From: Legionella taurinensis
GTDB lineage: Bacteria; Pseudomonadota; Gammaproteobacteria; Legionellales; Legionellaceae
Direction of reading: 5' to 3'
Assembly: GCF_900452865.1 (NCBI RefSeq)
Contig: NZ_UGOZ01000001.1
Span: 1,116,001 to 1,180,000, forward strand
Length of the DNA stretch: 64,000 nt
Of this stretch, positions 1 to 64,000 are shown in pieces. Made by a program: the position numbers and the translations under genes. The notes under the pieces are model-generated. The model saw only the letters and a list, made by a program, of their open reading frames with translations. It was not told the origin of the DNA and did not search any database. The stretch's first letter is position 1; each line of letters opens with the position of its first letter.

Positions 1-99
1 AAGGCCTTTTTTGTGTGGATGAGCTGGAATGGTAAAACCGACAGCCTACGTTGGTCTAAGATAGGGCGATTTATTCATTAATCAGGGAAGGAAATCAGG

Positions 100-489
100 A
101 TGCGTAACCAACAGGGACTCACGTTAATCGGTATGTTGTTCACGGTTATTGTCGTTTGTATCGCCGGTCTGGTCATTATGCGGGTCGTTCCGGTCTACAT
201 TCAGCATTTCGAGGTTAAACGCTCCATCAGTGCTCTTGAGAACATTGAGGCTGCGGAGTTCAGCACTGACACGGCGGCCAATGCGATGGTTTTGCGCAAG
301 CGTCTGGCGAACCAATTCACCATCAATGGCCTGGATGACATCAAACTGGATGAGGTCAACATTGTTCCCGACGGCCAGGGCAATTTTAACATTAACGTCA
401 AGTACACGGTGGTCAGACCGTTGTTTTATAACATCAGCCTGATGTTTAATTTTGACGAGACCAAAGAGGTTAATATTGGTAAAAAGTGA
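100..489 (+). CDS. DUF4845-type single-pass membrane protein
   Basis: A 129-residue protein with one hydrophobic segment at about residues 7-28 and a short soluble tail. The N-terminus (QGLTLIGMLF) resembles a type IV prepilin start, but it lacks the Glu that normally follows. Proteins of this DUF4845 class often sit between the signal peptidase gene lepB and rnc, and here rnc follows with a 14-bp overlap; lepB would lie just before the window. The ATG is preceded by an AGGAAATCAGG ribosome-binding region. The molecular role is unknown; the family match is from memory of size, topology and position. Confidence 0.8.
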   Translation: MRNQQGLTLIGMLFTVIVVCIAGLVIMRVVPVYIQHFEVKRSISALENIEAAEFSTDTAANAMVLRKRLANQFTINGLDDIKLDEVNIVPDGQGNFNINVKYTVVRPLFYNISLMFNFDETKEVNIGKK

Positions 490-1159
490 TTTACAGCGCC
501 TTTGCCGGCGCCTGGGTTATGAATTTAAAGGCATCCATCACTTAAAGCGGGCCTTAACCCACTGCAGCATGGGCAGTGAAAACAATGAACGCTATGAGTT
601 TCTTGGCGATTCCATTCTCAGTTTCATTATTGCCGATGCCCTGTTCCAATTATTTCCCGATTGCAGCGAAGGCAAGTTAAGCCGCCTTCGCGCCTTTCTG
701 GTCAAAGGCGAAATGCTGGCTGAGATTGCCATGGAGCTTGAGCTTGGTGATTACCTTTATCTCGGGCAGGGCGAATTAAAAAGCGGCGGTTTCAGGAGGG
801 CATCAACGTTGGCCGATGCCCTGGAGGCGTTAATCGCCGCGGTGTACCTCGATGGGGGTATTGACGCCAGCCGCCAGATGATTCACCACCTGTTTAAAAG
901 TCGATTGCAGGACGAAAGCCTGCATGACAACTTAAAAGACGCAAAAACCTTATTGCAGGAGTACCTTCAAGCGCAAAAAATGCCGCTTCCGGAATACCTG
1001 CTTGAGAAAACGGAAGGGGAAGAGCATGATCAGGTCTTCTACATCACCTGCAAAGTGCAGGGAGTGATGGCGATGACCCAGGGCGTTGGCGCAAGCCGCC
1101 GGAAAGCCGAGCAGATTGCAGCCCGCTTATTGTTACAGCAGTTAAAAAACAAGCCCTGA
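476..1159 (+). CDS. rnc: Ribonuclease III
   Basis: Cleaves double-stranded RNA during rRNA maturation and mRNA turnover. From the TTG at 476 the product is 227 residues, close to the 226 of E. coli. The RNase III signature with ERYEFLGDS lies at about residues 38-46, with the catalytic acidic residues, and a double-stranded-RNA-binding domain covers about residues 155-225. The frame is open back to a TTG at 452, but the TTG at 476 follows AGAGG at good spacing and gives the usual N-terminus (VKSDLQRLCRRLGY). It overlaps the previous gene, so the two are probably translationally coupled. No era gene follows. Confidence 0.95.
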   Translation: MVKSDLQRLCRRLGYEFKGIHHLKRALTHCSMGSENNERYEFLGDSILSFIIADALFQLFPDCSEGKLSRLRAFLVKGEMLAEIAMELELGDYLYLGQGELKSGGFRRASTLADALEALIAAVYLDGGIDASRQMIHHLFKSRLQDESLHDNLKDAKTLLQEYLQAQKMPLPEYLLEKTEGEEHDQVFYITCKVQGVMAMTQGVGASRRKAEQIAARLLLQQLKNKP

Positions 1160-1169
1160 TTCAGGGCTT
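1144..1169 (-). terminator. Rho-independent terminator of the ABC-F gene
   Basis: An 8-bp stem (AAGCCCTG/CAGGGCTT, loop ATT) at 1151-1169, followed on the minus strand by a T6 tract at 1149-1144. The hairpin contains the rnc stop codon and touches the stop codon of the opposing ABC-F gene. On the plus strand the hairpin is not followed by a T run, so termination of rnc here is less certain. Confidence 0.7.
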
Positions 1170-3009
1170 AATCCTCCAGTGAACTGACAATGGCCAGCCA
1201 TTCCTCTTCGGCCAGAGCCAGTGCCTCCCGCTGTTGATGTTGGTCAGCCAGCAGTTTGTTTAATTTATTCTGTTGAGCAGCCTCATACAGGGAAACATCC
1301 GCCAGAGCCTCTTCAAGCGCGGCCAATTGAGTTTGACGACTCTCAATCACCTGCTCCAGCTTTTTCATGCGGTTTTGCAGGCTGCGCTTTTCCTTGTATT
1401 GGTTGGCATTGTTGGCAGACGAGGTCTCCTTTTGACTGTCTTTGGTCTGCAGCCACTGGTAATAATCGTCCAAATCCCCTTTGAAGCCCTGCACCTGTTG
1501 CTGATAAACCAGGTAAAAATCATCCACCGTCGTTTTTAACAGGTGGCGATCATGGGAAATCAAAATCAAGGCCCCTTCATAACTTTGCAGGGCAATCTCA
1601 ATGGCTGCGCGCATGCCCAAATCCAGGTGGTTGGTCGGCTCATCCAGCAGCAGCAGGTTGGGCTTTTGCCAGACCAGTTTGGCTAAAGCAAGCCGGGCTT
1701 TCTCACCGCCTGAGAAATGGGTGATGGGATTAACGGCCATGTCGCCGACAAAATTAAACCCGCCAAGGTAATCTCGTATGCTTTGTTCCCGTGCATCCGG
1801 CGACAAGGCCTGAATGGTCTGCAGGGGGCTGGCGTTATCGTCCAGTTCATCCAGCTGGTGCTGAGCATAGTAGCCAATTTTCAAATGCGGCGAGCGGTGA
1901 ATGTCGCCGGCCAACACAGGGAGGCCGCCGGTTAAGGTTTTAATGAAGGTTGATTTACCCTCGCCGTTCGGGCCGAGCAGGGCAATCCTGTCGCCTGGGT
2001 TTAAAATCAGATTCAAGCGCTTAAGAATGGGGCGGCCAGCATCGTATCCGGCAGCGACCTGCACGCAGTTAAGCAGGGGATTACCGGCACGCGGACAGGG
2101 GTAGAATTCAAACGAAAACGGCGAATCCACCTGCGCCTGGGCAACGATGTCCATTTTGGCAATGGCATTCAGACGGCTTTGTGCCTGCTTGGCTTTCGAG
2201 GCTTTGGCGCGAAAACGGTTCACGTACGCCATCATGTGGCTGATTTTCAGCTGCTGTTTTTCATGCATGATTTGCTGTAGAGCCAGCTGTTGGGCCCGGG
2301 TTTGCTCAAAGCGGCTGTAATTGCCGCTGTAAAGCGACAGGGTCTGATTTTCAATGTGCAGAATATGGCTGACAAAGGCATCCAGAAATTCACGATCATG
2401 TGAAATCAGTAAAATACTGCTGGGTGATTGTTTCAACCATTTCTCAAGCCAGAAAATGGCTTCCATGTCCAGGTGGTTGGTGGGCTCATCAAGCAGCAGC
2501 AAATCCGCTGGCTTCATGAGGCAGCGCGCCAGCGACAGGCGCATGCGCCAACCGCCGGAAAAACTGTTGACCGGATTTTGTAGTTCAGACGGTTTAAAGC
2601 CTAAACCGGACATGATCGCGGCAGCCTGAGACGGTTTGCTGTAACCGCCGGTCTCGTTTAACCGGGTGTGGCAATCGAGCACCGCCTCATGGTTGCCGAG
2701 GGCTTCAGCCTCCTGCAACCGTTTTTGCAGGTTGAGATAACCGTCATCGCCGGCCAACACAAAATCAAGCGCTGCCTCGGTACTGTCTGGAATCTGCTGC
2801 GACAAATGACTGATGCGGGTGTGCGGATTCAGGAACCATTCGCCGCTGTCATGGCCAAGCTGCCCAAGAAGCAGCGAAAAAAGACTGGATTTACCACAGC
2901 CATTATTGCCGACAAGACCGACTTTCTGTTTTTCATAAAGGGTCACGCTGGCATTCTGCAGAAGCACTTTATTGCCGCGGGACAGGGTAATTTGCCGCAG
3001 GGTTAACAT
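1168..3009 (-). CDS. ABC-F family ATPase (YheS-like)
   Basis: A soluble protein of 613 residues with two ABC ATPase cassettes and no membrane segments. Cassette 1 has Walker A GNNGCGKSS, signature SFSGGWRMR and Walker B LLLLDEPTNHLD. Cassette 2 has GPNGEGKST, HFSGGEKAR and the same Walker B. A charged linker follows cassette 1 and a coiled-coil-like tail ends the protein. This is the ABC-F layout, and the overall sequence recalls E. coli YheS. ABC-F proteins act on ribosomes, for example to relieve stalls; the exact role of YheS is not settled. The frame also opens at a GTG at 3015; the ATG at 3009 gives a more typical start (MLTLRQITLSRG). No clear ribosome-binding site decides this. Confidence 0.9.
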   Translation of the reverse strand: MLTLRQITLSRGNKVLLQNASVTLYEKQKVGLVGNNGCGKSSLFSLLLGQLGHDSGEWFLNPHTRISHLSQQIPDSTEAALDFVLAGDDGYLNLQKRLQEAEALGNHEAVLDCHTRLNETGGYSKPSQAAAIMSGLGFKPSELQNPVNSFSGGWRMRLSLARCLMKPADLLLLDEPTNHLDMEAIFWLEKWLKQSPSSILLISHDREFLDAFVSHILHIENQTLSLYSGNYSRFEQTRAQQLALQQIMHEKQQLKISHMMAYVNRFRAKASKAKQAQSRLNAIAKMDIVAQAQVDSPFSFEFYPCPRAGNPLLNCVQVAAGYDAGRPILKRLNLILNPGDRIALLGPNGEGKSTFIKTLTGGLPVLAGDIHRSPHLKIGYYAQHQLDELDDNASPLQTIQALSPDAREQSIRDYLGGFNFVGDMAVNPITHFSGGEKARLALAKLVWQKPNLLLLDEPTNHLDLGMRAAIEIALQSYEGALILISHDRHLLKTTVDDFYLVYQQQVQGFKGDLDDYYQWLQTKDSQKETSSANNANQYKEKRSLQNRMKKLEQVIESRQTQLAALEEALADVSLYEAAQQNKLNKLLADQHQQREALALAEEEWLAIVSSLED

Positions 3010-3114
3010 AGCCACATCAAATCAATACAAAGAAGGGGGCTATCCTATCATAGATTAATGCCTTTTAGGCCGCTTTTTCTTGCCAGTGACTATGCCATCC
3101 TGCCGGAGTCGCAG

Positions 3115-3120
3115 TATAAT
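3115..3120 (+). promoter_or_regulatory. Probable -10 box of the queA promoter
   Basis: A perfect TATAAT at 3115-3120, 28 bp before the queA ATG, with a weak -35 (ATGCCA) 17 bp upstream. It is the only good sigma-70 candidate between the divergent ABC-F gene and queA. Confidence 0.5.
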
Positions 3121-3148
3121 GGCGTCAATTTACTTTACAGGTTGATTG

Positions 3149-4162
3149 ATGTACAAACACGATTTTTATTTTCACTTACCCGAAGAACTGATTGCGCAAT
3201 ACCCGCTGCCCGGACGAAGCGATTCCCGTCTCCTGGTTTACCGCCGCGGCGAGGAGCAGTACCGGCATCAGCAATTCAAGCAACTGCCCGATTTTTTAAA
3301 TGACGGGGATTTGCTGGTGATGAACAACAGCAAAGTCATCCCTGCACGCTTTTTCGGGAGAAAGCCCAGCGGCGGTCAGGTCGAGTTCCTCATCGAACGC
3401 CTTAAACCCGACAATCAGTTCTTAGCCCATATCAAAGCCAGCAAGGCCCCCAAAGCACAAATGATCATTGATTTGGCGAACGGATGGCAGGTTCAGATTC
3501 TTGCCAAACAGGACGATTTGTACCATTGCCAGACGCTGGGCGATTTGGACACCATGCTTGCCGACATTGGTCACATCCCGTTGCCCCCCTACATTACCCG
3601 CCACGATGAAAAAGCGGATTTTGAGCGCTACCAAACCGTTTATGCCCGCCATAAAGGCTCTGTGGCCGCGCCCACGGCCGGTTTACATTTTGATGATTCC
3701 CTGATGGCGCAGCTTCAGCAAAAGGGGGTGCAGATTGCCTATTCCACTCTGCATGTCGGAGCCGGGACATTCAGGCCGGTTCGCTGCGAAGCCATTAAAG
3801 ATCACAAAATGCACAGCGAACAATTGATCATCAGCGACGCGCTTGCTGAAGCGGTTAACCGCACCCGTGCGTCGGGTAAACGCGTGATCGCCGTCGGTAC
3901 CACCGCCCTTCGCAGCCTCGAAAGCGCCGTGGTTGACGGGCAACTGCAAGCCTGCGTTAAAGAAACGGACATTTTCATTTACCCTGGTTATGAGTTTAAA
4001 ATCTGTGATGGCCTAATCACTAATTTTCACCTGCCGGAATCAACGTTGCTGATGCTGGTTTCTGCATTCATTGGGCATGCCCGGGCGATGGATCTCTATC
4101 GCGAAGCCATTGCAGAGCGTTACCGCTTTTTCAGTTATGGCGATGCCAGTTTATTGCTTTAA
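3149..4162 (+). CDS. queA: S-adenosylmethionine:tRNA ribosyltransferase-isomerase
   Basis: Transfers and isomerises the ribosyl group of S-adenosylmethionine onto preQ1 in tRNA to make epoxyqueuosine, a late step of queuosine synthesis. The 337-residue length fits the family. Typical stretches are the N-terminal FYFHLPEELIAQYP, the VAAPTAGLHFDD block and the C-terminal TNFHLPESTLLMLVSAF. The ATG at 3149 follows ACAGG; a TTG one codon upstream is an unlikely start. The next gene, 14 bp downstream, sits where tgt is found in many gamma-proteobacteria, but it encodes a degenerate protein. Confidence 0.96.
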   Translation: MYKHDFYFHLPEELIAQYPLPGRSDSRLLVYRRGEEQYRHQQFKQLPDFLNDGDLLVMNNSKVIPARFFGRKPSGGQVEFLIERLKPDNQFLAHIKASKAPKAQMIIDLANGWQVQILAKQDDLYHCQTLGDLDTMLADIGHIPLPPYITRHDEKADFERYQTVYARHKGSVAAPTAGLHFDDSLMAQLQQKGVQIAYSTLHVGAGTFRPVRCEAIKDHKMHSEQLIISDALAEAVNRTRASGKRVIAVGTTALRSLESAVVDGQLQACVKETDIFIYPGYEFKICDGLITNFHLPESTLLMLVSAFIGHARAMDLYREAIAERYRFFSYGDASLLL

Positions 4163-4176
4163 TTACCGAGAGTCTT

Positions 4177-4890
4177 ATGCCGACAACGCCACGCCTGATT
4201 CCTGTTTTAACGTCCCATGCCGGCAGTTGCCTGACGCTGGACAACTGGCAACAAGCCGGCATTAGCCTTGCGGCTTTGTACCTTGATGCCTTGCTGATGA
4301 AGCCCGGTTTGGATTTTCTTAAATCCTCAGGCGGCCTGAAAAGCTATTATCCCTGGTCGGGTGAATTGGTCTTGAATGCATCGACCCTGACAGAAGACAA
4401 AGCCGGGCATTACCGGGTGCGTTCCCACTATGATGGGGAAATTATCCAGTTGGACGCGGCAGGTATCCTTGCATTACTAATTGCCTTAAAACCCGACTAT
4501 GTCGTGCTGTCACCAAGCCTTGCAGACTACTGCGAGAGGCTTAAACCCGAGTGGCACGGGATTCGGCTTCTTTCTGAGGAAGAGGGGACTTATCATTACC
4601 GTAACCGTCTGGATGCGTTTCTTGCGGCCGAAAGCATCGTGGGACTGATAGAAGCCGATTTCCCGGCGAATGATGCCGTCAACGGCCGTGTGTATGATCA
4701 AGGTCAGGTCATGGATCTGTCTGATAGTCAGTACAGTCAGGATTTTACTGTGCTGTCCGCAGGATGCGCCTGCCCCGTCTGCCGACAGAACTACACCCGC
4801 GCCTATTTTCATCACCTGCTTCAGCATACGCCTTTGCTGGCCCAGAGGCTTTTAATCCAGCACAATGTTCATTATTGTCAAAACCAGTGA
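4177..4890 (+). CDS. Degenerate Tgt-like protein (probable pseudoenzyme)
   Basis: A 237-residue protein that occupies the usual tgt position between queA and yajC. Its C-terminus (NYTRAYFHHL and a CxCxxC at residues 197-202, then His229) matches the zinc site of tRNA-guanine transglycosylase. Residues 43-115 can be laid over the N-terminal half of Tgt (MKPGLDF, SGGLKSYYPW, YDGEIIQLD). Where Tgt carries the catalytic DSGGFQ motif this protein reads NASTLT, and the central region with the second catalytic Asp (FDCVMPTR type) and GGLAVGE is absent; Tgt is normally about 370 residues. The frame is intact, so this is a shortened paralogue rather than recent decay. Catalysis of base exchange looks impossible; a structural or partner role is conceivable. 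The alignment was made by eye. Confidence 0.7.
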   Translation: MPTTPRLIPVLTSHAGSCLTLDNWQQAGISLAALYLDALLMKPGLDFLKSSGGLKSYYPWSGELVLNASTLTEDKAGHYRVRSHYDGEIIQLDAAGILALLIALKPDYVVLSPSLADYCERLKPEWHGIRLLSEEEGTYHYRNRLDAFLAAESIVGLIEADFPANDAVNGRVYDQGQVMDLSDSQYSQDFTVLSAGCACPVCRQNYTRAYFHHLLQHTPLLAQRLLIQHNVHYCQNQ

Positions 4891-4931
4891 GTCAATAGCC
4901 GCTCATGCGATCAATTTCCCTTGAATGTTCA

Positions 4932-4960
4932 TTTACCTCTGCGTGAAATCTCGCTATGAT
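4932..4960 (+). promoter_or_regulatory. Candidate promoter for yajC-secDF
   Basis: TTTACC at 4932-4937 and TATGAT at 4955-4960 are separated by 17 bp, about 65 bp before the yajC start. Both boxes match sigma-70 consensus at four or five of six positions. Confidence 0.4.
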
Positions 4961-5026
4961 GTCACGCTATCTTGACTGCCCGCATTGATTTATGGCGGAG
5001 CAGGCAGTGAACTTGAGGAGAGTGTG

Positions 5027-5365
5027 ATGAGTTTTTTTATTAGCGATGCAATGGCGGCGGCAACATCGGCTGCGCCGGCTAATCAATCTGAAAGTGCGTT
5101 TTCACTGATTATGATTGTGGCTATTTTTGTATTGTTCTACTTTATGTTGATAAGACCTCAGAACAAGCGCGCCAAAGAACACCGTGAAATGGTTACTGCG
5201 CTGAAAAAAGGCGATGAAATTGTCACGTCTGGCGGTATTATCGCCAAAGTAGTCAGTCTTGATGAGCAATTCATTAAAGCCAGCATTGCTGAAGGTGTTG
5301 AAATCAGTATCCAGCGTAATGCGGTGAGTAATGTGTTGCCCAAAGGCACGATTAAATCCCTCTAA
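5027..5365 (+). CDS. yajC: Sec translocase accessory subunit YajC
   Basis: A 112-residue inner-membrane protein that associates with SecD and SecF. It has a short periplasmic N-terminus, one membrane segment at about residues 22-42 ending in LIRPQNKRAKEH, and a cytoplasmic domain with the usual GDEIVTSGGI motif. The ATG at 5027 follows GAGGAGAG; an in-frame upstream ATG at 4985 adds 14 uncharacteristic residues. It lies 20 bp before secD in a yajC-secD-secF operon. Confidence 0.95.
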   Translation: MSFFISDAMAAATSAAPANQSESAFSLIMIVAIFVLFYFMLIRPQNKRAKEHREMVTALKKGDEIVTSGGIIAKVVSLDEQFIKASIAEGVEISIQRNAVSNVLPKGTIKSL

Positions 5366-5385
5366 GTTTGTCACAGGGAAAGGAA

Positions 5386-7242
5386 ATGCAGAATAAATAC
5401 CCCCTCTGGAAAAACCTGGCGCTGCTGTTGATTGCAGTCGTTGGTCTTGTCTACTCCATACCTAATCTCTACAGCGAAGATCCTGCAGTACAGGTGAGTT
5501 CTCAATCCGGTGCCAACACCGAGGAGTTAAAGGATGAAGTGACACAACTGCTTGAGCAGTCCAAACTGGATTACAGTTCCATCGAGCAAGGCAGCGAAGG
5601 CGTGGAGGTTCGTTTTCCATCCACGGATACGCAACTGTTGGCTCAGGATGTCATTAAAAATGGTCTGGGCTCCGATTACACGGTGGCGCTTAACCTGCTC
5701 CCTTCGACACCGGAGTGGCTGCGCCGCATTGGTGCGGAACCCATGAAACAGGGGCTTGACTTGCGCGGCGGGGTGCATTTCCTGCTTGAGATTGATGTCG
5801 ACAGTGTGGTTAACCGCCGCTATGAAGGCTTGATGAAAAACATCGGGCAGAATTTACGCGAAAGCGGTATACGCTATGCAGGCATCCGTTACATTAATGA
5901 AAAAGGCATCCAGATCCGTTTCCGCACGCCCAAGGCCATGAGTGATGCCGAGGAGGGTGTGCGTGAGAATTTCTCAGGACTGGTTTTTGCCTCCTCGCCT
6001 AAAACCTTGAGCATGACCGCTTCCTTATCCCCGGATGAGTTAAACACCATTCGCCAGAATACCATCGAACAGACGATGAGCATTCTGCGTAACCGCGTCA
6101 ATGAGCTGGGTGTGGGTGAGGCCGTGGTGCAGCAACAGGGCGCAACCCGTGTGGCGGTGGATTTACCGGGCATTCAGGATGCAGCTCGCGCCAAACAGAT
6201 TCTTGGCGGTACGGCCACCCTGCAATTCCATTTGGTCGATCAGGAAAATGATCCGCAGGTGGCGAAACAAACGGGCGCCGTGCCGGTTAACAGCAAGCTG
6301 TACATGATGGACGGCCAGCCGATTCTGTTGAAACGTCAGGTCGTGTTAAGCGGCGATTCCATCACCAGTGCGGTCTCCAGTTTTGATCAACAAACTGCAA
6401 CACCCGCGGTTCAGGTTCAACTGGGCGGCGGCGGTGAAAATTTGTTTACCAAAATCACCCGTGAAAACATTGGCAAGCGCATGGCGATTGTCTTTGTGGA
6501 AACGAAAACCAGCATTCAAAACGTCAATGGCGTGAACAAACGCATGACCCGCCGCGAAGAACGTGTCATCAGTGCGCCGGTCATCCAGAATGCGTTGGGC
6601 AATAACTTCCAGATCACCGGCCTGTCCGACAGCAAGGAAGCCAGCAATCTTGCCCTGCTGTTAAGGGCGGGTGCCTTACCCACGGTCATTTATCCGGTTG
6701 AAGAGAGAACAGTAGGTCCTTCCCTGGGTAAAGAAAATATCCGCCGCGGCATGGTGTCTCTGGAAGTGGGTATGGGCTTGATTCTGGTGCTGATGCTGGT
6801 GTACTACCATTTCTTTGGTCTTGTCGCCGACATTGCCCTGTTCCTTAACCTGATTTTGCTAAGCGCCATTCTGTCGATTATGGGCGCCACGCTGACATTA
6901 CCCGGTATTGCGGGGTTTGTGTTAACCGTGGGTATGGCGGTCGATGCCAACGTACTGATCTACGAGCGCATACGGGAAGAATTACGCAATGGCCTGTCAC
7001 CGCAGGCGGCCATTTACGCAGGCTATGATCGTGCATTCTCGACCATTCTTGATGCCAACTTAACCACCCTGATTGTAGGGATTGTTTTGTTTGCCATTGG
7101 TACTGGCCCGATCAGAGGTTTCGCTGTGATCCTGTCTCTGGGGTTAATTACTTCCATGTTGACCAGTATTACTTACACGCGTGCCATCGTGAACTGGTAT
7201 TACGGCGGTCGTAATGTCAAAAAACTGTCTATTGGTATTTAA
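5386..7242 (+). CDS. secD: Protein translocase subunit SecD
   Basis: Inner-membrane RND-type subunit that uses the proton gradient to help pull secreted proteins across the membrane. The 618 residues show a first membrane helix near residues 7-25, the periplasmic P1 region starting with PEWLRRIGAEPMKQGLDLRGG, and a C-terminal five-helix bundle with GMAVDANVLIYERIREELR. The ATG at 5386 follows AGGGAAAGG; the frame opens six codons earlier at a TTG. secF follows 12 bp later. Confidence 0.97.
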   Translation: MQNKYPLWKNLALLLIAVVGLVYSIPNLYSEDPAVQVSSQSGANTEELKDEVTQLLEQSKLDYSSIEQGSEGVEVRFPSTDTQLLAQDVIKNGLGSDYTVALNLLPSTPEWLRRIGAEPMKQGLDLRGGVHFLLEIDVDSVVNRRYEGLMKNIGQNLRESGIRYAGIRYINEKGIQIRFRTPKAMSDAEEGVRENFSGLVFASSPKTLSMTASLSPDELNTIRQNTIEQTMSILRNRVNELGVGEAVVQQQGATRVAVDLPGIQDAARAKQILGGTATLQFHLVDQENDPQVAKQTGAVPVNSKLYMMDGQPILLKRQVVLSGDSITSAVSSFDQQTATPAVQVQLGGGGENLFTKITRENIGKRMAIVFVETKTSIQNVNGVNKRMTRREERVISAPVIQNALGNNFQITGLSDSKEASNLALLLRAGALPTVIYPVEERTVGPSLGKENIRRGMVSLEVGMGLILVLMLVYYHFFGLVADIALFLNLILLSAILSIMGATLTLPGIAGFVLTVGMAVDANVLIYERIREELRNGLSPQAAIYAGYDRAFSTILDANLTTLIVGIVLFAIGTGPIRGFAVILSLGLITSMLTSITYTRAIVNWYYGGRNVKKLSIGI

Positions 7243-7254
7243 TGCGAGGTTTAG

Positions 7255-8172
7255 ATGGAATTTTTTAATCCAAACTCAAATGTCGATTTCATGGGGGCGC
7301 GTAAATGGACTGCCCTCCTGTCAGCGCTGATTTTTATTGTTTCCATCGCGGCCTTGCTTATCAATGGCCTGAACTGGGGACTTGATTTTACCGGCGGTAC
7401 CCAGATTGAGGTCACCTACACTGACGCCGCGGATTTGACCGCTATTCGTGAGAACCTGTATCAGGCCGGTTTTAAAGAAGCCCAGGTTGTCAGTTATGGC
7501 ACGTCAAAAGACGTGCTCATCAGCATTGGCCCCAAAGCGGACATGGAGCAAAGCGAGCTGGTGGACAAGGTGATGAGCGCCTTGCCCGGGGCGACCAAAC
7601 AACGGGTGGATTTCGTCGGTCCCCAGGTTGGGGAGGAGTTGGCGACTAAAGGGGCTCTGGCGATCATTGTCTCGCTGCTGGCCACCATGATTTACATCGC
7701 CATGCGTTTTGAATACCGTCTGGCGGTCAGTTCGGCTGTTGCGCTTATTCATGATCCGGTGTTGATCCTCGGTGTTTTCGCCATGTTCGGTATTGAATTT
7801 GATTTAAAGGCGCTGGCTGGTTTGCTCGCCGTTATCGGTTACTCACTGAACGACACCATCGTTGTGTTTGACCGCGTACGCGAGAATTTCATTAAAATTC
7901 GCCGTGCTTCGCCTCTGGAGATCATGAATATCTCCATTAACCAGACTTTGTCGCGAACCATCATGACCTCGGTCCTGACCTTGTTTGTGGTTGTGGCCCT
8001 GTTTGTCTACGGCGGCGAGACCATCCGCGGCTTCTCTCTGGCGCTGATTATCGGTATTGTGGTCGGAACGTATTCGTCTATTTACGTGGCTGGTGCTTTA
8101 GCGGTGGTCATGGGATTGGATCGCAAAGATTTCCTGCCTAACCAGCGTAAAGAAATCGATGACAGACCATAA
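7255..8172 (+). CDS. secF: Protein translocase subunit SecF
   Basis: Partner of SecD in post-initiation protein export. The 305-residue length is typical. The first membrane helix is followed by the GLDFTGGT motif at about residues 43-50, and the C-terminal bundle carries IGYSLNDTIVVFDRVREN. It is the last gene of the yajC-secD-secF cluster. Confidence 0.97.
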   Translation: MEFFNPNSNVDFMGARKWTALLSALIFIVSIAALLINGLNWGLDFTGGTQIEVTYTDAADLTAIRENLYQAGFKEAQVVSYGTSKDVLISIGPKADMEQSELVDKVMSALPGATKQRVDFVGPQVGEELATKGALAIIVSLLATMIYIAMRFEYRLAVSSAVALIHDPVLILGVFAMFGIEFDLKALAGLLAVIGYSLNDTIVVFDRVRENFIKIRRASPLEIMNISINQTLSRTIMTSVLTLFVVVALFVYGGETIRGFSLALIIGIVVGTYSSIYVAGALAVVMGLDRKDFLPNQRKEIDDRP

Positions 8173-8191
8173 GTCATCCAAATTTCTCAGT

Positions 8192-8228
8192 TATTTCAAG
8201 GTCCTTGAATAATAGGGCAAGTTTTTAA
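8192..8228 (+). terminator. Possible terminator after secF
   Basis: An inverted repeat (CAAGG/CCTTG with extended A/T arms TTATTT and AATAA) lies about 20 bp after the secF stop, followed by GTTTTT at the end of the span. The gap between stem and T run weakens the call. Confidence 0.35.
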
Positions 8229-8647
8229 CTAACGTTTATCACTTGCCCATTGCCTTCCCTGCTTACTTGCGATTTGGTCGTGATTTTCCACCCAATGAAT
8301 TTCTTATCTTTTCTGACGTTTGCATCGTAGTAGCCTTGTGGCGCAGCCGGAGCAGATGGAATGATTTTACCTACCGTAATCATTGATTGGTATTAAGTCC
8401 TCGGAGGCTACCAAGCAATGAGTTGTATTTGTCTATTCATAAATAGAATGAATCAAAATGATGAAAAATTAACATTATTTTATTATCGTTTTTTTGAGTA
8501 GTAGGCGCTGCACTGGATTTTTATTTGGAGACAGAGATGAACCCCATGTCTGGGTGGCTTACTGCCTTTGGCAAGCCGCTTCCGACATGCCACGGCAAAC
8601 GCGTGACATGTCGTGTCGCTGTGTGAAACCACGGGTTATTGATGCAG
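8229..8647. other. Intergenic stretch with no supported gene
   Basis: About 420 bp separate secF from phhB. The only open frame, 63 codons at 8494-8685 on the plus strand, has no ribosome-binding site, an unremarkable composition rich in Cys, Arg and Trp, and runs into phhB. I see no tRNA, repeat or clear promoter here. Confidence 0.5.
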
Positions 8648-8986
8648 TTAATCCAGCAGCGCATCCACCTTGGCGGCGCAAATAAAATCATTCATGGATA
8701 ACCCCTGCAGGGCATGGGTCATGAAACGAACGTGGCAATAGTTGTACCCGACTTCCAGATCGGGGTGGTGGTTTTCTTTGTTGGCCATCCAGGCGATGGC
8801 ATTGACAAAGGCCATGGTTTCATAAAAATCAGCAAATGAAAAAGACCGTTTGATTTCCTTGCTGTTATTCACCACGTCCCAACTTTGATGCAGCTGCGGC
8901 ATTAAGTTTTTAACCTGTTCGGCGGTGAGCGCCTGACCTATACCCTCACAGGATTCACAATGCTTATGCTGCAAATCACTTTTCAT
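8648..8986 (-). CDS. phhB: Pterin-4a-carbinolamine dehydratase
   Basis: Dehydrates 4a-hydroxytetrahydrobiopterin formed by phenylalanine hydroxylase, allowing the pterin cofactor to be recycled. The 112 residues contain the family motif ENHHPDLEVGYNYCHV and the following THALQGLSMNDFICAAKVD. Its start lies inside the end of hisC (11-bp overlap), so the two are co-transcribed. A phhA gene for the hydroxylase is not in the window. Some family members also act as dimerisation cofactors; nothing here tests that. Confidence 0.93.
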   Translation of the reverse strand: MKSDLQHKHCESCEGIGQALTAEQVKNLMPQLHQSWDVVNNSKEIKRSFSFADFYETMAFVNAIAWMANKENHHPDLEVGYNYCHVRFMTHALQGLSMNDFICAAKVDALLD

Positions 8987-10115
8987 GTTCTAGCTCCTTA
9001 CGGTGATCGTGTAAACACGTGGACAAAGCATTTAAAAAACGAATATTCTGCTGCATGGTTCCTATGGTCACCCGTAAATGATTAGGCAAACCAAAAGGAA
9101 CAAGAGGACGTACAATAACCCCCTGGTTTAATAAGCCTTCATAAATCGGCAGGCTGCTCATGCCGCAGTCAAAGCTGATAAAATTGCCTTTAGACGGCAA
9201 GACCTGCAAATTCAGCGCCTTGAGTCCCTTCTCCATTTGCTGCATGCCTTGAGCATTGGTAATCAGTGTCTGGGTAACAAAATCAAGATCGTGAATGGCC
9301 GCATAGCCGGCTTCAAGTACCGCCTGATTGACTGCAAAAGGCGGTTGAATGCGTAACAGCATGTCAATTATAGTCGGATTAGCCATGACATAGCCCAGCC
9401 TCAGGGCAGCCAATCCGTAAACCTTGGAAAAGGTGCGGGTGATGACTAAGTTTGGGTATTCATTCAAGAGATTAAGGCTGCTTTTATCTCCGCGCGGATA
9501 AGCAAACTCATAATAGGCTTCATCGAGCACCAGAATGGTGGTTTCCGGTATGGCATGCAAAAGCCGTTTCACGTCATCAAGCGGAATAAAAAGGCCGGTC
9601 GGATTATTGGGATTCGCTAAAAAGAGGATGGCCGTTTGGTCATTGCACAGGCTAATCATCCTGTCGATATCCACCTCGTAATTTTCCCCCACAGGCGATG
9701 TCACGACCGGGATACCCAGAATTTTTGCCTGAATGCTGTAGGAGACAAAGGCGTGGGCATGCGTGAGCATGTGTTTGTCCTGATGCAGGGCAAACAGCAT
9801 GAGCAACAGGGAAAACAGGGTATCCGAGCCATTGCTGAAAGCCAGCATGGGTTCTTTGATGCCTAATTTTTCGGCCAGTGCCGCGCGAAGCGGGTGGTGA
9901 ATCAAGGAAGGGTAAGTGGCAAGTTGAATACCGGTTAGCTTAGCCAGCGCCTCTTTGACTAAGGGGCTGCATCCCAACGGGTTTTCATTGCTGGCCAGTT
10001 TGATAATATTGTCTAATCCCTTTTCCTTGGCCAATTCGTCAATGGATTTGCCGGGAACATAGGGACTGAGTGAGCGAATCCCTTCATGAGGCAGCAGATG
10101 ATAATCGCAGGGCAA
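8976..10115 (-). CDS. hisC: Histidinol-phosphate/aromatic aminotransferase
   Basis: A 379-residue fold-type I PLP enzyme of the HisC group. Visible landmarks are KLASNENPLG near the N-terminus, FLANPNNPTG, LDEAYYEFA and the PLP-lysine stretch RTFSKVYGLAALRLGY. HisC transfers an amino group between glutamate and imidazole acetol phosphate; many HisC paralogues also act on tyrosine and phenylalanine. The overlap with phhB, rather than with his genes, favours an aromatic-amino-acid role, which is an inference. Confidence 0.88.
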   Translation of the reverse strand: MPCDYHLLPHEGIRSLSPYVPGKSIDELAKEKGLDNIIKLASNENPLGCSPLVKEALAKLTGIQLATYPSLIHHPLRAALAEKLGIKEPMLAFSNGSDTLFSLLLMLFALHQDKHMLTHAHAFVSYSIQAKILGIPVVTSPVGENYEVDIDRMISLCNDQTAILFLANPNNPTGLFIPLDDVKRLLHAIPETTILVLDEAYYEFAYPRGDKSSLNLLNEYPNLVITRTFSKVYGLAALRLGYVMANPTIIDMLLRIQPPFAVNQAVLEAGYAAIHDLDFVTQTLITNAQGMQQMEKGLKALNLQVLPSKGNFISFDCGMSSLPIYEGLLNQGVIVRPLVPFGLPNHLRVTIGTMQQNIRFLNALSTCLHDHRKELEHEK

Positions 10116-10258
10116 AGGTCTCTCCTTGAAAATAATTTCGCCTCATCTTACCGCAACCTATACCACAAGTGGAAGATTAAAATAACGCAGAGTGATCTTG
10201 TCAGAGGCAGCGAATCACGCTAGGCTAACGCCGGCAACCAACCCAGGGAAAATGGAAT

Positions 10259-10477
10259 ATGACCTCTTCACAAGGATTCTCCTTGATTGAAGTACTGATC
10301 ACACTTTTGGTGATTTTAAGTACATCATTCGGACTTTTAACTCAGCAATGGCAGAGCCTCTGCCTCTTCAATCAGGCGAAAGCCCAATTCAGCGAGTGCT
10401 TAACAAGCGACAATGAGTATGAGCTGCGATTGGCAGGCCTTAAGCCTTTTCCTTCGCTTGAAGGAGGAAAAAAATGA
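10259..10477 (+). CDS. Short minor prepilin (PilV/FimT-like)
   Basis: A 72-residue protein with a class III prepilin signal: SSQGFSLIEVLITLLVI, predicted cut between Gly and Phe, Glu at position 5 of the mature chain, and a hydrophobic N-terminal helix. The globular part is only about 40 residues, shorter than usual for PilV. Its stop overlaps the start of the next gene (ATGA). It opens a three-gene minor-pilin unit that would prime or decorate type IV pili or the type II secretion pseudopilus. Confidence 0.75.
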   Translation: MTSSQGFSLIEVLITLLVILSTSFGLLTQQWQSLCLFNQAKAQFSECLTSDNEYELRLAGLKPFPSLEGGKK

Positions 10478-11220
10478 CAAGACAAACGGGCTTCAGCCTC
10501 GTTGAAATCATGATTGGCTTACTGCTTGGCAGCATCCTTTTAGGCGCATTGTTTAACCATTACTTCATGACCCGTCGCCACGAAGCCTCCTTTCAACAGC
10601 AGGTGACAGCGAGTGATGATGTGCAGATGATCATTGACCTGTTGCAGGATAATATACGCCAGGCCGGGTTTACGCCCTGTGCCGGAATAGGCTGGTTAAC
10701 TGCAGCCGACCGACGCGGCAAGCGGCAATCCCTGGCGGCGATTACCCTGTCAGGCGGCACTGAAAATCGCCTTGCCGTCAAACGCATGAGTGAGGATTTT
10801 ACGGCAGTAAACCGCATCTTAAGCCCTTCGCAGGTGCTGGTGGATACCGGCTGCCGATTATCCCCTCGCCAGGTCATCATGATTGCCGATTGTTTTCATG
10901 CGGAAGTCACCACCATTGAGCGCATGAAGGCGCAGGGTGAAAGTCAATGTGAACTCACGCTGAAAGACCCGCTGCAATTTCCCTATACGCCGCCTGCTTA
11001 TGTGGGGGAGTGGCTTGAGGAGCAATTCTTTGTGCAGAAAAACCAAACCGGTGAACCGGCGTTGTTTTATCAATCCCGTCATGCAGAAGAATTAAGCGCG
11101 GTTGTCCGTTCCTTTTTTGCCCGATTGCACGCCGGCACTAAAGGGCAGGTGCTGACGGTCACGCTGGGGCTTGCAGATAACCAGCAGCGGATTGTCAATG
11201 CTCTGGTGCGCATCCCGTGA
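10474..11220 (+). CDS. PilW-like minor pilin
   Basis: A 248-residue prepilin-like protein beginning TRQTGFSLVEIMIGLLLGS, with a predicted prepilin peptidase site, Glu5 and a hydrophobic helix. The rest is a soluble domain with several Cys (for example FTPCAGIGW and DTGCRL) as in PilW proteins. It overlaps both neighbours by 4 bp, indicating translational coupling. Confidence 0.78.
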   Translation: MTRQTGFSLVEIMIGLLLGSILLGALFNHYFMTRRHEASFQQQVTASDDVQMIIDLLQDNIRQAGFTPCAGIGWLTAADRRGKRQSLAAITLSGGTENRLAVKRMSEDFTAVNRILSPSQVLVDTGCRLSPRQVIMIADCFHAEVTTIERMKAQGESQCELTLKDPLQFPYTPPAYVGEWLEEQFFVQKNQTGEPALFYQSRHAEELSAVVRSFFARLHAGTKGQVLTVTLGLADNQQRIVNALVRIP

Positions 11221-11726
11221 ATTCCAAAGGTTTTATGCTGGTCACCGCCCTGTTGTTTTTAAGTCTGATGATGCTGTTGGTGCTGTCGCAGCAACAACGG
11301 GTATGGCTTTATCACAAGTCACTGAACCAACTGATTACTAAACACAGGGCCGTTCAGGTGATGGAGAAAAAGATAAGGCAAATCATCGAGAAAGGCGCTT
11401 TCACGGCATGGCCTGCCTGCCTCCTGCCCTCAGACAGAGCCAATCAGGTCATTGAGCGTCTCCTGCAGGGGCAGGGGTGCCCTTATGAAGCAAAAGGATT
11501 GCATTATCGTTTCGTTATCGAAGCGTTAGGGACCTATCCCTGCATGCAGTCTGTCGTTGAAAATCGCCTGCACAGCACCTACCACTGGCGGGTTACTATG
11601 GCCTCTACGGATCGCGACGTGCTGCAAATCCGCTTTGCGCAGCTGGTTGCTGAACAGCCCTGCACCTCGCGATCCCCGATGTTTGTGAAACCGGGAATCT
11701 TGAGTTGGCGCTTTCTACTGGCCTAA
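11217..11726 (+). CDS. PilX-like minor pilin
   Basis: A 169-residue protein starting at a GTG that overlaps the preceding stop (GTGA). The N-terminus (KGFMLVTALLFLSLMMLL) has the Gly-Phe cut site and a long hydrophobic stretch but lacks Glu5, as PilX and GspK-type tip pilins often do. It is third in the unit, the usual PilV-PilW-PilX order. The gene overlaps the convergent oxygenase gene by 4 bp. Confidence 0.7.
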   Translation: MNSKGFMLVTALLFLSLMMLLVLSQQQRVWLYHKSLNQLITKHRAVQVMEKKIRQIIEKGAFTAWPACLLPSDRANQVIERLLQGQGCPYEAKGLHYRFVIEALGTYPCMQSVVENRLHSTYHWRVTMASTDRDVLQIRFAQLVAEQPCTSRSPMFVKPGILSWRFLLA

Positions 11727-12628
11727 GGAGAGATCGGCCTTGTTTCACCCTGAAACCATTTGTGTGTTTCGGTTCTGGGTAAAGCCGTCACGCCATGGGC
11801 TTCAATAAAAGCGACCAAAGCCCAGCGTGAGTAGGGTTTGCCGATGAAGGTCTCATCGAGCTGGATGACGTCATGCCAACCCGCGGTCAACTCATCGGCA
11901 GGCATGATTTGCTTGAAATTACTGGACAGCATAAAAATGGCATGGCCGGGCTGCTGTTGAACCGGTGTTAAATCATGCGGGCCGCTGCCGATACGAAGAC
12001 CCGGACCGCTTTCGGCGATGGCTAAGGTCATGGAGCCGGCGTCGAAATGGGGTTTGGCCAAGTACTTACCGGATTGTTGCCAGTTGTATTTCAAAAAGCG
12101 TAAAAGAATATGGACGTCCGTGGTGTCAAAAACACGGTTGACCAGTCCCGGAAAAGGCGGCTGAAGCGTCGTTAACAGGTCATGCACCGTGGAGGCAACC
12201 GCTTGCCAGATGGGTTCTGCTTTCAGCATAAAATCATTAACCACCGGGTGCTGAGCGAGAAACGCGCCGCAGCGTTGAAAAATGGCAGGATGAAAATGAA
12301 AAAAGGCTTTGCTGTCATTGTAACTGTCGTCAGCGGGATCCCGTTGCTTAAACCCCACATCGCCGCGGCGATGCATTGGGGCCACCGTAAAATCGATGTG
12401 CTCCCGGATGGCTTGGGGTTCGTCTAAAAATCGGAAAAAAGCCGCCATGGCGTCATGGATGACAGTAGACGGTAAGGCAAAGGGCACAAGCACGTAGTTT
12501 TGTTGCCGCAATTGCCGCATAATATCCTGGTGGGTCAAAGGCATGGTGTTTCCGGTTGGCAATTCATGTGCAGCGTAGGCAATACTCTCCACAAACGCGC
12601 TGCGATTAGCTATATTGATATACTTCAT
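11723..12628 (-). CDS. 2-oxoglutarate/Fe(II)-type oxygenase, IPNS-like
   Basis: A 301-residue protein with the double-stranded beta-helix pattern of isopenicillin-N-synthase-like non-haem iron oxygenases. His194 and Asp196 form the HxD iron motif (PHFDAG), His252 (GWHDV) fits the distal ligand and Arg268 (YSRWALVAF) fits the co-substrate arginine. The N-terminal region also has the family's helical lead-in (VPFALPS to FFRFLDE). The substrate cannot be told. It is divergent from the efflux genes that start at 12655, with about 26 bp between the starts, so their promoters must overlap or lie within coding sequence. Confidence 0.7.
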   Translation of the reverse strand: MKYINIANRSAFVESIAYAAHELPTGNTMPLTHQDIMRQLRQQNYVLVPFALPSTVIHDAMAAFFRFLDEPQAIREHIDFTVAPMHRRGDVGFKQRDPADDSYNDSKAFFHFHPAIFQRCGAFLAQHPVVNDFMLKAEPIWQAVASTVHDLLTTLQPPFPGLVNRVFDTTDVHILLRFLKYNWQQSGKYLAKPHFDAGSMTLAIAESGPGLRIGSGPHDLTPVQQQPGHAIFMLSSNFKQIMPADELTAGWHDVIQLDETFIGKPYSRWALVAFIEAHGVTALPRTETHKWFQGETRPISP

Positions 12629-12654
12629 TCAACGTTGCAAGGGGATTGCGGTTA

Positions 12655-13650
12655 ATGGACAAGGAGCGTTTTCTGGCATTTAAATATTGGCCGCACGTGA
12701 TCACGGTGACGCTCATCGTCTTGGCCTTTGCCGGTTATCGCTATTTTGCTTATTACGATACGCGTTCCAATGATGCCTATGTTTCAGCCAACGTGATCAA
12801 TGTCGCTTCGTTGGTTTCCGGTCCAATCAGCGCCATCTACATAAAAGAAAACCAGAACGTCAAAAAAGGACAAAAACTGATCGAGATTGATCCGCGCCCG
12901 TTTAAATATGCCATGGAGAAGGCCAGGGCTGATTATAAAATGAGCCAGGTCAATTATGAAAATAACAAACTGGCTATTACCGTGGCTGAAGAGAAACTCA
13001 GACAAACCCAATCCATTCTGGCATTAAGCAAAGATCATTACCAACGCTATCAAAAACTGCAGAACGAGGGCGCTTTGGCTGAAATTCAATTGATTAATAT
13101 TGAAGCCAAAATCAAGGAACAGGAGGCACGGGTCATCGCCGCCAACGAACGGTTACGCATTGCTCAGATTACTCTCGATGACAACGAAGTGCGGGCGGCC
13201 AAGGCAAAGTATGACAAAGCAGCCTATTTATACACTAACACGCTCATTACTGCGCCAGCGGATGGCTATGTCACCAATTTTAATTTACGCCGCGGTCAAT
13301 ACATTGCCACGGGCGAAGGGCTGTTTGCGCTTATCGAAACCAAACGCTGGTGGGTCGTGACCCGCTACCGCGAAACGGCCATTCGTTTAATCCAGCCGGG
13401 CGACAAGGCCACCATCAAACTGGACATGTATCCTGGTAAAACCTTTCATGGCCATGTGGGAAGTATTGGTTGGGGCATTAATCGCGTTCAAGCCGGCAGT
13501 GTTGCCCCGTCAACCCTGGCTTACCTCGAAGCCACCGAGGATTGGATTAAAATTGCACAGCGCTTTCCGGTGCGCATAGAAATCGACGATGTTTCCCCCG
13601 AATACCCCCTAAGGATAGGTGCCAGTGCGACAACCGTTACCTACCGCTGA
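12655..13650 (+). CDS. HlyD/EmrA/AaeA-type membrane fusion protein
   Basis: Periplasmic adaptor, 331 residues from the ATG at 12655 (preceded by AAGGGGATT). An N-terminal membrane anchor at about residues 13-30 is followed by the barrel-sandwich motif (SNDAYVSANVINVAS, VSGPISAIYIKENQNVKKGQ), a long alpha-hairpin and a second half-motif (ITAPADGYVTNFNLRRGQYI). With the overlapping FUSC gene it makes an AaeAB-like pump, a type that exports aromatic acids in E. coli; the substrate here is not known. Confidence 0.88.
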   Translation: MDKERFLAFKYWPHVITVTLIVLAFAGYRYFAYYDTRSNDAYVSANVINVASLVSGPISAIYIKENQNVKKGQKLIEIDPRPFKYAMEKARADYKMSQVNYENNKLAITVAEEKLRQTQSILALSKDHYQRYQKLQNEGALAEIQLINIEAKIKEQEARVIAANERLRIAQITLDDNEVRAAKAKYDKAAYLYTNTLITAPADGYVTNFNLRRGQYIATGEGLFALIETKRWWVVTRYRETAIRLIQPGDKATIKLDMYPGKTFHGHVGSIGWGINRVQAGSVAPSTLAYLEATEDWIKIAQRFPVRIEIDDVSPEYPLRIGASATTVTYR

Positions 13651-15799
13651 GGCCTTAGCCTGGTTTAAACCGTTTATCCCTCAGAGCAAAGAAAACCGCG
13701 CTGCGGTCCGCACGGCCGTTTCAGCGGTAGCGGCTGTGTTACTGGCGTTTGCTCTTCACCTCGACAAACCCTATTGGTCGGGCATGACCACCGTCATCCT
13801 GGCCAATATTTATACCGGAAGCATTATTGATAAAGCCATCATGCGTATTGCTGGAACCCTTGCAGGGGCCTGGGGCGGTTATTTTCTTGCCGGATACATT
13901 GCCAACAGTTTTTTGCTGTATCTGTTGTCAGCCTTTTTGTTGGTTACCATTGCTGTTTATTACTATAACTTCAGTGTGTATGCCTATGCCTATCTGCTGG
14001 GCGCGATCAGCGCCTTTATTGTTATCGCCGATCTGGCCATCGCCCCTGAACAGGCCTTCTGGGTGGCGGTGTGGCGTCCGATAGAAATCGGTTTAGGAGT
14101 TCTGGTATCCGCCGCGGCTGCTTTTTGTCTTTTTCCGATTAATATTCATGACGCATTGGATAAGGAAGTGGGGCAGGTATTTACCGGATTTCAACAGTTA
14201 ATCAGGGCGGTGCAGGATAACCTCTTAGTGGGGCATTCGTCTGTGGATGAACTGCGAAAGAACATGCAGAAATTTAAAAAATCGGTTGTCAAAGCCACGG
14301 ACATGTTAGGGTACATGCGGCGTGAGGTGGGATTTAAGCGCGAAAAAATCGATCAGCTGCGTGTGCTGTTTGATTCCTTTTACAGTTTAAACCGCAGCCT
14401 TCATTTTTTTATTTCGTCCCAGCAGTATGCCGGCATTCAGGCAGAATTGACAGCGGTACCGTTGCCTCTGGCTGAGGTTTTTTCAGCGATTATCGAGGAT
14501 CTTGACGGCATTAAGTGCCATTTTCTAAAGCAAACGGACGATGGAAAAGAATTGAATAGTACGCAGGCCCTGCAGTCCCTGGACGCGGCCCTGTCCGTGC
14601 TTACGGCGCGAAGCAGTCAACATCAGCAAGCGGTTTTTGCCATCAGCCATCTGCTGCGGCAGTTCGTTAATAAGCTGCAATCGTTACAACTGGTTCTGGT
14701 CAAAGGGCAGAAATTCACTGCTCCCCATGCCCGGCTCATCAGCAGGAAGCAGCGGTTACAGACGGATCCGGACATTATCAAGCACAGCATTAAAGCCGGA
14801 TTAAGTGTCATTCTGGCGCTCTGTTTCTGGTTAATCAGCAATTGGCCGGGCGGGTTAAACGGACTAATCAGCAGCATTGTGATTTCCATTCGAAAAAGCA
14901 TTTATGAAATGAAAAACATCAGTCTTTACCGTTTGCTGGGTTGCCTGGCAGGCGGCGGGCTGGCGCTGTTCTCTCTCGCCTCGATTCGGATGGATTTGTA
15001 TGATTTGATTATCATTTTGTGGTTTGGCGTGTGGGCGTTCAGTTATTTTTCTTTTAAATACACGGCGTATGCCTACATCGGCTTGCAGGCTAATATTGCT
15101 CTAATTATCACCCTGGCGCAGGCCGGCGGCCCCCCGATCGGACTGGATCCCCCCCTGGAGCGTTTGGGTGGTATTTTAATTGGTATCACATCCACTTTTC
15201 TGGTGGCTAATGCCTTGTGGCGAAGCGATACGTTGACGCAGTTGACGGGCCGCCTACATAAACTGTCGCGATACCTGCACTATAACGTCAGGCAGCTTTT
15301 AGCGCCTGAGTCGCAAAAAAAGCCCTTGTATGATTTGACTTCGCTGTTCTGGTTTTGCCGCGGTTTATTGGAAACTCTGGAGCAGGAGGACTTACCGCCC
15401 AAAAAACAGCCTGTATTTGATGAGGCAAAACAGGATTTTCAGAACCAGGTATTACTGCAGGCCACCATCACGCATGTTTATGATTACCTCGACCAGGACA
15501 AATGCCGTCTGGCTGCCGCTAAGGCTGGTTGGGACTTGAGGGCACTGGAGGCAGAGGTTGCGGCCTTGTTTGAAGGGAAGCAAGTCAATCTGAAGCCTAG
15601 TCAGGTAAAAAAACAACTCGAGGCGTTAAGGGATGTGCTTTTGACTGCCGAAGAAGAACAAGTCAGTGCGGACGACATGGAAAACAGCGTGGTTTACTTA
15701 GGCTCCCTGATTCAACTGGCCATAATCGCCGAGGCTATGGCCAGAAATAATCACTGGGTTGATGGTTTAAATCAGGAACAGGCTGCCGCGGGCGTGTAG
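13619..15799 (+). CDS. FUSC-family (AaeB-like) inner-membrane transporter
   Basis: A 726-residue protein with two sets of membrane helices (about residues 20-180 and 385-530) separated by a soluble helical region and followed by a cytoplasmic tail, the layout of fusaric acid resistance/AaeB transporters. It starts at a GTG inside the end of the adaptor gene (32-bp overlap). The pair probably exports small aromatic or weak-acid compounds, in keeping with aromatic-acid catabolism elsewhere in the window; that link is speculative. Confidence 0.85.
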   Translation: MPVRQPLPTAEALAWFKPFIPQSKENRAAVRTAVSAVAAVLLAFALHLDKPYWSGMTTVILANIYTGSIIDKAIMRIAGTLAGAWGGYFLAGYIANSFLLYLLSAFLLVTIAVYYYNFSVYAYAYLLGAISAFIVIADLAIAPEQAFWVAVWRPIEIGLGVLVSAAAAFCLFPINIHDALDKEVGQVFTGFQQLIRAVQDNLLVGHSSVDELRKNMQKFKKSVVKATDMLGYMRREVGFKREKIDQLRVLFDSFYSLNRSLHFFISSQQYAGIQAELTAVPLPLAEVFSAIIEDLDGIKCHFLKQTDDGKELNSTQALQSLDAALSVLTARSSQHQQAVFAISHLLRQFVNKLQSLQLVLVKGQKFTAPHARLISRKQRLQTDPDIIKHSIKAGLSVILALCFWLISNWPGGLNGLISSIVISIRKSIYEMKNISLYRLLGCLAGGGLALFSLASIRMDLYDLIIILWFGVWAFSYFSFKYTAYAYIGLQANIALIITLAQAGGPPIGLDPPLERLGGILIGITSTFLVANALWRSDTLTQLTGRLHKLSRYLHYNVRQLLAPESQKKPLYDLTSLFWFCRGLLETLEQEDLPPKKQPVFDEAKQDFQNQVLLQATITHVYDYLDQDKCRLAAAKAGWDLRALEAEVAALFEGKQVNLKPSQVKKQLEALRDVLLTAEEEQVSADDMENSVVYLGSLIQLAIIAEAMARNNHWVDGLNQEQAAAGV

Positions 15800-16191
15800 A
15801 CCCCTTGCTCTTGCAGGCACTGGTTTTCGTATTCGCGTATTTGTACTGCCAGGCGGCAATAAATACCGTGCGTGGTTTCAGTACGTTTCCAACTTTTATG
15901 TTCCTTAATTCCGTCATACCCTTTGGCGGCTAATATGGCTTTAATGCCCTCAATTTTTCGACAGGCGAGCATGTCGTTATCATTCAGTAACTGATTAATG
16001 GCAATAATCCCTTTGGGCAGGCGAAATTCTGGCTCAGCCAGTTTCAGAAACTCAACCGCATACTCCGGGTTCATGAGCATGACTAAATTTTTGCCAAATT
16101 CTCTGACCCAGTTGTAGCGAACCTGGGATTGCCACTGCTGTTCTTCGGCAATGATGGAGTGAATGGTCGTGAGTAATTCCTCAGCCTGCAT
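15772..16191 (-). CDS. Unrecognised small cytoplasmic protein
   Basis: A 139-residue soluble protein from the ATG at 16191, which follows AAGGAAAG; an upstream in-frame ATG at 16269 adds 26 residues with no better ribosome site. It has no signal peptide, membrane segment or motif I know. Composition is mixed helical with several Trp and Cys. Its 3' end overlaps the end of the FUSC gene on the other strand by 28 bp. Confidence 0.65.
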   Translation of the reverse strand: MQAEELLTTIHSIIAEEQQWQSQVRYNWVREFGKNLVMLMNPEYAVEFLKLAEPEFRLPKGIIAINQLLNDNDMLACRKIEGIKAILAAKGYDGIKEHKSWKRTETTHGIYCRLAVQIREYENQCLQEQGVYTPAAACS

Positions 16192-16413
16192 AGTCTTTCC
16201 TTGTCTGTGAATTGAACTAAAAGATTGCACAATGGCTGGAAAATTGCAAGATGTCATCGGGGTGTCCAAGCCTTGTCAATAAGATTAAAATCAACAAAAA
16301 ATGCACTTTTAAAAAGCGTAAGCTATATTAAATTCAAATTAAAATGTTTATATTTCAATAAGTTATTTAATTGTACTCATTTCTTCAATCTAAAATGGTT
16401 AGAGTGAACGTGT

Positions 16414-16563
16414 ATGAAGAAAACAAATCAAGCATGTATTCACTGCTGTAAGGAAACAATTCCTGAACAGGATATTGATCTTAAAATCCAGGATCTTCCC
16501 CCTGTCTTCTCAAAAATAGAATGGGGGTATTCAACCCCCACTTTCATGAAAAAGAAAGCCTGA
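16414..16563 (+). CDS. Possible 49-residue Cys-containing small protein
   Basis: An ATG-initiated 49-codon frame with a CIHCC cluster at residues 8-12, a hydrophilic middle and a lysine-rich end (MKKKA). Upstream is AGAGTGAACGTGT, only a weak ribosome-binding site. A GGGGGT/ACCCCC hairpin lies within the frame at about 16524-16542, so the region could instead be a transcript end for an untranslated RNA. No homologue comes to mind. Confidence 0.3.
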   Translation: MKKTNQACIHCCKETIPEQDIDLKIQDLPPVFSKIEWGYSTPTFMKKKA

Positions 16564-16933
16564 AAAAAACGCAGTTTTTTCTTTGGTTTTTTATTAAGAA
16601 CTAAAAATTGACTTGCTGTAATTTCTTTTATTATTCATGTTTTTGTTTAGGACGAGACTAAGTGGCGGCGCGGCATCGATTAGATTTTTTTCTGCCTAAT
16701 CGGCAAACTCGATTTCCCCAGGGCTTCCTGTTGTGAGCCAGGCTATACGCTGAGCGAGTTCCGCTGGGACTGATAACCCCTGTTAATCCTTCATGGTTCA
16801 AAATGACAACTATACTGATAAGCATAAACTATTTAAGGCAATTGTTGGCAATCGAACGCTATTTTCCTGCAAGGCATGAATTTCAGGCCATGTGGAAGAG
16901 TGTATCTCTTGGAAAAGAATGGAAGGAAACAGA
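16564..16933. other. Non-coding stretch before the NUDIX gene
   Basis: About 370 bp, AT-rich at the left. There is an A7/T6-flanked segment right after 16563, and a 7-bp inverted repeat CGATTAG/CTAATCG near 16677-16702 with a T-rich loop. No open frame with a convincing start. Nothing further is recognisable. Confidence 0.4.
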
Positions 16934-17371
16934 ATGCATGTCGTGATGGGGCTTATTATCAATAAAGAAGGTCTTATACTCGTTGCCCAACGCGCAGAGC
17001 ATCAGCCTCAGGCCGGCACCTGGGAGTTGCCCGGAGGAAAGGTAGAGTCTGGCGAGACCGCTTTAGCTGGCTTGCAACGTGAACTTACAGAAGAACTTGG
17101 TATTCAAGTCATTCAGGCAACCCCCTGGATTAAAATACCCTATCATTATACCACTCACGACGTGTTGTACGATGTTTGGCTCATTGAGCAATTGAGCGGC
17201 AAAATCAGGGGACTGGAAGGCCAAGGCCTGAAGTGGGTAAACCGGAATGAGTTCCTCTCTCTTTTGGGTTTCCCTGACAATGAAGCCGATAAGGTAGGCG
17301 ATATGCTGAATGGTATTTTAAAAAACCGTACTCTGTGTGATGACGATGCAAATTTTCATTTAAATGATTAG
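16934..17371 (+). CDS. NUDIX hydrolase (MutT-like)
   Basis: A 145-residue protein that would hydrolyse a nucleoside diphosphate linked to another group. The full NUDIX box GX5EX7REUXEEXGU is present at residues 35-57 (Gly35, Glu41, Arg49-Glu50, Glu53-Glu54). Size and the preceding GTWELPGG match MutT/NudG-type pyrophosphatases that clean oxidised or modified nucleotides. The ATG at 16934 follows AAGGAAACAGA; the upstream start at 16892 has no ribosome site. A nucleoside hydrolase follows 26 bp later, so the pair may serve nucleotide salvage or sanitation. Confidence 0.9.
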   Translation: MHVVMGLIINKEGLILVAQRAEHQPQAGTWELPGGKVESGETALAGLQRELTEELGIQVIQATPWIKIPYHYTTHDVLYDVWLIEQLSGKIRGLEGQGLKWVNRNEFLSLLGFPDNEADKVGDMLNGILKNRTLCDDDANFHLND

Positions 17372-17397
17372 TGACATGACAAAGGGGGATACCCTTC

Positions 17398-18450
17398 ATG
17401 GTCAATACGGATGACAATAAAGCCGTTCAATTATTCATTGATTCCGATGTGGGCGTTGATGACGCACTGGCCATTCTCTGGTTGGCAAGACAAAAAAATA
17501 TCAAACTGTTGGGCATTACTACCGTCTGCGGCAATAACAGTGTGCAGGATGCAACCAATAATGCCTTGACTGTGCTTGACGTCATCAACCGGCAGGATAT
17601 TCCAGTGACCATGGGAGCGGCGAACCCATTGGTCTTTCCCCCCATCCGTTTTGGTCAATTAATCATGGGGCCTGACGGGCTTTGGGGTTGTCAAAAAAAA
17701 CATGACCTTGCGCGTTTGCCAACGGATGCGCCGGCTGCCATCGCAGCAGCGGCCAGAAAGCACCCTGACATGATTATAATCGCGCTTGGACCTGCGACCA
17801 ATCTGGCGCAGGCGGTGCAACGTTTTCCCGAGGAAATGGCCAATGTCCGAATTCTGATGATGGCCAATCTGCCTTTTCAAACCCTGCGCGGCGCCATTCA
17901 AGGGGCAGGATTTAACGCGTATGCGGATCCTCATGCGATTGATGTCTTACTTAATCACCCCTGTGATTTCACGATTTTAGGGCCTGGGGCCATCGATAAA
18001 GTGAGAGTGGATAATGTGGATTACCTTGAGAAAATTTCAAAAAAAACGGATCCGATCAATCAGTTTATTTTCTCCATCTTAAAACCATATTTTTATGCAG
18101 AATCCCTTGGGCAAAAGCAAGCGGTGATTATCTATGATTTGGTTTTGGCAATGATTGCAGCAAAAAAAGAGAGTATAAAAGAAACAGTGTCCGGATTTGG
18201 AAAAATCTCATTACACAATGATTTTACGGCGGGGGAAATCAGTGTAAGAACGGATCCACAAGGTAAAATTTTTCTCAAGCATTCCAAGCACGATTTATCG
18301 GAATTGGCCAGGCTGACGTTTAGCAATCAGGATTTCAATTTATCAAAAACCATGCAAACACTTCTGGACGACATCCGAGATAATATTCACCTGATTTTGG
18401 AGGTGGATGTGGATCGAATCAAAACAATGATCGAACAGGGATTTGAATAG
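17398..18450 (+). CDS. Inosine-uridine preferring nucleoside hydrolase family protein
   Basis: A 350-residue protein with the calcium-binding signature DSDVGVDDA at residues 14-22 and the family stretches LLGITTVCGN and NAYADPHAIDVLLN. It would split the N-glycosidic bond of a nucleoside to give ribose and a base. Likely co-transcribed with the NUDIX gene before it. The family includes other N-ribohydrolases, so the substrate is open. Confidence 0.88.
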   Translation: MVNTDDNKAVQLFIDSDVGVDDALAILWLARQKNIKLLGITTVCGNNSVQDATNNALTVLDVINRQDIPVTMGAANPLVFPPIRFGQLIMGPDGLWGCQKKHDLARLPTDAPAAIAAAARKHPDMIIIALGPATNLAQAVQRFPEEMANVRILMMANLPFQTLRGAIQGAGFNAYADPHAIDVLLNHPCDFTILGPGAIDKVRVDNVDYLEKISKKTDPINQFIFSILKPYFYAESLGQKQAVIIYDLVLAMIAAKKESIKETVSGFGKISLHNDFTAGEISVRTDPQGKIFLKHSKHDLSELARLTFSNQDFNLSKTMQTLLDDIRDNIHLILEVDVDRIKTMIEQGFE

Positions 18451-18469
18451 ACAACGAGCCGCCTGCCAT

Positions 18470-20437
18470 TCATTGTAATGCAGGGGCATTCGTTTGCAGT
18501 AAATTCTGGCTCATCCGCTGAAATAATGCACTGGCAAGCAAGGCTTTGCCCGGGGCTTGTAAATCCGGCAATTGAGTGGAGGTCAAACGATCGGCCATCG
18601 CCACCAGGAATGATTCATTGGCTTTAAGCTCCTGTAAAAACAACGCCAGATGTTTTGCGAAAAGGGAGAAATGAGAGGCCATGGCAGGCGAATGGCCATA
18701 AAGCTGTTCTAAGGTTGCAACGATGGTTTCGCTGGAATAAGCGGTGAATGAATCAATCACCGGTTGAAACGATTGGCCTGGTTGCCTGAAAAAACCGGTG
18801 ATCAATTGATGGATGGGTAATTTGTTTCTGGTCGTCAAAGTGTAGAGCTTTCTGCTGTGTAAATCCGTGACCGTGTCGCTGTTGGCGTCATCCATTAATT
18901 TTTCATTGCTTATAAGCTCCAGGCATTGATGAAAACGTTGAGACAGCTGAAGAAAAATCGCTTGAATCTCCTGCGAAAAAACGGCGTTTCCCGCGGCCTT
19001 CAGGCAGTTCTCGGCTAAATTGTTTAACAGGGATTTTCTCTGCTTTCTTTTCTCCTTGACCGCATGCCTTAAGTCGTTTTGAGGATGGACAATCATGTCC
19101 GTGAATGTCGGTTCATGGCCTGGCGCGGATTTTTTCCCTTTCGCCTGTAAAATCAAACGATCGGTTTCAGGGATGGCTTGAATCAGTTGGCCAAAGTCAA
19201 GGGTGGCTTTAGTTAAAGCCAGTGCCGATTTAGATAAAAGAAACAGGATGGTAAACAGAAAAACAGTCAGGCAATAGACAAAGAAGGGATTCTGGTAAAA
19301 AGCGGTCAGCCCTCTCAGCTGAAAGCCTCCAGGTAATGTATTCATATGGTTCCTTGCCCTTGAGAGGGTTTTGTAATCCGCGAAGTCGATGTATCGCTGG
19401 CTAAATCGATCCGCAATGAGCTTGAAAGGAATTTTCTGATTTAACAGGCTATTTGCTGCTAAAATCATGTGTGCCGCTCCTCCGCACATGCCGTAGAGGA
19501 CCACCCGTTGCTTTTTTTTCACAAAATAGCGGGCAAAGGCGACCACATCCTCAGCCAACTCCTGGGGATGAGCCGCGAATTTGTTGGAACGCCTGGAGTA
19601 ATTCCGATGGTTGATAATGACCAGTTGCGTATCAAACAGTGCCTGAAACGAATAAAAACTGGTGTTCAGGTAACTATGCTCTGCTTGAAAGTGCCCAATC
19701 AGTGCCAGAACAACTGTTTTGTTTTTTTTGTTTTTTTCTTTAACAGAAAGTCCTTCGAGGACAATGCCATCGCGGGCCTGAATGAATAATTTTTCTACTA
19801 AATGGGTTTTGGTCTGGCTGGCTGCCATGGGGAAAAAAAACGACTGATTGAAATTAGCAGTAATCAGTTTATTGATCGCAATGCCCATATTGAATGGATT
19901 GACTTTGGTAATCGAGGGCACATCATTGGCAGCCTGGGTGACCCATGGACCCGGTTGCGGCTGGGATATCGAAAGCTCTCCCAGACAGGCTTTTTGGGTG
20001 TGCTCAAGAATTTTGCGATCCGATGAAGACGGGCAGGATTGGTAATTGATGGTTTGAACTAACTGAATAAAAGCAGTCAGGATGGTGCGGGGCTCCTGCA
20101 CTAACAAGAGAAAATGACCATTATAGTAGTCAAGCATCCCAAACAGGGTGTTTTTTAGCACCCTAAACGCCGCGGAGTGTCTATCTAACAAACTCATTTG
20201 TTTGTCCAGTAGCAGAATGCAAAAATAAACCGCATCAATGCATTGTTGGCACTTCGTTGTTAACCGGGGCTTATGAATCATTTCGCGAGAAATGTTGGAG
20301 CCCAGCCAAAAGGCCAGGACCCTTTTGAAAAACAGGTTTTTCTCATTTTCCGAGGCATGAACCAATTCCTTGATGAGGATGTTCCTGTCGTCAAAATGGT
20401 TCAAGGCCTGTAGGAGCCTTTTTTTTGAAATCAGCAT
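18470..20437 (-). CDS. Large orphan protein with an alpha/beta-hydrolase-like core
   Basis: A 655-residue protein that I do not recognise as a named family. Residues 240-345 look like an alpha/beta-hydrolase core: a beta strand (TVVLALIGHF), a second (TQLVIINHRNYS) and a nucleophile-elbow-like GMCGGA at 316-321 with Cys318 where Ser is usual. One strongly hydrophobic segment lies at about 386-402, followed by basic and helical regions. No signal peptide. Size, single membrane segment and orphan status are typical of secreted Legionella proteins, but that is inference. A minus-strand TATAAT at 20467-20472 with TTCAAT 18 bp upstream is a good promoter; the ATG has no clear ribosome-binding site. 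Confidence 0.6.
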   Translation of the reverse strand: MLISKKRLLQALNHFDDRNILIKELVHASENEKNLFFKRVLAFWLGSNISREMIHKPRLTTKCQQCIDAVYFCILLLDKQMSLLDRHSAAFRVLKNTLFGMLDYYNGHFLLLVQEPRTILTAFIQLVQTINYQSCPSSSDRKILEHTQKACLGELSISQPQPGPWVTQAANDVPSITKVNPFNMGIAINKLITANFNQSFFFPMAASQTKTHLVEKLFIQARDGIVLEGLSVKEKNKKNKTVVLALIGHFQAEHSYLNTSFYSFQALFDTQLVIINHRNYSRRSNKFAAHPQELAEDVVAFARYFVKKKQRVVLYGMCGGAAHMILAANSLLNQKIPFKLIADRFSQRYIDFADYKTLSRARNHMNTLPGGFQLRGLTAFYQNPFFVYCLTVFLFTILFLLSKSALALTKATLDFGQLIQAIPETDRLILQAKGKKSAPGHEPTFTDMIVHPQNDLRHAVKEKRKQRKSLLNNLAENCLKAAGNAVFSQEIQAIFLQLSQRFHQCLELISNEKLMDDANSDTVTDLHSRKLYTLTTRNKLPIHQLITGFFRQPGQSFQPVIDSFTAYSSETIVATLEQLYGHSPAMASHFSLFAKHLALFLQELKANESFLVAMADRLTSTQLPDLQAPGKALLASALFQRMSQNLLQTNAPALQ

Positions 20438-20466
20438 AACGGTTACGGCATGGAAGAAAGCAGGGC

Positions 20467-20496
20467 ATTATAATCTGGTTTTTTTGAATAATTGAA
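20467..20496 (-). promoter_or_regulatory. Promoter of the 655-residue orphan gene
   Basis: On the minus strand TTCAAT and TATAAT are separated by 18 bp, with the -10 about 30 bp before the ATG. This would give a very short leader, consistent with the missing ribosome-binding site. Confidence 0.5.
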
Positions 20497-20530
20497 GGGT
20501 AAAGGGGGGGAAAGTCATTCACGGTGTTCT

Positions 20531-20771
20531 AGTCCTATGGGACTCCGACCTAAAAATGGGGAACAAATTGTACTTTATTTAAATCGACAGACGGTTGGCG
20601 CCATAGAGTTCGTTGACGATGTTGATTAAAAGTACCGATTATCTTTACAATAATCCTATCCTATTAGGATTTTAATCGGTTGTTATAGTATTTTTAAATT
20701 TAATCCTACCACAATGGGATTAATAAATAATAAATCGAAACGCTTATATTAAGTCTGCTCCAGTAGGATTA
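20531..20771. repeat. Cluster of operator-like inverted repeats, about 50 bp apart
   Basis: Two 22-bp sites share the half-site TAATCCTA: 20651-20672 (7-bp perfect arms, spacer 6) and 20701-20722 (8-bp arms with one mismatch, spacer 6). A third half-site TAGGATTA at 20764-20771 sits right before the ATG at 20773, with a poorer left arm at 20750-20757. The sites are spaced 50 and 49 bp, about five helical turns. A separate palindrome, AGTCC-TATG-GGACT, lies at 20531-20544. The pattern recalls TATCC-N8-GGATA operators of HipB-type antitoxins but has a wider spacer. The cognate regulator is not present. Confidence 0.5.
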
Positions 20772-20772
20772 T

Positions 20773-20892
20773 ATGGCCAAGCAAATTAAAAAAATAAAGA
20801 CTCCCAACCTTCAACAGCCGTTAACTGATCCTCTCCCCAAAACAGAGCCGCCAGAAATTAGAAAAAACGGACATCCGAGATTTTCTGCCTAA
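20773..20892 (+). pseudogene. Short ORF behind the operator array, probably a truncated gene
   Basis: A 39-codon frame starting two bases after the last operator half-site. The product is basic and Pro-rich (KQIKKIKTP, PLPKTEPPE) and matches nothing I know. Because an elaborate operator array normally controls a full gene, I read this as the stump of a gene whose remainder was lost when the adjacent mobile DNA arrived. A second 30-codon frame at 20537-20629 is even less supported. Confidence 0.3.
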
Positions 20893-20925
20893 ACTGATTT
20901 GGGGTCAAATTGTTCAGGGAGGTGA

Positions 20926-21424
20926 TCATTTATTCAGGTCGAATAATACAAAAGACATCGACTTCTTATGCCTTTGGCAAATTTTCAAACTATGGTCGGC
21001 TAGTGTCAAAAATCCTCTTCTGTTAGAAATCATAGTCAATTCGTCAAGTGTGGCTAGTTGAATCGATTTTATTTCTTGCTCAATCATCACGCCTAAATCT
21101 CTAAGCAATTGTTGGTCTTCTTCATTCATTTCTCGTGGTTTGGGATCTATAAGACATAGAGTACCAAAATTTATCCCTTTTCTAAGTTTCAAGGGATAGC
21201 CTGGCATAGAAGCGAATGTTAGGATCATTAATTACCAAGGGGTTATCCATAAAACGCACATCTTCGATAGCGTTTGGTATGATAAATAAGCCTTCTTGAT
21301 TAATGGCATGGCCACAAAAAGAAATTTCCCGAGGGGTTTCACTGGCGTCAATTCCTTGTGCAGATTTAAACCATTGTCGATGTTCATCAACTAAACCAAC
21401 TAATGAAATCGAGACACCAAACAG
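20926..21424 (-). pseudogene. Broken GAF-GGDEF signalling gene
   Basis: Reading leftward from 21424, one frame gives a GAF domain (FGVSISLVGLVDEHRQWFKS, then EISFCGHAI and DVRFMDNPLV). After FYA near 21200 the frame shifts and continues as GYPLKLRKGINFGTLCLIDP and the start of a GGDEF domain (ATLDELTMISNRRGFL) up to FDLNK, where it stops. So the gene lacks its start, has a frameshift between the two halves of the GAF domain, and has lost the GGDEF active site. Intact relatives make or sense cyclic-di-GMP. Its 5' end is fused to an IS6 remnant. Confidence 0.8.
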
Positions 21425-21711
21425 TTATTTTTTAACAAACCGAGGGTCTTGTTCAATAATATTATTGAGGTATTTGATTGTCTAACCTTTATTTGAAGAG
21501 GTATGCCGCCTAAAATAAACAGGATAACCAAATGAAGGTTAAGCGTGTCTATGCCGGCCTTGTTGGCGCCACTTTTATCCATGGTCAGTTTCTCTGGAAT
21601 AGCGCTTGAACCTGTGCCTTTAACGTAAATAGTAGAGTGATCGACTTTTAAACCGCGCTCTAAGACCAACTCCACTCAGGGAATAAGCCAGATAACATCG
21701 CACTAACATTA
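21425..21711 (-). pseudogene. IS6-family transposase remnant, part 1
   Basis: Fragments of an IS6-type DDE transposase in shifting frames: LVLERGLKVDHSTIYVKGTG, a PEKLTMDKSGANKAGID block, LQIKVRQ, and by a frameshift IKYLNNIIEQDPRFVKK. A central deletion joins the HTH region to the middle of the catalytic domain. The gene's N-terminus continues beyond the inserted ISL3 copy A, at 23015 onward. The 3' end is cut off at the junction with the GAF-GGDEF pseudogene. Confidence 0.75.
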
Positions 21712-21719
21712 AAATAATA

Positions 21720-23006
21720 GGGTCTTTCCCAATTACGGGGGCACTCAATCAACAGCATAGTACTCTAACTCTGGTTCTATAATTTTCAAAGTTTTTAAAG
21801 CCATAGGCTCGTCTTTGAATCAATTTCATTTTTCTATGGAAGCCTTCGGTAATGCCGTTAGACTTGCTGAATCGCCACATTCTCACGATCTCTTCTTTCC
21901 AAGAATCTAAGGTTTTACCAAGAGCGCATAATGATTTGAAAGCGCTGTTTTTTAGTGAGTTGAGCATGTCCAGGAATTGAGGGATGAGCTGACGACAGCG
22001 AGGCTTATCTAATGTTTTCTTCATTAATATTTCATAAAGACTTTGTTGAAAATGATAGATGGATTCAATAGCGGGATTCTCTTTAAAGAAAGCGTCTCTG
22101 GTAATGAGTTGCTGAATGGTTAATTTGTCGGGTTTCTTGCGAAGTAGAGCTAATAGGCCGCGATTACTTTTTATTTTTGTTGATAGTTCCCGATAGGTTA
22201 GCATGCATTGATGCTGTAATAGTCGTATGACATGGAATCGGTCTGCGACTATTTTGGCATTGGGAAAGTATTTTTTAACTATGGAACGATAGGTGCTACT
22301 TAGGTCCATACAAATGACTTTAACTCTTTCTTTTCCCGGGAGAGAAGACAGATAGCTTTTGAGCGTACTCTCGCTCCTGCCTTTTACAATATCGAATATT
22401 TTTCTTTTTTTTAAATCACACAAGGTTGTTGCAAATCCTTGCTTACGACTAAAGAAATGTTCGTCTATCCCAAGGACTGTAGGACATAATGCATTGCTTA
22501 GCTCTTTATGTTGCTCTTGGTATTGTTTTTGATACCAACGCTCAATTGTGGCCTTACCTTTTTTGAATTGCTCAGCCAAATCTTTTTGCGAAACACCCCG
22601 CGTATGCTCATGAAAGACAGCGGCTTGGAGCCGCCATGTTGAACGTTGATGCTTATTAATTCCAGGGAACTGTTGATTGCCATAACGCTTACAGGTGTGG
22701 CAATACAATTTATAAGCCTTAAAACTTAAGATACTTCTTCGATGCCCTATAAGTTCATGATGAACTTTTCTCATATAAGAAGCTTTTTTACGAACTACCT
22801 TACTTTTGCAATGACCACAACGAGGAAGTCGATTATAAGAAAGTTCTAACCACAATGGTTGATAACCTTTCACTTTCCTTATAGAAAATCCGGGTAAATT
22901 TAGGATAAGATCATACTTCGGCACTTTAATCTCCTTTTGATCGTCAAATCAAGGAGTTAGATTACTCTAACTTAGATTAAAGTGCCCCCTTAAATGAGAA
23001 AGAGCC
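21720..23006 (-). mobile_element. ISL3-family element, copy A (complete)
   Basis: A 1287-bp element with imperfect terminal inverted repeats of about 26 bp (GGGTCTTTCCC... at the left and GGCTCTTTCTC... at the right, sharing GGGGGCACT inside). It is flanked by a perfect 8-bp target duplication AAATAATA at 21712-21719 and 23007-23014, the duplication size expected for ISL3. It carries one transposase gene on the minus strand and has inserted into the N-terminal part of an IS6-family transposase gene. Confidence 0.95.
21749..22924 (-). CDS. ISL3-family transposase (copy A)
   Basis: A 391-residue DDE transposase. An N-terminal zinc-binding module has CGHCKSKVV and CHTCKRYGNQ; a helix-turn-helix follows (VSQKDLAEQFKKGKATIERWY); the catalytic domain contains VLGIDEHFF, VICMDLSSTY and the C-terminal ITEGFHRKMKLIQRRAYGF, which holds the last acidic residue. 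All blocks are intact, so the enzyme is probably active. Copies B (when rejoined) and D encode the same protein. Confidence 0.95.
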   Translation of the reverse strand: MPKYDLILNLPGFSIRKVKGYQPLWLELSYNRLPRCGHCKSKVVRKKASYMRKVHHELIGHRRSILSFKAYKLYCHTCKRYGNQQFPGINKHQRSTWRLQAAVFHEHTRGVSQKDLAEQFKKGKATIERWYQKQYQEQHKELSNALCPTVLGIDEHFFSRKQGFATTLCDLKKRKIFDIVKGRSESTLKSYLSSLPGKERVKVICMDLSSTYRSIVKKYFPNAKIVADRFHVIRLLQHQCMLTYRELSTKIKSNRGLLALLRKKPDKLTIQQLITRDAFFKENPAIESIYHFQQSLYEILMKKTLDKPRCRQLIPQFLDMLNSLKNSAFKSLCALGKTLDSWKEEIVRMWRFSKSNGITEGFHRKMKLIQRRAYGFKNFENYRTRVRVLCC

Positions 23007-23055
23007 AAATAATATCTTTTTTAAAGTGTTTCCATTTAAAACTGAGTATTAAGGG
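23007..23055 (-). pseudogene. IS6-family transposase remnant, part 2 (N-terminus)
   Basis: Removing ISL3 copy A and one AAATAATA restores a continuous frame FKWKHFKKDIILMLVRCY, the conserved start of IS6 transposases, running from about 23050 across the insertion point into 21711. This proves that copy A landed in a pre-existing IS6 element. The sequence at 23055-23075 (GGAACCTCTGAAAAAA) may be its terminal repeat. Confidence 0.7.
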
Positions 23056-23161
23056 AACCTCTGAAAAAAATAAAATTTAACATGTTCCAATATTTTTTCG
23101 CGACAAAACCTTAAATTTTGATCTACTCTTAAAAAGTACCCTATTGTTATAGGACAAAATC

Positions 23162-23347
23162 ATGAAAAAGTCTTCAAAAGATATATCTAAAAGTAAAGTT
23201 AAGGAAAGTCTTAAAAGAGAGGATTTAAAAAATGTTTCTGGGGGTGCTCGCCTAAAAGATATATTAAATCCACCAGCGACCCATGAAGGCCCGCTTGATA
23301 TAGATGAGATTGAGCGGTTAATTAGGCAGGGAATCAAAAATCGATGA
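23162..23347 (+). CDS. Double-glycine leader peptide (bacteriocin/RiPP-like precursor)
   Basis: A 61-residue peptide whose first 28 residues are a typical double-glycine leader: a charged helix and then LKREDLKNVSGG ending at Gly27-Gly28. The 33-residue remainder is hydrophilic with a PP and an acidic centre (LNPPATHEGPLDIDE) and no Cys, Ser-rich or obvious modification motif. Such leaders are cut by C39-peptidase ABC exporters. The ATG follows AGGACAAAATC, a good ribosome site, and the frame is intact although everything around it is decayed. No exporter, immunity or modification gene is nearby. The product could be a bacteriocin, a signalling peptide or a non-lantibiotic secreted peptide. 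Confidence 0.6.
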   Translation: MKKSSKDISKSKVKESLKREDLKNVSGGARLKDILNPPATHEGPLDIDEIERLIRQGIKNR

Positions 23348-23360
23348 ATAATTATTTTAA

Positions 23361-23553
23361 TTAGGCAATCGGAAGCTCCGACCATCGTGTTGTGTAATGT
23401 GGGGATTTCAGTTGTCGCTTCATCGACTTGGATTTACGAAACCCTTCAGCAGCAAGTCGCATTGATCTCGGACCATATTTACGATTAATGCCATCAATAA
23501 GTTTCATGACTTTTTCAGAGTTCTGTCGAAAATTTTTCAAGCAGTTAAAGCCA
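23361..23553 (-). pseudogene. umuC: C-terminal remnant of a UmuC-type DNA polymerase
   Basis: The minus strand reads DGFNCLKNFRQNSEKVMKLI, then INRKYGPRSMRLAAEG and SPHYTTRWSELPIA followed by a stop. This is the C-terminal end of a UmuC/Pol V catalytic subunit. An in-frame stop lies just upstream of it and the polymerase domain is absent, replaced by IS6-derived DNA. It suggests that an SOS mutagenesis gene pair once lay here, perhaps on a mobile element. Confidence 0.75.
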
Positions 23554-23617
23554 TCCTATTTTTGGGTGTAGTTAAGCTGCAAGTTCATAAAACTGCTTCC
23601 AAGCAGGTATCTCTCCC

Positions 23618-24202
23618 CTATGTTCCATCTGTCCTTTTAAGCATCCGGTGCAATTCAACTCCTGTAATCGTTGCTTCTGCGGATTCAAATGATTTAAATC
23701 CAAGTGTATATTTTGTAATATTTTTGATACCGCGATGGTCTTGTTCCACTATGTTAGTGAGATAGTTTATTCGCATTATCTCAATCAATAAATGCCAGAA
23801 TCCATAAATAAATAATAGGTTATTGATTCGTTCCAGTGCTGCGGTATTTGAACCTGATTTATCAATATTTACCTTCTGTGGCAGACCAGTAGAACCCATG
23901 GCTTTTTTGGAAAACTTCAATACAGCAGAGCGATCTCGAGTTTCTGAAAGCATAAAATCAATGGTTTTACCTTCCTTGTCCACCGCTCTATAAAGATAAC
24001 ACCACTTGCCACTAACCTTGATGTAAGTCTCTCCATTTTCCAAGACCTACCTACAGGTTTCTTACGTTTTCTGAATGCTTCTTCCAGTTGCGGCGCATAG
24101 TAAACTACCCATTTTTGAACCGTTGAATGGTCTAGTGCTGTTCCTCGCTCAGCCATCAGTATTAGGTCTTTTTGGAAAATGGCGCCCCTTGAATTTAATC
24201 AT
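23618..24202 (-). pseudogene. IS6-family transposase, second decayed copy
   Basis: Starts near an ATG at 24202 (IKFKGRHF). About 20 codons are missing between FQKDL and MAERGTALDHS, and a frameshift near 24035 separates RKRKKPVGRSW from ENGETYIKVSGKWCYLYRAVD. The rest reads through the catalytic domain (VNIDKSGSN, NIVEQDHRGIKN) to KRTDGT. The sequence differs clearly from the first IS6 remnant, so these are two different elements rather than one copied twice. Confidence 0.8.
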
Positions 24203-24339
24203 ATCCTCTACTCTATTTTGGATTTTAGGGCGCGATTATAGGTTAGCCAGATTATTTGGCTCTTTCTCATTTAAGGGGGCACTTTAATCTAAGTTAGAGT
24301 AATCTAACTCCTTGATTTGACGATCAAAAGGAGATTAAA

Positions 24340-25302
24340 GTGCCGAAGTATGATCTTATCCTAAATTTACCCGGATTTTCTATAAGGAAAGTGAAAGGTT
24401 ATCAACCATTGTGGTTAGAACTTTCTTATAATCGACTTCCTCGTTGTGGTCATTGCAAAAGTAAGGTAGTTCGTAAAAAAGCTTCTTATATGAGAAAAGT
24501 TCATCATGAACTTATAGGGCATCGAAGAAGTATCTTAAGTTTTAAGGCTTATAAATTGTATTGCCACACCTGTAAGCGTTATGGCAATCAACAGTTCCCT
24601 GGAATTAATAAGCATCAACGTTCAACATGGCGGCTCCAAGCCGCTGTCTTTCATGAGCATACGCGGGGTGTTTCGCAAAAAGATTTGGCTGAGCAATTCA
24701 AAAAAGGTAAGGCCACAATTGAGCGTTGGTATCAAAAACAATACCAAGAGCAACATAAAGAGCTAAGCAATGCATTATGTCCTACAGTCCTTGGGATAGA
24801 CGAACATTTCTTTAGTCGTAAGCAAGGATTTGCAACAACCTTGTGTGATTTAAAAAAAAGAAAAATATTCGATATTGTAAAAGGCAGGAGCGAGAGTACG
24901 CTCAAAAGCTATCTGTCTTCTCTCCCGGGAAAAGAAAGAGTTAAAGTCATTTGTATGGACCTAAGTAGCACCTATCGTTCCATAGTTAAAAAATACTTTC
25001 CCAATGCCAAAATAGTCGCAGACCGATTCCATGTCATACGACTATTACAGCATCAATGCATGCTAACCTATCGGGAACTATCAACAAAAATAAAAAGTAA
25101 TCGCGGCCTATTAGCTCTACTTCGCAAGAAACCCGACAAATTAACCATTCAGCAACTCATTACCAGAGACGCTTTCTTTAAAGAGAATCCCGCTATTGAA
25201 TCCATCTATCATTTTCAACAAAGTCTTTATGAAATATTAATGAAGAAAACATTAGATAAGCCTCGCTGTCGTCAGCTCATCCCTCAATTCCTGGACATGT
25301 GA
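24340..25302 (+). pseudogene. ISL3 transposase of copy B, interrupted after QFLDM
   Basis: The first 320 codons match copy A without a difference in protein, then run into the IS3-family element and stop. The remaining codons (LNSLKNSAFKS to RVRVLCC) follow at 26572-26787. The protein loses the C-terminal ITEGFHRKMK block with the last catalytic residue, so it is inactive. Confidence 0.9.
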
Positions 25303-25362
25303 TGTGGTTCAATTGATTTGGACATACCAGTTAAGAGATAATTTGCTTAATTGGAGGTCACA

Positions 25363-25656
25363 ATGTCTACAAGAAGAAAATATACAAAGGAATTTAAACT
25401 GGATGCGGTTAGCTTAGTAACTGAACAAGGATACGCATGTTTAGACGCTGCCAGGAGCTTGGGAATTAATTCGAATATTTTGAGTCGCTGGATTCGAGAG
25501 GCAGCAGAGAATAATGAAAATGCTTTTCGTGGAAATGGTAAATTGACGGAAGAGCAACTTGAGATTCGCCAGTTACGAGAAGAAGTCAGAAGGCTGACAA
25601 TGGAGAAAGAAATACTAAAAAAAGCCACGGTCTTCTTTGCGAAAGAAGCGAAATAA
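25363..25656 (+). CDS. IS3-family OrfA (DNA-binding)
   Basis: A 97-residue protein with a helix-turn-helix (KEFKLDAVSLVTEQGYACLD, ARSLGINSNILSRWIRE) and a leucine-zipper-like tail (LEIRQLREEVRRLTMEKEIL). A run of seven A followed by G at 25617-25624 near its end is a likely -1 slippage site. Shifting there continues without a stop into OrfB, giving an OrfAB transposase. The ATG at 25363 follows GGAGG at good spacing. Confidence 0.93.
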   Translation: MSTRRKYTKEFKLDAVSLVTEQGYACLDAARSLGINSNILSRWIREAAENNENAFRGNGKLTEEQLEIRQLREEVRRLTMEKEILKKATVFFAKEAK

Positions 25657-25700
25657 AATATTCGTTTATCGCCCAACACAAGAAGACCTGGCCGGTTGGC

Positions 25701-26537
25701 ATGATGTGCCACCTCATGGGCGTTACTCCTTCTGGATACTATAGTTATCAAAAGCGGAAACAAACAAACCCGAACAATGAACCAGAACATCAAGAGCTAT
25801 TGGAGTGGGTTAAAAAAATCTCGGAATCCAGCAAGTTCTCGTATGGAAATCGCAGGATAAGGAAAGCACTGAATGCTCTTGGTTATCCGGTTGGTCGAAG
25901 AAAAACCCGTAGTTTGATGCGTGAGGCTGGTATTTTTGTTCGATATAAAAAGAAATACAAAGTGACAACAAACAGCAATCACAAGCAACCTGTTTTTGAT
26001 AATGTGTTAAACAGGAGGTTTCAGGTCAATGAGCCCAATCGTGCCTATGTGTCCGATATTACTTATATATCAACCCATGAGGGCTGGTTATACCTGACCG
26101 TGGTGATTGATTTGTTTTCTCGGAAAGTAGTGGGTTGGAACATGAGTTCGAGAATGAAGACTGATACGGTTTGTGATGCATTAACAATGGCCATTTGGCA
26201 GAGAAATCCAAGTTCAGGCCTTATTGTGCATTCCGACAGAGGCTCACAATATGCCAGTAAACAATATCGTGACCTTCTCAATCAATATGGTCTAGTGGGC
26301 AGCATGAGCAAAAAAGGTGACTGCTGGGACAATAGCGTTGCTGAAAGTTTTTTCGGTCGCTTGAAAGACGAGCGAGTACATTGGCGTAATTATCAAACCC
26401 GGAAGGAGGCAAAGCAGGATATCCTCGATTACATTACTATCTTTTATAACAATCAAAGATTACATTCGTCTTTGGATTATCAAAGCCCAAATCAATTTGA
26501 AAACCACTATTGGGGGCTATTGAAAAAAGTGGCTTAA
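25701..26537 (+). CDS. IS3-family OrfB (DDE transposase domain)
   Basis: A 278-residue frame in -1 relative to orfA, and open upstream to the A7G site (reading KYSFIAQHKKTWPVGMMC before the listed ATG). It has the HTH_21 region and the rve integrase core with Asp in YVSDITYI, Asp in VHSDRGSQY and Glu in DNSVAESFFGRLKDE, the DDE triad. It is normally made as the OrfAB fusion. Confidence 0.93.
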   Translation: MMCHLMGVTPSGYYSYQKRKQTNPNNEPEHQELLEWVKKISESSKFSYGNRRIRKALNALGYPVGRRKTRSLMREAGIFVRYKKKYKVTTNSNHKQPVFDNVLNRRFQVNEPNRAYVSDITYISTHEGWLYLTVVIDLFSRKVVGWNMSSRMKTDTVCDALTMAIWQRNPSSGLIVHSDRGSQYASKQYRDLLNQYGLVGSMSKKGDCWDNSVAESFFGRLKDERVHWRNYQTRKEAKQDILDYITIFYNNQRLHSSLDYQSPNQFENHYWGLLKKVA

Positions 26538-26571
26538 CTGGAGTGTACAAATTTGGTTGACCACGTCAATG

Positions 26572-26787
26572 CTCAACTCACTAAAAAACAGCGCTTTCAA
26601 ATCATTATGCGCTCTTGGTAAAACCTTAGATTCTTGGAAAGAAGAGATCGTGAGAATGTGGCGATTCAGCAAGTCTAACGGCATTACCGAAGGCTTCCAT
26701 AGAAAAATGAAATTGATTCAAAGACGAGCCTATGGCTTTAAAAACTTTGAAAATTATAGAACCAGAGTTAGAGTACTATGCTGTTGA
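26572..26787 (+). pseudogene. 3' part of the copy B ISL3 transposase
   Basis: Continues the interrupted transposase from LNSLKNSAF to RVRVLCC, followed by the copy B terminal repeat ending at 26816. It has no start of its own. Confidence 0.85.
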
Positions 26788-26816
26788 TTGAGTGCCCCCG
26801 TAATTGGGAAAGACCC

Positions 26817-27295
26817 CAAAATAGTCGCAGACCGATTCCATGTCATACGACTATTACAGCATCAATGCATGCTAACCTATCGGGAACTATCAACAAAAAT
26901 AAAAAGTAATCGCGGCCTATTAGCTCTACTTCGCAAGAAACCCGACAAATTAACCATTCAGCAACTCATTACCAGAGACGCTTTCTTTAAAGAGAATCCC
27001 GCTATTGAATCCATCTATCATTTTCAACAAAGTCTTTATGAAATATTAATGAAGAAAACATTAGATAAGCCTCGCTGTCGTCAGCTCATCCCTCAATTCC
27101 TGGACATGCTCAACTCACTAAAAAACAGCGCTTTCAAATCATTATGCGCTCTTGGTAAAACCTTAGATTCTTGGAAAGAAGAGATCGTGAGAATGTGGCG
27201 ATTCAGCAAGTCTAACGGCATTACCGAAGGCTTCCATAGAAAAATGAAATTGATTCAAAGACGAGCCTATGGCTTTAAAAACTTTGAAAATTATA
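26817..27295 (+). pseudogene. ISL3 copy C, 5'-truncated, interrupted by copy D
   Basis: Begins abruptly at the equivalent of element position 751 (KIVADRFHVIRLL) directly against the end of copy B, and runs to FENYR, where copy D is inserted. The remainder of copy C, including its right terminal repeat, is at 28583-28648. Together the parts equal 537 bp, exactly 1287 minus 750. The open frame from 26788 that begins in the copy B terminal repeat is accidental. Confidence 0.9.
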
Positions 27296-28582
27296 GGCTC
27301 TTTCTCATTTAAGGGGGCACTTTAATCTAAGTTAGAGTAATCTAACTCCTTGATTTGACGATCAAAAGGAGATTAAAGTGCCGAAGTATGATCTTATCCT
27401 AAATTTACCCGGATTTTCTATAAGGAAAGTGAAAGGTTATCAACCATTGTGGTTAGAACTTTCTTATAATCGACTTCCTCGTTGTGGTCATTGCAAAAGT
27501 AAGGTAGTTCGTAAAAAAGCTTCTTATATGAGAAAAGTTCATCATGAACTTATAGGGCATCGAAGAAGTATCTTAAGTTTTAAGGCTTATAAATTGTATT
27601 GCCACACCTGTAAGCGTTATGGCAATCAACAGTTCCCTGGAATTAATAAGCATCAACGTTCAACATGGCGGCTCCAAGCCGCTGTCTTTCATGAGCATAC
27701 GCGGGGTGTTTCGCAAAAAGATTTGGCTGAGCAATTCAAAAAAGGTAAGGCCACAATTGAGCGTTGGTATCAAAAACAATACCAAGAGCAACATAAAGAG
27801 CTAAGCAATGCATTATGTCCTACAGTCCTTGGGATAGACGAACATTTCTTTAGTCGTAAGCAAGGATTTGCAACAACCTTGTGTGATTTAAAAAAAAGAA
27901 AAATATTCGATATTGTAAAAGGCAGGAGCGAGAGTACGCTCAAAAGCTATCTGTCTTCTCTCCCGGGAAAAGAAAGAGTTAAAGTCATTTGTATGGACCT
28001 AAGTAGCACCTATCGTTCCATAGTTAAAAAATACTTTCCCAATGCCAAAATAGTCGCAGACCGATTCCATGTCATACGACTATTACAGCATCAATGCATG
28101 CTAACCTATCGGGAACTATCAACAAAAATAAAAAGTAATCGCGGCCTATTAGCTCTACTTCGCAAGAAACCCGACAAATTAACCATTCAGCAACTCATTA
28201 CCAGAGACGCTTTCTTTAAAGAGAATCCCGCTATTGAATCCATCTATCATTTTCAACAAAGTCTTTATGAAATATTAATGAAGAAAACATTAGATAAGCC
28301 TCGCTGTCGTCAGCTCATCCCTCAATTCCTGGACATGCTCAACTCACTAAAAAACAGCGCTTTCAAATCATTATGCGCTCTTGGTAAAACCTTAGATTCT
28401 TGGAAAGAAGAGATCGTGAGAATGTGGCGATTCAGCAAGTCTAACGGCATTACCGAAGGCTTCCATAGAAAAATGAAATTGATTCAAAGACGAGCCTATG
28501 GCTTTAAAAATTTTGAAAATTATAGAACCAGAGTTAGAGTACTATGCTGTTGATTGAGTGCCCCCGTAATTGGGAAAGACCC
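27296..28582 (+). mobile_element. ISL3-family element, copy D (complete, inside copy C)
   Basis: A complete 1287-bp copy with a perfect 8-bp target duplication AAATTATA (27288-27295 and 28583-28590) that lies in the transposase gene of copy C. It is nearly identical to the other copies; one silent change (AAC to AAT in the KNFENY codons) is visible. An insertion of the element into itself shows that transposition is recent. Confidence 0.95.
27378..28553 (+). CDS. ISL3-family transposase (copy D)
   Basis: A 391-residue protein identical to that of copy A as far as I can read, with the two CxxC zinc pairs (CGHCKSK, CHTCKRY), the HTH and the acidic catalytic blocks. The ATG... start lies in the same context as in copy A (AAAGGAGATTAAAGTG, a GTG-like start in a good Shine-Dalgarno setting). 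It is the second intact transposase gene in the cluster. Confidence 0.95.
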   Translation: MPKYDLILNLPGFSIRKVKGYQPLWLELSYNRLPRCGHCKSKVVRKKASYMRKVHHELIGHRRSILSFKAYKLYCHTCKRYGNQQFPGINKHQRSTWRLQAAVFHEHTRGVSQKDLAEQFKKGKATIERWYQKQYQEQHKELSNALCPTVLGIDEHFFSRKQGFATTLCDLKKRKIFDIVKGRSESTLKSYLSSLPGKERVKVICMDLSSTYRSIVKKYFPNAKIVADRFHVIRLLQHQCMLTYRELSTKIKSNRGLLALLRKKPDKLTIQQLITRDAFFKENPAIESIYHFQQSLYEILMKKTLDKPRCRQLIPQFLDMLNSLKNSAFKSLCALGKTLDSWKEEIVRMWRFSKSNGITEGFHRKMKLIQRRAYGFKNFENYRTRVRVLCC

Positions 28583-28648
28583 AAATTATAGAACCAGAGT
28601 TAGAGTACTATGCTGTTGATTGAGTGCCCCCGTAATTGGGAAAGACCC
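28583..28648 (+). pseudogene. Right end of ISL3 copy C
   Basis: After the AAATTATA duplication the copy C sequence resumes (the codons for NYRTRVRVLCC and the terminal repeat) and ends in GGGAAAGACCC at 28648. The next bases, GTTGATTT, would be its target duplication, but the left partner is lost. Confidence 0.85.
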
Positions 28649-28733
28649 GTTGATTTTTGGGACTGTGGCCCTCAAGGATCCCACAATGGATTTTAAAGGG
28701 CTTGGATGGTGAGGGGTTTAATTTTTGGTAACA

Positions 28734-28759
28734 CCATGATTTTACTAGATAAATCATGG
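28734..28759. repeat. Inverted repeat overlapping the CCA end of tRNA-Phe
   Basis: CCATGATTT at 28734-28742 and AAATCATGG at 28751-28759 form a perfect 9-bp stem with an 8-base loop. The right arm includes the bases that encode the CCA tail of the tRNA. No T run follows on the minus strand, so it is not a typical terminator; it might mark 3' processing or an old integration site. Confidence 0.5.
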
Positions 28760-28832
28760 TGGCCAGAGGCGGAATCGAACCACCGACACGAGGATTTTCA
28801 ATCCTCTGCTCTACCGACTGAGCTATCTGGCC
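28757..28832 (-). tRNA. tRNA-Phe (GAA)
   Basis: A complete 76-nt cloverleaf on the minus strand with encoded CCA. The acceptor stem is GGCCAGA/TCTGGCC, the D arm contains AGCTCAGTCGGTAGAGC, the anticodon loop reads TTGAAAA with anticodon GAA, and the T loop is GGTTCGATTCC. It marks the right border of the IS cluster, whose last element ends 108 bp from the tRNA 3' end. Confidence 0.97.
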
Positions 28833-28882
28833 CCAAGAGGTTGCTATTAAACTCCGAGAACGATTCAGAGTCAAGTACTGAA

Positions 28883-29809
28883 TTATGATTTTTTCGTTAA
28901 AAATTGATTTTGATAGGCAATGGCGATTTTGGCGCCCAAAATTGCGTTATTTTTTATCAATTCGATGTTGGCATTCAGGCTTCGGCCGGCGGTCAAATCA
29001 CTGATGCGCTGCAGCAGATAAGGTGTAATTGCTTTTCCTTGAATGTGTTGGGCTTCGCGATGCGCCTGCTCAATGATGGGTGTAATATCTGAATCAGGAA
29101 TTTCAGCGTGTTTGGGAATGGGGTTGGCGACAACAATGCCGTTACGGATATTTAAGCGGCGCTGGAAGTGCATCATGTCGGCAATGTCTTCCGGACTGTC
29201 CAGGCGGTGAACCAGGGGAATGCCGCTGGAGTGGCTGTAGAAGGCGGGAAATTCGTCGGTCTGGTAGCCGACCACGGCCACGCCGTGCGTTTCCAGCATT
29301 TCCAGGGTTTTCGGCAAATCAAGAATGGATTTGGCGCCTGAGCAGACGACCGTCATCGGCGTTGACGACAATTCGATGATGTCAGCAGAAATGTCAAAAC
29401 TGTCCTGTACTTCCTGATGAACGCCGCCAATTCCACCCGTGGCGAAAAGGGGAAGGCCGGCTAAATAGGCGCAGTACATGGTCGCAGCGACAGTCGTACT
29501 GGCGGTGAGTTTCTGGCTTAACACATAAGCTAAATCACGGCGTGAGGCTTTCATGACGCCGTTTGCCTGGGCCAGCTCGTCCATGATTTCCTCATCGATG
29601 CCAATGTGAATTTTCCCCCGATGCAGGGCGATAGTCGCCGGAATAGCGCCCTCTTCACGAATGAGCTGCTCCACCAGGCGGGCGGTGGCGAGATTATCGG
29701 GGTAGGGCATGCCATGCGAAATGATGGTGGATTCGAGGACGACGACGGGTTGTCGATGTGCAATGGCAGAAAAGACTTCACTGTGGACATTCAGCAACTC
29801 ATGAAACAT
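28883..29809 (-). CDS. psuG: Pseudouridine-5'-phosphate glycosidase
   Basis: Breaks the C-glycosidic bond of pseudouridine 5'-phosphate to give uracil and ribose 5-phosphate. The 308 residues include VVLESTIISHGMPYP, the KASRRDL stretch, TTVAATMYCAYLAGLPLFATGG (in two blocks) and GGVH near the manganese site, and ANPIPKHAEIP. Length matches the family. No psuK kinase gene is adjacent, so the phosphate must come from a kinase encoded elsewhere. Confidence 0.95.
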   Translation of the reverse strand: MFHELLNVHSEVFSAIAHRQPVVVLESTIISHGMPYPDNLATARLVEQLIREEGAIPATIALHRGKIHIGIDEEIMDELAQANGVMKASRRDLAYVLSQKLTASTTVAATMYCAYLAGLPLFATGGIGGVHQEVQDSFDISADIIELSSTPMTVVCSGAKSILDLPKTLEMLETHGVAVVGYQTDEFPAFYSHSSGIPLVHRLDSPEDIADMMHFQRRLNIRNGIVVANPIPKHAEIPDSDITPIIEQAHREAQHIQGKAITPYLLQRISDLTAGRSLNANIELIKNNAILGAKIAIAYQNQFLTKKS

Positions 29810-29816
29810 ACATCAC

Positions 29817-30086
29817 CTACTCTTCAGGAACAAATCCGGCCGGTTTGGCAGAGCCGTCGCCAAAAAAATAATTCGACATTTCTTTCGTGAGGAACTCGCG
29901 CGCCTTGGGGTCGATAAGGCTTAAACGGTATTCATTAATGAGCATGGTTTGATGAGAAAGCCACATAGTCCAGGCTTGTTTTGACACATGATGGTAGATT
30001 TTTTCGCCGAGCTCACCGGGGAAAGGGGGGGCGTCAAGGCCTTCAGCTTCTTGATTTAATTTTGAACAAAAAATGTGTCTGGGCAT
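29817..30086 (-). CDS. yggX: Fe(2+)-trafficking / oxidative damage protection protein YggX
   Basis: An 89-residue cytoplasmic protein linked to iron handling and protection of Fe-S clusters. It shows the family features: N-terminal [15 protein letters not shown] with Cys7, PPFPGELG and [22 protein letters not shown] in two blocks. The ATG at 30086 gives the standard N-terminus MPRHIFC; an upstream in-frame start at 30149 adds 21 residues with no counterpart. It is 7 bp from psuG and likely co-transcribed. Confidence 0.95.
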
Positions 30087-30164
30087 CTTATACCTGCAAA
30101 TAACAACAAAAGGAGCCCAAATTATGCTGGATTGTGTCAGACTCAGCAATGCAATGCTTTAATT

Positions 30165-30722
30165 TTAATCCGCACGGCATCGGACCTGGGCCAGCATGAT
30201 GTGCTGGGACAGCAACTGCTCCTGCTCATTCGTTAATGTTTCAAATTGCACGGCGGTTCTGTACATACTCTCACCTAAAAACTGGCTGTAAACCACCGTG
30301 GCATCCAGGATGATGGGTACCATTTTCGGTTTAGTATAAATCACTATTTTTAAACGGGTTTTTTCCTTAATTCGATCTTTGGCTTTAAACGCCATACCGC
30401 CCAAGCTGATATTGACCTTGCGCAGGTGTATTTTTTCACCAATTAACAGGTGGTGTGCCAAATGGTCAATTTTGGCGTTGATAAGATTCAGGTAATGGGC
30501 CATGGTTGGGTCTTTCAAAGCGATTTCCTGAGTGAGCTCGGACAACTCGTAGTCAAGGCTTTGAAAATATTGGGTCGTTTCCACGTAACGCTGGCCATTC
30601 TGCCCCAATAGCTCATCCGTGATTGATTTATCTGAAAAAAAACCTCCCGGCTGCAGGATTTTGTAATCAAAATAAATCTGATCATCAATGCGAAAGTGCT
30701 GTCGTCGTTCATGTACAGGCAT
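30165..30722 (-). CDS. PilZ-domain-like protein
   Basis: A 185-residue protein with an N-terminal ERRQHFR resembling the RxxxR c-di-GMP motif, a helical insert of about 90 residues, and VNISLGGMAFK resembling the (D/N)xSxxG motif, then a beta-rich end. PilZ proteins bind c-di-GMP. The long insert between the two motifs is unusual, and the first motif has Gln-His between the arginines. The ATG at 30722 follows GAGGAG; a GTG two codons earlier is also possible. Confidence 0.7.
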   Translation of the reverse strand: MPVHERRQHFRIDDQIYFDYKILQPGGFFSDKSITDELLGQNGQRYVETTQYFQSLDYELSELTQEIALKDPTMAHYLNLINAKIDHLAHHLLIGEKIHLRKVNISLGGMAFKAKDRIKEKTRLKIVIYTKPKMVPIILDATVVYSQFLGESMYRTAVQFETLTNEQEQLLSQHIMLAQVRCRAD

Positions 30723-30760
30723 AATCACTCCTCAAGTCCCTTTTGAAAGTGCTGTTACAG

Positions 30761-33451
30761 TTACTTCACCTCTACACTGACTGTAGTTGGTGATACTTCC
30801 TGATGCTCTACTTCCTCCTCACTATTAGTATTATCCATAGAGACGGATTTTTCTAATTTTTCTTGTTGTTGCTTCAGTTGTTGCTGTTGAATGATGAGGG
30901 GATCAATGTCATCGAGGTGGTCATCTTCTGACTTACTGACTTTAGATACAGGGGTTAAGACCGCTTTCAATGGCATTCTGAAGGCGTTCATGGTTTCTCC
31001 GCCCGCTTTTGCGACGTTGCGGCTGGCGTCAATGGCCAAATGATGATCGGTTGCTCCTTGATAATGGTTAATGCATGCCTGAAGGAACTTTTTAAATTCC
31101 GGGGAATTCCATTTTTTGGTTTCGATGGCAGTTTCCATGACGCGATTAAAGGTGTTTATCTGATCCAGTTTCAAGGCGGCACTGAATGCCTCATCCAGGT
31201 TGTCGGGTAGCTCCTTTGCGGGAATCATGCTGCGCAATTGCTGCTGAATGTCAAACTGCAGCTTCTTGCGGACATGCATGGCAAACCCTTTGTCTTTGGC
31301 TGTATTGATGAATTCAAGCAGATCCGCATCGACGGAATTTATGGCCTTTAATTTACTTTGGACACTGGGCTCATTTACTCCGGTTTGAGCCATGAATTGT
31401 TTGTATTCCTGCATCAAGGAAATGATGCGTGTGCGATGCCCTTCGCCATAGGCATTGCCGATGGCATGCAAGTCACTTAGATTAAGGTAGTCTGTAGGTA
31501 AAAGCCCGTCGAGATGCGTCTCCGGGTAAAGCATGGTTTCCTGAAGCGCGGCCAACTCTTTCACCGAAATGGTCATGTGCGTGAGTTCAAACTCATTCCG
31601 ATGAGGAACGATGGTTAAGGAAGGTGCCCCATGCCGTTTGATAAAACTGACCATTTGCGGTGGGATAATGGAGGAGAAAGCCAACAGTACTTTGTCCCCA
31701 TTGTGATCCTGCCCGGGAAGAAATTTCATGTAGGTGAGCTGGGTTTCGTTGCGGTAAGTCCAGGGATTGCGGTAGGGTCGTCCTTCGTCATTAAATAAGG
31801 CCGGATTATTGAGTAATTTTTCGAGAATAAGGCCCTTGGCCATGCCGTTATAACTGATTTTTTCGGAGCCCGGGAAGGTTTCCGGGATTCGGCTTATCCG
31901 GTTTTTGACGCTTTGTCTGATAAGCTCGGCATCTTTTTGCAGTGCGGCCACCTGCTTGATTTCACTTTTTATTTCTTTCGCCTGACTGGAGGTGGCATTG
32001 TCCAGCGATTTTTTCAGCTGCTCAATGTGGGCGGCGTGACGGCTGATGGTTAAATCAAGATAAGCCAGCATGCGATTCTCATTCCTCATCACCGTCAGCA
32101 GGCTATTGAATTTTTCATGGAAAGCGGAGTCTTCAATCAAGGTTCGGTTGCGACCCTGGCCATGACGGGTGTGTTTGACAAGAAATTCATTGGGCTGAAG
32201 ACTTAAACGGCTATCCAGTTTCAGTTTATCGCCCGGCATGACTACCATATCAAACATGAACAGGCTTTTACTGTTGCGCAAGGCCTTGTTTTGATTGTAA
32301 CCGCCGACAAAATCCGGATCACTGCAAAGGTAGAATACGCCAAGGCTTTTGCCAAAATCCTGAATGAATACATTGGATTGTAAACCGGAGCCTACGGGAT
32401 CAATGGTGGAATAATGTTCATAGGTCTGAGAGCCTGTCAATCCGGATTTGAACACTTTACCATGGGCAAAATCTTTCAGCAGTCGAATGTCGTCGAAGGG
32501 GACAAACAGAGTCGGTTTTCCATTATACATTACCATGGAGGATTGAGTGGTATCGAGTCCGGACAGGCGGGAAAAATTGAGGGCCAGGGATTCGCGCTGG
32601 ACTTCTTCAATTTTACCGTGCTTGGGCAATTTTAAAATGGCCTGCGTGCTGAGCTTGTAATCGTTACGATGATCCAGGTAGTCCTGCACGGTAGTCGGAG
32701 CCGTTGTTACGAGGGTGGTTAACTGGCTTGTGACTTTAGACAGACTAATCAGTGATACTTTTTCAGTGACCCCGCCGGCTGACTCAGCCAGCTCGCAATA
32801 GTTAAAAGCTGCACCGTTTTCATTGGGGATCTGAATGATTCTCAATTGGTTAATCTTGTGTAGATCTTCCAATAAGGTCAATTGCGACGTGAATTTTTTA
32901 AGGTTCACGTCATCCTTGACTGATTCAGCTATTTTTATATTGCCTTTTAGAATCTCAATGTTTTTTTGAATGTCGGGGATGTATTTGGGATCAAATTTTT
33001 CAAATTCAGGGTATGTTTTAAGGAGTTTTCCCAGGGCAGTACGGGCATTGTCAATGAGCGGATCCAACATTTGCTGAGCCCCTGGATTGGGTTTCGGCAC
33101 ACGTTGATAATAGTCAGGCTGCGGCAGAAGGCTGATTGCATGGCGATCCGTAGTGGCCCGCATGGCAGGGTAATCCACTTTTTCGATCGTGGGCGGACTG
33201 CCTGCGCGAAGGTCCAAACCACTTTTAAGCACCTGGGTTAACAATTGCCATTGATTGACGTCCTGATTCAACGTTGCAAAATGAATCACAGGGTCAAAAT
33301 CAGCCAGCTGGTCAAGACTGTTGCCCAGTTTATTAAACAGAGGCATCGTTTTAATCGCTTCGTCCGAAAGTTCCTTGTCCAGCGGGGGGGTGCTGTTTTC
33401 GGTAAGAAAACGTTTAATGATGGCAATTTTGCTTTGCTCTGACAGTGGCAT
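30761..33451 (-). CDS. Large orphan protein, candidate Dot/Icm effector
   Basis: An 896-residue soluble protein that I cannot assign to a named family. No signal peptide and no membrane segment. There is a helical stretch with charged heptads (about residues 470-530), a Gln-rich coiled-coil-like segment (QQQQLKQQQEKLEKS, about 855-869) and an acidic C-terminus with EEEVEHQE at 878-885, 12-19 residues from the end. Clusters of Glu at that distance are the E-block seen in many Dot/Icm substrates. The two flanking genes on the right are also effector-like. Function unknown. Confidence 0.6.
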   Translation of the reverse strand: MPLSEQSKIAIIKRFLTENSTPPLDKELSDEAIKTMPLFNKLGNSLDQLADFDPVIHFATLNQDVNQWQLLTQVLKSGLDLRAGSPPTIEKVDYPAMRATTDRHAISLLPQPDYYQRVPKPNPGAQQMLDPLIDNARTALGKLLKTYPEFEKFDPKYIPDIQKNIEILKGNIKIAESVKDDVNLKKFTSQLTLLEDLHKINQLRIIQIPNENGAAFNYCELAESAGGVTEKVSLISLSKVTSQLTTLVTTAPTTVQDYLDHRNDYKLSTQAILKLPKHGKIEEVQRESLALNFSRLSGLDTTQSSMVMYNGKPTLFVPFDDIRLLKDFAHGKVFKSGLTGSQTYEHYSTIDPVGSGLQSNVFIQDFGKSLGVFYLCSDPDFVGGYNQNKALRNSKSLFMFDMVVMPGDKLKLDSRLSLQPNEFLVKHTRHGQGRNRTLIEDSAFHEKFNSLLTVMRNENRMLAYLDLTISRHAAHIEQLKKSLDNATSSQAKEIKSEIKQVAALQKDAELIRQSVKNRISRIPETFPGSEKISYNGMAKGLILEKLLNNPALFNDEGRPYRNPWTYRNETQLTYMKFLPGQDHNGDKVLLAFSSIIPPQMVSFIKRHGAPSLTIVPHRNEFELTHMTISVKELAALQETMLYPETHLDGLLPTDYLNLSDLHAIGNAYGEGHRTRIISLMQEYKQFMAQTGVNEPSVQSKLKAINSVDADLLEFINTAKDKGFAMHVRKKLQFDIQQQLRSMIPAKELPDNLDEAFSAALKLDQINTFNRVMETAIETKKWNSPEFKKFLQACINHYQGATDHHLAIDASRNVAKAGGETMNAFRMPLKAVLTPVSKVSKSEDDHLDDIDPLIIQQQQLKQQQEKLEKSVSMDNTNSEEEVEHQEVSPTTVSVEVK

Positions 33452-33545
33452 GCTGTTCTCATGTAGAATAAAGAAGGATTATTGTAAATATAGGTTATTA
33501 TTTGGTATTTAATTGACCTCCGTGGGAAAAATATGTGCAAAGAAT

Positions 33546-33574
33546 GTTAATTTGTAGTTAAATTAGAGTATATT
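33546..33574 (+). promoter_or_regulatory. PmrA-like tandem box and promoter
   Basis: Two 9-bp half-sites, GTTAATTTG at 33546-33554 and GTTAAATTA at 33557-33565, lie in tandem 11 bp apart, with TATATT at 33569-33574 as the -10. The arrangement follows the Legionella PmrA consensus (tandem cTTAATatT separated by 2 bp) that precedes many effector genes. The next gene starts at 33601. Confidence 0.5.
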
Positions 33575-33600
33575 TGCTGGCTTTAAGCATTGAGGTACTC

Positions 33601-34476
33601 ATGACAGATGAAAGTTCCCCCTCCATTGGTGATTTGCTGCGCGAAGACGCGTTTGAGGCCGTGATTGCCCTGCTATCGTCGTGGAACGCCAGCAAACTGG
33701 CAGAGTTTTGCATGCAATCGCCCGATCTTTATGACATTCTGAAATCGAATGCGTTTGATGAGTTTTGGAAAGAGCGACGACGGGCAATCAGCAAATATGC
33801 CTTTAAAGGCCAGGATGGGGTTTGCGACGCCGATTTGACGGTGGGCCACACGCTTTTCCTGCTGGCGCAGCGTGAGAAAGCACAGGGAAATCTGGAGCGC
33901 TATCAGGAGCATCTGAATCAGGCGTTAAATTGTCACTCCATTCATGCCGCTCAAAGCTGGATTCATGAAATTGTCATCGCCGCCAATAAGCCAGACCTGA
34001 ATTTTATACAGACATTTGCCGCCATCCTCTACAGCCGGGAAAGTCTGGCGAAGCGGCATGGGACCCCGGGCTATCTGCTGTTGGCGAATGGGTATTTTCA
34101 TTTGCTGCACGCCTTGTCGCAAATCAACAGGGACGAGTCGCCCAATGAATGGAAAACGCAATACGAAGGCAGTCTCTTTTCATTATGGAAGTCGCTTTAC
34201 CTGGCACGGCAGGCTGAAAACCAGTCAACCGAGGCCATTCATAATGCCTATTATGGTTGTGGGCTTAAGAACAGTAATCCCTTTTCCCTTGAAACGATTG
34301 ATGCCATGCTGGAAAAGTGCAATGAATTGCATGATTATCCAGCATTGCGTGAGCGGGCCAGGCATGCCGCAGTGCTCGCCGGCAAGCAGGAAAACGCATT
34401 TACTCTTTGGGCGTCTGCACAGGCCAAGGCTGAGCAACCGTGCAAGCAGGATGTCTTGAAATCCCCCAAAATGTAG
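33601..34476 (+). CDS. Orphan helical protein, candidate PmrA-regulated effector
   Basis: A 291-residue, largely alpha-helical soluble protein starting at the ATG after GAGGTACTC. The N-terminal 45 residues (FEAVIALLSSWNASKLAEFC, SPDLYDILKSNAFDEFW) loosely resemble an F-box, a fold used by several Legionella effectors; this is a weak resemblance by eye. The middle has TPR-like helical pairs (GHTLFLLAQREKAQGNLERY, QEHLNQALNC). The PmrA-like box directly upstream supports an effector role. Function unknown. Confidence 0.55.
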   Translation: MTDESSPSIGDLLREDAFEAVIALLSSWNASKLAEFCMQSPDLYDILKSNAFDEFWKERRRAISKYAFKGQDGVCDADLTVGHTLFLLAQREKAQGNLERYQEHLNQALNCHSIHAAQSWIHEIVIAANKPDLNFIQTFAAILYSRESLAKRHGTPGYLLLANGYFHLLHALSQINRDESPNEWKTQYEGSLFSLWKSLYLARQAENQSTEAIHNAYYGCGLKNSNPFSLETIDAMLEKCNELHDYPALRERARHAAVLAGKQENAFTLWASAQAKAEQPCKQDVLKSPKM

Positions 34477-34480
34477 TATT

Positions 34481-34507
34481 GCAAGGCCTGAGCGCTTCAG
34501 GCCTTGC
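34481..34507. terminator. Hairpin between convergent orphan genes
   Basis: An 11-bp perfect stem, GCAAGGCCTGA/TCAGGCCTTGC, with a 5-base loop sits between the stop codons of the 291-residue and 493-residue genes and covers the stop of the latter. It lacks a T run on either side, so it may be a weak bidirectional terminator or an RNA end-stabilising element. Confidence 0.5.
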
Positions 34508-35978
34508 GGATTAAGGCCGCCGTGTATTCTATTTTTTTCTCAGTCGCCGATTCCATGGTGTTTAAGGTTTTTACCGGCGTAAAGAATTGAGGCCCGGGCT
34601 GTTTACCCTTAGATGAGGGCGTAAAACGGTAATGGCTGGAATCCCTGACAAAATTGTACAGGTGTTTTAAAAAATTAAGGTGGGTATGGTAACCGAGAAC
34701 CTCCTGCAACGAGGGTTTGGTTGACGCGGGTACTTCGGGACAAAGCGCATGCAGTTGCTGGTTGGCGTATTCATTGTTAATTCTGCCCCATTCTTTGAAA
34801 ATAATATCGGCGTTCGCTAAGGTAAAATTTTTGAAAAAGGGGTTGTTCTTACTGGCGTGAAGAAACAGATTTCCGATTAAAAACAACGATAAAACCCGCG
34901 TTTCCTTGTAGTTGGAGGGGTGGGCCGACATGACCGTGGGGAGCAGTAACTTCAGTGGCATGACCACGGTATCAATATTGGCAGCCACAAAAAAAAGATT
35001 CCAACTGGTGTATAAATCCCGCCATTGTGGATGAACATGGAACTGGGATACCAGCTTTTTTGCGTCATCGATTTTTAAGTCGGGGATTAATTCATAACTG
35101 CCGTCGTCTTTTCGATGGGTGCCTTCCGGCAATAGCGTGCTGAAGTAATCGCATTGATTCATGTACTGTTGCTGCTCCATGATTTGGATGAGACCAATCC
35201 CGGATTCTGCATTGTCAATTCCGCCATTCTCTTTGGCATGGCCGGTTGCGTCTTCCCAGGCCGCTTCAAGGATATTTAATCCCATCACCGGGACTGTTTT
35301 TTCTGATAAGGCCTTTGGTTCTGCTGTCTCGATCCAGGCGTTGGTGCCGGACAAGCCGTTCTCCCTGATAAACTGATCCAGGGCTTCCTGGGTTTCTTGC
35401 TTGTCACCCATGGAGCGGTGGAAGAGGACTGTCAGCATGACCGGTTTAATCGAAACCATTTTCAACCGCTCAAACAAGGTCGCGTTTGAGGGGACGCCGA
35501 AAATAAAGTCAGCGAGGGGGCTTCCGGGAAATCGATTGCCGCTTAATGTGACTAAATGATCGTAGACTTCTTTGGCAAACACTTTGCTGTTGGCCATGGT
35601 GACTAACATGCCTTCAAAAAGGAACAACAGGTTCAGTTGCATTTCCAAAGTATCGGCTATTGCATTCAGGTCGGAATCCGCAATTAATTGCTTTTCTTCA
35701 ATAATGGCCAAGAGTTGGCAAAGGGGCTCATTAGTGGTCAGAGCGTTTTTAAGGTACTGGATCAGCTTGGTTAAGTCGATTTTCTGTGAGCGCGCCTTGA
35801 CGATAAACTCGGCGAAATCTTTATCTTTCGTATCCAGGGCATCCAGTTTTAACTCGATTAAAATCTTGTTAATCAGAAAGGGGTTGGATTTTTGGGGTAG
35901 AATTTTTTCTATTTTGGCTAAAAAATTTTCTGCGCTTTTTTTCATCTTTTTACTTTCCTCTGGGTTGGACGTGCTCAT
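34497..35978 (-). CDS. Orphan protein, candidate PmrA-regulated effector
   Basis: A soluble protein of 493 residues (from the ATG at 35978) or 482 (from the ATG at 35945), with no family I recognise. It is rich in helices, and has hydrophobic stretches (LFLFEGMLVTMA, YTSWNLFFVAANI) too short or polar for membrane anchors, and a basic C-terminus. The ATG at 35945 has the better ribosome site (AGAGGAAAG). A PmrA-like box whose -10 would fall at about 35977-35982 would start the transcript after 35978, again favouring 35945. Function unknown. Confidence 0.6.
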   Translation of the reverse strand: MSTSNPEESKKMKKSAENFLAKIEKILPQKSNPFLINKILIELKLDALDTKDKDFAEFIVKARSQKIDLTKLIQYLKNALTTNEPLCQLLAIIEEKQLIADSDLNAIADTLEMQLNLLFLFEGMLVTMANSKVFAKEVYDHLVTLSGNRFPGSPLADFIFGVPSNATLFERLKMVSIKPVMLTVLFHRSMGDKQETQEALDQFIRENGLSGTNAWIETAEPKALSEKTVPVMGLNILEAAWEDATGHAKENGGIDNAESGIGLIQIMEQQQYMNQCDYFSTLLPEGTHRKDDGSYELIPDLKIDDAKKLVSQFHVHPQWRDLYTSWNLFFVAANIDTVVMPLKLLLPTVMSAHPSNYKETRVLSLFLIGNLFLHASKNNPFFKNFTLANADIIFKEWGRINNEYANQQLHALCPEVPASTKPSLQEVLGYHTHLNFLKHLYNFVRDSSHYRFTPSSKGKQPGPQFFTPVKTLNTMESATEKKIEYTAALIRKA

Positions 35979-35993
35979 TTAACCCTATTTTTC

Positions 35994-36009
35994 TTAAGGA
36001 AATGTTAAG
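35994..36009 (-). promoter_or_regulatory. PmrA-like CTTAA tandem box
   Basis: On the minus strand CTTAAC and CTTAAG occur 11 bp apart, a close fit to the tandem YTTAA pattern of PmrA/BasR boxes. TTAAAT at 35977-35982 is the nearest -10 candidate. The site faces the 493-residue orphan gene. Confidence 0.5.
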
Positions 36010-36111
36010 AGGCAGCAGCCACGCGGTGAATAAACACATGATTTGTGCAATGCGAGCTATATCTTGCGGCGCTTTTTCACTACAATAGATTTTTATCAAA
36101 AAAAACCATCT

Positions 36112-37356
36112 ATGTTCAAACCATTGGCGTTTTACATCGGGTTGCGATACACCCGGGCAAAAAAAAGAAATCATTTTGTGTCTTTTATTTCGTTAAGCTC
36201 CATGCTTGGGATTGCCCTGGGGGTGATGGTTTTAATCACGGTTTTATCGGTGATGAATGGGTTTGATGAAGAAATCCATAAGCGTTTTTTTGGTATGGCC
36301 CCTGAGATTACCGTCAGCGGGCTCGATGGCAAAATCAGCAACTGGCAGGCCCTCGATAAAAAACTGATGACTTTTCCAGATGTAAAAGCGGTGGCTCCGT
36401 ATGTCGGTGCTCAGGGCCTGTTGACGCATGAGGGCCAGGTTCTTCCGATTGTATTAACCGGGGTATTGCCTGAAAAAGAACAGGCAGTGACCCATCTTAA
36501 GGAAAAAATGCTGGCAGGGGATCTCGCGGATTTAAAGCATTTTGGCTTAATCCTGGGGCGGGGGCTTGCGGACAGTCTGGGCTTGATGATTGGCGATAAG
36601 GTAACCATCATGATTCCTCAGGCGACGGTGACACCTGCGGGAATGATTCCCCGTTTTAAACGGTTTACGGTGGTCGGTGTTTTTTCAGCCGGAACCGGAT
36701 TTAATTTCGATACCAAACTCGCCTTCATCAACCTGGGCGATGCCCAGAAATTATTGCAATTGGGTGACCAGGTCAGCGGCGTGAAGATGAAAATCAAGGA
36801 AATTTATAAGGCACCGGAATTATCTCATGAAATCAGCAAGACGCTGGGTGATGGCTATGAAGTAGGCAATTGGACTGACCAATTTGGCCCCTTTTTCCAA
36901 GCCGTCAAGATGGAAAAAACCATGATGTTCCTCATCCTGCTGCTCATCATCGCCGTGGCTGCGTTTAATCTGGTTTCGTCCTTGGTCATGGTGGTCAATG
37001 ACAAGCAGGCAGAAATCGCCATTTTACGAACCATTGGCGCTACGCCATCGATGATTCTTAAAATTTTTATTGTCCAGGGCTTGATGGTAGGGGTTGTTGG
37101 CACCTTGTTGGGTCTTATCGGCGGTATTATTTTAGCCAGTAATGCCACGGCCATTGTGAATCACCTGCAATCGCTTTTCCATGTTCAGGTCTTGTCGTCC
37201 AGTATCTATTTTGTCGATTACCTTCCTTCAAAAATCATGTGGGTCGATCTGGTGCAGATTTGCGGTTTGGCACTATTAATGAGCTTTATCGCCACCATTT
37301 ATCCGGCCTGGCGTGCGTCCAGAACCGTTATTGCGGAGGCTTTGCATTATGAGTGA
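36112..37356 (+). CDS. lolC: LolC/LolE-type lipoprotein-releasing membrane subunit
   Basis: Inner-membrane subunit of the ABC system that releases lipoproteins to the carrier LolA. The 414 residues begin [20 protein letters not shown], typical of LolC, have a first helix at about 25-50, a large periplasmic MacB-like domain and three C-terminal helices ([20 protein letters not shown], then TLLGLIGGI and a final block ending YPAWRASR). The ATG at 36112 is chosen by homology; the frame opens at 36043. lolD overlaps its end by 8 bp. No separate lolE follows, so this may be a LolF-like homodimer. Confidence 0.9.
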
Positions 37357-38026
37357 GACTATTTTTTCCTGTGAGCGCCTCAGCAAATCCTACCATGACG
37401 GGACGTCCATTGTTCCTGTGCTTAACGGCATTGATTTTTCAGTGCAGGCCGGTGATCGGATTGCCATTGTTGGGCCGTCGGGATCGGGTAAGAGCACCTT
37501 ATTGCACCTTCTCGGGGGGCTCGATAAACCCAGTGAGGGACAGGTGCGGATGCAGGGAGTGGATTGGCAGTCTCTGACTGAAAAAAAACGTTGCCAGCTT
37601 CGCAATGAGAAATTGGGCTTTGTCTACCAGTTCCATCATTTACTCCCTGAATTTTCAGCCCTTGAAAATGTGGCCATGCCTCTTTTGCTGGGCGATAAAT
37701 CGGTGACGGACGCCCGGGAGCTGGCGTTATTGATGCTTGATAAGGTGGGCCTTGCTCATCGGGTGACGCATAAGCCCGCGCAATTGTCTGGCGGCGAACG
37801 GCAGCGCGTAGCCATCGCCCGCGCTTTGGTGCATCAGCCCCAGTGCGTGCTGGCGGATGAGCCCACCGGCAATCTGGATCATGCCACGGCCGTGAAAATT
37901 TTTGAGCTGATGCTTAAGCTCAATGAACAGTTTAATACCGCCCTGGTTATCGTTACTCACGATAAGCAGTTGGCCGACCGAATGGACAAACACTATGCCA
38001 TTCAGGACGGTCGTTTATTTTCATAA
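37349..38026 (+). CDS. lolD: Lipoprotein-releasing system ATPase LolD
   Basis: A 225-residue ABC ATPase that powers lipoprotein release with LolC. Walker [10 protein letters not shown], the [12 protein letters not shown] stretch characteristic of LolD, signature [15 protein letters not shown] and Walker [12 protein letters not shown] are all present. It starts inside the end of lolC (ATGAGTGA), so translation is coupled. Confidence 0.96.
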
Positions 38027-38047
38027 CTCTATCCAGTGGAGGGATTT

Positions 38048-38290
38048 ATGTGTAAAGGTGACAACATGCCCAAATCACTCAACCATGGGGATTTTCCAGC
38101 CGTGAAACGAATTAAACACGTGCATCAGACGCCTAAGCAAGTCTCTGATTTTGGTGAAATTATTGGGAAAATGGGCCCGTCTTTTTTTCACCCGGAAGTC
38201 AGCCGGGTGAAATTCCATGACAGGCAGTTTGAAAATCAGAGCGATGCAAACCCGGCGCCGGTGTCCGCGCCAGGTTCAGCCGGTCATTAA
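38048..38290 (+). CDS. Small hypothetical protein
   Basis: An 80-residue hydrophilic protein from an ATG preceded by GTGGAGGGA. It has two Cys-poor, Lys/His-rich stretches and a Pro/Ala-rich end, with no signal or membrane segment. It follows lolD by about 20 bp and its stop overlaps the asnS stop by 4 bp on the opposite strand. No family recognised. Confidence 0.6.
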
Positions 38291-39690
38291 TAATCGGCAT
38301 GGCCCGGGGTACGTGGGAATGGGATCACGTCCCGTACGTTACCAATGCCGGTGACATAGCTAATCAGACGTTCAAAGCCTAAGCCATAGCCGGCATGAGG
38401 TACGCTGCCATAACGGCGCAGGTCGCGGTACCACTGGTAATTGTCTTTATCCAGTTTACACTCCTCCATGCGCTGATCAAGAATGTGCAACCGCTCTTCG
38501 CGCTGGCTGCCGCCGATGATTTCACCAATACCGGGGGCGAGCACATCCATCGCTGCCACCGTCCGGCCATCGTCGTTAAGGCGCATGTAGAAGCCCTTGA
38601 TGTCTTTGGGGTAATCGGTGAGGATAACTGGTTTTTTGCACAATTCTTCTGCCAGATATCGCTCATGTTCGGACTGCAGATCAAGCCCCCAACTTACGGG
38701 AAAATCAAATTTCTTATCCGCTTTACTTAAGGCGTTAATGGCATCGGTATAACTCATCATCTCAAAGTCAGACGCGACAATGTGTTCAAGCCGCTCAATG
38801 CAGCCAGGTGATACAAACTGATTGAAAAACTCCATGTCGTCACCGCGCTCATCCAGTACGGTCTTACACAGGTAGCGCAACATGCGCTGACTCAACGCGG
38901 CAATGTCGTTTAGGGTAGCAAAAGCCACTTCGGGCTCAATCATCCAGAATTCGGCGAGATGGCGGCTGGTGTTGGAGTTTTCAGCACGGAAGGTGGGACC
39001 AAAAGTATACACTTTGGACATGGCCAGGCAATACGCCTCGACGTTCAACTGCCCAGAGACTGTGAGGAAGGTTTCTCGACCAAAGAAATCCTTGGAAAAA
39101 TCCACCCCTCCCTGTGCCGTTTTTGGCAGATTGAGCAGATCAAGCGTGCTGACCCTGAACATTTCGCCTGCGCCTTCGCAATCGCTGGCGGTGATAATCG
39201 GTGTGTGAATCCAGAAATACCCTTGCTCATGGAAAAAGCGGTGAACTGCCTGAGCCAGGCAATGACGCACACGGGTTACGGCGCTGATGGTATTGGTGCG
39301 AGGGCGCAAATGAGCGACTTCTCGTAAAAATTCCAGCGTGTGACGTTTCGCTTGAATCGGGTAGGTGTCTGGGTTTTCAACCCAACCGGCGACTTCGAGG
39401 CTTTCAGTCTGAATTTCAAACTGTTGCCCTTTTCCCTGCGAGGCAATCAATTGACCGGTTGCCGAAATGGCACAGCCTGCGGTGAGTTTAAGCACGTCAT
39501 CCTGGTAATTGGGCAGTTGTTCGCTGATAACCAACTGAATGGGTGCAAAACAGGAACCGTCATGCAAGGCCACGAAAGAAAGGCCGGCCTTCGAGTCACG
39601 GCGGGTTTTTACCCAGCCTCTCACAGTGACGCGGGCGTCAACCGGAACCTCGCCGTCCAAACACTGTTTAATTGTATAAACTTCTGTCAT
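38287..39690 (-). CDS. asnS: Asparaginyl-tRNA synthetase
   Basis: Charges tRNA-Asn with asparagine. The 467 residues hold an OB-fold anticodon-binding domain ([20 protein letters not shown]) and a class II core with motif 2 around [21 protein letters not shown] (two blocks) and motif 3 [15 protein letters not shown] near the C-terminus. The [11 protein letters not shown] stretch separates AsnRS from AspRS. The ATG at 39690 gives the normal N-terminus; an upstream in-frame start at 39732 adds 14 unlikely residues. Confidence 0.96.
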
Positions 39691-39804
39691 ATCCACTCCA
39701 ATAGAAGGTTGCATTATGCACCAGTCAGGCAAAATACGTGTCGATTGTGGTTCAAGCCACGATTAAGTAGGATAATACACTAAATGAAATAAGTGAGGTA
39801 ATCC

Positions 39805-40368
39805 ATGCCGCGTGTTCTAATGATCATTTTAGCCATTCTTTACTCCTTTCGTGTCATGGCAGAGGATACCGAATTGAAATTGTTCAGGCCGTTTGGAGGA
39901 ACAGAACAGCAAATTCCCCTGATTATTGATAAACGTCTTTCGGGGGAGTGCTGGCAGCAGTCGCAGCGCATCGCGCGGGAGGATGCGTGGCGTTGTCTCG
40001 CAGAGGGGCAGGTGTTTGATCCCTGCTTCATTAAAAAATTCAGCGACAACACCGAAGCCCTTTGTCCGCAATCCCCCTGGGTTGGCCGCAGTGTGCTCAT
40101 AAAATTGAACACAGCCGCGGACAACAGTCAGCATACCGAACTGGACATGTCGAGAGCCTATCCCTGGGCTGTTGAACTCCTGAACGGTGAGCAATGCGAA
40201 GCCGCACGTCAAAGCGAAACAATTGAGAACCTCCCGGTGCGCTACTATTGCAATGATCAGACGATCCTGATGGGGCATTTGCAACGCTGCAAGGCGGAGT
40301 GGACTATTCTTAAGCGGGATACTGCGGGGCGGGTAACGACTGCGACAGTGAAAAAGGCATGGTTTTAA
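39805..40368 (+). CDS. Secreted hypothetical protein with several Cys
   Basis: A 187-residue protein with an N-terminal signal peptide (RVLMIILAILYSFRVMA, cut near Ala19-Glu20) and eight Cys in the mature part, suggesting a disulfide-bonded periplasmic or secreted protein. The ATG follows GAGGTAATCC. An equally long frame exists on the opposite strand but has no such signals. No family recognised. Confidence 0.65.
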   Translation: MPRVLMIILAILYSFRVMAEDTELKLFRPFGGTEQQIPLIIDKRLSGECWQQSQRIAREDAWRCLAEGQVFDPCFIKKFSDNTEALCPQSPWVGRSVLIKLNTAADNSQHTELDMSRAYPWAVELLNGEQCEAARQSETIENLPVRYYCNDQTILMGHLQRCKAEWTILKRDTAGRVTTATVKKAWF

Positions 40369-40459
40369 TGCCGGTTTAACAAGCTTCGTCAACGCAGCGG
40401 AAGAGGGAATGCTGACGATGTACTAAACTGTAAGTATGGAAAACTGCAGGGAGCTGACC

Positions 40460-40858
40460 ATGCCTGAATCACTCCATTCATTGTTGATTAGTCAAGTGCT
40501 GGGCTTTTATTTACTGATTGTGGCCATCGTGATGTTAACGCGTGCTGATTATTATCGAAACCTGATGACCAATCTTCACGAAGGCTCGCATGCCATTCTT
40601 ATTGGTGCGACGTTCTCGCTCATCATCGGTATTATTCTGGTGCTCGTGCATAACCTCTGGGTTTGGGATGAAGAAGTCATCATTACCATTATCGCCTGGC
40701 TGATTTTAATTAAATCGGTCTTATGGCTGGCTTTTCCAGAAAAAATGATGACGTTCAGCCGATCCTTTTATGCGGGCTCTGGTTATTACATTACGGCAGG
40801 TATTGCCCTGGTGCTTGGCATCATTTTGTTAGCCTATGGCTTTTATCTGTACGTTTAA
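40460..40858 (+). CDS. Small integral membrane protein
   Basis: A 132-residue protein with four predicted membrane helices (about residues 6-25, 45-65, 72-92 and 108-130). The ATG at 40460 follows CAGGGAGCTGACC and is preferred to the in-frame ATG at 40436. Its end overlaps maiA on the other strand by 4 bp. The family and role are unknown to me. Confidence 0.7.
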   Translation: MPESLHSLLISQVLGFYLLIVAIVMLTRADYYRNLMTNLHEGSHAILIGATFSLIIGIILVLVHNLWVWDEEVIITIIAWLILIKSVLWLAFPEKMMTFSRSFYAGSGYYITAGIALVLGIILLAYGFYLYV

Positions 40859-41487
40859 GCGTCTTCAGGGGCTGCATTTTTGAAGGGACTTAACGACAGG
40901 CAATGCTCATTAATGGCGTTGATTAACGGATAGTTGACCATAGGAAAGCCAAAACGATGGGCATTGTAAACCTGGGGTATCAAGCAGATATCCGCCAGTG
41001 TCACTTCATGGCCATAACAAACTTGATTTTTATGCGGCATTTGCTGCAAGCGGCTTTCAACGGCATCGAAACCGAGTTTAAGCCAATGAAAATACCACTC
41101 ACGGATCTGAGGCTCATCGGCATCGAATTGGTACCTTAACCGGTTAAGCACCCTGAGGTTATTCAAGGGATGGATATCACAGGCGATGGTGAGGGCCAGG
41201 CTGCGGACATGCGCGCGGCCTAAAGGCGTCTGTGGCAGCAGGGGCGGCGTGGGCGTCATCTCGTCCAGGTATTCAATGATGGCGAGCGATTGCGTAATAA
41301 TATGACCATTTTCATTCAGGGTAGGAACCAGGCCCTGAGGATTCATTTCCAGATACTCCGGCCGATGTTGTTCGCCGCCATTGTTCACCAGATGAACTGC
41401 CAGCGTTTCATAGCTGATGTTTTTAATATTCAGGGCGATGCGCACGCGATAGCTCGCCGTTGAACGAAAATAATCATATAGTTTCAC
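40855..41487 (-). CDS. maiA: Maleylacetoacetate isomerase
   Basis: A zeta-class glutathione transferase of 210 residues that converts maleylacetoacetate to fumarylacetoacetate in tyrosine breakdown. It begins KLYDYFRSTASYRVRIALNI, with the Ser-rich SSCSWRVRIAL-type active-site motif of the family replaced by STASYRVRIAL, and contains NPQGLVPTL and the QSLAIIEYLDE glutathione-site motif. It starts 2 bp after fahA and is the last gene of the hpd-fahA-maiA operon. Confidence 0.93.
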   Translation of the reverse strand: MKLYDYFRSTASYRVRIALNIKNISYETLAVHLVNNGGEQHRPEYLEMNPQGLVPTLNENGHIITQSLAIIEYLDEMTPTPPLLPQTPLGRAHVRSLALTIACDIHPLNNLRVLNRLRYQFDADEPQIREWYFHWLKLGFDAVESRLQQMPHKNQVCYGHEVTLADICLIPQVYNAHRFGFPMVNYPLINAINEHCLSLSPFKNAAPEDA

Positions 41488-41489
41488 GT

Positions 41490-42479
41490 TTATCCTTTAT
41501 ATTGAACAACGGTTTGATGAATTGCTCCAAACAAAGAATGCCCTTGCTCATCCACCATTTCAATGCGAATGGAATCGCCGAAACGCATAAAATCGGTGGT
41601 TGCCTTTCCGTCAGCAATAATCTCTAACATACGTTTTTCAACTATACAAGACGAGCCTTTGCTGCGATCCCGGTTGGAGACGGTACCTGAACCGATGATG
41701 GTGCCTGTGCCCAAGGGTCTTGTTTTTGCGGCATGAGCAATCAATTGCGGAAAGGAGAAGGTCATGTCGGTTCCCGCATCGGGTTGACCAAATAACTGAC
41801 TGTTTAAATAACTCCTGAGCGGCAGGTGCACCCGCTTTCCATCCCAATGGCTGCCCAACTCATCTGGCGTGATGGCCACGGGTGAAAAACCGCTTGAGGG
41901 CTTGGAATGGAAAAAACCAAACCCCTTGGCCAATTCAGGAGGGATCAGGTTACGCAAGGAAACATCATTCACCAGCATGAACAGCTTGATGTGCTGTCCT
42001 GCCTGCTCGACACTGACGCCCATGGGCACATCATCCGTAATGACAGCCAGTTCAGCCTCAAAATCAATGCCGAATTTCTCATCCGCCACTTCAATCGCAT
42101 CCATCGGACCCAGGAAACTGTCAGACCCGCCCTGATACATCAGCGGATCGGTCCAGAAATCGTCGGGAAGCTGCGCTCCGCGTGCCTGGCGCACCAGTTC
42201 CACGTGGTTGACGAACGCGCTGCCATCCGCCCATTGGTAAGCACGCGGCAGGGGGGCAGCGGCATGGGCCGGATCAAAAGTAAAACTGTGCGCCAGATCC
42301 CCTTCATTTAATGCTTCATACACTTCCAGTAATTCGGGGGCCTTGGCTTCCCAATGGTCAAGGGCCTGCTGGAGTGTCCTTGCAATATGACCCACACGGA
42401 TAGCACGAGTCATGGATTGATTGACGACGCACAATTCGCCGTCGCGGCTGTCTCTGGATTTCAAGCTGGCTAATTTCAT
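41490..42479 (-). CDS. fahA: Fumarylacetoacetate hydrolase family protein
   Basis: Splits fumarylacetoacetate into fumarate and acetoacetate, the last step of tyrosine catabolism. The 329 residues contain the metal-binding core: FEAELAVITDDVP and LVNDVSLRNL with the acidic ligands, GFGFFHSKPSSGFSP, and GTGTIIGSGTVSNRD. The ATG shares one base with the hpd stop (TGATG), which indicates coupling. Operon position makes the assignment firm although the family is broad. Confidence 0.93.
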   Translation of the reverse strand: MKLASLKSRDSRDGELCVVNQSMTRAIRVGHIARTLQQALDHWEAKAPELLEVYEALNEGDLAHSFTFDPAHAAAPLPRAYQWADGSAFVNHVELVRQARGAQLPDDFWTDPLMYQGGSDSFLGPMDAIEVADEKFGIDFEAELAVITDDVPMGVSVEQAGQHIKLFMLVNDVSLRNLIPPELAKGFGFFHSKPSSGFSPVAITPDELGSHWDGKRVHLPLRSYLNSQLFGQPDAGTDMTFSFPQLIAHAAKTRPLGTGTIIGSGTVSNRDRSKGSSCIVEKRMLEIIADGKATTDFMRFGDSIRIEMVDEQGHSLFGAIHQTVVQYKG

Positions 42480-43537
42480 CAGTGTGCTTCCTGTAAGGTG
42501 CCGCGGCGGATTTGATCGCGCTCGATGGCTTCAAACAGCGCCTGGAAATTACCTTCGCCGAAACCGTCGTTGCCTTTGCGCTGAATGATTTCAAAAAACA
42601 CAGGGCCAAAGACGTTCTCGGTAAAAATCTGCAGCAGCAACCCACCGGCGGGGTCCTTGTCGCCATCAATGAGAATTTTTTCCTGCCGCAACTGGGCAAC
42701 TGGCTCCTGATGCCAGGGAACCCGCTGATCAATCATTTCGTAATAGGTATCGGGCACATCCAGGAAACTGACGCCCGCTGTGCGAAGCGTATTGACCGTG
42801 GTGTAAATGTTGCTGGAGTTCAGGGCAATGTGCTGTATTCCTTCGCCTTTGTAATCGTGGAGAAACTCTTCAATCTGGGATTGATCATCCTTGGATTCGT
42901 TTAAAGGAATTTTAATCTTGCCGCAGGGGCTGCCTAAGGCGCGGCTGATAAGGCCGGTCATTTGGCCTTTGATGTTGAAGAAACGAATTTCTTTAAAATT
43001 AAAGATCGTTTCGTAGAATGCCGCCCACTTGTCCATGTTGCCGCGATAGACATTGTGGGTGAGGTGATCAATGGCCGTCAAACCACAACCGGGTTGTGTT
43101 GACGCTGAGCCGGTCAGATGCCACTGGTTGGCAAAAGGTTCGGTGGTGTCATCAACAAAATAAATCACGCTGCCGCCAATGGCTTCAATGGCGGGTAAGC
43201 CATGATGGGCATGATCGCAATCAACAAACGGGGTCGCGCCCTGAGCGATGGCATAGGCATAAGCCTGCTCCGCATCCTGCACTTTAAACCCCATGGCGCA
43301 GGCCCCTGCACCATGCGTTTTGGCGTGGCGTTCGGGTTGACTGTTGGTTGTTGCATTGACAATAAACTGAATCTGGCCCTGATGGTAAAGGGTAATGTCC
43401 TGTGCTTTGTGGGTGGCTTTCGCTGTGAACCCCATGGCCTTGAACTGCCGCTCAAGCAGGGCTTTATCGGGTGATGAAAATTCTAAAAAAGCAAATCCAT
43501 CCAGTCCGCAGGGGTTTTGTTCCGTGTGTTTTTTCAT
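42479..43537 (-). CDS. hpd: 4-hydroxyphenylpyruvate dioxygenase (legiolysin type)
   Basis: Converts 4-hydroxyphenylpyruvate to homogentisate. Of 352 residues, the iron ligands are His158 (IDHLTHNV), His236 (IQHIALNS) and Glu316 (FFEIIQRKG). In Legionella this enzyme (Lly) is responsible for the brown pyomelanin pigment formed from homogentisate. The ATG at 43537 lies 7 bases after AAGAAGGA; the ATG two codons earlier is too close to it. It is the first gene of hpd-fahA-maiA. Confidence 0.95.
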   Translation of the reverse strand: MKKHTEQNPCGLDGFAFLEFSSPDKALLERQFKAMGFTAKATHKAQDITLYHQGQIQFIVNATTNSQPERHAKTHGAGACAMGFKVQDAEQAYAYAIAQGATPFVDCDHAHHGLPAIEAIGGSVIYFVDDTTEPFANQWHLTGSASTQPGCGLTAIDHLTHNVYRGNMDKWAAFYETIFNFKEIRFFNIKGQMTGLISRALGSPCGKIKIPLNESKDDQSQIEEFLHDYKGEGIQHIALNSSNIYTTVNTLRTAGVSFLDVPDTYYEMIDQRVPWHQEPVAQLRQEKILIDGDKDPAGGLLLQIFTENVFGPVFFEIIQRKGNDGFGEGNFQALFEAIERDQIRRGTLQEAH

Positions 43538-43579
43538 AGTCATTCCTTCTTAATCTCAATGCTGTTCAAAAGCCGTTGG

Positions 43580-44242
43580 CTATTGGCGTGGCCTGACCAG
43601 AAAAAGGCCGTCGGCAATGGCTAACAGGCTGGTATCCACTCGTTCATCCTGTTTTAGCAAGTCATTCAGCCGTCTGATTTCGCGGGTCTGGCCGTCATTC
43701 ACTTGCGAATCAATTACTTTACCATCCCAAAAAATATTGTCTATGGCGATGAGACCTTGGGGGCTTACAAGCTGTAATGCCTGTTCGTAATAGTGAAGGT
43801 AATTGGTTTTATCGGCATCGATAAAAATAAAATCAAACCGGTGTTGATACCCCTCGTTGAGTAATTGTTGCAGGGTCTCGGTAGCCGGGGCCAGGCGCAA
43901 CTGAATTTTTTTATCCTGCCCCGCCTGCTGCCAGAATGAAGGTGCGTTTGCCGTCCATTCCTTGTTAATGTCGCAGGTGATGAGTTCCCCGTCGTCCGGT
44001 AAGACAAGCGCCATGGCCAGGGCACTGTACCCGGTGAATGTGCCGAGCTCAAGGACACGTTTGGCCTTGATCAGTTTAAGCAGCAGCTGCATAAACTGCG
44101 CCTGTTCGGGTGCTACCTGCATGATGGCCAGGGCCATGTTGGCAGTGTCTTCGCGAAGGGCTTTCAGGACGGGGTGTTCGCGTAATGACACATCGAGCAT
44201 GTAATCGTACAGGGCGGGCGTGATGTTTAAGTGCTTAATCAT
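43580..44242 (-). CDS. Class I SAM-dependent O-methyltransferase
   Basis: A 220-residue enzyme of the catechol/caffeoyl-CoA O-methyltransferase type. It shows the SAM-binding LELGTFTGYSALAMAL, the acidic DINKEW at the end of strand 2, and DFIFIDADKTNYLHYYE with the metal-binding Asp residues. The ATG at 44242 follows GGAG. It lies just upstream of hpd on the same strand; a catechol-like substrate would fit but is not shown. Confidence 0.88.
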   Translation of the reverse strand: MIKHLNITPALYDYMLDVSLREHPVLKALREDTANMALAIMQVAPEQAQFMQLLLKLIKAKRVLELGTFTGYSALAMALVLPDDGELITCDINKEWTANAPSFWQQAGQDKKIQLRLAPATETLQQLLNEGYQHRFDFIFIDADKTNYLHYYEQALQLVSPQGLIAIDNIFWDGKVIDSQVNDGQTREIRRLNDLLKQDERVDTSLLAIADGLFLVRPRQ

Positions 44243-44261
44243 GGACGAAACTCCAAAGAGC

Positions 44262-44292
44262 ACAGGCAACCCGGGCTGCCAGGGTTGCCTGT
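44262..44292 (-). other. Strong hairpin between the dehydrogenase and methyltransferase genes
   Basis: An 11-bp perfect stem, ACAGGCAACCC/GGGTTGCCTGT, with a 9-base loop. No T run follows in the direction of transcription, so it is probably a weak terminator or an mRNA processing or stabilising element separating expression of the two genes. Confidence 0.5.
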
Positions 44293-44300
44293 TGAATCGG

Positions 44301-45374
44301 TCAGGCCAGTTTTTCCTGGGCTAAGGTGTCGGCAATTTCACTGGCAGGGCGGTTTTCTTTTTGTGAGCGGACAAAAATTTCCATCAGGGAGGTCCCGATG
44401 CTGTTGATTTGCCGTACAACCTGCTCATCGGGGGTATTGAGGTATTTGCTGGCTGCGAAAACAAGACCGCCAGCATTGATGACGTAATCCGCCGCATAGA
44501 CGATGCCTTTATCATGCAGCAGTTTGCCGTGATAGGTATGAGCCAATTGATTATTGGCAGCTCCGGCCACGATGGTGGTTTGCAGCTGATTGATGGTCAT
44601 GTCGTTAATGATGGCACCCAGGGCACAGGGAGAAAACACATCGCAGGGGACTTTGTGGATGGTGTCGGTACCGATGGCGGTTGCGCCGAATTCCTTGACA
44701 GCACGTTCAACAGCGTCCCGGTTAACGTCTGCGACGGTCAGTCTTGCACCGGCCTCATGCAGATGGCGGGCAAGCAAATAACCCACATGGCCCAGGCCCT
44801 GAATGGCAACATGAAGGCCTGTGAGGTTCTCCTTGCCAAGCTTGAATTGAACCGCTGCTTCAATTCCCTTAAAAACCCCTTTGGCTGTGGAGGGCGAGGG
44901 GTCGCCGTTATGACTCGTCAGACTGGCGACATAGGGCGTATGCTCTGCAATGATATCCATGTCGCTTAACTGGGTACCGCTATCGAGCGCGGTAATGTAA
45001 CGTCCGCCCAGCTCATTGACGAATTCACCAAAGGCATGGAAATAAGCCTCATGATCGTAAGGGCCGTGCGGTTTAATCACCACGGCTTTGCCACCGCCTA
45101 AGGGTAAATTGATTGAAGCGGCTTTATAGCTCATGCCCCGTGCCAGACGCATGGCGTCGTTGATGGCGTTTTCTGTTGAGGGGTATTCAATAAAACGACA
45201 ACCGCCTAACGCTGGACCCAGTTTGGTACTGTGGATTGCAATAATGGCTTTCATGCCGGTTTTGCTATCCACTTTAAAATGGATGTCGCCAAAACCATGG
45301 GAAAGAGCATAATCTAAAAAATCATCCGGTCTGATCGCGGGATCGTTTATTTTTATTGTATCAACAGACATCAT
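44301..45374 (-). CDS. Leucine/phenylalanine-type amino acid dehydrogenase
   Basis: A 357-residue Glu/Leu/Phe/Val dehydrogenase family enzyme that oxidatively deaminates an amino acid with NAD. The catalytic lysine lies in LPLGGGKAVVI near residue 95, with a second lysine in ARGMSYKAASI, and the Rossmann motif is GLGHVGYLLARHL. Length and the conserved GCRFIEYPS stretch match leucine and phenylalanine dehydrogenases. Closeness to the tyrosine operon leaves phenylalanine possible; leucine is the commoner annotation. Two adjacent ATGs are possible starts. Confidence 0.9.
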   Translation of the reverse strand: MMSVDTIKINDPAIRPDDFLDYALSHGFGDIHFKVDSKTGMKAIIAIHSTKLGPALGGCRFIEYPSTENAINDAMRLARGMSYKAASINLPLGGGKAVVIKPHGPYDHEAYFHAFGEFVNELGGRYITALDSGTQLSDMDIIAEHTPYVASLTSHNGDPSPSTAKGVFKGIEAAVQFKLGKENLTGLHVAIQGLGHVGYLLARHLHEAGARLTVADVNRDAVERAVKEFGATAIGTDTIHKVPCDVFSPCALGAIINDMTINQLQTTIVAGAANNQLAHTYHGKLLHDKGIVYAADYVINAGGLVFAASKYLNTPDEQVVRQINSIGTSLMEIFVRSQKENRPASEIADTLAQEKLA

Positions 45375-45584
45375 GGGTAAAACTCCAAGAAATTTTCCTG
45401 CACATGTTATAGTCCCATTCGCACACTAAATCAATGCAATCCTCCTGAAGTTGCCCTTATATTTTTCGCTAAAAATTAATTTTATTCATATTGTGTTTTT
45501 CGTGTTCTAATAGCCCGGTTGGTTCGCTCACTGCCTTGGTATACACTAAGGAATTCAACGCTTGAAAGTCACCTGGAGAAACGC

Positions 45585-46307
45585 ATGAAAAAAATCGCTG
45601 CAATGCTTGTTTTAGCAACGCTGTCCCCGTTCTGCGCCATTGCCAATCCGCCACCGCCGCCGATGCTGCTTGATAAAATCGACTTCCAGGTCTCCGCTAA
45701 ACAGTGGGTAAGTACTCAAACCGCTCTGCTGACGGTGGCTATCAATGCCACTTTAAACAGCGCCGATTTAGTGAAGGCACGCGCGGACATCATGGACCAT
45801 TTAAACCGGATTGCGAAGGGCGAATGGCATATCACGCAGTTTGATCGCTCACAGGATAATTCAGGCCTTGATAAACTCTATGTTGCCGCTCAGGTCCGTG
45901 TCCCTCAGGCGAGCCTGACCAACATTTACCAAAATGCCAAAGACGTCAGCAAACCCGGTGCGACCTATACGATAAGCGGCGTGGAGTTCAAGCCCAGCCT
46001 TGAAGAAATTCAAGTGGTGAAATCACAGTTGCGCCAGAAATTGTATCAGCTGGTGAATGAAGAAATCGCGCGTTTAAACAAAGTCTACGGTGAGCAGCAT
46101 TACAGTGTGAACCGCCTCTACATCACTGATGGGGATGCACCCGTGGTACAACCGAGAGCCTATCAGGCGAAAGAGGCCCAGGTGATGTATGCCGCATCCA
46201 TTGCCGCGCCTGCCATTGCTGTCAGCAATGAATTAACCATGACCGCTGTGGTGGAAGCCGCATCCAATCGCGAGGCAAGCCATGCTGTTGCAAGCACCAG
46301 TCATTGA
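45585..46307 (+). CDS. Periplasmic SIMPL-like protein
   Basis: A 240-residue protein with a signal peptide (KKIAAMLVLATLSPFCAIA, cut near residue 20) and a mature region of alternating strands and helices resembling the SIMPL/DUF541 fold. There is a PPPPP run right after the signal. The ATG at 45585 follows CCTGGAGAAACGC. It overlaps the glycerophosphodiesterase gene by 26 bp. The function of this class is not clear. Confidence 0.6.
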   Translation: MKKIAAMLVLATLSPFCAIANPPPPPMLLDKIDFQVSAKQWVSTQTALLTVAINATLNSADLVKARADIMDHLNRIAKGEWHITQFDRSQDNSGLDKLYVAAQVRVPQASLTNIYQNAKDVSKPGATYTISGVEFKPSLEEIQVVKSQLRQKLYQLVNEEIARLNKVYGEQHYSVNRLYITDGDAPVVQPRAYQAKEAQVMYAASIAAPAIAVSNELTMTAVVEAASNREASHAVASTSH

Positions 46308-47016
46308 AAAAGTCATTGGCCATCGCGGCGCCTCCGCGTATGCGCCGGAAAACACCCTGGCCGCTTTTGATAAAGCGTTAAGCATGGGGTGTCGTTTTCT
46401 GGAATTTGATGTCATGTTAAGCGCCGACGGCGAACCGTTTGTGTTTCATGATGAATCGTTGAAACGAACCACCAATGGCCAGGGGCAGATAGGTCTCGTG
46501 ACTGCCGAATACCTGCAAACGCTGGATGCCGGCAGCTGGTTTTCGCGGACGTTTCGCGGCGAGAAAATTCCTCATTTCCGTGAGGTGCTTAAATGGCTGA
46601 CCTTTGCCAATGTCAATGCCAACATTGAAATCAAACCCTATCCCGGGCAATCGGAGCAGACGGCGGCAACCGTGTTATCCTTCATCAATCGTTACTGGCC
46701 TGCGAACAAGGCGGCGCCGCTGGTGTCCAGTTTTGATCGGACGGCGTTAACGCTGTACCGCTCGTTAGCCCCGGAAATGCCCATTGGTTTATTGTTTGAT
46801 CGCTGGGAAGACGATTGGCAACAGCAGGCCGAAGAATTGCAATGCTATTCCATCCATTTAAATCATCGCGCGCTCAACGCCGACAGGGTAGGGGCCATGA
46901 AAGAAAAAGGTTATCTGGTTCTGGCCTATACCGTCAATCGTAAACGGTTGGCATTGAAGCTGTTTGACTGGGGGGTGGATGCCGTTTTCAGTGATTATCC
47001 TGATTTGTTGTTATGA
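46282..47016 (+). CDS. ugpQ: Glycerophosphodiester phosphodiesterase
   Basis: Hydrolyses glycerophosphodiesters to glycerol 3-phosphate and an alcohol. The 244 residues have the catalytic GHRGASAYAPENTLAAF, the metal ligands in EFDVMLSADG, HDESLKRTT and IEIKPYPG. No signal peptide, so it acts in the cytosol like UgpQ. The start lies within the previous gene and its stop overlaps ugpB (ATGA), so expression is coupled. Confidence 0.93.
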   Translation: MLLQAPVIEKVIGHRGASAYAPENTLAAFDKALSMGCRFLEFDVMLSADGEPFVFHDESLKRTTNGQGQIGLVTAEYLQTLDAGSWFSRTFRGEKIPHFREVLKWLTFANVNANIEIKPYPGQSEQTAATVLSFINRYWPANKAAPLVSSFDRTALTLYRSLAPEMPIGLLFDRWEDDWQQQAEELQCYSIHLNHRALNADRVGAMKEKGYLVLAYTVNRKRLALKLFDWGVDAVFSDYPDLLL

Positions 47017-48278
47017 AACGATCAATCCTTGTTTTTTGTTTGCTGTTCACAGCGGCTGTCGCCTTTGCCAAACCCGTTGAAGTCATTTTCTGGCATTCCT
47101 TAGCCGGCCGTCTGGGACAGGAATTGACGGCGCTGGTTGATGAATTTAATCATTCCCAGAATGAAGCGCGGATAAAACCCGTCTACAAGGGTGACTACAT
47201 CGATTCCCTCACCAGTTTTGCCGCCGCCTTTCGCGCGAAGCAACCGCCCATGATCATTCAGGTGTTTGAAGTCGGCACAGCCAGTATGCTGGCCCCGGCA
47301 GGGATCATCAAACCAGTGGATGAGGTGATGAAGGACAGCGGGTATACCCTGGAGAAAAACGATTTTTTACCCGCCGTTCGCGCCTTCTACAGCCAGGGCG
47401 GTAAATTACAGGCTTTGCCGTTCAATACCTCAGTGCCGGTTATTTTCTACAATGCCGATCTCTTGCAGAAAGCAGGCTATGATGCCGCTCATTTTCCTAA
47501 AACCTGGGATGACATGGAAACGCTGGCCGCGGCGCTTCGAGCCCGGGGGGCGGCGTGTGCCTACAGTTCAGCTTACCCGTCGTGGATTCAGGTTGAGGCT
47601 TTTTCTGCATTGCATGGGTTACCACTGATTGATAGCACAACCCATCAGGCGGTTTACAACAATGAAAGGGTTATTCGCCATTTACAGCGCCTTAAAAAAT
47701 GGCAGTCCCTGCATTATTTCGAATACGGGGGCAGAACCAGTGACGCTACCGTCCTGTTTACCAGCGGACGCTGCGCCATGTTCAGTCAGTCATCCGGGAG
47801 TTACAGCAGCCTGTCGGCTCTGGTGCCTTTTCGAGTGGGTGTCGCGCCGTTGCCCATCGATAACCAGGCCTCTGGCACCCGCCATCCCAATGTCGCCGGG
47901 GGTGCGGCCTTGTGGGCGGTCCAGGGACATACGCCCGCGGTTTATCACGCGATTGCCCGTTTTTATCGCTTTCTTACCCGGCCTGAAATTCAACAGCGCT
48001 GGCATGAGCATACCGGGTATATCCCCGTCGGTATGCGGGGCGTTTATCAACGGTTTGCTGACAGCCATCACCCCACTTTGATGGTGGCTCAGGCGGATTT
48101 GGTGCATGACGGGGCAACGGCCCCTTTGCATCTGGGGCCGCAAAATCTCATTCGGACCATCAATGACGAGGCCATGGAGGCGATATTTGCAGGCATCAAA
48201 TCACCGCGAGAGGCCATGAATGAGGCGGTCAGGCGTGCAAATTACACCATCATGCGTTTTAATAGGAACACAAGCTGA
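47013..48278 (+). CDS. ugpB: UgpB-like ABC transporter binding protein
   Basis: A 421-residue periplasmic binding protein with a signal peptide (RSILVFCLLFTAAVAFA). The mature protein starts with VEVIFWHSLAGRLGQELTAL, close to UgpB, the sn-glycerol 3-phosphate/glycerophosphocholine binding protein. No permease or ATPase genes (ugpA, ugpE, ugpC) follow; they must be elsewhere. Coupling with the glycerophosphodiesterase supports a role in using phospholipid head groups. Confidence 0.88.
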   Translation: MKRSILVFCLLFTAAVAFAKPVEVIFWHSLAGRLGQELTALVDEFNHSQNEARIKPVYKGDYIDSLTSFAAAFRAKQPPMIIQVFEVGTASMLAPAGIIKPVDEVMKDSGYTLEKNDFLPAVRAFYSQGGKLQALPFNTSVPVIFYNADLLQKAGYDAAHFPKTWDDMETLAAALRARGAACAYSSAYPSWIQVEAFSALHGLPLIDSTTHQAVYNNERVIRHLQRLKKWQSLHYFEYGGRTSDATVLFTSGRCAMFSQSSGSYSSLSALVPFRVGVAPLPIDNQASGTRHPNVAGGAALWAVQGHTPAVYHAIARFYRFLTRPEIQQRWHEHTGYIPVGMRGVYQRFADSHHPTLMVAQADLVHDGATAPLHLGPQNLIRTINDEAMEAIFAGIKSPREAMNEAVRRANYTIMRFNRNTS

Positions 48279-48298
48279 TTTTTATTACAGGACGTATC

Positions 48299-49171
48299 AT
48301 GCTGGGAAAATTTTGCAGGCTGTTTGCCCAAAAACAACCGGTCAGTTATACCGGCGTTTTAACCCATACTTTTTATTGGCTGACCTCGCCTGCTAATGAT
48401 CTGGTCTATAAAAACCCCAATTACAAACCGGTAGAAGGACAAGCCGGTGTTGCGATTTATTGTGTTCATGGCACGGCCGACAGGCCGGCTGCTTTTACCC
48501 GTATTGCCGAACGCCTGATCGAGCAGGGATTGCCAGAGGAGGTGGAGTCCATTCATCTGGTTTCGTTTGAGGGGCGGGGAAAGGGCTTGAGCATCGATGA
48601 CTTTTCGAGTCAATTAATTGAAAAAATCAAAATCAACAAGCACACGCGCGTGATGCTTATGGGCCACTCCCGGGGCGGCTTGGTAGTGACTAAGGCCGCG
48701 GAGGATATGGCGGAGAAAGGTGACATTGCCCCCTTGTTATGCATTGGCATCTGCGCACCCTATTCCGGGTCCTATCTTGCTCTGCCGCCCTTGTCCTGGT
48801 TCTCTTCCTCGGTATCAGAAATGGAATTGGATAGCCCATTTCTTGATGAGTTGAATAAAAAACTGGCCACATCAACCATTCCCTATCATTTTGTCGAAGC
48901 CTTGGAGGATGGCATTGTTCCCGTGGAATACGGGTATGCCAAATCCTACCTTAAGGACCATCCCAATGCGCTTAGCCGTTATGCCCGCCATGGCCACCTT
49001 TCCATCATGTCATCCCATGTCCTGGTGGAAGAAATGGGGCGATTAATGAAGGAAGTGCTCAATCCGCTTCCGATAAAAAAGGGTGGGGAAGTTGCAATTA
49101 CCCGGCATGAATCATGGGGTGGCCCGTTGATAGAAGATTATGAACCGCCTAAGGCTGTTTTGGGGTCATAG
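48299..49171 (+). CDS. Alpha/beta hydrolase
   Basis: A 290-residue soluble hydrolase: CVHGTADRP oxyanion region at about 55-63, nucleophile elbow GHSRG at 122-126 (Ser124), and a C-terminal HGHLSIMSSH that can supply the His. The remainder is short of family clues; the fold resembles lipases and thioesterases. No signal peptide is seen, but the N-terminus has Cys6 and basic residues. It begins 20 bp after ugpB and may belong to the same operon. Confidence 0.75.
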   Translation: MLGKFCRLFAQKQPVSYTGVLTHTFYWLTSPANDLVYKNPNYKPVEGQAGVAIYCVHGTADRPAAFTRIAERLIEQGLPEEVESIHLVSFEGRGKGLSIDDFSSQLIEKIKINKHTRVMLMGHSRGGLVVTKAAEDMAEKGDIAPLLCIGICAPYSGSYLALPPLSWFSSSVSEMELDSPFLDELNKKLATSTIPYHFVEALEDGIVPVEYGYAKSYLKDHPNALSRYARHGHLSIMSSHVLVEEMGRLMKEVLNPLPIKKGGEVAITRHESWGGPLIEDYEPPKAVLGS

Positions 49172-49247
49172 TGAAAAAGGACTTATTTATGCTATGGTTA
49201 ATAAGTCAGTGACTCAATGATCTTGCTCAAAGGAAGGATAGAAAACC

Positions 49248-50207
49248 ATGTCTCATAAAATAAACCCTGATTCCACCGCGTTCATCGAACGTCTGACGGA
49301 AAGAGCCGGCAGTGCCTTGAATGGCGCCAACCTGCTGGAATTACCCCCTGAAAAGGCCCGTGTTGCCTTTAATAAACTGATTGCGCCTGTCCCTGGCAAA
49401 TTAAAACCGATTGAGGTGCAGGTAGAAAACCGGCATCTGGATATCGAGGGGGTTAAAACAGGTGTTCGCATCTACAAGCCAATGAAAAATAATAATGATT
49501 TACCGGCCCTGATTTATTGTCATGGCGGCGGCTTTGTTTTTGGCGATCCCGATTTTCTCGACTACACCTGCCGCGCACTGTGCGAAGGCGCTCATTGCAT
49601 GGTGGTGGCTGTCGACTACCGCCGGGCTCCTGAGCACAAGTTCCCTACGGCCCATGATGATTGCTATCGCGTGGTTCGTTATGTACAAAAGCACGCCAAA
49701 GACCTGGGCGGCAATGGTGTTGTCGCTGTCGGCGGCGACAGTGCGGGCGGCAATGTGGCTGCAAGCATTTGCCATCAGGCTAAAAAAAATAAAGACGTGG
49801 AGATTTGCTTCCAGTTACTTTATTACCCCTGGGTTGATCTCAACAACACCACCGAATCCGATAAAACCTTCGCGAAAGGTTATTTTCTGGAAACTGAAAC
49901 CCTGCATTGGATGCGCAAACAATATTTAAATTCAGGGGATGAAAAGAATCCGATTGCTAACCCGCAGTTTCAAACGGATTTCAGTCATCTGCCTCCGGCC
50001 TTAATTATTGCTGCCGAATGCGATCCCATTCATGATGACGCCAAGCTGTATTATCAAAAATTGGCTGCGGCCGGCAATGATGCGCAATTCATCGAGTTTG
50101 GCGGTATCCTGCATGATTTTTGCGCCTTGCCCTCGCATTACGAAGCCGCGTTGCTCGCATTCGGCGCCTCCGCTGATGCGTTAAAGCGTGCCTTTGCAAA
50201 AGCCTGA
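49248..50207 (+). CDS. Alpha/beta hydrolase fold-3 esterase (hormone-sensitive-lipase type)
   Basis: A 319-residue esterase with the HSL-family oxyanion motif HGGGF at 92-96 and the nucleophile motif GDSAGG at 163-168 (Ser165). ECDPIHDDA (about 262-270) carries the acid and LHDFCALP (about 289-296) the His. It would act on short-chain esters in the cytoplasm. The ATG follows AAGGAAGG, and a terminator follows the gene. Confidence 0.9.
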   Translation: MSHKINPDSTAFIERLTERAGSALNGANLLELPPEKARVAFNKLIAPVPGKLKPIEVQVENRHLDIEGVKTGVRIYKPMKNNNDLPALIYCHGGGFVFGDPDFLDYTCRALCEGAHCMVVAVDYRRAPEHKFPTAHDDCYRVVRYVQKHAKDLGGNGVVAVGGDSAGGNVAASICHQAKKNKDVEICFQLLYYPWVDLNNTTESDKTFAKGYFLETETLHWMRKQYLNSGDEKNPIANPQFQTDFSHLPPALIIAAECDPIHDDAKLYYQKLAAAGNDAQFIEFGGILHDFCALPSHYEAALLAFGASADALKRAFAKA

Positions 50208-50217
50208 TTCGCCATCA

Positions 50218-50258
50218 CAAGGCATGTCCAACCGGAGATGCCTTGCCTCTATTTTTTT
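50218..50258 (+). terminator. Rho-independent terminator
   Basis: CAAGGCAT/ATGCCTTG form an 8-bp stem with a 12-base loop at 50218-50245, followed by a T7 run at 50252-50258. It ends the esterase transcript before the acyltransferase gene. Confidence 0.8.
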
Positions 50259-50315
50259 CACATTGTTTAATTAATGGGCTACACTTGAGAATACGTTGAT
50301 TGGCGATGTCCATTT

Positions 50316-51461
50316 ATGCTCTCATGCTATTTAAAGTATCATCTTTTTCGCCAAGTCCGCGTTTTTGAAGCACGTTCGGAAGAGGAAAAAGAGCATGTGT
50401 TTAATTTCCGCTACCGGATTTACCACGAAGAGTACAAGATGATTGAGCCAGGCTACGATCATCAACGAAAAATCCTGAAGGATGAGCTCGATACCCACAA
50501 GCAGATCATTTTAACCTACACCGTCACTAAGCAAGCGATATCCAGTACCTGTCGCTCCCACTATTTTCAACAGACGGCCTGCCCCAGAGAAATGGACGGG
50601 AAATATGGTCTTCCAGAGTTATCCATCCCATCGCAGCACACGCTAGCCTTGTCAGAACGCTTGGCCGTGGATAAAAACATCCGCGGCAAATACCTCGCCA
50701 TGGTCCAAACGGTGTACATTGCCACGCGTTTGATTCGCGATCTGTCGACCTATTTCTCCTTTGCCAGCTGCGCACCGAGCCTGCTCAGGCATTATTCAAG
50801 ATTAGGTTACAGGCCTTATACGTCCAAACTGTTGCAGTTTGATGATCGGCTGGAAATCCCCATTGCGGTTATACCCGATTTAAAATTTCTCAAAGAATCG
50901 GGCTCGCCCGTTTATCCCTTGATGAAAAAATATTGTGATCCCGCCTTATTGAAGCAATATGAACATTATCGTCCAGATATTCTGAAAAATTACCTGACCC
51001 AGGATGCGTCGCTGGATGATCTGGCGAGCGATGCGTTTCTCAAACGGAGAAAATCATTCTTTTACCATTTGAAAAGACCCACGGCTGATTTTCTAATTCG
51101 CAATGGCTTTTTTTTAACGCTGCCTGAGAATGGGGTACTTTACACCGAAAAAGAGCATCAACAGTGCCAGTTTGTGGTGATTTCTGGTCAGTTAATCCTG
51201 TCTAAGCGGGGACACACGCTGATTCAGTTGCATGCAGGCGACATTGTCGGTGAGTTTGGGACGTTTCATGACAATTACTGCCGGTGTGTCACGGTGAAAG
51301 CAATCAGTGATGCCCAGTTACTGGTTCTGCCGCGCGGTATTTTGCGGAAACTATACTGCTTTGACACCCAACTGTACGCTAATTTTACCGAGTCCTATCT
51401 CAAAAGCATCGCGCTCAGGGAGAAAAAACTGATTTGTAAATTGATTTCCAGCCAACGATAA
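50316..51461 (+). CDS. GNAT acyltransferase fused to a cyclic-nucleotide-binding domain
   Basis: A 381-residue two-domain protein. Residues 15-200 resemble the N-acyl amino acid synthase/autoinducer-synthase branch of GNAT enzymes (FNFRYRIYHEEYKMIEP, an SERLAVDKNIRGKYLA core). Residues 265-370 form a cNMP-binding beta-roll with GQLILSKRGH, LHAGDIVGEFGTF and Arg323, though the usual R-A pair of a phosphate-binding cassette is altered. The two together suggest acyl transfer to an amine under control of a nucleotide or as a structural module. The next gene, 11 bp on, encodes an E1-like enzyme. The start ATG has only a weak ribosome site. No family member of known function comes to mind. Confidence 0.7.
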   Translation: MLSCYLKYHLFRQVRVFEARSEEEKEHVFNFRYRIYHEEYKMIEPGYDHQRKILKDELDTHKQIILTYTVTKQAISSTCRSHYFQQTACPREMDGKYGLPELSIPSQHTLALSERLAVDKNIRGKYLAMVQTVYIATRLIRDLSTYFSFASCAPSLLRHYSRLGYRPYTSKLLQFDDRLEIPIAVIPDLKFLKESGSPVYPLMKKYCDPALLKQYEHYRPDILKNYLTQDASLDDLASDAFLKRRKSFFYHLKRPTADFLIRNGFFLTLPENGVLYTEKEHQQCQFVVISGQLILSKRGHTLIQLHAGDIVGEFGTFHDNYCRCVTVKAISDAQLLVLPRGILRKLYCFDTQLYANFTESYLKSIALREKKLICKLISSQR

Positions 51462-51472
51462 CAGGAGCCGTC

Positions 51473-52291
51473 ATGACGACCGACCTTTTTATAAGAAATT
51501 CAGGCTATGTTTCAGAAAAAGTTCAGCAGCGGTTGGCTGAAATGACCATTTTAATTGCCGGCTGCGGTCTGGGGAGTTACCTGGCTGAGGGACTCGTGCG
51601 TTTCGGTTGTCATCATCTGGTGTTGGTTGATCATGACACCATCGATACCCATAACCTGAACCGTCAGGATTTTATGTTCCGTGACGTAGGACGGCTTAAA
51701 ACGGAAGCGCTGGCTGAACGCTTACGCTTGATTAATCCTGACGCGACCATTCAATGCGTTAGCCAGCGGGTATCGGCAACCAATGCGGAAACCTTAATCA
51801 AAGGCGTTGATCTGGTGATCGATACCATTGATTTTTTGAGCATGGAGGATCTAATTCCATTTTATGAACAATGCTATTTGCAAAAGCGCACGGTGATCAG
51901 CGCCCTTAGCGCCGGGTTCGGTGCCGTGGCTTTCTACATTCCCGGCACGTTGCAGACGCACAACTGGTTTACCAAAATTTTTGGCATCGACGATTCGGAA
52001 GTGAGCGCGCCCAAAGAGTATGCTTTTTATTTTGAACGGTTACTGACGACCCTTGGACTTTACCTGCCTGAAGAGGTTACCCGTAATTTAATGGGTGTTC
52101 TTGAATTAATGAAAGAAAAGCGTCCTTGTCCTGCTTCACAGGTTTCAGCCGGGGCCTTTGCCGCGGCATCGTTGTGTGTGACGATTGTTCATCGCATGCT
52201 TTCAGAGCAGACGCTTGTCGAGTTACCGTATGCGATGGCCCTGGACATGAATCGTATTGCAGCCATTCCCGCTTTCTCGTTAGCACCATAG
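51473..52291 (+). CDS. ThiF/MoeB/E1-like adenylyltransferase
   Basis: A 272-residue E1-superfamily protein. The nucleotide-binding GCGLGS is at residues 30-35, DHDTIDTHNLNRQ with the ATP-contacting Asn-Arg pair at 53-65, and an IDTIDF acidic stretch follows at about 116-121. The paired CxxC zinc site of MoeB/ThiF is missing, and no ubiquitin-like partner gene is nearby. E1-like enzymes activate a C-terminal carboxylate by adenylation. It forms a tight two-gene unit with the acyltransferase-cNMP protein (ATG after AGGAGCC), suggesting that both act on one molecule. Confidence 0.85.
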   Translation: MTTDLFIRNSGYVSEKVQQRLAEMTILIAGCGLGSYLAEGLVRFGCHHLVLVDHDTIDTHNLNRQDFMFRDVGRLKTEALAERLRLINPDATIQCVSQRVSATNAETLIKGVDLVIDTIDFLSMEDLIPFYEQCYLQKRTVISALSAGFGAVAFYIPGTLQTHNWFTKIFGIDDSEVSAPKEYAFYFERLLTTLGLYLPEEVTRNLMGVLELMKEKRPCPASQVSAGAFAAASLCVTIVHRMLSEQTLVELPYAMALDMNRIAAIPAFSLAP

Positions 52292-52355
52292 CCCAATAGA
52301 GGCGGCAAGGATGACGGAATGAGGGTGGTTTAATTAAAATCGAACGGATTATAAC

Positions 52356-52430
52356 CACGTCTTTCCTGCGAAGGCGGAAATCCAGGAGCAGGGCTTCGAA
52401 AGGGAGCCCTCGCCTGCGTGGGGGATGACA
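52356..52430. repeat. Dispersed GC-rich palindromic repeat
   Basis: Between convergent genes lies a segment with imperfect arms: CCTGCGAAGGCGGAAATCCAGG at the left and CGCCTGCGTGGGGGATGACA at the right (read here in short blocks). It resembles the widespread REP-like module in which gtcatcccc-cgcaggcg and cctgcgaaggcgg-atcca face each other. A copy count in the genome would confirm it. Confidence 0.5.
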
Positions 52431-52476
52431 GAGGCGGGCGCGTCATTGGCGCGCGACGGGCCTGCCTGCAGCACTT

Positions 52477-54261
52477 CTACAACAACGGCCTCATAAACGC
52501 ACTTAAATCGATTTTTTTCTGCATGCGGAATTGGTAGACCGCGTAGAACGAAATGACATTTTTTAAATAATTGCGGGTTTCATGCCAGGGCAGGGTATCA
52601 ATCCAGACATCAATTTCTCTCGGCGGATGATTTTTCAGCCAGTAATTCACCTGACGGGGGCCTGCATTGTAAGCGGCGGCAATTAGCAGCGGGTGGCGAT
52701 TAAAGCGTTTAGCCAGTGTGGCGAGATAAGCCACGCCGATGCTGATGTTTTTTTGTGATAAAAAGAGCTGAGCCTTGTCGCCGTAGGGAATTTTTGCCAG
52801 TTTGGCCACCACCACCGCCGTGGCGGGCATGAGTTGCATGAGTCCTCTTGCCCCCGCCACGGAAACCACATCCTCGCGAAAACTGCTTTCCTGACGAATG
52901 ATGGCATAAATCAGTTCCTGGGGGACCTGATGATTTTTAGAGTGCTGGGTAATGGCGCTTTGATAGGCCAGGGGGAAGCGCAGGGATAATTGATTGTTCA
53001 AGTCATCGTCATTGCTTAAAGCCAGTGATTTATCATGCCATTGCAGGGTGTTGGAAACCCAGAAAGCCAGCGCGCTTTTATCGCTTTTCGGCAATTCGCT
53101 GGCGAAATCATTTAGAAGGCGGGAGGCCTGCACGGTTTGTTTTGAGTGATACAGGGACTTGATGTTATCGGTAAACGGTTTATATGGTTTCAGCAGGTTC
53201 AAGTCAGTTACGGCTTTTTCATTCTGAAAATTGGGGTTTTTATGGATGCGTACACTGGCTAAAAAACCATAATAATGGCGGGTTTGTGCCAGGGTTTTAT
53301 AAATTTCCCGTGCCTGTTCCTGACGACCCTGTTTTTCCATCGCCCGCGCCAGCCAGTACTGCCAGCAGGGATTGTCTTTTTCCGGGGAATGCTGGATTAA
53401 TTTTTCGACCTGCCGCCATTGCCCGCGTTTTAAAGCAAAACGAATCTGCCAATCCAGAAGGGTGGAGTCATAAAAGGCGGGTTGAATTTTGGCAAACCAG
53501 ACGGCAGTGTCTTCATGATTGCGCATGGCCTTGTAAAGGGCTAAATGCGCTAAAAAAGACTGTTGTTGGGCTTGGGAAAGCATTTTTTGGGTTTTGGGGT
53601 TTTTCCAGTAGTTAAGCGCCTGATCCATGTTGATGGAAACCATGCGTTTTAAGCCGTAAAGGTAAAATTCGCCATGCAGGCCGCCAGGAGTTAGCAGGAG
53701 GATGCGTCCCGGGGATTGATGGATGCTCATGAGCAGCGCCTGATCCTCAAGGCGGGGTTTTTTGTATTGTTTAAGCAGATAACGAACCAACGGAAGATTG
53801 CGTTTGTCCAGGGCAAGAACAATGCGCTCGGTAATCAAGTTTTCATTGAATTGATCGCTTTTCACAAACATGTCCAACAGTCGGTTGCATCCCGGAGGCT
53901 GGGAGTTGCCTGATAACCAGATTGCCCGGGTATCCTGCATGGCGGCCACGGTATTACCCTGGTAATAATTGGCCAGGTTTTTAAAACACTGCAGGTTTAC
54001 ATCGGACGTGGGCTTGTAGTACGTCAGGTAATTTGCCCAATCCTTGTTTTGCGCGAGATGATAGAGCCAGCGATTACGTAATTTATTGGCAAGCGGCGTG
54101 TCTTCACTGATGAACGTAAAAAAAGAGTCGTCGGGATGTTCCGGTAAATTCTGACTCCACTCAAGGTAAGCCATAAAACGCGCAAGGTAGGCATTGCCTG
54201 ACGCGCCATGGGCGAATCCTGTGACGCCAATTAACCACAGCACAAGTAAAAACTTTTTCAT
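52477..54261 (-). CDS. slt: Soluble lytic murein transglycosylase
   Basis: A periplasmic enzyme that cuts the glycan strands of peptidoglycan and leaves 1,6-anhydro ends. The 594 residues start with a signal peptide (FLLVLWLIGVTGFAHG), followed by a helical superhelix of about 400 residues and a C-terminal lysozyme-like domain. The catalytic Glu sits in IIRQESSF near residue 457, then GARGLMQLMPATA and AAYNAGPRQVNYW. It lies 92 bp downstream of rpe on the same strand. Confidence 0.93.
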   Translation of the reverse strand: MKKFLLVLWLIGVTGFAHGASGNAYLARFMAYLEWSQNLPEHPDDSFFTFISEDTPLANKLRNRWLYHLAQNKDWANYLTYYKPTSDVNLQCFKNLANYYQGNTVAAMQDTRAIWLSGNSQPPGCNRLLDMFVKSDQFNENLITERIVLALDKRNLPLVRYLLKQYKKPRLEDQALLMSIHQSPGRILLLTPGGLHGEFYLYGLKRMVSINMDQALNYWKNPKTQKMLSQAQQQSFLAHLALYKAMRNHEDTAVWFAKIQPAFYDSTLLDWQIRFALKRGQWRQVEKLIQHSPEKDNPCWQYWLARAMEKQGRQEQAREIYKTLAQTRHYYGFLASVRIHKNPNFQNEKAVTDLNLLKPYKPFTDNIKSLYHSKQTVQASRLLNDFASELPKSDKSALAFWVSNTLQWHDKSLALSNDDDLNNQLSLRFPLAYQSAITQHSKNHQVPQELIYAIIRQESSFREDVVSVAGARGLMQLMPATAVVVAKLAKIPYGDKAQLFLSQKNISIGVAYLATLAKRFNRHPLLIAAAYNAGPRQVNYWLKNHPPREIDVWIDTLPWHETRNYLKNVISFYAVYQFRMQKKIDLSAFMRPLL

Positions 54262-54353
54262 AGTCTCTCATTAAAGACGTGAGCATTCGATGAAACGCTC
54301 GATGTTAGAAGTTAACGCGATGGTTATTTTTGTGTATATCCCTATAAACACCG

Positions 54354-55010
54354 CTAACCGATGCAATCCAGTTGTTTACGCATGGAGGCAATGGTCTTGC
54401 CGTAATCTGCAGTAGAGAATATAGCAGAACCGGCAACAAATTGGGTAGCTCCAGCACGTGCCAGCGCCGCAATATTGTTTTCACTGACGCCGCCATCCAC
54501 GCAGATCGGCAAATGGGGGTAACGATGGTGGATGAAGGTAATTTTGTCAATAACCTCAGGAATCAAACGTTGCCCGCCAAAACCCGGGTTGACGGTCATG
54601 ATTAAAATAAAGTCAAGCCGGTGAGCCACCCATTGCAGGCAATCCGGCGAGGTGGATGGGTTTAACACCAACCCTGCTTCACAGCCCTGTTGCTCAATGA
54701 GGGTGAGACTGCGGTCCAGATGGATCGTGGCATCGGGATGGATGCTGAGCCGTTTGGCCCCGGCTTTGGCAAATTGCACAATAAGATCGTCGATGGGCAT
54801 GGCCATGAGATGAACATCGATGGGCAGTTCAGGAAACCGCTTGTGCAGCGCCTCGCAGACTAAGGGCCCAATGGTCAGATTCGGCACGTAATGATTGTCC
54901 ATGACATCGAAATGAATCATGTCGGCTCCCGCCTCCATGACGGCTTTTACTTCGTCGCCAAGACGAGTCATGTCTGCGGACAGCAGGGAAGGTGCAATAA
55001 GGTAAGTCAT
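54354..55010 (-). CDS. rpe: Ribulose-phosphate 3-epimerase
   Basis: Interconverts ribulose 5-phosphate and xylulose 5-phosphate in the pentose phosphate pathway. A 218-residue TIM barrel with IAPSLLSADMTRLGDEV, the metal-binding MIHFDVMDNHYVPNLTIGP (in two blocks), DVHLMAM, the MTVNPGFGGQ phosphate loop and VDGGVSENN. Length and motifs are fully typical. Confidence 0.97.
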   Translation of the reverse strand: MTYLIAPSLLSADMTRLGDEVKAVMEAGADMIHFDVMDNHYVPNLTIGPLVCEALHKRFPELPIDVHLMAMPIDDLIVQFAKAGAKRLSIHPDATIHLDRSLTLIEQQGCEAGLVLNPSTSPDCLQWVAHRLDFILIMTVNPGFGGQRLIPEVIDKITFIHHRYPHLPICVDGGVSENNIAALARAGATQFVAGSAIFSTADYGKTIASMRKQLDCIG

Positions 55011-55118
55011 GGGTTAACCTTCATGGAACGATACCTCGATCATAGGCAGTCCTACGCGATTAGGCAACCAATCGGCTGTCTTTTTCCCGTATCAGCAAGC
55101 CAATACGGGAACGCGGGA

Positions 55119-55826
55119 TTAGGAGGAGGAATCCAGGGCGTAGATAAAGCTGACATTGACGGTCGGAATGCGCAGGCTCGCATCCAGGGAATCGACGCGG
55201 CTGGTGGCTAGATAACGAAAATCGAGACCGAAGGCGGCAAAATCATCGAGGAAATAGCTGATGCCGAGAATTCCCTGGGCCATCGCGGCACTGGAGGATT
55301 CCTTGCTTTCAAAAATGGGCACCTGACTGTTGTTGTAATTGACATTATACAACTTGAAATTGCTGCGAACAGTCCCATAACCCAAGCCTAAACCCAGGTA
55401 GGGCACAAAACTGCCATCCCCTCCAGCCTGGTACATTTCATAGAGGGCATTGACCAGGGCGCCGACAATGATGGTTTTGCCTTCCATGTCGAAACCGTTG
55501 GGGGTGGTGTGATTGCGCAGAACAAAGGTACCCGATTGAATTTTATCAAACTGATCATAATTAAAGAAAAGCTCGCCTTCAAACCGGAATTTATTCCAGC
55601 GGTAACCCAGTGATCCGAACGCATCCCCACCCAGCGAGTACGTTAAGGTGGCCGCACTGTCGTTGATGCCCAAAACCGGGTTATTGAAGGTAAAATCAAG
55701 ATCGGTGATGTGGGAGGCGCCGCCGCCCAGGCTTAAGTACCAGCCCTGAACGGGATTGACAGCATGGCTTGAACTGCCTGCCAGCAAAGCCATCGCGGCT
55801 AAACCCATACGAAAAGAAGTCTTCAT
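55119..55826 (-). CDS. Outer-membrane beta-barrel protein (1)
   Basis: A 235-residue protein with a signal peptide (TSFRMGLAAMALLAGSSSHA) and alternating beta strands ending in an aromatic-rich last strand before a short polar tail. It opens with QGWYLSLGGG, the OmpA/OprF-type or OMP_b-brl start. The ATG at 55826 follows AAGGACG. It lies 12 bp downstream of a related gene; both open with a V(D/Q)GWY motif, so the pair is a tandem duplication. Confidence 0.8.
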   Translation of the reverse strand: MKTSFRMGLAAMALLAGSSSHAVNPVQGWYLSLGGGASHITDLDFTFNNPVLGINDSAATLTYSLGGDAFGSLGYRWNKFRFEGELFFNYDQFDKIQSGTFVLRNHTTPNGFDMEGKTIIVGALVNALYEMYQAGGDGSFVPYLGLGLGYGTVRSNFKLYNVNYNNSQVPIFESKESSSAAMAQGILGISYFLDDFAAFGLDFRYLATSRVDSLDASLRIPTVNVSFIYALDSSS

Positions 55827-55837
55827 GAACAACGTCC

Positions 55838-56476
55838 TTATTTGTAATTCGCCACGTCAAAACGGTAAGTGACCCCGACACTCGCTAAATGCGCCTGGAA
55901 TGTTTTGTTAAACGCACTGACCCGCTGTGTGGAAAAGTAACGGTAGCCGGCATCCACGGAATAATTTTCAGCAAAATTGTAAGTCAATCCGGCTGTGGCC
56001 TGATAAGCAAAGACGTTATTGGAATCCTTAAAGCGATTGGGGCCAAAAGGACCGCTGCTTTTCAGCGTGGTTTCAACCCAGGCATACCCCAGGCCTGCAC
56101 CGAGGTAGGGTTCAATTGCCGGTACAATTTCAGGAAAATCATAATACACATTGGCCATTAACGCTGTGGCAATGGCTTCGCCGCTGACGCCGTTCTGGCG
56201 AACGAAATTCACCTCAAACTGGCGTGTATCGGCCTGGATGTAGGTTAATTCGGCCTCGTAGCGAAGTGGTGAACTTTTATAACCGATTCTTCCCCCGGCG
56301 TTAAAGCCGCTGGTGTAAGAAGGATCACTGTAGAACAAACCGTATTTGGCCGTGCTGACATTATCGGGAAGATAACTGTAACCGCCGAAAACGCTGGCAT
56401 ACCAACCGTCAACCGGAATAGCGGAAAATGCAGCGCTGGACGTCAGCAATGCAGCGGAAAGAAGTGCAGTTCTCAT
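55838..56476 (-). CDS. Outer-membrane beta-barrel protein (2)
   Basis: A 212-residue protein with a signal peptide (RTALLSAALLTSSAAFSA) and the same barrel pattern as its neighbour: DGWYASVFGGYSY start, AYLGAGLGYAW-like central strand (PYLGAGLGYAW) and terminal VGVTYRFDV. It is first of the tandem pair. The function of these barrels is not evident; small OMPs of this type often bind host surfaces or stabilise the membrane. Confidence 0.8.
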   Translation of the reverse strand: MRTALLSAALLTSSAAFSAIPVDGWYASVFGGYSYLPDNVSTAKYGLFYSDPSYTSGFNAGGRIGYKSSPLRYEAELTYIQADTRQFEVNFVRQNGVSGEAIATALMANVYYDFPEIVPAIEPYLGAGLGYAWVETTLKSSGPFGPNRFKDSNNVFAYQATAGLTYNFAENYSVDAGYRYFSTQRVSAFNKTFQAHLASVGVTYRFDVANYK

Positions 56477-56614
56477 AACTTACCTATTGTTATTATTATG
56501 TTAAAACCAATTCATGTTAGCGTTTTGCTTTGATTTTGCAAGCGGCTTTTTATTGTTACTTTATCAGATCCTGGGCTAAGATGATTAGATGTGCTATCAA
56601 AAAGGAGGTTGAGC

Positions 56615-58303
56615 ATGGCAAAAATAATTAATAATCTGGAAAAATTTACTCAAGGGTTGATCGATTTAATTTCGGACAACAGTGAGGCAGGTAAAAAAAA
56701 ATTAGAAGAACTCTTTGCCAAAGCGCATGCGGACTATGATGAGCCCAAACAATCTTATGTCTGGCGTTGGATCTACCAATACTCTCGCCAACGCAGCGAT
56801 AATTTTAACAAAGCCGAAACGGATCTCAAGTTACCCGATCCGCTGCTGCGTCTGCAGACGCTGCTGGTGTTTATATCAGGTGGGAACTGGACAAGCACAT
56901 CGGCCAATACCCGCCTGCTCCTGGGGTTAATTAAGGCCGTGCCGGGCTATGACAAGGAAACGGATGAGTACCTTCGCACCCGAATCATCGATGCCTTAAC
57001 GCCTCTGCTCAAGGAACAAATCACCCTGGTGGTTAAAACGCAGCAAAATGAAATCGCCGTTAAAGCGGCGCGGCAAAGAGAACTGGATTTGATTAACCAA
57101 CGCAAAGAAAAAGAGTTGGATGAAATCGCTTTATTTGACAAAGAAGACGATGCGCGCGCGTTTGCTGCAAAAAAAACCGAAAAGTACGCCGTTTACTTTG
57201 TAAAAAATAAAACAAGCTGGTACATGGGTTGGTATGACAGCACCGGCAAAAAAGAATTGTTGTTAGCCAATAAAGAATTACAAACCCTGCTCGCTAAATC
57301 GTTAAATGTGGATGATAAAACCATTGCCAAAATTAAAGCGCAATGCCGCATCCTTCTTGAATCGTTTCTTGATAAAATTAATTTGCTGATTAATCCAGAA
57401 CCCAAAGAACTGGAAGGTTTGGCTTCGGCGTTTACACTCGATGAAAAAACAGAGGCGCTGACCTGGTACGACAGCCTTGGAAGAACGCATGCCATTGATT
57501 TAAAAAAATACCCCATGGCTTATGAGTGCTCTAAGACACGGGATTTAAGCGATGAAAACAACGCACTGTTTTTTAAATCCCTGTTGTTGCGTGTGTCAAC
57601 CCGTCATGCGGTGGATAATGAAAAGCAAAAAAGCCTGCTGCAGTTAATGCAAAAGAGATTCAGTTGTGAATTACTGTTCACCAATGAGCTGCCGCGATTG
57701 CCTGCGCCACGTCTTGGCGCCTACATTCTCACCCGTGAAAAATCCCTGTGGGTTTTATATCAATGGCAGGATGGCGCGGCGAAGGCCGTGAATACCGATG
57801 CCTGGGAAGAATACCACACGATGCTTGATACCTTAGGGAACATTGAGCCAGAAGCGGTGAAGGCGGAGGACAAGGAAAAATTGCGCGGACTTATTACCAA
57901 ATTGTCGCGGATGCCTGCTGCAGTGCGGGTTGAGGAAGCGGTTAAGCCGGTGTCAAAAATCAATGTGGCTCAATTTGCCGAGCTGGAAAAATGCCTGGGA
58001 GGGCATGTGGCCAAAGTGAAAGGCAACGCCAAAGACGAAAAAGAAACCACGCATCAACACGCGGACAAAAAAGCGGTGGCTGAGAAAAAGAAGCAATTGG
58101 TGTCTAAATTTTCAGCCGTAGCCACCCTGTTTGGCGCCCAGGTCATTGATGAATACCGTAAACCCGTGAACCCCGTGATGAATCCAGTCCTAATTGACGA
58201 TTACCTGCCGCCGCCACCACCGGTAGAAAATCCAGACTCCATGCGCAGTGACGGGGAATGGCTGGATGAGGAGGATTACTATTGCGGTAACCCGACGATA
58301 TAA
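56615..58303 (+). CDS. Orphan protein with three internal repeats and a polyproline C-terminus
   Basis: A 562-residue soluble protein. Three modules of about 60-70 residues share a pattern of a strand pair and helix: YAVYFVKNKTSWYMGWYDS near 190, SAFTLDEKTEALTWYDS near 280, and GAYILTREKSLWVLYQWQD near 380, each followed by a short acidic helix. A Lys/Glu-rich coiled-coil segment precedes the repeats. The end is VLIDDYLPPPPPVE followed by an acidic GEWLDEEDYY, an E-block-like cluster. The ATG at 56615 follows AGGAGG. Its look is that of a secreted effector; function unknown. Confidence 0.6.
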   Translation: MAKIINNLEKFTQGLIDLISDNSEAGKKKLEELFAKAHADYDEPKQSYVWRWIYQYSRQRSDNFNKAETDLKLPDPLLRLQTLLVFISGGNWTSTSANTRLLLGLIKAVPGYDKETDEYLRTRIIDALTPLLKEQITLVVKTQQNEIAVKAARQRELDLINQRKEKELDEIALFDKEDDARAFAAKKTEKYAVYFVKNKTSWYMGWYDSTGKKELLLANKELQTLLAKSLNVDDKTIAKIKAQCRILLESFLDKINLLINPEPKELEGLASAFTLDEKTEALTWYDSLGRTHAIDLKKYPMAYECSKTRDLSDENNALFFKSLLLRVSTRHAVDNEKQKSLLQLMQKRFSCELLFTNELPRLPAPRLGAYILTREKSLWVLYQWQDGAAKAVNTDAWEEYHTMLDTLGNIEPEAVKAEDKEKLRGLITKLSRMPAAVRVEEAVKPVSKINVAQFAELEKCLGGHVAKVKGNAKDEKETTHQHADKKAVAEKKKQLVSKFSAVATLFGAQVIDEYRKPVNPVMNPVLIDDYLPPPPPVENPDSMRSDGEWLDEEDYYCGNPTI

Positions 58304-58314
58304 AGCGGGCTTTC

Positions 58315-59940
58315 TCAAACGGGTTGTTGTTCAGGGCGCTGCTTATAGCCATTGGTAATCGGGTAGCGCCACTCCCGACCAAAAGCACGGGGGCTTACTT
58401 TGGGGCCGGGGGCAGCCTGTCGTCTTTTGTATTCATTGCGTTGAATCAATTGGATCACGCGATGGACGATGGCGGGGTCGAAGCCTTTATGAATAATCGT
58501 TTCGGCATCGAGATTGTTTTCCATGTAATCCTGAATAATGGCATCGAGAGTGTCATAATCCGGTAAGCTGTCCTGATCGGTCTGATTGGGAGCCAGTTCG
58601 GCAGAGGGCGCACGTGTGATCACACGCTGGGGAATAATGTCTGACAGGCTGTTACGGTAAGCGGCCAATTCATACACCCTGGTTTTGAGCACGTCTTTAA
58701 GCACAGCAAAGCCGCCGGCCATGTCGCCGTAAAGGGTGGCATAGCCCACGGCAGTTTCACTTTTATTGCTGGTGACCAGCACCATGTTGCCGGTTTTATT
58801 GGACAGGGCCATCAATAACATGCCGCGAATACGCGCCTGCAGATTTTCCTCCGTGGTATCGACCGGCAAACCCTCAAAGGAGGGGGCTAAAATGGACAAG
58901 AGACTTTGAAAAGCCGGCTCAATGGGAAGAACCGTCCCCGAGACCTGCATGGCCTGCAACTGACCCTGGGCATCAGCGACACTCATGTCGGCTGTGTAAC
59001 GTGAGGGCATTAACACGGCATGAACGCGTGAGCCCCCAAGAGCATCGGCGGCAATGGCCAGGGTGAGGGCGGAGTCAATCCCGCCGGAAAGCCCAAGCAG
59101 CACGCCGGGAAAGTGGTTTTTATTCACGTAGTCGCGTACTGCACAGACCAACGCTTCGTAAAGCAGGGCAGTGGGATCCATCAGGGGTTCCATCGGGCCT
59201 GTCACCCGGCCTCTGTTCAACGAGATGGACTGGGTCGTCTCTTTAAATGCCGGTAATCGGGCGCAGAGGTTGCCTTTGTTATCAAAAGCTAAGGATTGGC
59301 CGTCGAACAGCAATTCATCCTGGCCTCCGATTAAATTGACATAAAAAACAGCCAGACCCTGACGGGCGTAGGACGACAACAATTCAACACGACGCTCGTA
59401 TTTTTCATAATCAAAGGGGGAGGCGTTAAGGCACAGCAGGCCATCGGCCCCCTCGGCAAGGAGGGCTTCAACCGGACCGGTTTGCCAGAGATCTTCGCAA
59501 ATGCAAAGACCCAGCTTGTAACCGTTAATGGTGAGAATGCAGGCGGTTTCCGGGCCCGGGGTGAAATAACGCCTCTCGTCAAAAACGCCGTAATTGGGTA
59601 ATTTCTGCTTGCGGTACGTAGCAATGATTTGACCGCGGTGAAGAACGCTTGCGGCATTAAAGCAGAGCCCATTCTCAAGGAGAGGGTGGCCAAGAATGAC
59701 ATGGCAATCTCCAACCTGCTTTGCGAGCGCCTGCAGCGCGTCCTCTACCTGTCGATGAAACTCAGGACGCAGAAGCAGATCTTCAGGCGGGTAGCCTGTC
59801 AGCGCCAGCTCGGGAAATAGCAGCACATCATGCGTGGTTTGCCTGCTCTGAACAATGGCTGATATCGTTTCCGCATTCGCGTGAATTGCCCCAACGGTCA
59901 TGTTGACCTGGGCAAGCAGAATATCAAGCGTTTTATTCAT
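58315..59940 (-). CDS. nadE: Glutamine-dependent NAD+ synthase
   Basis: Converts deamido-NAD to NAD with glutamine-derived ammonia. The 541 residues join a nitrilase-type glutaminase domain, with the triad Glu in FPELALTGYPPED, Lys in YRKQKLPNYG and Cys in LCICEDLW, to an NAD synthetase domain with the ATP-pyrophosphatase loop GLSGGIDSALT. The final lobe carries the RRQAAPGPKVSPRAFGRE stretch. It is convergent with the 562-residue orphan gene. Confidence 0.96.
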   Translation of the reverse strand: MNKTLDILLAQVNMTVGAIHANAETISAIVQSRQTTHDVLLFPELALTGYPPEDLLLRPEFHRQVEDALQALAKQVGDCHVILGHPLLENGLCFNAASVLHRGQIIATYRKQKLPNYGVFDERRYFTPGPETACILTINGYKLGLCICEDLWQTGPVEALLAEGADGLLCLNASPFDYEKYERRVELLSSYARQGLAVFYVNLIGGQDELLFDGQSLAFDNKGNLCARLPAFKETTQSISLNRGRVTGPMEPLMDPTALLYEALVCAVRDYVNKNHFPGVLLGLSGGIDSALTLAIAADALGGSRVHAVLMPSRYTADMSVADAQGQLQAMQVSGTVLPIEPAFQSLLSILAPSFEGLPVDTTEENLQARIRGMLLMALSNKTGNMVLVTSNKSETAVGYATLYGDMAGGFAVLKDVLKTRVYELAAYRNSLSDIIPQRVITRAPSAELAPNQTDQDSLPDYDTLDAIIQDYMENNLDAETIIHKGFDPAIVHRVIQLIQRNEYKRRQAAPGPKVSPRAFGREWRYPITNGYKQRPEQQPV

Positions 59941-59991
59941 GACAGCAGGCTCGGTTAATTCAGGACGGCTTATACTACCATAATAGTCCGA

Positions 59992-61443
59992 TTAGGATAG
60001 CCTGATGGATGACTTGTTCTCTTTCTGCTCAGTGTTCGTCAGTGGCAAAACCAGCGATTGGTTGTCACCTTCCTGTCCGGGCGGGAGGAAATGGTGTTGG
60101 CGCTGTTCAAGCGGGGGCGGGGAGGATGTTGGGAAGAAGCTGTAACTGTGTGCTTTTGAGAATCGTCCGTAATGGGTTTTCCCAGGCGCTTCGAAGGAGG
60201 TACGCGGCAACAGGCGCATACGGCCGTTCACCTGTTTACTGACGTCGCAGCCTGCGCTGAGCAGCAGAAGTACTTCCTGCGTGGTTGACGTTGGGGCATC
60301 ACTGCCATTGTATTGTGAAACGAAAGCGGGCGTGCGCACTTCTTTTATCACTTCTTCGAGAAACAGGGCCGGATCACGGGTTAACAGGGCGGCCTCAATG
60401 TTGGGGAAATGCTGTTCGACCAACTCAAATTGATAACCCAGTATTCGGGCAGCTAAAAGCCAGGCTTTGTTCAATTGCCAGTTTAATCTTGCCGGATCGG
60501 GGTTTAAATAGACGGCTTCACCGGCATGGTGTTTGATCATGGCGTTCACTGCCCGTGACGTGCCGAGCCAGACGATTTTGTTATCCGGGTGCATCAAGGC
60601 ATAAAAAGCGAGTTTCAGGATTTCGATTTCCAGGGCTTTAAAGTCAATGTACAAGGGGGCGTCTTTGACCTGCAGGGACAAATACCTCGTTAATACTTTG
60701 TAGGCGTTGACTTTTTCTCCCTTGTCGGCGCTAAAGGATAATTCCCTCAGCCTTAAAATGGCGAGCTGACCGATTTCATCGTGCAAGCCCAGCGTACCGA
60801 ATTCAATGGCATCGATAAATTGGTCATTATCCGGGTTAAGTAAATTCGTTAACGCATTGTGAGCATTTTTTTTTCCGCCGCTTAAATGGTAAAGCCTCGG
60901 GAGGTCAAAGCGGATGGTTTGCCAGGTATTCATTTGATCACTGACATAATGATTAAAGAGTGAAAGCCCCGCATGTCTAAAGAGGAGTCGGGTGCCCTTT
61001 TTATCGTAGCGAAATTCGCCTGAGGTGTAATAATTCCCCAAAACAGGGTAAGTGTCCTGAAATTCCGTCATTAATTTTCTGGTTATTTTTTCTGCCTTTT
61101 CGCAGTAAGGCTCGTATTTCTGTCGGCATTTTTGGAGCTTTTCCTGACATATCACTGCCATGGATTCCACGTCGGCTACTGAGGGATGGTCAGTGGGGGA
61201 GGCAGTTTTGGTTTCGGGACATTCAGCACTGCTTTCATTCAGGTCGGAATTGGCATGATCAATCAGCAGATTAGTCACCGCAATCTCAATGGATTGAAGG
61301 TAATCCATTGGATGGCGGCTCTCGAATTGGGCTACGTCCTCGATTAATTTATCTAGAAGATCACTGTAAATCTGCAGTTGCCGAAACGTGTTTTCTCTAT
61401 CCATTTTTTTCCATAATGACGAGCCTGATTTATTTGTGAGCAT
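59992..61443 (-). CDS. Orphan protein, paralogue of its divergent neighbour
   Basis: A soluble helical protein of 483 residues (470 if the ATG at 61404, which has the better ribosome site, is used). It shares a module with the 542-residue protein on the other side: WLGTSRAVNAMIKHHAGEAV at 292-311 and INKAWLL-type helix, then QHFPNIEAALLTRD and TTQEVLLLLSAGCD. The C-terminus is Pro/Ser-rich (SYSFFPTSSPPPLEQ). No signal peptide and no known family. An effector role is a guess based on genome context. Confidence 0.6.
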   Translation of the reverse strand: MLTNKSGSSLWKKMDRENTFRQLQIYSDLLDKLIEDVAQFESRHPMDYLQSIEIAVTNLLIDHANSDLNESSAECPETKTASPTDHPSVADVESMAVICQEKLQKCRQKYEPYCEKAEKITRKLMTEFQDTYPVLGNYYTSGEFRYDKKGTRLLFRHAGLSLFNHYVSDQMNTWQTIRFDLPRLYHLSGGKKNAHNALTNLLNPDNDQFIDAIEFGTLGLHDEIGQLAILRLRELSFSADKGEKVNAYKVLTRYLSLQVKDAPLYIDFKALEIEILKLAFYALMHPDNKIVWLGTSRAVNAMIKHHAGEAVYLNPDPARLNWQLNKAWLLAARILGYQFELVEQHFPNIEAALLTRDPALFLEEVIKEVRTPAFVSQYNGSDAPTSTTQEVLLLLSAGCDVSKQVNGRMRLLPRTSFEAPGKTHYGRFSKAHSYSFFPTSSPPPLEQRQHHFLPPGQEGDNQSLVLPLTNTEQKENKSSIRLS

Positions 61444-61467
61444 AATTTACAATTATCGCACTACCTT

Positions 61468-61484
61468 GTAAAGATAATCTAAAG
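61468..61484 (+). promoter_or_regulatory. CpxR-like box between divergent paralogues
   Basis: GTAAA at 61468-61472 and CTAAA at 61479-61483 are in tandem with a 6-bp spacer, one mismatch from the CpxR consensus (two GTAAA in tandem). It lies between the two paralogues. CpxR regulates several Legionella effector genes. With a single short motif the chance of coincidence is real. Confidence 0.3.
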
Positions 61485-61594
61485 ATTTCTTATTTTTTCG
61501 ATATGATTGTATTCAAAATATACACTATGTGTTTTAATATCTCTCCAAATGGGTGTTGACATGCGCCCTTCTCTTCTCCATTCAGGTAACAGCT

Positions 61595-63223
61595 ATGACC
61601 AATTATGATACCCTCATAGGGTGGTTAGAAAATACCACTTCCAAAACGGCCCAGGATGATTTGGCATTGGCAGGTCAAATATTGACCAGTCTGCCCTCGC
61701 TGATTACGTATACCATTTCCATGACACCCCTGACGCTAGCAGAAAAGCTTGACGCCAAGCTGGATGCCATTGCCGCCTTTCTCAACAATGAAGAAACAGC
61801 CGAACTGATTGCGCTGAAAGGCACGCTCAGTGTCTACAAGGAAAAACTGGCTCTGTTGTTACCGGATGCAACGAAAAAAGCAGGGGAAATCCTGGCGGCT
61901 TATTTGCGGGTTGAGAAGGCAAAATTGAAAGATTTTGATGCCATCTTCAGTCCCTATAAAGTGATTTATCAATTGCCGGATCCTTCTGATGACGAGGTGG
62001 ATGATCTAGGCTCTGATGAGGAAGAGGACACGCCTTTCACCTTCAGAAAGGGCGGCTTTTACACTCAAACGGCTTCTGTCTCGTCCTATTTTACCTTGGC
62101 TGTTCACTCGTACATGAAACAATGGCCAGGGCTCATGGATCATTTGGAGCCTTTACAGCATTTCGTTGAAAAATACCCCTGTAATCTGTTGGCTCAGATT
62201 CTTCATCAGGACAAGAAAAAAATTGTCGAGCTGGCTTGTTCAGGCGAATTTTCGTTCAATACGGAGCTGGGCGATTTCCTGTTGGGCCGTATCCTTTATG
62301 AAGCGCCGCAGTGGAATATCGGTGAAAAAGGCCGTGTGGCTAAAATGCAGGAGTTGCTGGGCGGCAAACGATTTAATCAAGATGAATTTGTATTTGAATT
62401 AATCAAACTTCACTTGTTTGATGCTTTAGCTAGGGAATCCCAGCAACAGCCCGTTGCCTGGATTGGATCCTCCCGCAGCGTACTGGCTAAGGTCAGACAC
62501 AATCCCGGTGAAGGGGCGTATTTAAATTGCGATGACGATAAATGGTCTCCGCAGATTAATCGTGCCTGGCTTATTGCCTTGTTGATGTTTGATTACGAGA
62601 TTCAAATCGTTGAGCCTCAGTTTCCTGAGATGGAAAAAGCGGTTTTATCCGGTGATTTTGTCAAATACATCTACAGCCTCGCTGCAGAAATGCGTCAATA
62701 CGATGGTTCCACTGTAGAAACCTCCAGAATTAACGACTCCATGTATCATGGCGGTATCGAACCCACAGCGACGATGCAGGAATTGCTGTTGCTGTTAAGC
62801 CTGGATTGCCAAACAGTTAAAAACAGTGAGGGCTATCTTTGTGTTTACCGGCCCAAAACCCAGGAAGAGTTAGTGCGCACCACCACGCTGGCGGCCGAGG
62901 CGCTGTTTGTCGAGCCGCAGGAGGAGTATGACAGCATTCGTACCAAATCCAGACTGCGTCTTAACCATTCCTTTGGCAGCTTTGGGCGGATTGCAGCAAA
63001 CCCGGTGCCGGCGTGTACCTTTTTTGTTCATCCGGGTGCATCATCGGACCAACGCTCGGCCCTTCTGATGGATCAGCTGAAGACGAACGATAACAGCAAA
63101 CCCACTCAAGATGACTCGTTTGATCAGGGAAGCCCCAGCGGTGACATGAGTTCTAACCTTGTGCAAACGACGATCGAAGACGACGATGCGCCTAATAGCT
63201 CGGTCACGAACTACGCCACCTAG
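61595..63223 (+). CDS. Orphan protein, paralogue of its divergent neighbour
   Basis: A 542-residue soluble protein from the ATG at 61595 (after AGGTAACAGCT). Residues 288-402 match the neighbour: WIGSSRSVLAKVRHNPGEGAY, INRAWLIALLMFDYEI, PQFPEMEKAVLSGD and TATMQELLLLLSLDCQ. An acidic patch lies at 130-146 (SDDEVDDLGSDEEED) and the tail is Ser/Asp-rich. The N-terminal 120 residues are helical and share little with the paralogue. Function unknown. Confidence 0.6.
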   Translation: MTNYDTLIGWLENTTSKTAQDDLALAGQILTSLPSLITYTISMTPLTLAEKLDAKLDAIAAFLNNEETAELIALKGTLSVYKEKLALLLPDATKKAGEILAAYLRVEKAKLKDFDAIFSPYKVIYQLPDPSDDEVDDLGSDEEEDTPFTFRKGGFYTQTASVSSYFTLAVHSYMKQWPGLMDHLEPLQHFVEKYPCNLLAQILHQDKKKIVELACSGEFSFNTELGDFLLGRILYEAPQWNIGEKGRVAKMQELLGGKRFNQDEFVFELIKLHLFDALARESQQQPVAWIGSSRSVLAKVRHNPGEGAYLNCDDDKWSPQINRAWLIALLMFDYEIQIVEPQFPEMEKAVLSGDFVKYIYSLAAEMRQYDGSTVETSRINDSMYHGGIEPTATMQELLLLLSLDCQTVKNSEGYLCVYRPKTQEELVRTTTLAAEALFVEPQEEYDSIRTKSRLRLNHSFGSFGRIAANPVPACTFFVHPGASSDQRSALLMDQLKTNDNSKPTQDDSFDQGSPSGDMSSNLVQTTIEDDDAPNSSVTNYAT

Positions 63224-63232
63224 CCTGTCACT

Positions 63233-63272
63233 TCTGCTGAAACAAACGGTGCATGCCGTTTGTTTCAGCAGA
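63233..63272 (+). terminator. Long perfect hairpin after the 542-residue gene
   Basis: A 17-bp perfect stem (TCTGCTGAAACAAACGG and its complement) with loop TGCATG, starting 10 bp after the stop. It is far stronger than needed for termination and has no T run, so a role as terminator or 3'-end protector is likely but unproven. Confidence 0.55.
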
Positions 63273-63338
63273 GCAACTGTATTGCATCGATAAATTTTGC
63301 TACAATGATCGGTTTAACTTTGCAAATATAGATACTTT

Positions 63339-64000
63339 ATGTTGAAGGATGCCTTATCACGGATGGCCGATGTTTTTATTCCTTCCGTGTTGATGCATGG
63401 TCAGGATTATCAGCAGCGCGGCTTCGTCCTTAATATTCGTTTAAGTGACGGCCTTTTAAAGGCCCGTGTCAAAGGCCGCTCCCATCAGATTTACGATGTG
63501 CACATCGATTTGAAGTCCTGGCCTGCCAAACCGGCTCATTGCACTTGCCCTTACAAAACCAATTGCAAACATGCGGCGGCCAGTTTATTGGCCTTGCAAA
63601 TTAAAGAACAAATCACTATCCCAGCACCTTCCGCTGAAAACCCGAGTCAGACGTTAAACGAATGGCTGCACACCCTGCGGGATAAACAATCGCCGGTGGC
63701 GCAGACGGGCACGCATGTGGTGGTTTATCTTCTGACTTTTGAACACGGCCCGCATGACGATCGCGTTATCGTCAGACTGGCTTTGGCGAAACGCCTGAAA
63801 CGCCGCAGCTTGGGGAAAATGAGTATTTTCACGACCGTTACCGAAAGCCGCCGGCAGTTTTTTAGCGACGATGACGAAGAAATCATCGCGCAATTGCAGC
63901 TCAAAGGCCGCATTCAGGGGAACTTTGAACGCTTGCCTGTCCGCAACAGTGAATTGCTGGAAAAGATTTTAAAAACACAACGAGCCTATCATTACGAAAA
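63339..64000 (+). CDS. SWIM zinc-finger protein, probably SNF2/DEAD-type helicase N-terminus (partial)
   Basis: An open frame of 220 codons runs to the window edge without a stop. The zinc-binding SWIM motif CTCPYKTNCKHAAA (CxC...CxH) is at about residues 68-81. Bacterial SWIM proteins of this type usually continue into a SNF2 helicase that acts on DNA or chromatin-like complexes, but the helicase part is beyond the window. An ATG at 63363 is an alternative start. Confidence 0.75.
   Translation, partial: MLKDALSRMADVFIPSVLMHGQDYQQRGFVLNIRLSDGLLKARVKGRSHQIYDVHIDLKSWPAKPAHCTCPYKTNCKHAAASLLALQIKEQITIPAPSAENPSQTLNEWLHTLRDKQSPVAQTGTHVVVYLLTFEHGPHDDRVIVRLALAKRLKRRSLGKMSIFTTVTESRRQFFSDDDEEIIAQLQLKGRIQGNFERLPVRNSELLEKILKTQRAYHYE

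What the first reader, a model, noticed from the sequence alone, without database searches (positions are those of the whole stretch)
50316..52291. Two-gene unit: acyltransferase-cNMP fusion with an E1-like enzyme
Sequence shows an 11-bp gap between a protein that joins a GNAT/N-acyl-amino-acid-synthase-like domain to a cyclic-nucleotide-binding fold, and a ThiF/MoeB-type protein without the zinc CxxC pairs. From family knowledge, E1-like enzymes adenylate carboxylates and the GNAT branch joins acyl groups to amines. Together they could make or conjugate an acylated amino acid or peptide tag, with the cNMP domain as sensor. No such pathway is known to me. The substrate and the ligand are guesses.
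Basis: partly seen in the sequence, partly recalled or inferred. Interest (0 to 1): 0.75.

Follow-up and report, generated by a model that had tools for sequence, protein, structure and literature searches.

The report
Sensor-gated fatty amino acid gene pair
Two neighbouring genes in a Legionella species probably make a fatty-acid-tagged amino acid under control of a cyclic-nucleotide sensor and then activate it or close it into a ring; both enzyme types are known separately, but this pairing, with a divergent second enzyme and no oxidase found, looks new.

Summary
In detail: a 381-aa N-acyl amino acid synthase (NAS) fused to a cNMP-binding domain, then after 11 bp a 272-aa ThiF/E1-like protein without CxxC. 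The pair recurs in G009 and, at another site, in Fluoribacter gormanii (55%/53%), 3 of 143 family genomes with the window's own.

'No such pathway' is wrong. NasP is a NAS reported to be directly activated by cAMP (passage), and NAS + ThiF + flavin-oxidase clusters make N-acyl oxazolones. Genome G377 joins a NAS-cNMP fusion to an oxazolone-type ThiF and oxidase.

What differs: the window's ThiF misses the oxazolone-type family cut-off (99.7 of 266 bits) and falls in a third, uncharacterised clade. One other member of it, in Rhizobium leguminosarum, also follows a NAS-like gene without an oxidase; two others do not. No oxidase of that type was found in the window's genome.

Best reading: cyclic-nucleotide-gated acylation, then ATP-dependent carboxylate activation, probably ring closure to a saturated azlactone. 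New variant of a known kind. No chemistry was tested; structure prediction failed.

The parts
50316..51461 (+). [quoted passage not shown]
   Evidence: full-length homologues; alignments
50397..50822 (+). NAS domain (residues 28-169); invariant in a 7-protein alignment: F31 R32 Y33 D59 R80 R115 C152 P154 L156 G164 R166 Y168
   Evidence: PF21926 E 1.3e-5, 25.5 bits vs cut-off 27
51117..51353 (+). cNMP-binding domain (residues 268-346) with phosphate-binding-cassette residues G312, E313, R323
   Evidence: PF00027 E 7.2e-10; E. coli CRP G71/E72/R82 equivalents kept in 10 of 10 C-terminal fusions; the S83 position is C here
51463..51467 (+). AGGAG ribosome-binding-site-like motif in the 11-bp gap before the second start codon
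   Evidence: read directly
51473..52291 (+). CDS, 272 aa: ThiF/E1-like adenylating enzyme of a clade separate from ThiF/MoeB/TcdA and from the oxazolone-type ThiF; N63 R64 Q65, K76 and D117 in place, no CxxC, no catalytic-Cys loop
50257..50285 (+). weak sigma-70-like promoter match upstream of the pair; no more such sites in the region than expected by chance
   Evidence: 4 found; 3.0 +/- 1.7 in shuffles

Best explanation
A two-gene biosynthetic unit. The NAS domain joins an acyl chain (from acyl-ACP or acyl-CoA) to the amino group of an amino acid; the fused domain binds a cyclic nucleotide (most likely cAMP) and gates that step, as reported for NasP. The ThiF-like protein then adenylates the free carboxylate of the N-acyl amino acid with ATP, and the amide oxygen closes the ring to a saturated N-acyl oxazolone (azlactone), as TyzB and TrzS do, but without the flavin-oxidase step that adds a double bond there. 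Shown here: domain make-up, retained adenylation and nucleotide-pocket residues, coupled inheritance of the two genes, and recurrence of NAS-cNMP and NAS-ThiF pairs elsewhere. Inferred: substrates, ligand, ring closure, and that both enzymes act on one molecule.
For: Domains and gap. The pair is kept in 3 of 143 family genomes (G000, G009, F. gormanii G068), with both proteins diverging alike (55%/53%) at a different site in F. gormanii. L. rubrilucens (G008) has only a remnant at the syntenic site. Genome G377 has a 410-aa NAS-cNMP fusion divergent from an oxazolone-type ThiF (431.6 bits to PRK08223, cut-off 266) and its FDO. The R. leguminosarum TP16 plasmid pRlX5 has a NAS-like acyltransferase (TIGR03694, 135.7 bits, cut-off 111.95) 26 bp upstream of the closest non-Legionellaceae relative of the window's ThiF that I found (34% over 250 aligned positions), with no FDO match in six frames of 12.7 kb. 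Control: among the 29 best-scoring ThiF loci fetched in the class search, a NAS model match within about 1.5 kb occurs in 2 of 8 oxazolone-type loci and in 0 of the other 21. NasP and Oxz/Tyz/Trz chemistry: PMC4897644 passages, PMC10404671 and PMC12856293 sections. The own genome has 2 class III cyclase domains.
Against: The window's ThiF is outside the oxazolone-type clade (98/95 split) and scores 99.7 bits against that family's 266 cut-off, so its chemistry may differ. No FDO: no match in six frames of the 64-kb window, and the genome's single PF00881 hit does not match the FDO model. Two of the five full-length Legionellaceae NAS-cNMP genes (G006, G007) have no ThiF beside them. Two other third-clade ThiF genes (G081, Riemerella) have no NAS match nearby. 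The FeeM score is just under the curated cut-off, and the FeeM/Nas354 catalytic glutamate could not be placed. The R. leguminosarum acyltransferase has no significant BLASTP match to the window's (E 0.48). The CRP S83 position is C/H/Y and T127/S128 are L/I in the Legionellaceae proteins, so the ligand is uncertain.
Confidence: 0.45

Rival explanations
1. Ligase reading: the ThiF-like protein adenylates the N-acyl amino acid and passes it to an external nucleophile (an amine, a second amino acid, a peptide or a protein), giving an acylated dipeptide or amide rather than a ring.
For: The third clade is distinct from the oxazolone-type ThiF; MccB, a related E1-like enzyme in the hit list, makes a peptide-nucleotide bond (recalled). 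A saturated azlactone would be a reactive acylating agent (recalled chemistry).
Against: No acceptor enzyme or carrier protein was recognised among the 7 neighbouring genes scanned; the functionally tested ThiF partners of NAS enzymes in the papers read are cyclases (PMC10404671, PMC12856293).
Confidence: 0.2
2. The two genes are neighbours without a shared pathway: the NAS-cNMP makes N-acyl amino acids on its own and the ThiF does something else.
For: NAS-cNMP occurs without a ThiF match nearby in G006, G007, G234 and G204; two of the other third-clade ThiF genes have no NAS nearby.
Against: 11-bp spacing, the pair kept together at a different genomic site in F. gormanii with equal divergence, and a NAS-ThiF pair of the same ThiF clade in Rhizobium.
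Confidence: 0.17
3. A cNMP-controlled protein acyltransferase with an E1 for a ubiquitin-like modifier (protein modification rather than metabolite synthesis), similar to mycobacterial cAMP-activated Kat/Pat plus an E1.
For: cNMP-GNAT Kat enzymes are cAMP-activated (PMC5861322 passage); generic E1 similarity.
Against: Kat has the cNMP domain at the N-terminus of the GNAT domain; here the order is reversed and the acyltransferase part matches FeeM, with no Acetyltransf_1 hit. No ubiquitin-like, E2 or JAB family among the 7 neighbours scanned; genes farther off were not checked.
Confidence: 0.06
4. An anti-phage defence module (Pycsar- or CBASS-like: nucleotide sensor plus E1).
For: Weak matches of the cNMP part to Pycsar TIR effectors (best E 6e-6) and of the ThiF core to E1-E2 proteins (best E 5e-22).
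Against: Matches cover only the shared sensor or the E1 core; the proteins have no E2 or TIR domain; of 7 window neighbours scanned, 5 match ordinary families (hydrolases, solute-binding protein, GDPD, transglycosylase) and 2 match none.
Confidence: 0.03

Closest known systems
NasP, cAMP-activated N-acyl amino acid synthase (Clardy & Brady 2007; paper not held, seen as a title in reference lists and one sentence in PMC4897644)
   Different: No ThiF partner is mentioned in what I saw; NasP's sequence could not be compared.
Oxz / Tyz / Trz N-acyl oxazolone pathways (P. rubra OxzAB; M. tuberculosis TyzACB and TrzAS)
   Same: NAS next to a ThiF-type ATP-dependent enzyme that acts on the N-acyl amino acid.
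   Different: Those have a flavin-dependent oxidase fused or adjacent; the oxazolone-type ThiF is another clade here; no fused cNMP domain is described in the sections I read.
Stieleriacine / thalassotalic / kyonggic acid clusters (PMC12479983; abstract and one section seen)
   Same: NAS, ThiF and nitroreductase genes together, in two strains with gaps under 10 bp or overlaps.
   Different: A nitroreductase accompanies the ThiF in the four producer genomes described; no cNMP fusion is described in the section read.
Nas343/Nas354: NAS fused to a PilZ domain (PMC4897644 passages)
   Same: NAS domain joined to a C-terminal second-messenger-binding domain.
   Different: PilZ (c-di-GMP) instead of cNMP; that paper presumes they are not in a pathway operon.
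Mycobacterial Kat/Pat (Rv0998, MSMEG_5458; PMC5861322 passage)
   Same: GNAT-fold acyltransferase controlled by a cNMP domain in the same chain.
   Different: Opposite domain order; protein lysine acetylation.
PDB 9EGB/9EGC/9EGD 'THIF-type NAD/FAD binding fold domain-containing protein'
   Same: Closest solved relatives of the window's ThiF (E 5.5e-23, residues 6-252 of 272).
   Different: Function and source not found (one search found no paper on them).

Membership tests
[quoted passage not shown]
   PF21926 E 1.3e-5 but 25.5 bits, cut-off 27; distant NAS-cNMP relatives pass it (44.4, 40.9 and 36.7 bits; 101.8 and 87.6)
[quoted passage not shown] PMC4897644 passage) | tested here: inconclusive
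   E114 is invariant in the five Legionellaceae proteins, but other members align S or G there; no FeeM sequence was available to place Glu95
NasP-type cAMP-gated NAS | cNMP-binding domain in the same chain | tested here: met
   PF00027 E 7.2e-10; G71/E72/R82 equivalents kept in 10 of 10 C-terminal fusions. That NasP itself carries a fused cNMP domain is inferred from its title, not read
NasP-type cAMP-gated NAS | activation by cAMP | not testable with these tools
   the CRP S83 position is C and T127/S128 positions are L/I, so the ligand is open
Oxazolone biosynthesis (Oxz/Tyz/Trz) | NAS gene adjacent to a ThiF gene | tested here: met
   11-bp gap; pair kept in G009 and G068
Oxazolone biosynthesis (Oxz/Tyz/Trz) | ThiF of the oxazolone-cyclase group (here NCBIfam PRK08223; I equate the two because ThiF-FDO fusions hit it, not from a publication, and TyzB/OxzB/TrzS sequences were not at hand) | tested here: not met
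   99.7 bits vs cut-off 266; separate clade, 98/95; two Legionellaceae ThiF-FDO fusions score 404.4 and 370.5
Oxazolone biosynthesis (Oxz/Tyz/Trz) | flavin-dependent oxidase adjacent or fused | tested here: not met
   no FDO-model match in six frames of the window; own genome has 1 PF00881 hit that does not match the FDO model
Oxazolone biosynthesis (Oxz/Tyz/Trz) | ATP-dependent cyclisation of the N-acyl amino acid | not testable with these tools
   adenylation residues N63/R64/Q65, K76, D117 align with ThiF/MoeB/TcdA
ThiF/MoeB sulfur-carrier adenylyltransferases | curated family score, zinc CxxC pairs, catalytic Cys loop | tested here: not met
   best is PRK08644 at 115.7 vs 159; no CxxC and the loop is absent in the alignment
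Mycobacterial cNMP-GNAT protein acetyltransferase (Kat/Pat) | cNMP domain N-terminal to a GNAT acetyltransferase domain | tested here: not met
   order is acyltransferase then cNMP; no Acetyltransf_1 hit
E1-E2 anti-phage systems (CBASS, Bil) | E2 domain or partner cyclase/effector | tested here: not met
   272-aa single-domain ThiF; the PADLOC matches listed cover only the E1 core

The most novel reading that the evidence does not exclude
The window's ThiF belongs to an uncharacterised third clade of E1-like enzymes that makes an oxidase-free, saturated and reactive N-acyl azlactone (or couples it onward), and in Legionellaceae its supply is switched by a cyclic nucleotide at the first enzyme. 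Cyclic-nucleotide levels would thus set the output of a homoserine-lactone-like lipid, with NAS-cNMP genes elsewhere fitted with interchangeable tailoring enzymes (ThiF, ThiF+FDO, haem-oxygenase-like oxidase, methyltransferase).
Probability: 0.22. Interest if true: 0.65.

Novelty: new variant of a known kind. Interest (0 to 1): 0.43.

Why it matters
PMC12856293 (discussion) calls the physiological role of oxazolones a major unresolved question. A pathway whose first enzyme carries a cyclic-nucleotide domain would tie this lipid class to second-messenger signalling, and comparing NAS-cNMP genes with different neighbours would show which tailoring step follows the gated one.

Tried and rejected
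Nitroreductase in the own genome: one PF00881 hit, not FDO-like, so a distant desaturase of that type is unlikely. The own genome's two haem-oxygenase-like hits do not match the NAS-associated family. Plasmid records: no match to the NAS-cNMP protein; the G377 NAS-cNMP protein matched 38 records, none over 80% of its length, and the 15 listed lie over its cNMP half. Defence reading: only partial-domain matches. Promoter and terminator scans: no more sites than in shuffles. Papers on 9EGB/9EGC/9EGD: none (two chance hits). A solved-structure route to the FeeM glutamate gave only weak hits (mainly GNAT enzymes, sortases and autoinducer synthases). The genome-contig scan returned 3 Legionellaceae loci only (its patterns were very specific). 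The NAS tree has long branches, so I do not claim how many times the NAS-cNMP fusion arose; 40 of 42 rows were kept (two under 110 aa dropped), four loci that duplicate others were left out, and of seven Legionellaceae FeeM hits that I tried to add only one entered. The fatty-acid-hydroxylase neighbour seen in L144 was not found in its sister locus L145. The second ThiF tree dropped from the first (49 rows) two long-branch rows (L142, L049) and 12 of 21 '_z' rows, and added three plasmid rows (38 in all). The NAS model used in the control was built from window-type proteins and may miss other NAS branches.
Full report
OBSERVATION. Pfam gives, for the first, FeeM (N-acyl amino acid synthase, residues 28-169, E 1.3e-5, 25.5 bits against a cut-off of 27) and cNMP_binding (residues 268-346, E 7.2e-10); for the second, ThiF (E 1.2e-34). 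The second protein has six cysteines and no CxxC. Against the nearest genome (G009) dN/dS is 0.034/0.328 for the first gene and 0.062/0.515 for the second, faster than three neighbouring genes (dN 0.009 to 0.014) but clearly purifying.

DISTRIBUTION. The host is a Legionella: its syntenic relative G008 is the L. rubrilucens record, judged by equal contig length; F. gormanii = G068 and L. quinlivanii = G007 rest on the same test. In 143 family genomes the NAS-cNMP protein matches 8, of which 5 are near full length (G000, G009 at 93%, G068 at 55%, G006 and G007 at 51%), one is a remnant (G008, two short pieces) and two are cNMP-only matches (G071, G142). The remnant lies between the G008 homologues of the genes that flank the pair. 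The ThiF search matched 69 of 143 genomes, but close homologues (89% and 53%) occur only in G009 and G068, directly downstream of the NAS gene in each; other matches score at most 64.3 bits. In F. gormanii the ORFs next to the pair match nothing in the window at E 1e-5; one ORF several kb away matches an unrelated window gene (31%, window 12646-13650). The two proteins have diverged equally (55% and 53%), so the pair seems to travel as a unit. In G006 and G007 the NAS-cNMP gene has no ThiF beside it; a haem-oxygenase-like oxidase gene faces it instead. The five Legionellaceae NAS-cNMP proteins form one clade (100/100).

THE NAS-cNMP FUSION IS A KNOWN KIND. Profile searches found C-terminal NAS-cNMP fusions also in G234 (two genes) and G204 (369 class genomes), in G518 (397 phylum genomes) and in G377 (found through its ThiF). 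In G654 and G842 the order is reversed, cNMP then NAS (Pfam on G654 only). In 10 of 10 C-terminal fusions the residues equivalent to G71, E72 and R82 of E. coli CRP are kept; the two reverse fusions have A at R82. At S83 the Legionellaceae proteins have C, H or Y, and at T127/S128 they have L/I (which CRP residues touch cAMP is recalled). So the pocket core is intact but the ligand cannot be read off. In print, NasP is a metagenomic N-acyl amino acid synthase that cAMP directly activates (title of Clardy & Brady 2007 and one sentence of discussion, both seen in PMC4897644; the paper itself is not held). The same paper describes NAS fused to PilZ. cNMP-GNAT control is also known from mycobacterial Kat (passage in PMC5861322).

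THE NAS-ThiF LINK IS KNOWN, BUT THIS ThiF IS DIFFERENT. In M. tuberculosis, TyzA N-acylates an amino acid, TyzB (ThiF) closes it to an oxazolone with ATP, and TyzC (a flavin oxidase, FDO) desaturates it; TrzAS does the same with a ThiF-FDO fusion, cyclising first (abstracts and sections of PMC10404671 and PMC12856293). The NAS/ThiF/nitroreductase trio is also linked to N-acyl dehydrotyrosines (PMC12479983 abstract and one section). Four Legionellaceae loci examined (G068, G090, G091, G103) have OxzB-like ThiF-FDO fusions of 652-663 aa next to a 265-278 aa protein, the two of these scanned having no Pfam match; the two fusions scored against NCBIfam reach 404.4 and 370.5 bits to PRK08223. The window's ThiF reaches only 99.7 bits against that family's cut-off of 266. 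In a 38-row tree it falls in a 6-row clade (98/95) with the R. leguminosarum, G081 and Riemerella proteins, apart from the oxazolone-type group (94/89) and from ThiF/MoeB/TcdA (97/90); several rows have long branches. TyzB, OxzB and TrzS themselves were not at hand for the tree. The window's protein keeps the adenylation residues and, like the oxazolone type, lacks the zinc and catalytic-cysteine loops. Its best solved relatives are 9EGB-9EGD, with no function in the name.

OTHER PAIRINGS. (1) G377: a 410-aa NAS-cNMP fusion, divergent from a 288-aa ThiF (431.6 bits to PRK08223) followed by an FDO; this joins NasP-like control to an oxazolone-type set. (2) R. leguminosarum TP16 plasmid pRlX5: a 235-aa acyltransferase (TIGR03694, 135.7 bits, cut-off 111.95; Autoind_synth E 9e-6; FeeM 21.7 bits, under its cut-off) ends 26 bp before a ThiF 34% identical to the window's over 250 aligned positions; no FDO match in six frames of the 12.7-kb stretch; a GGDEF-EAL gene lies upstream. 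That acyltransferase has no significant BLASTP match to the window's (E 0.48), so these look like separate pairings of one ThiF clade with a NAS. Control: of the 29 best-scoring ThiF loci fetched in the class search (which matched 261 of 369 genomes), a NAS match within about 1.5 kb was found in 2 of the 8 oxazolone-type loci and in 0 of the other 21. The two other third-clade members looked at (G081 and Riemerella) have no NAS match nearby, which counts against a strict link.

PARTNERS OF THE TEN C-TERMINAL NAS-cNMP GENES. ThiF in 4 (window, G009, G068, G377), haem-oxygenase-like oxidase in 3 (G006, G007, G234 copy 1, the last overlapping by 4 bp), a SAM methyltransferase overlapping by 4 bp in 1 (G518), none recognised in 2 (G234 copy 2, on a 5.1-kb contig, and G204). 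The pattern suggests one gated acylation step with exchangeable tailoring; it is an inference from gene order alone.

MECHANISM. Most likely the NAS makes an N-acyl amino acid when the cNMP domain is loaded, and the ThiF activates its carboxylate with ATP. By analogy with TyzB and TrzS, ring closure gives an oxazolone. No FDO match lies in the window and the genome's one nitroreductase-family hit does not match the FDO model, so the product should stay saturated, as an azlactone that could hydrolyse or acylate amines (recalled chemistry). Two class III cyclase domains in the genome make a cyclic-nucleotide signal plausible. The acyl chain, the amino acid, the ligand and the ring closure are untested. 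The oxidase-free version, the third ThiF clade and the cNMP fusion together are the new part; NAS with cyclic-nucleotide control and NAS with ThiF are each known.

LITERATURE LIMITS. No paper of the six held both 'cyclic nucleotide-binding' and 'N-acyl amino acid synthase'; one of 11 papers held both 'cyclic nucleotide' and 'FeeM' (PMC13197932, on lung disease, not opened). Of 61 papers only 15 were listed. The library lacks most subscription journals, and de Rond 2021 and the NasP paper are not held, so 'new' means only not found in these searches. Structure prediction could not be completed.

Noticed in passing
L042:8140-8847, L043:10381-11088, L070:6458-7210, L146:6192-6941, L073:2788-3438: Haem-oxygenase-like iron oxidase genes (PF14518 or the family model built here) sit beside NAS-cNMP or plain NAS genes in five genomes (the L073 match is below the Pfam cut-off; L043 was matched by its 96% identity to L042); their role on N-acyl amino acids is unknown to me.
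   Followed up: partly
L135:6143-9613: Genome G377: NAS-cNMP fusion divergent from an oxazolone-type ThiF-FDO set, beside a polysaccharide-export gene.
   Followed up: yes
L155:2324-6795: R. leguminosarum plasmid pRlX5: GGDEF-EAL protein, then an exosortase-type acyltransferase, then a ThiF of the window's clade; the Mtb trzAS locus is also described as lying beside c-di-GMP genes (PMC12856293 discussion).
   Followed up: partly
L144:6405-8146 and L145:5536-6636: Reverse-order cNMP-NAS fusions in two genomes of one genus; the CRP R82 position is A, so the sensor may not bind a cyclic nucleotide. L144 has a fatty acid hydroxylase overlapping upstream, not found in L145.
   Followed up: partly
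[quoted passage not shown]
   Followed up: no
L051 (G008, L. rubrilucens), between 8298 and 8722: Only a short remnant of the NAS gene remains at the site where the window and G009 have the intact pair.
   Followed up: partly
L157:3030-8124: Shinella plasmid run of same-strand genes: unknown protein, ThiF, unknown protein, GNAT, then a hypothetical protein with a faint FDO-model match (14.6 bits).
   Followed up: no
L042:11796-13019: Phage-type integrase two genes from the NAS-cNMP gene of G006; ORFs of the same lengths (407 and 243 aa) lie near the NAS gene in G007 but were not scanned. Consistent with a mobile island.
   Followed up: no
window:56591-58303: 570-aa ORF with no Pfam match at E 0.001, 94% identical in G009.
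   Followed up: no
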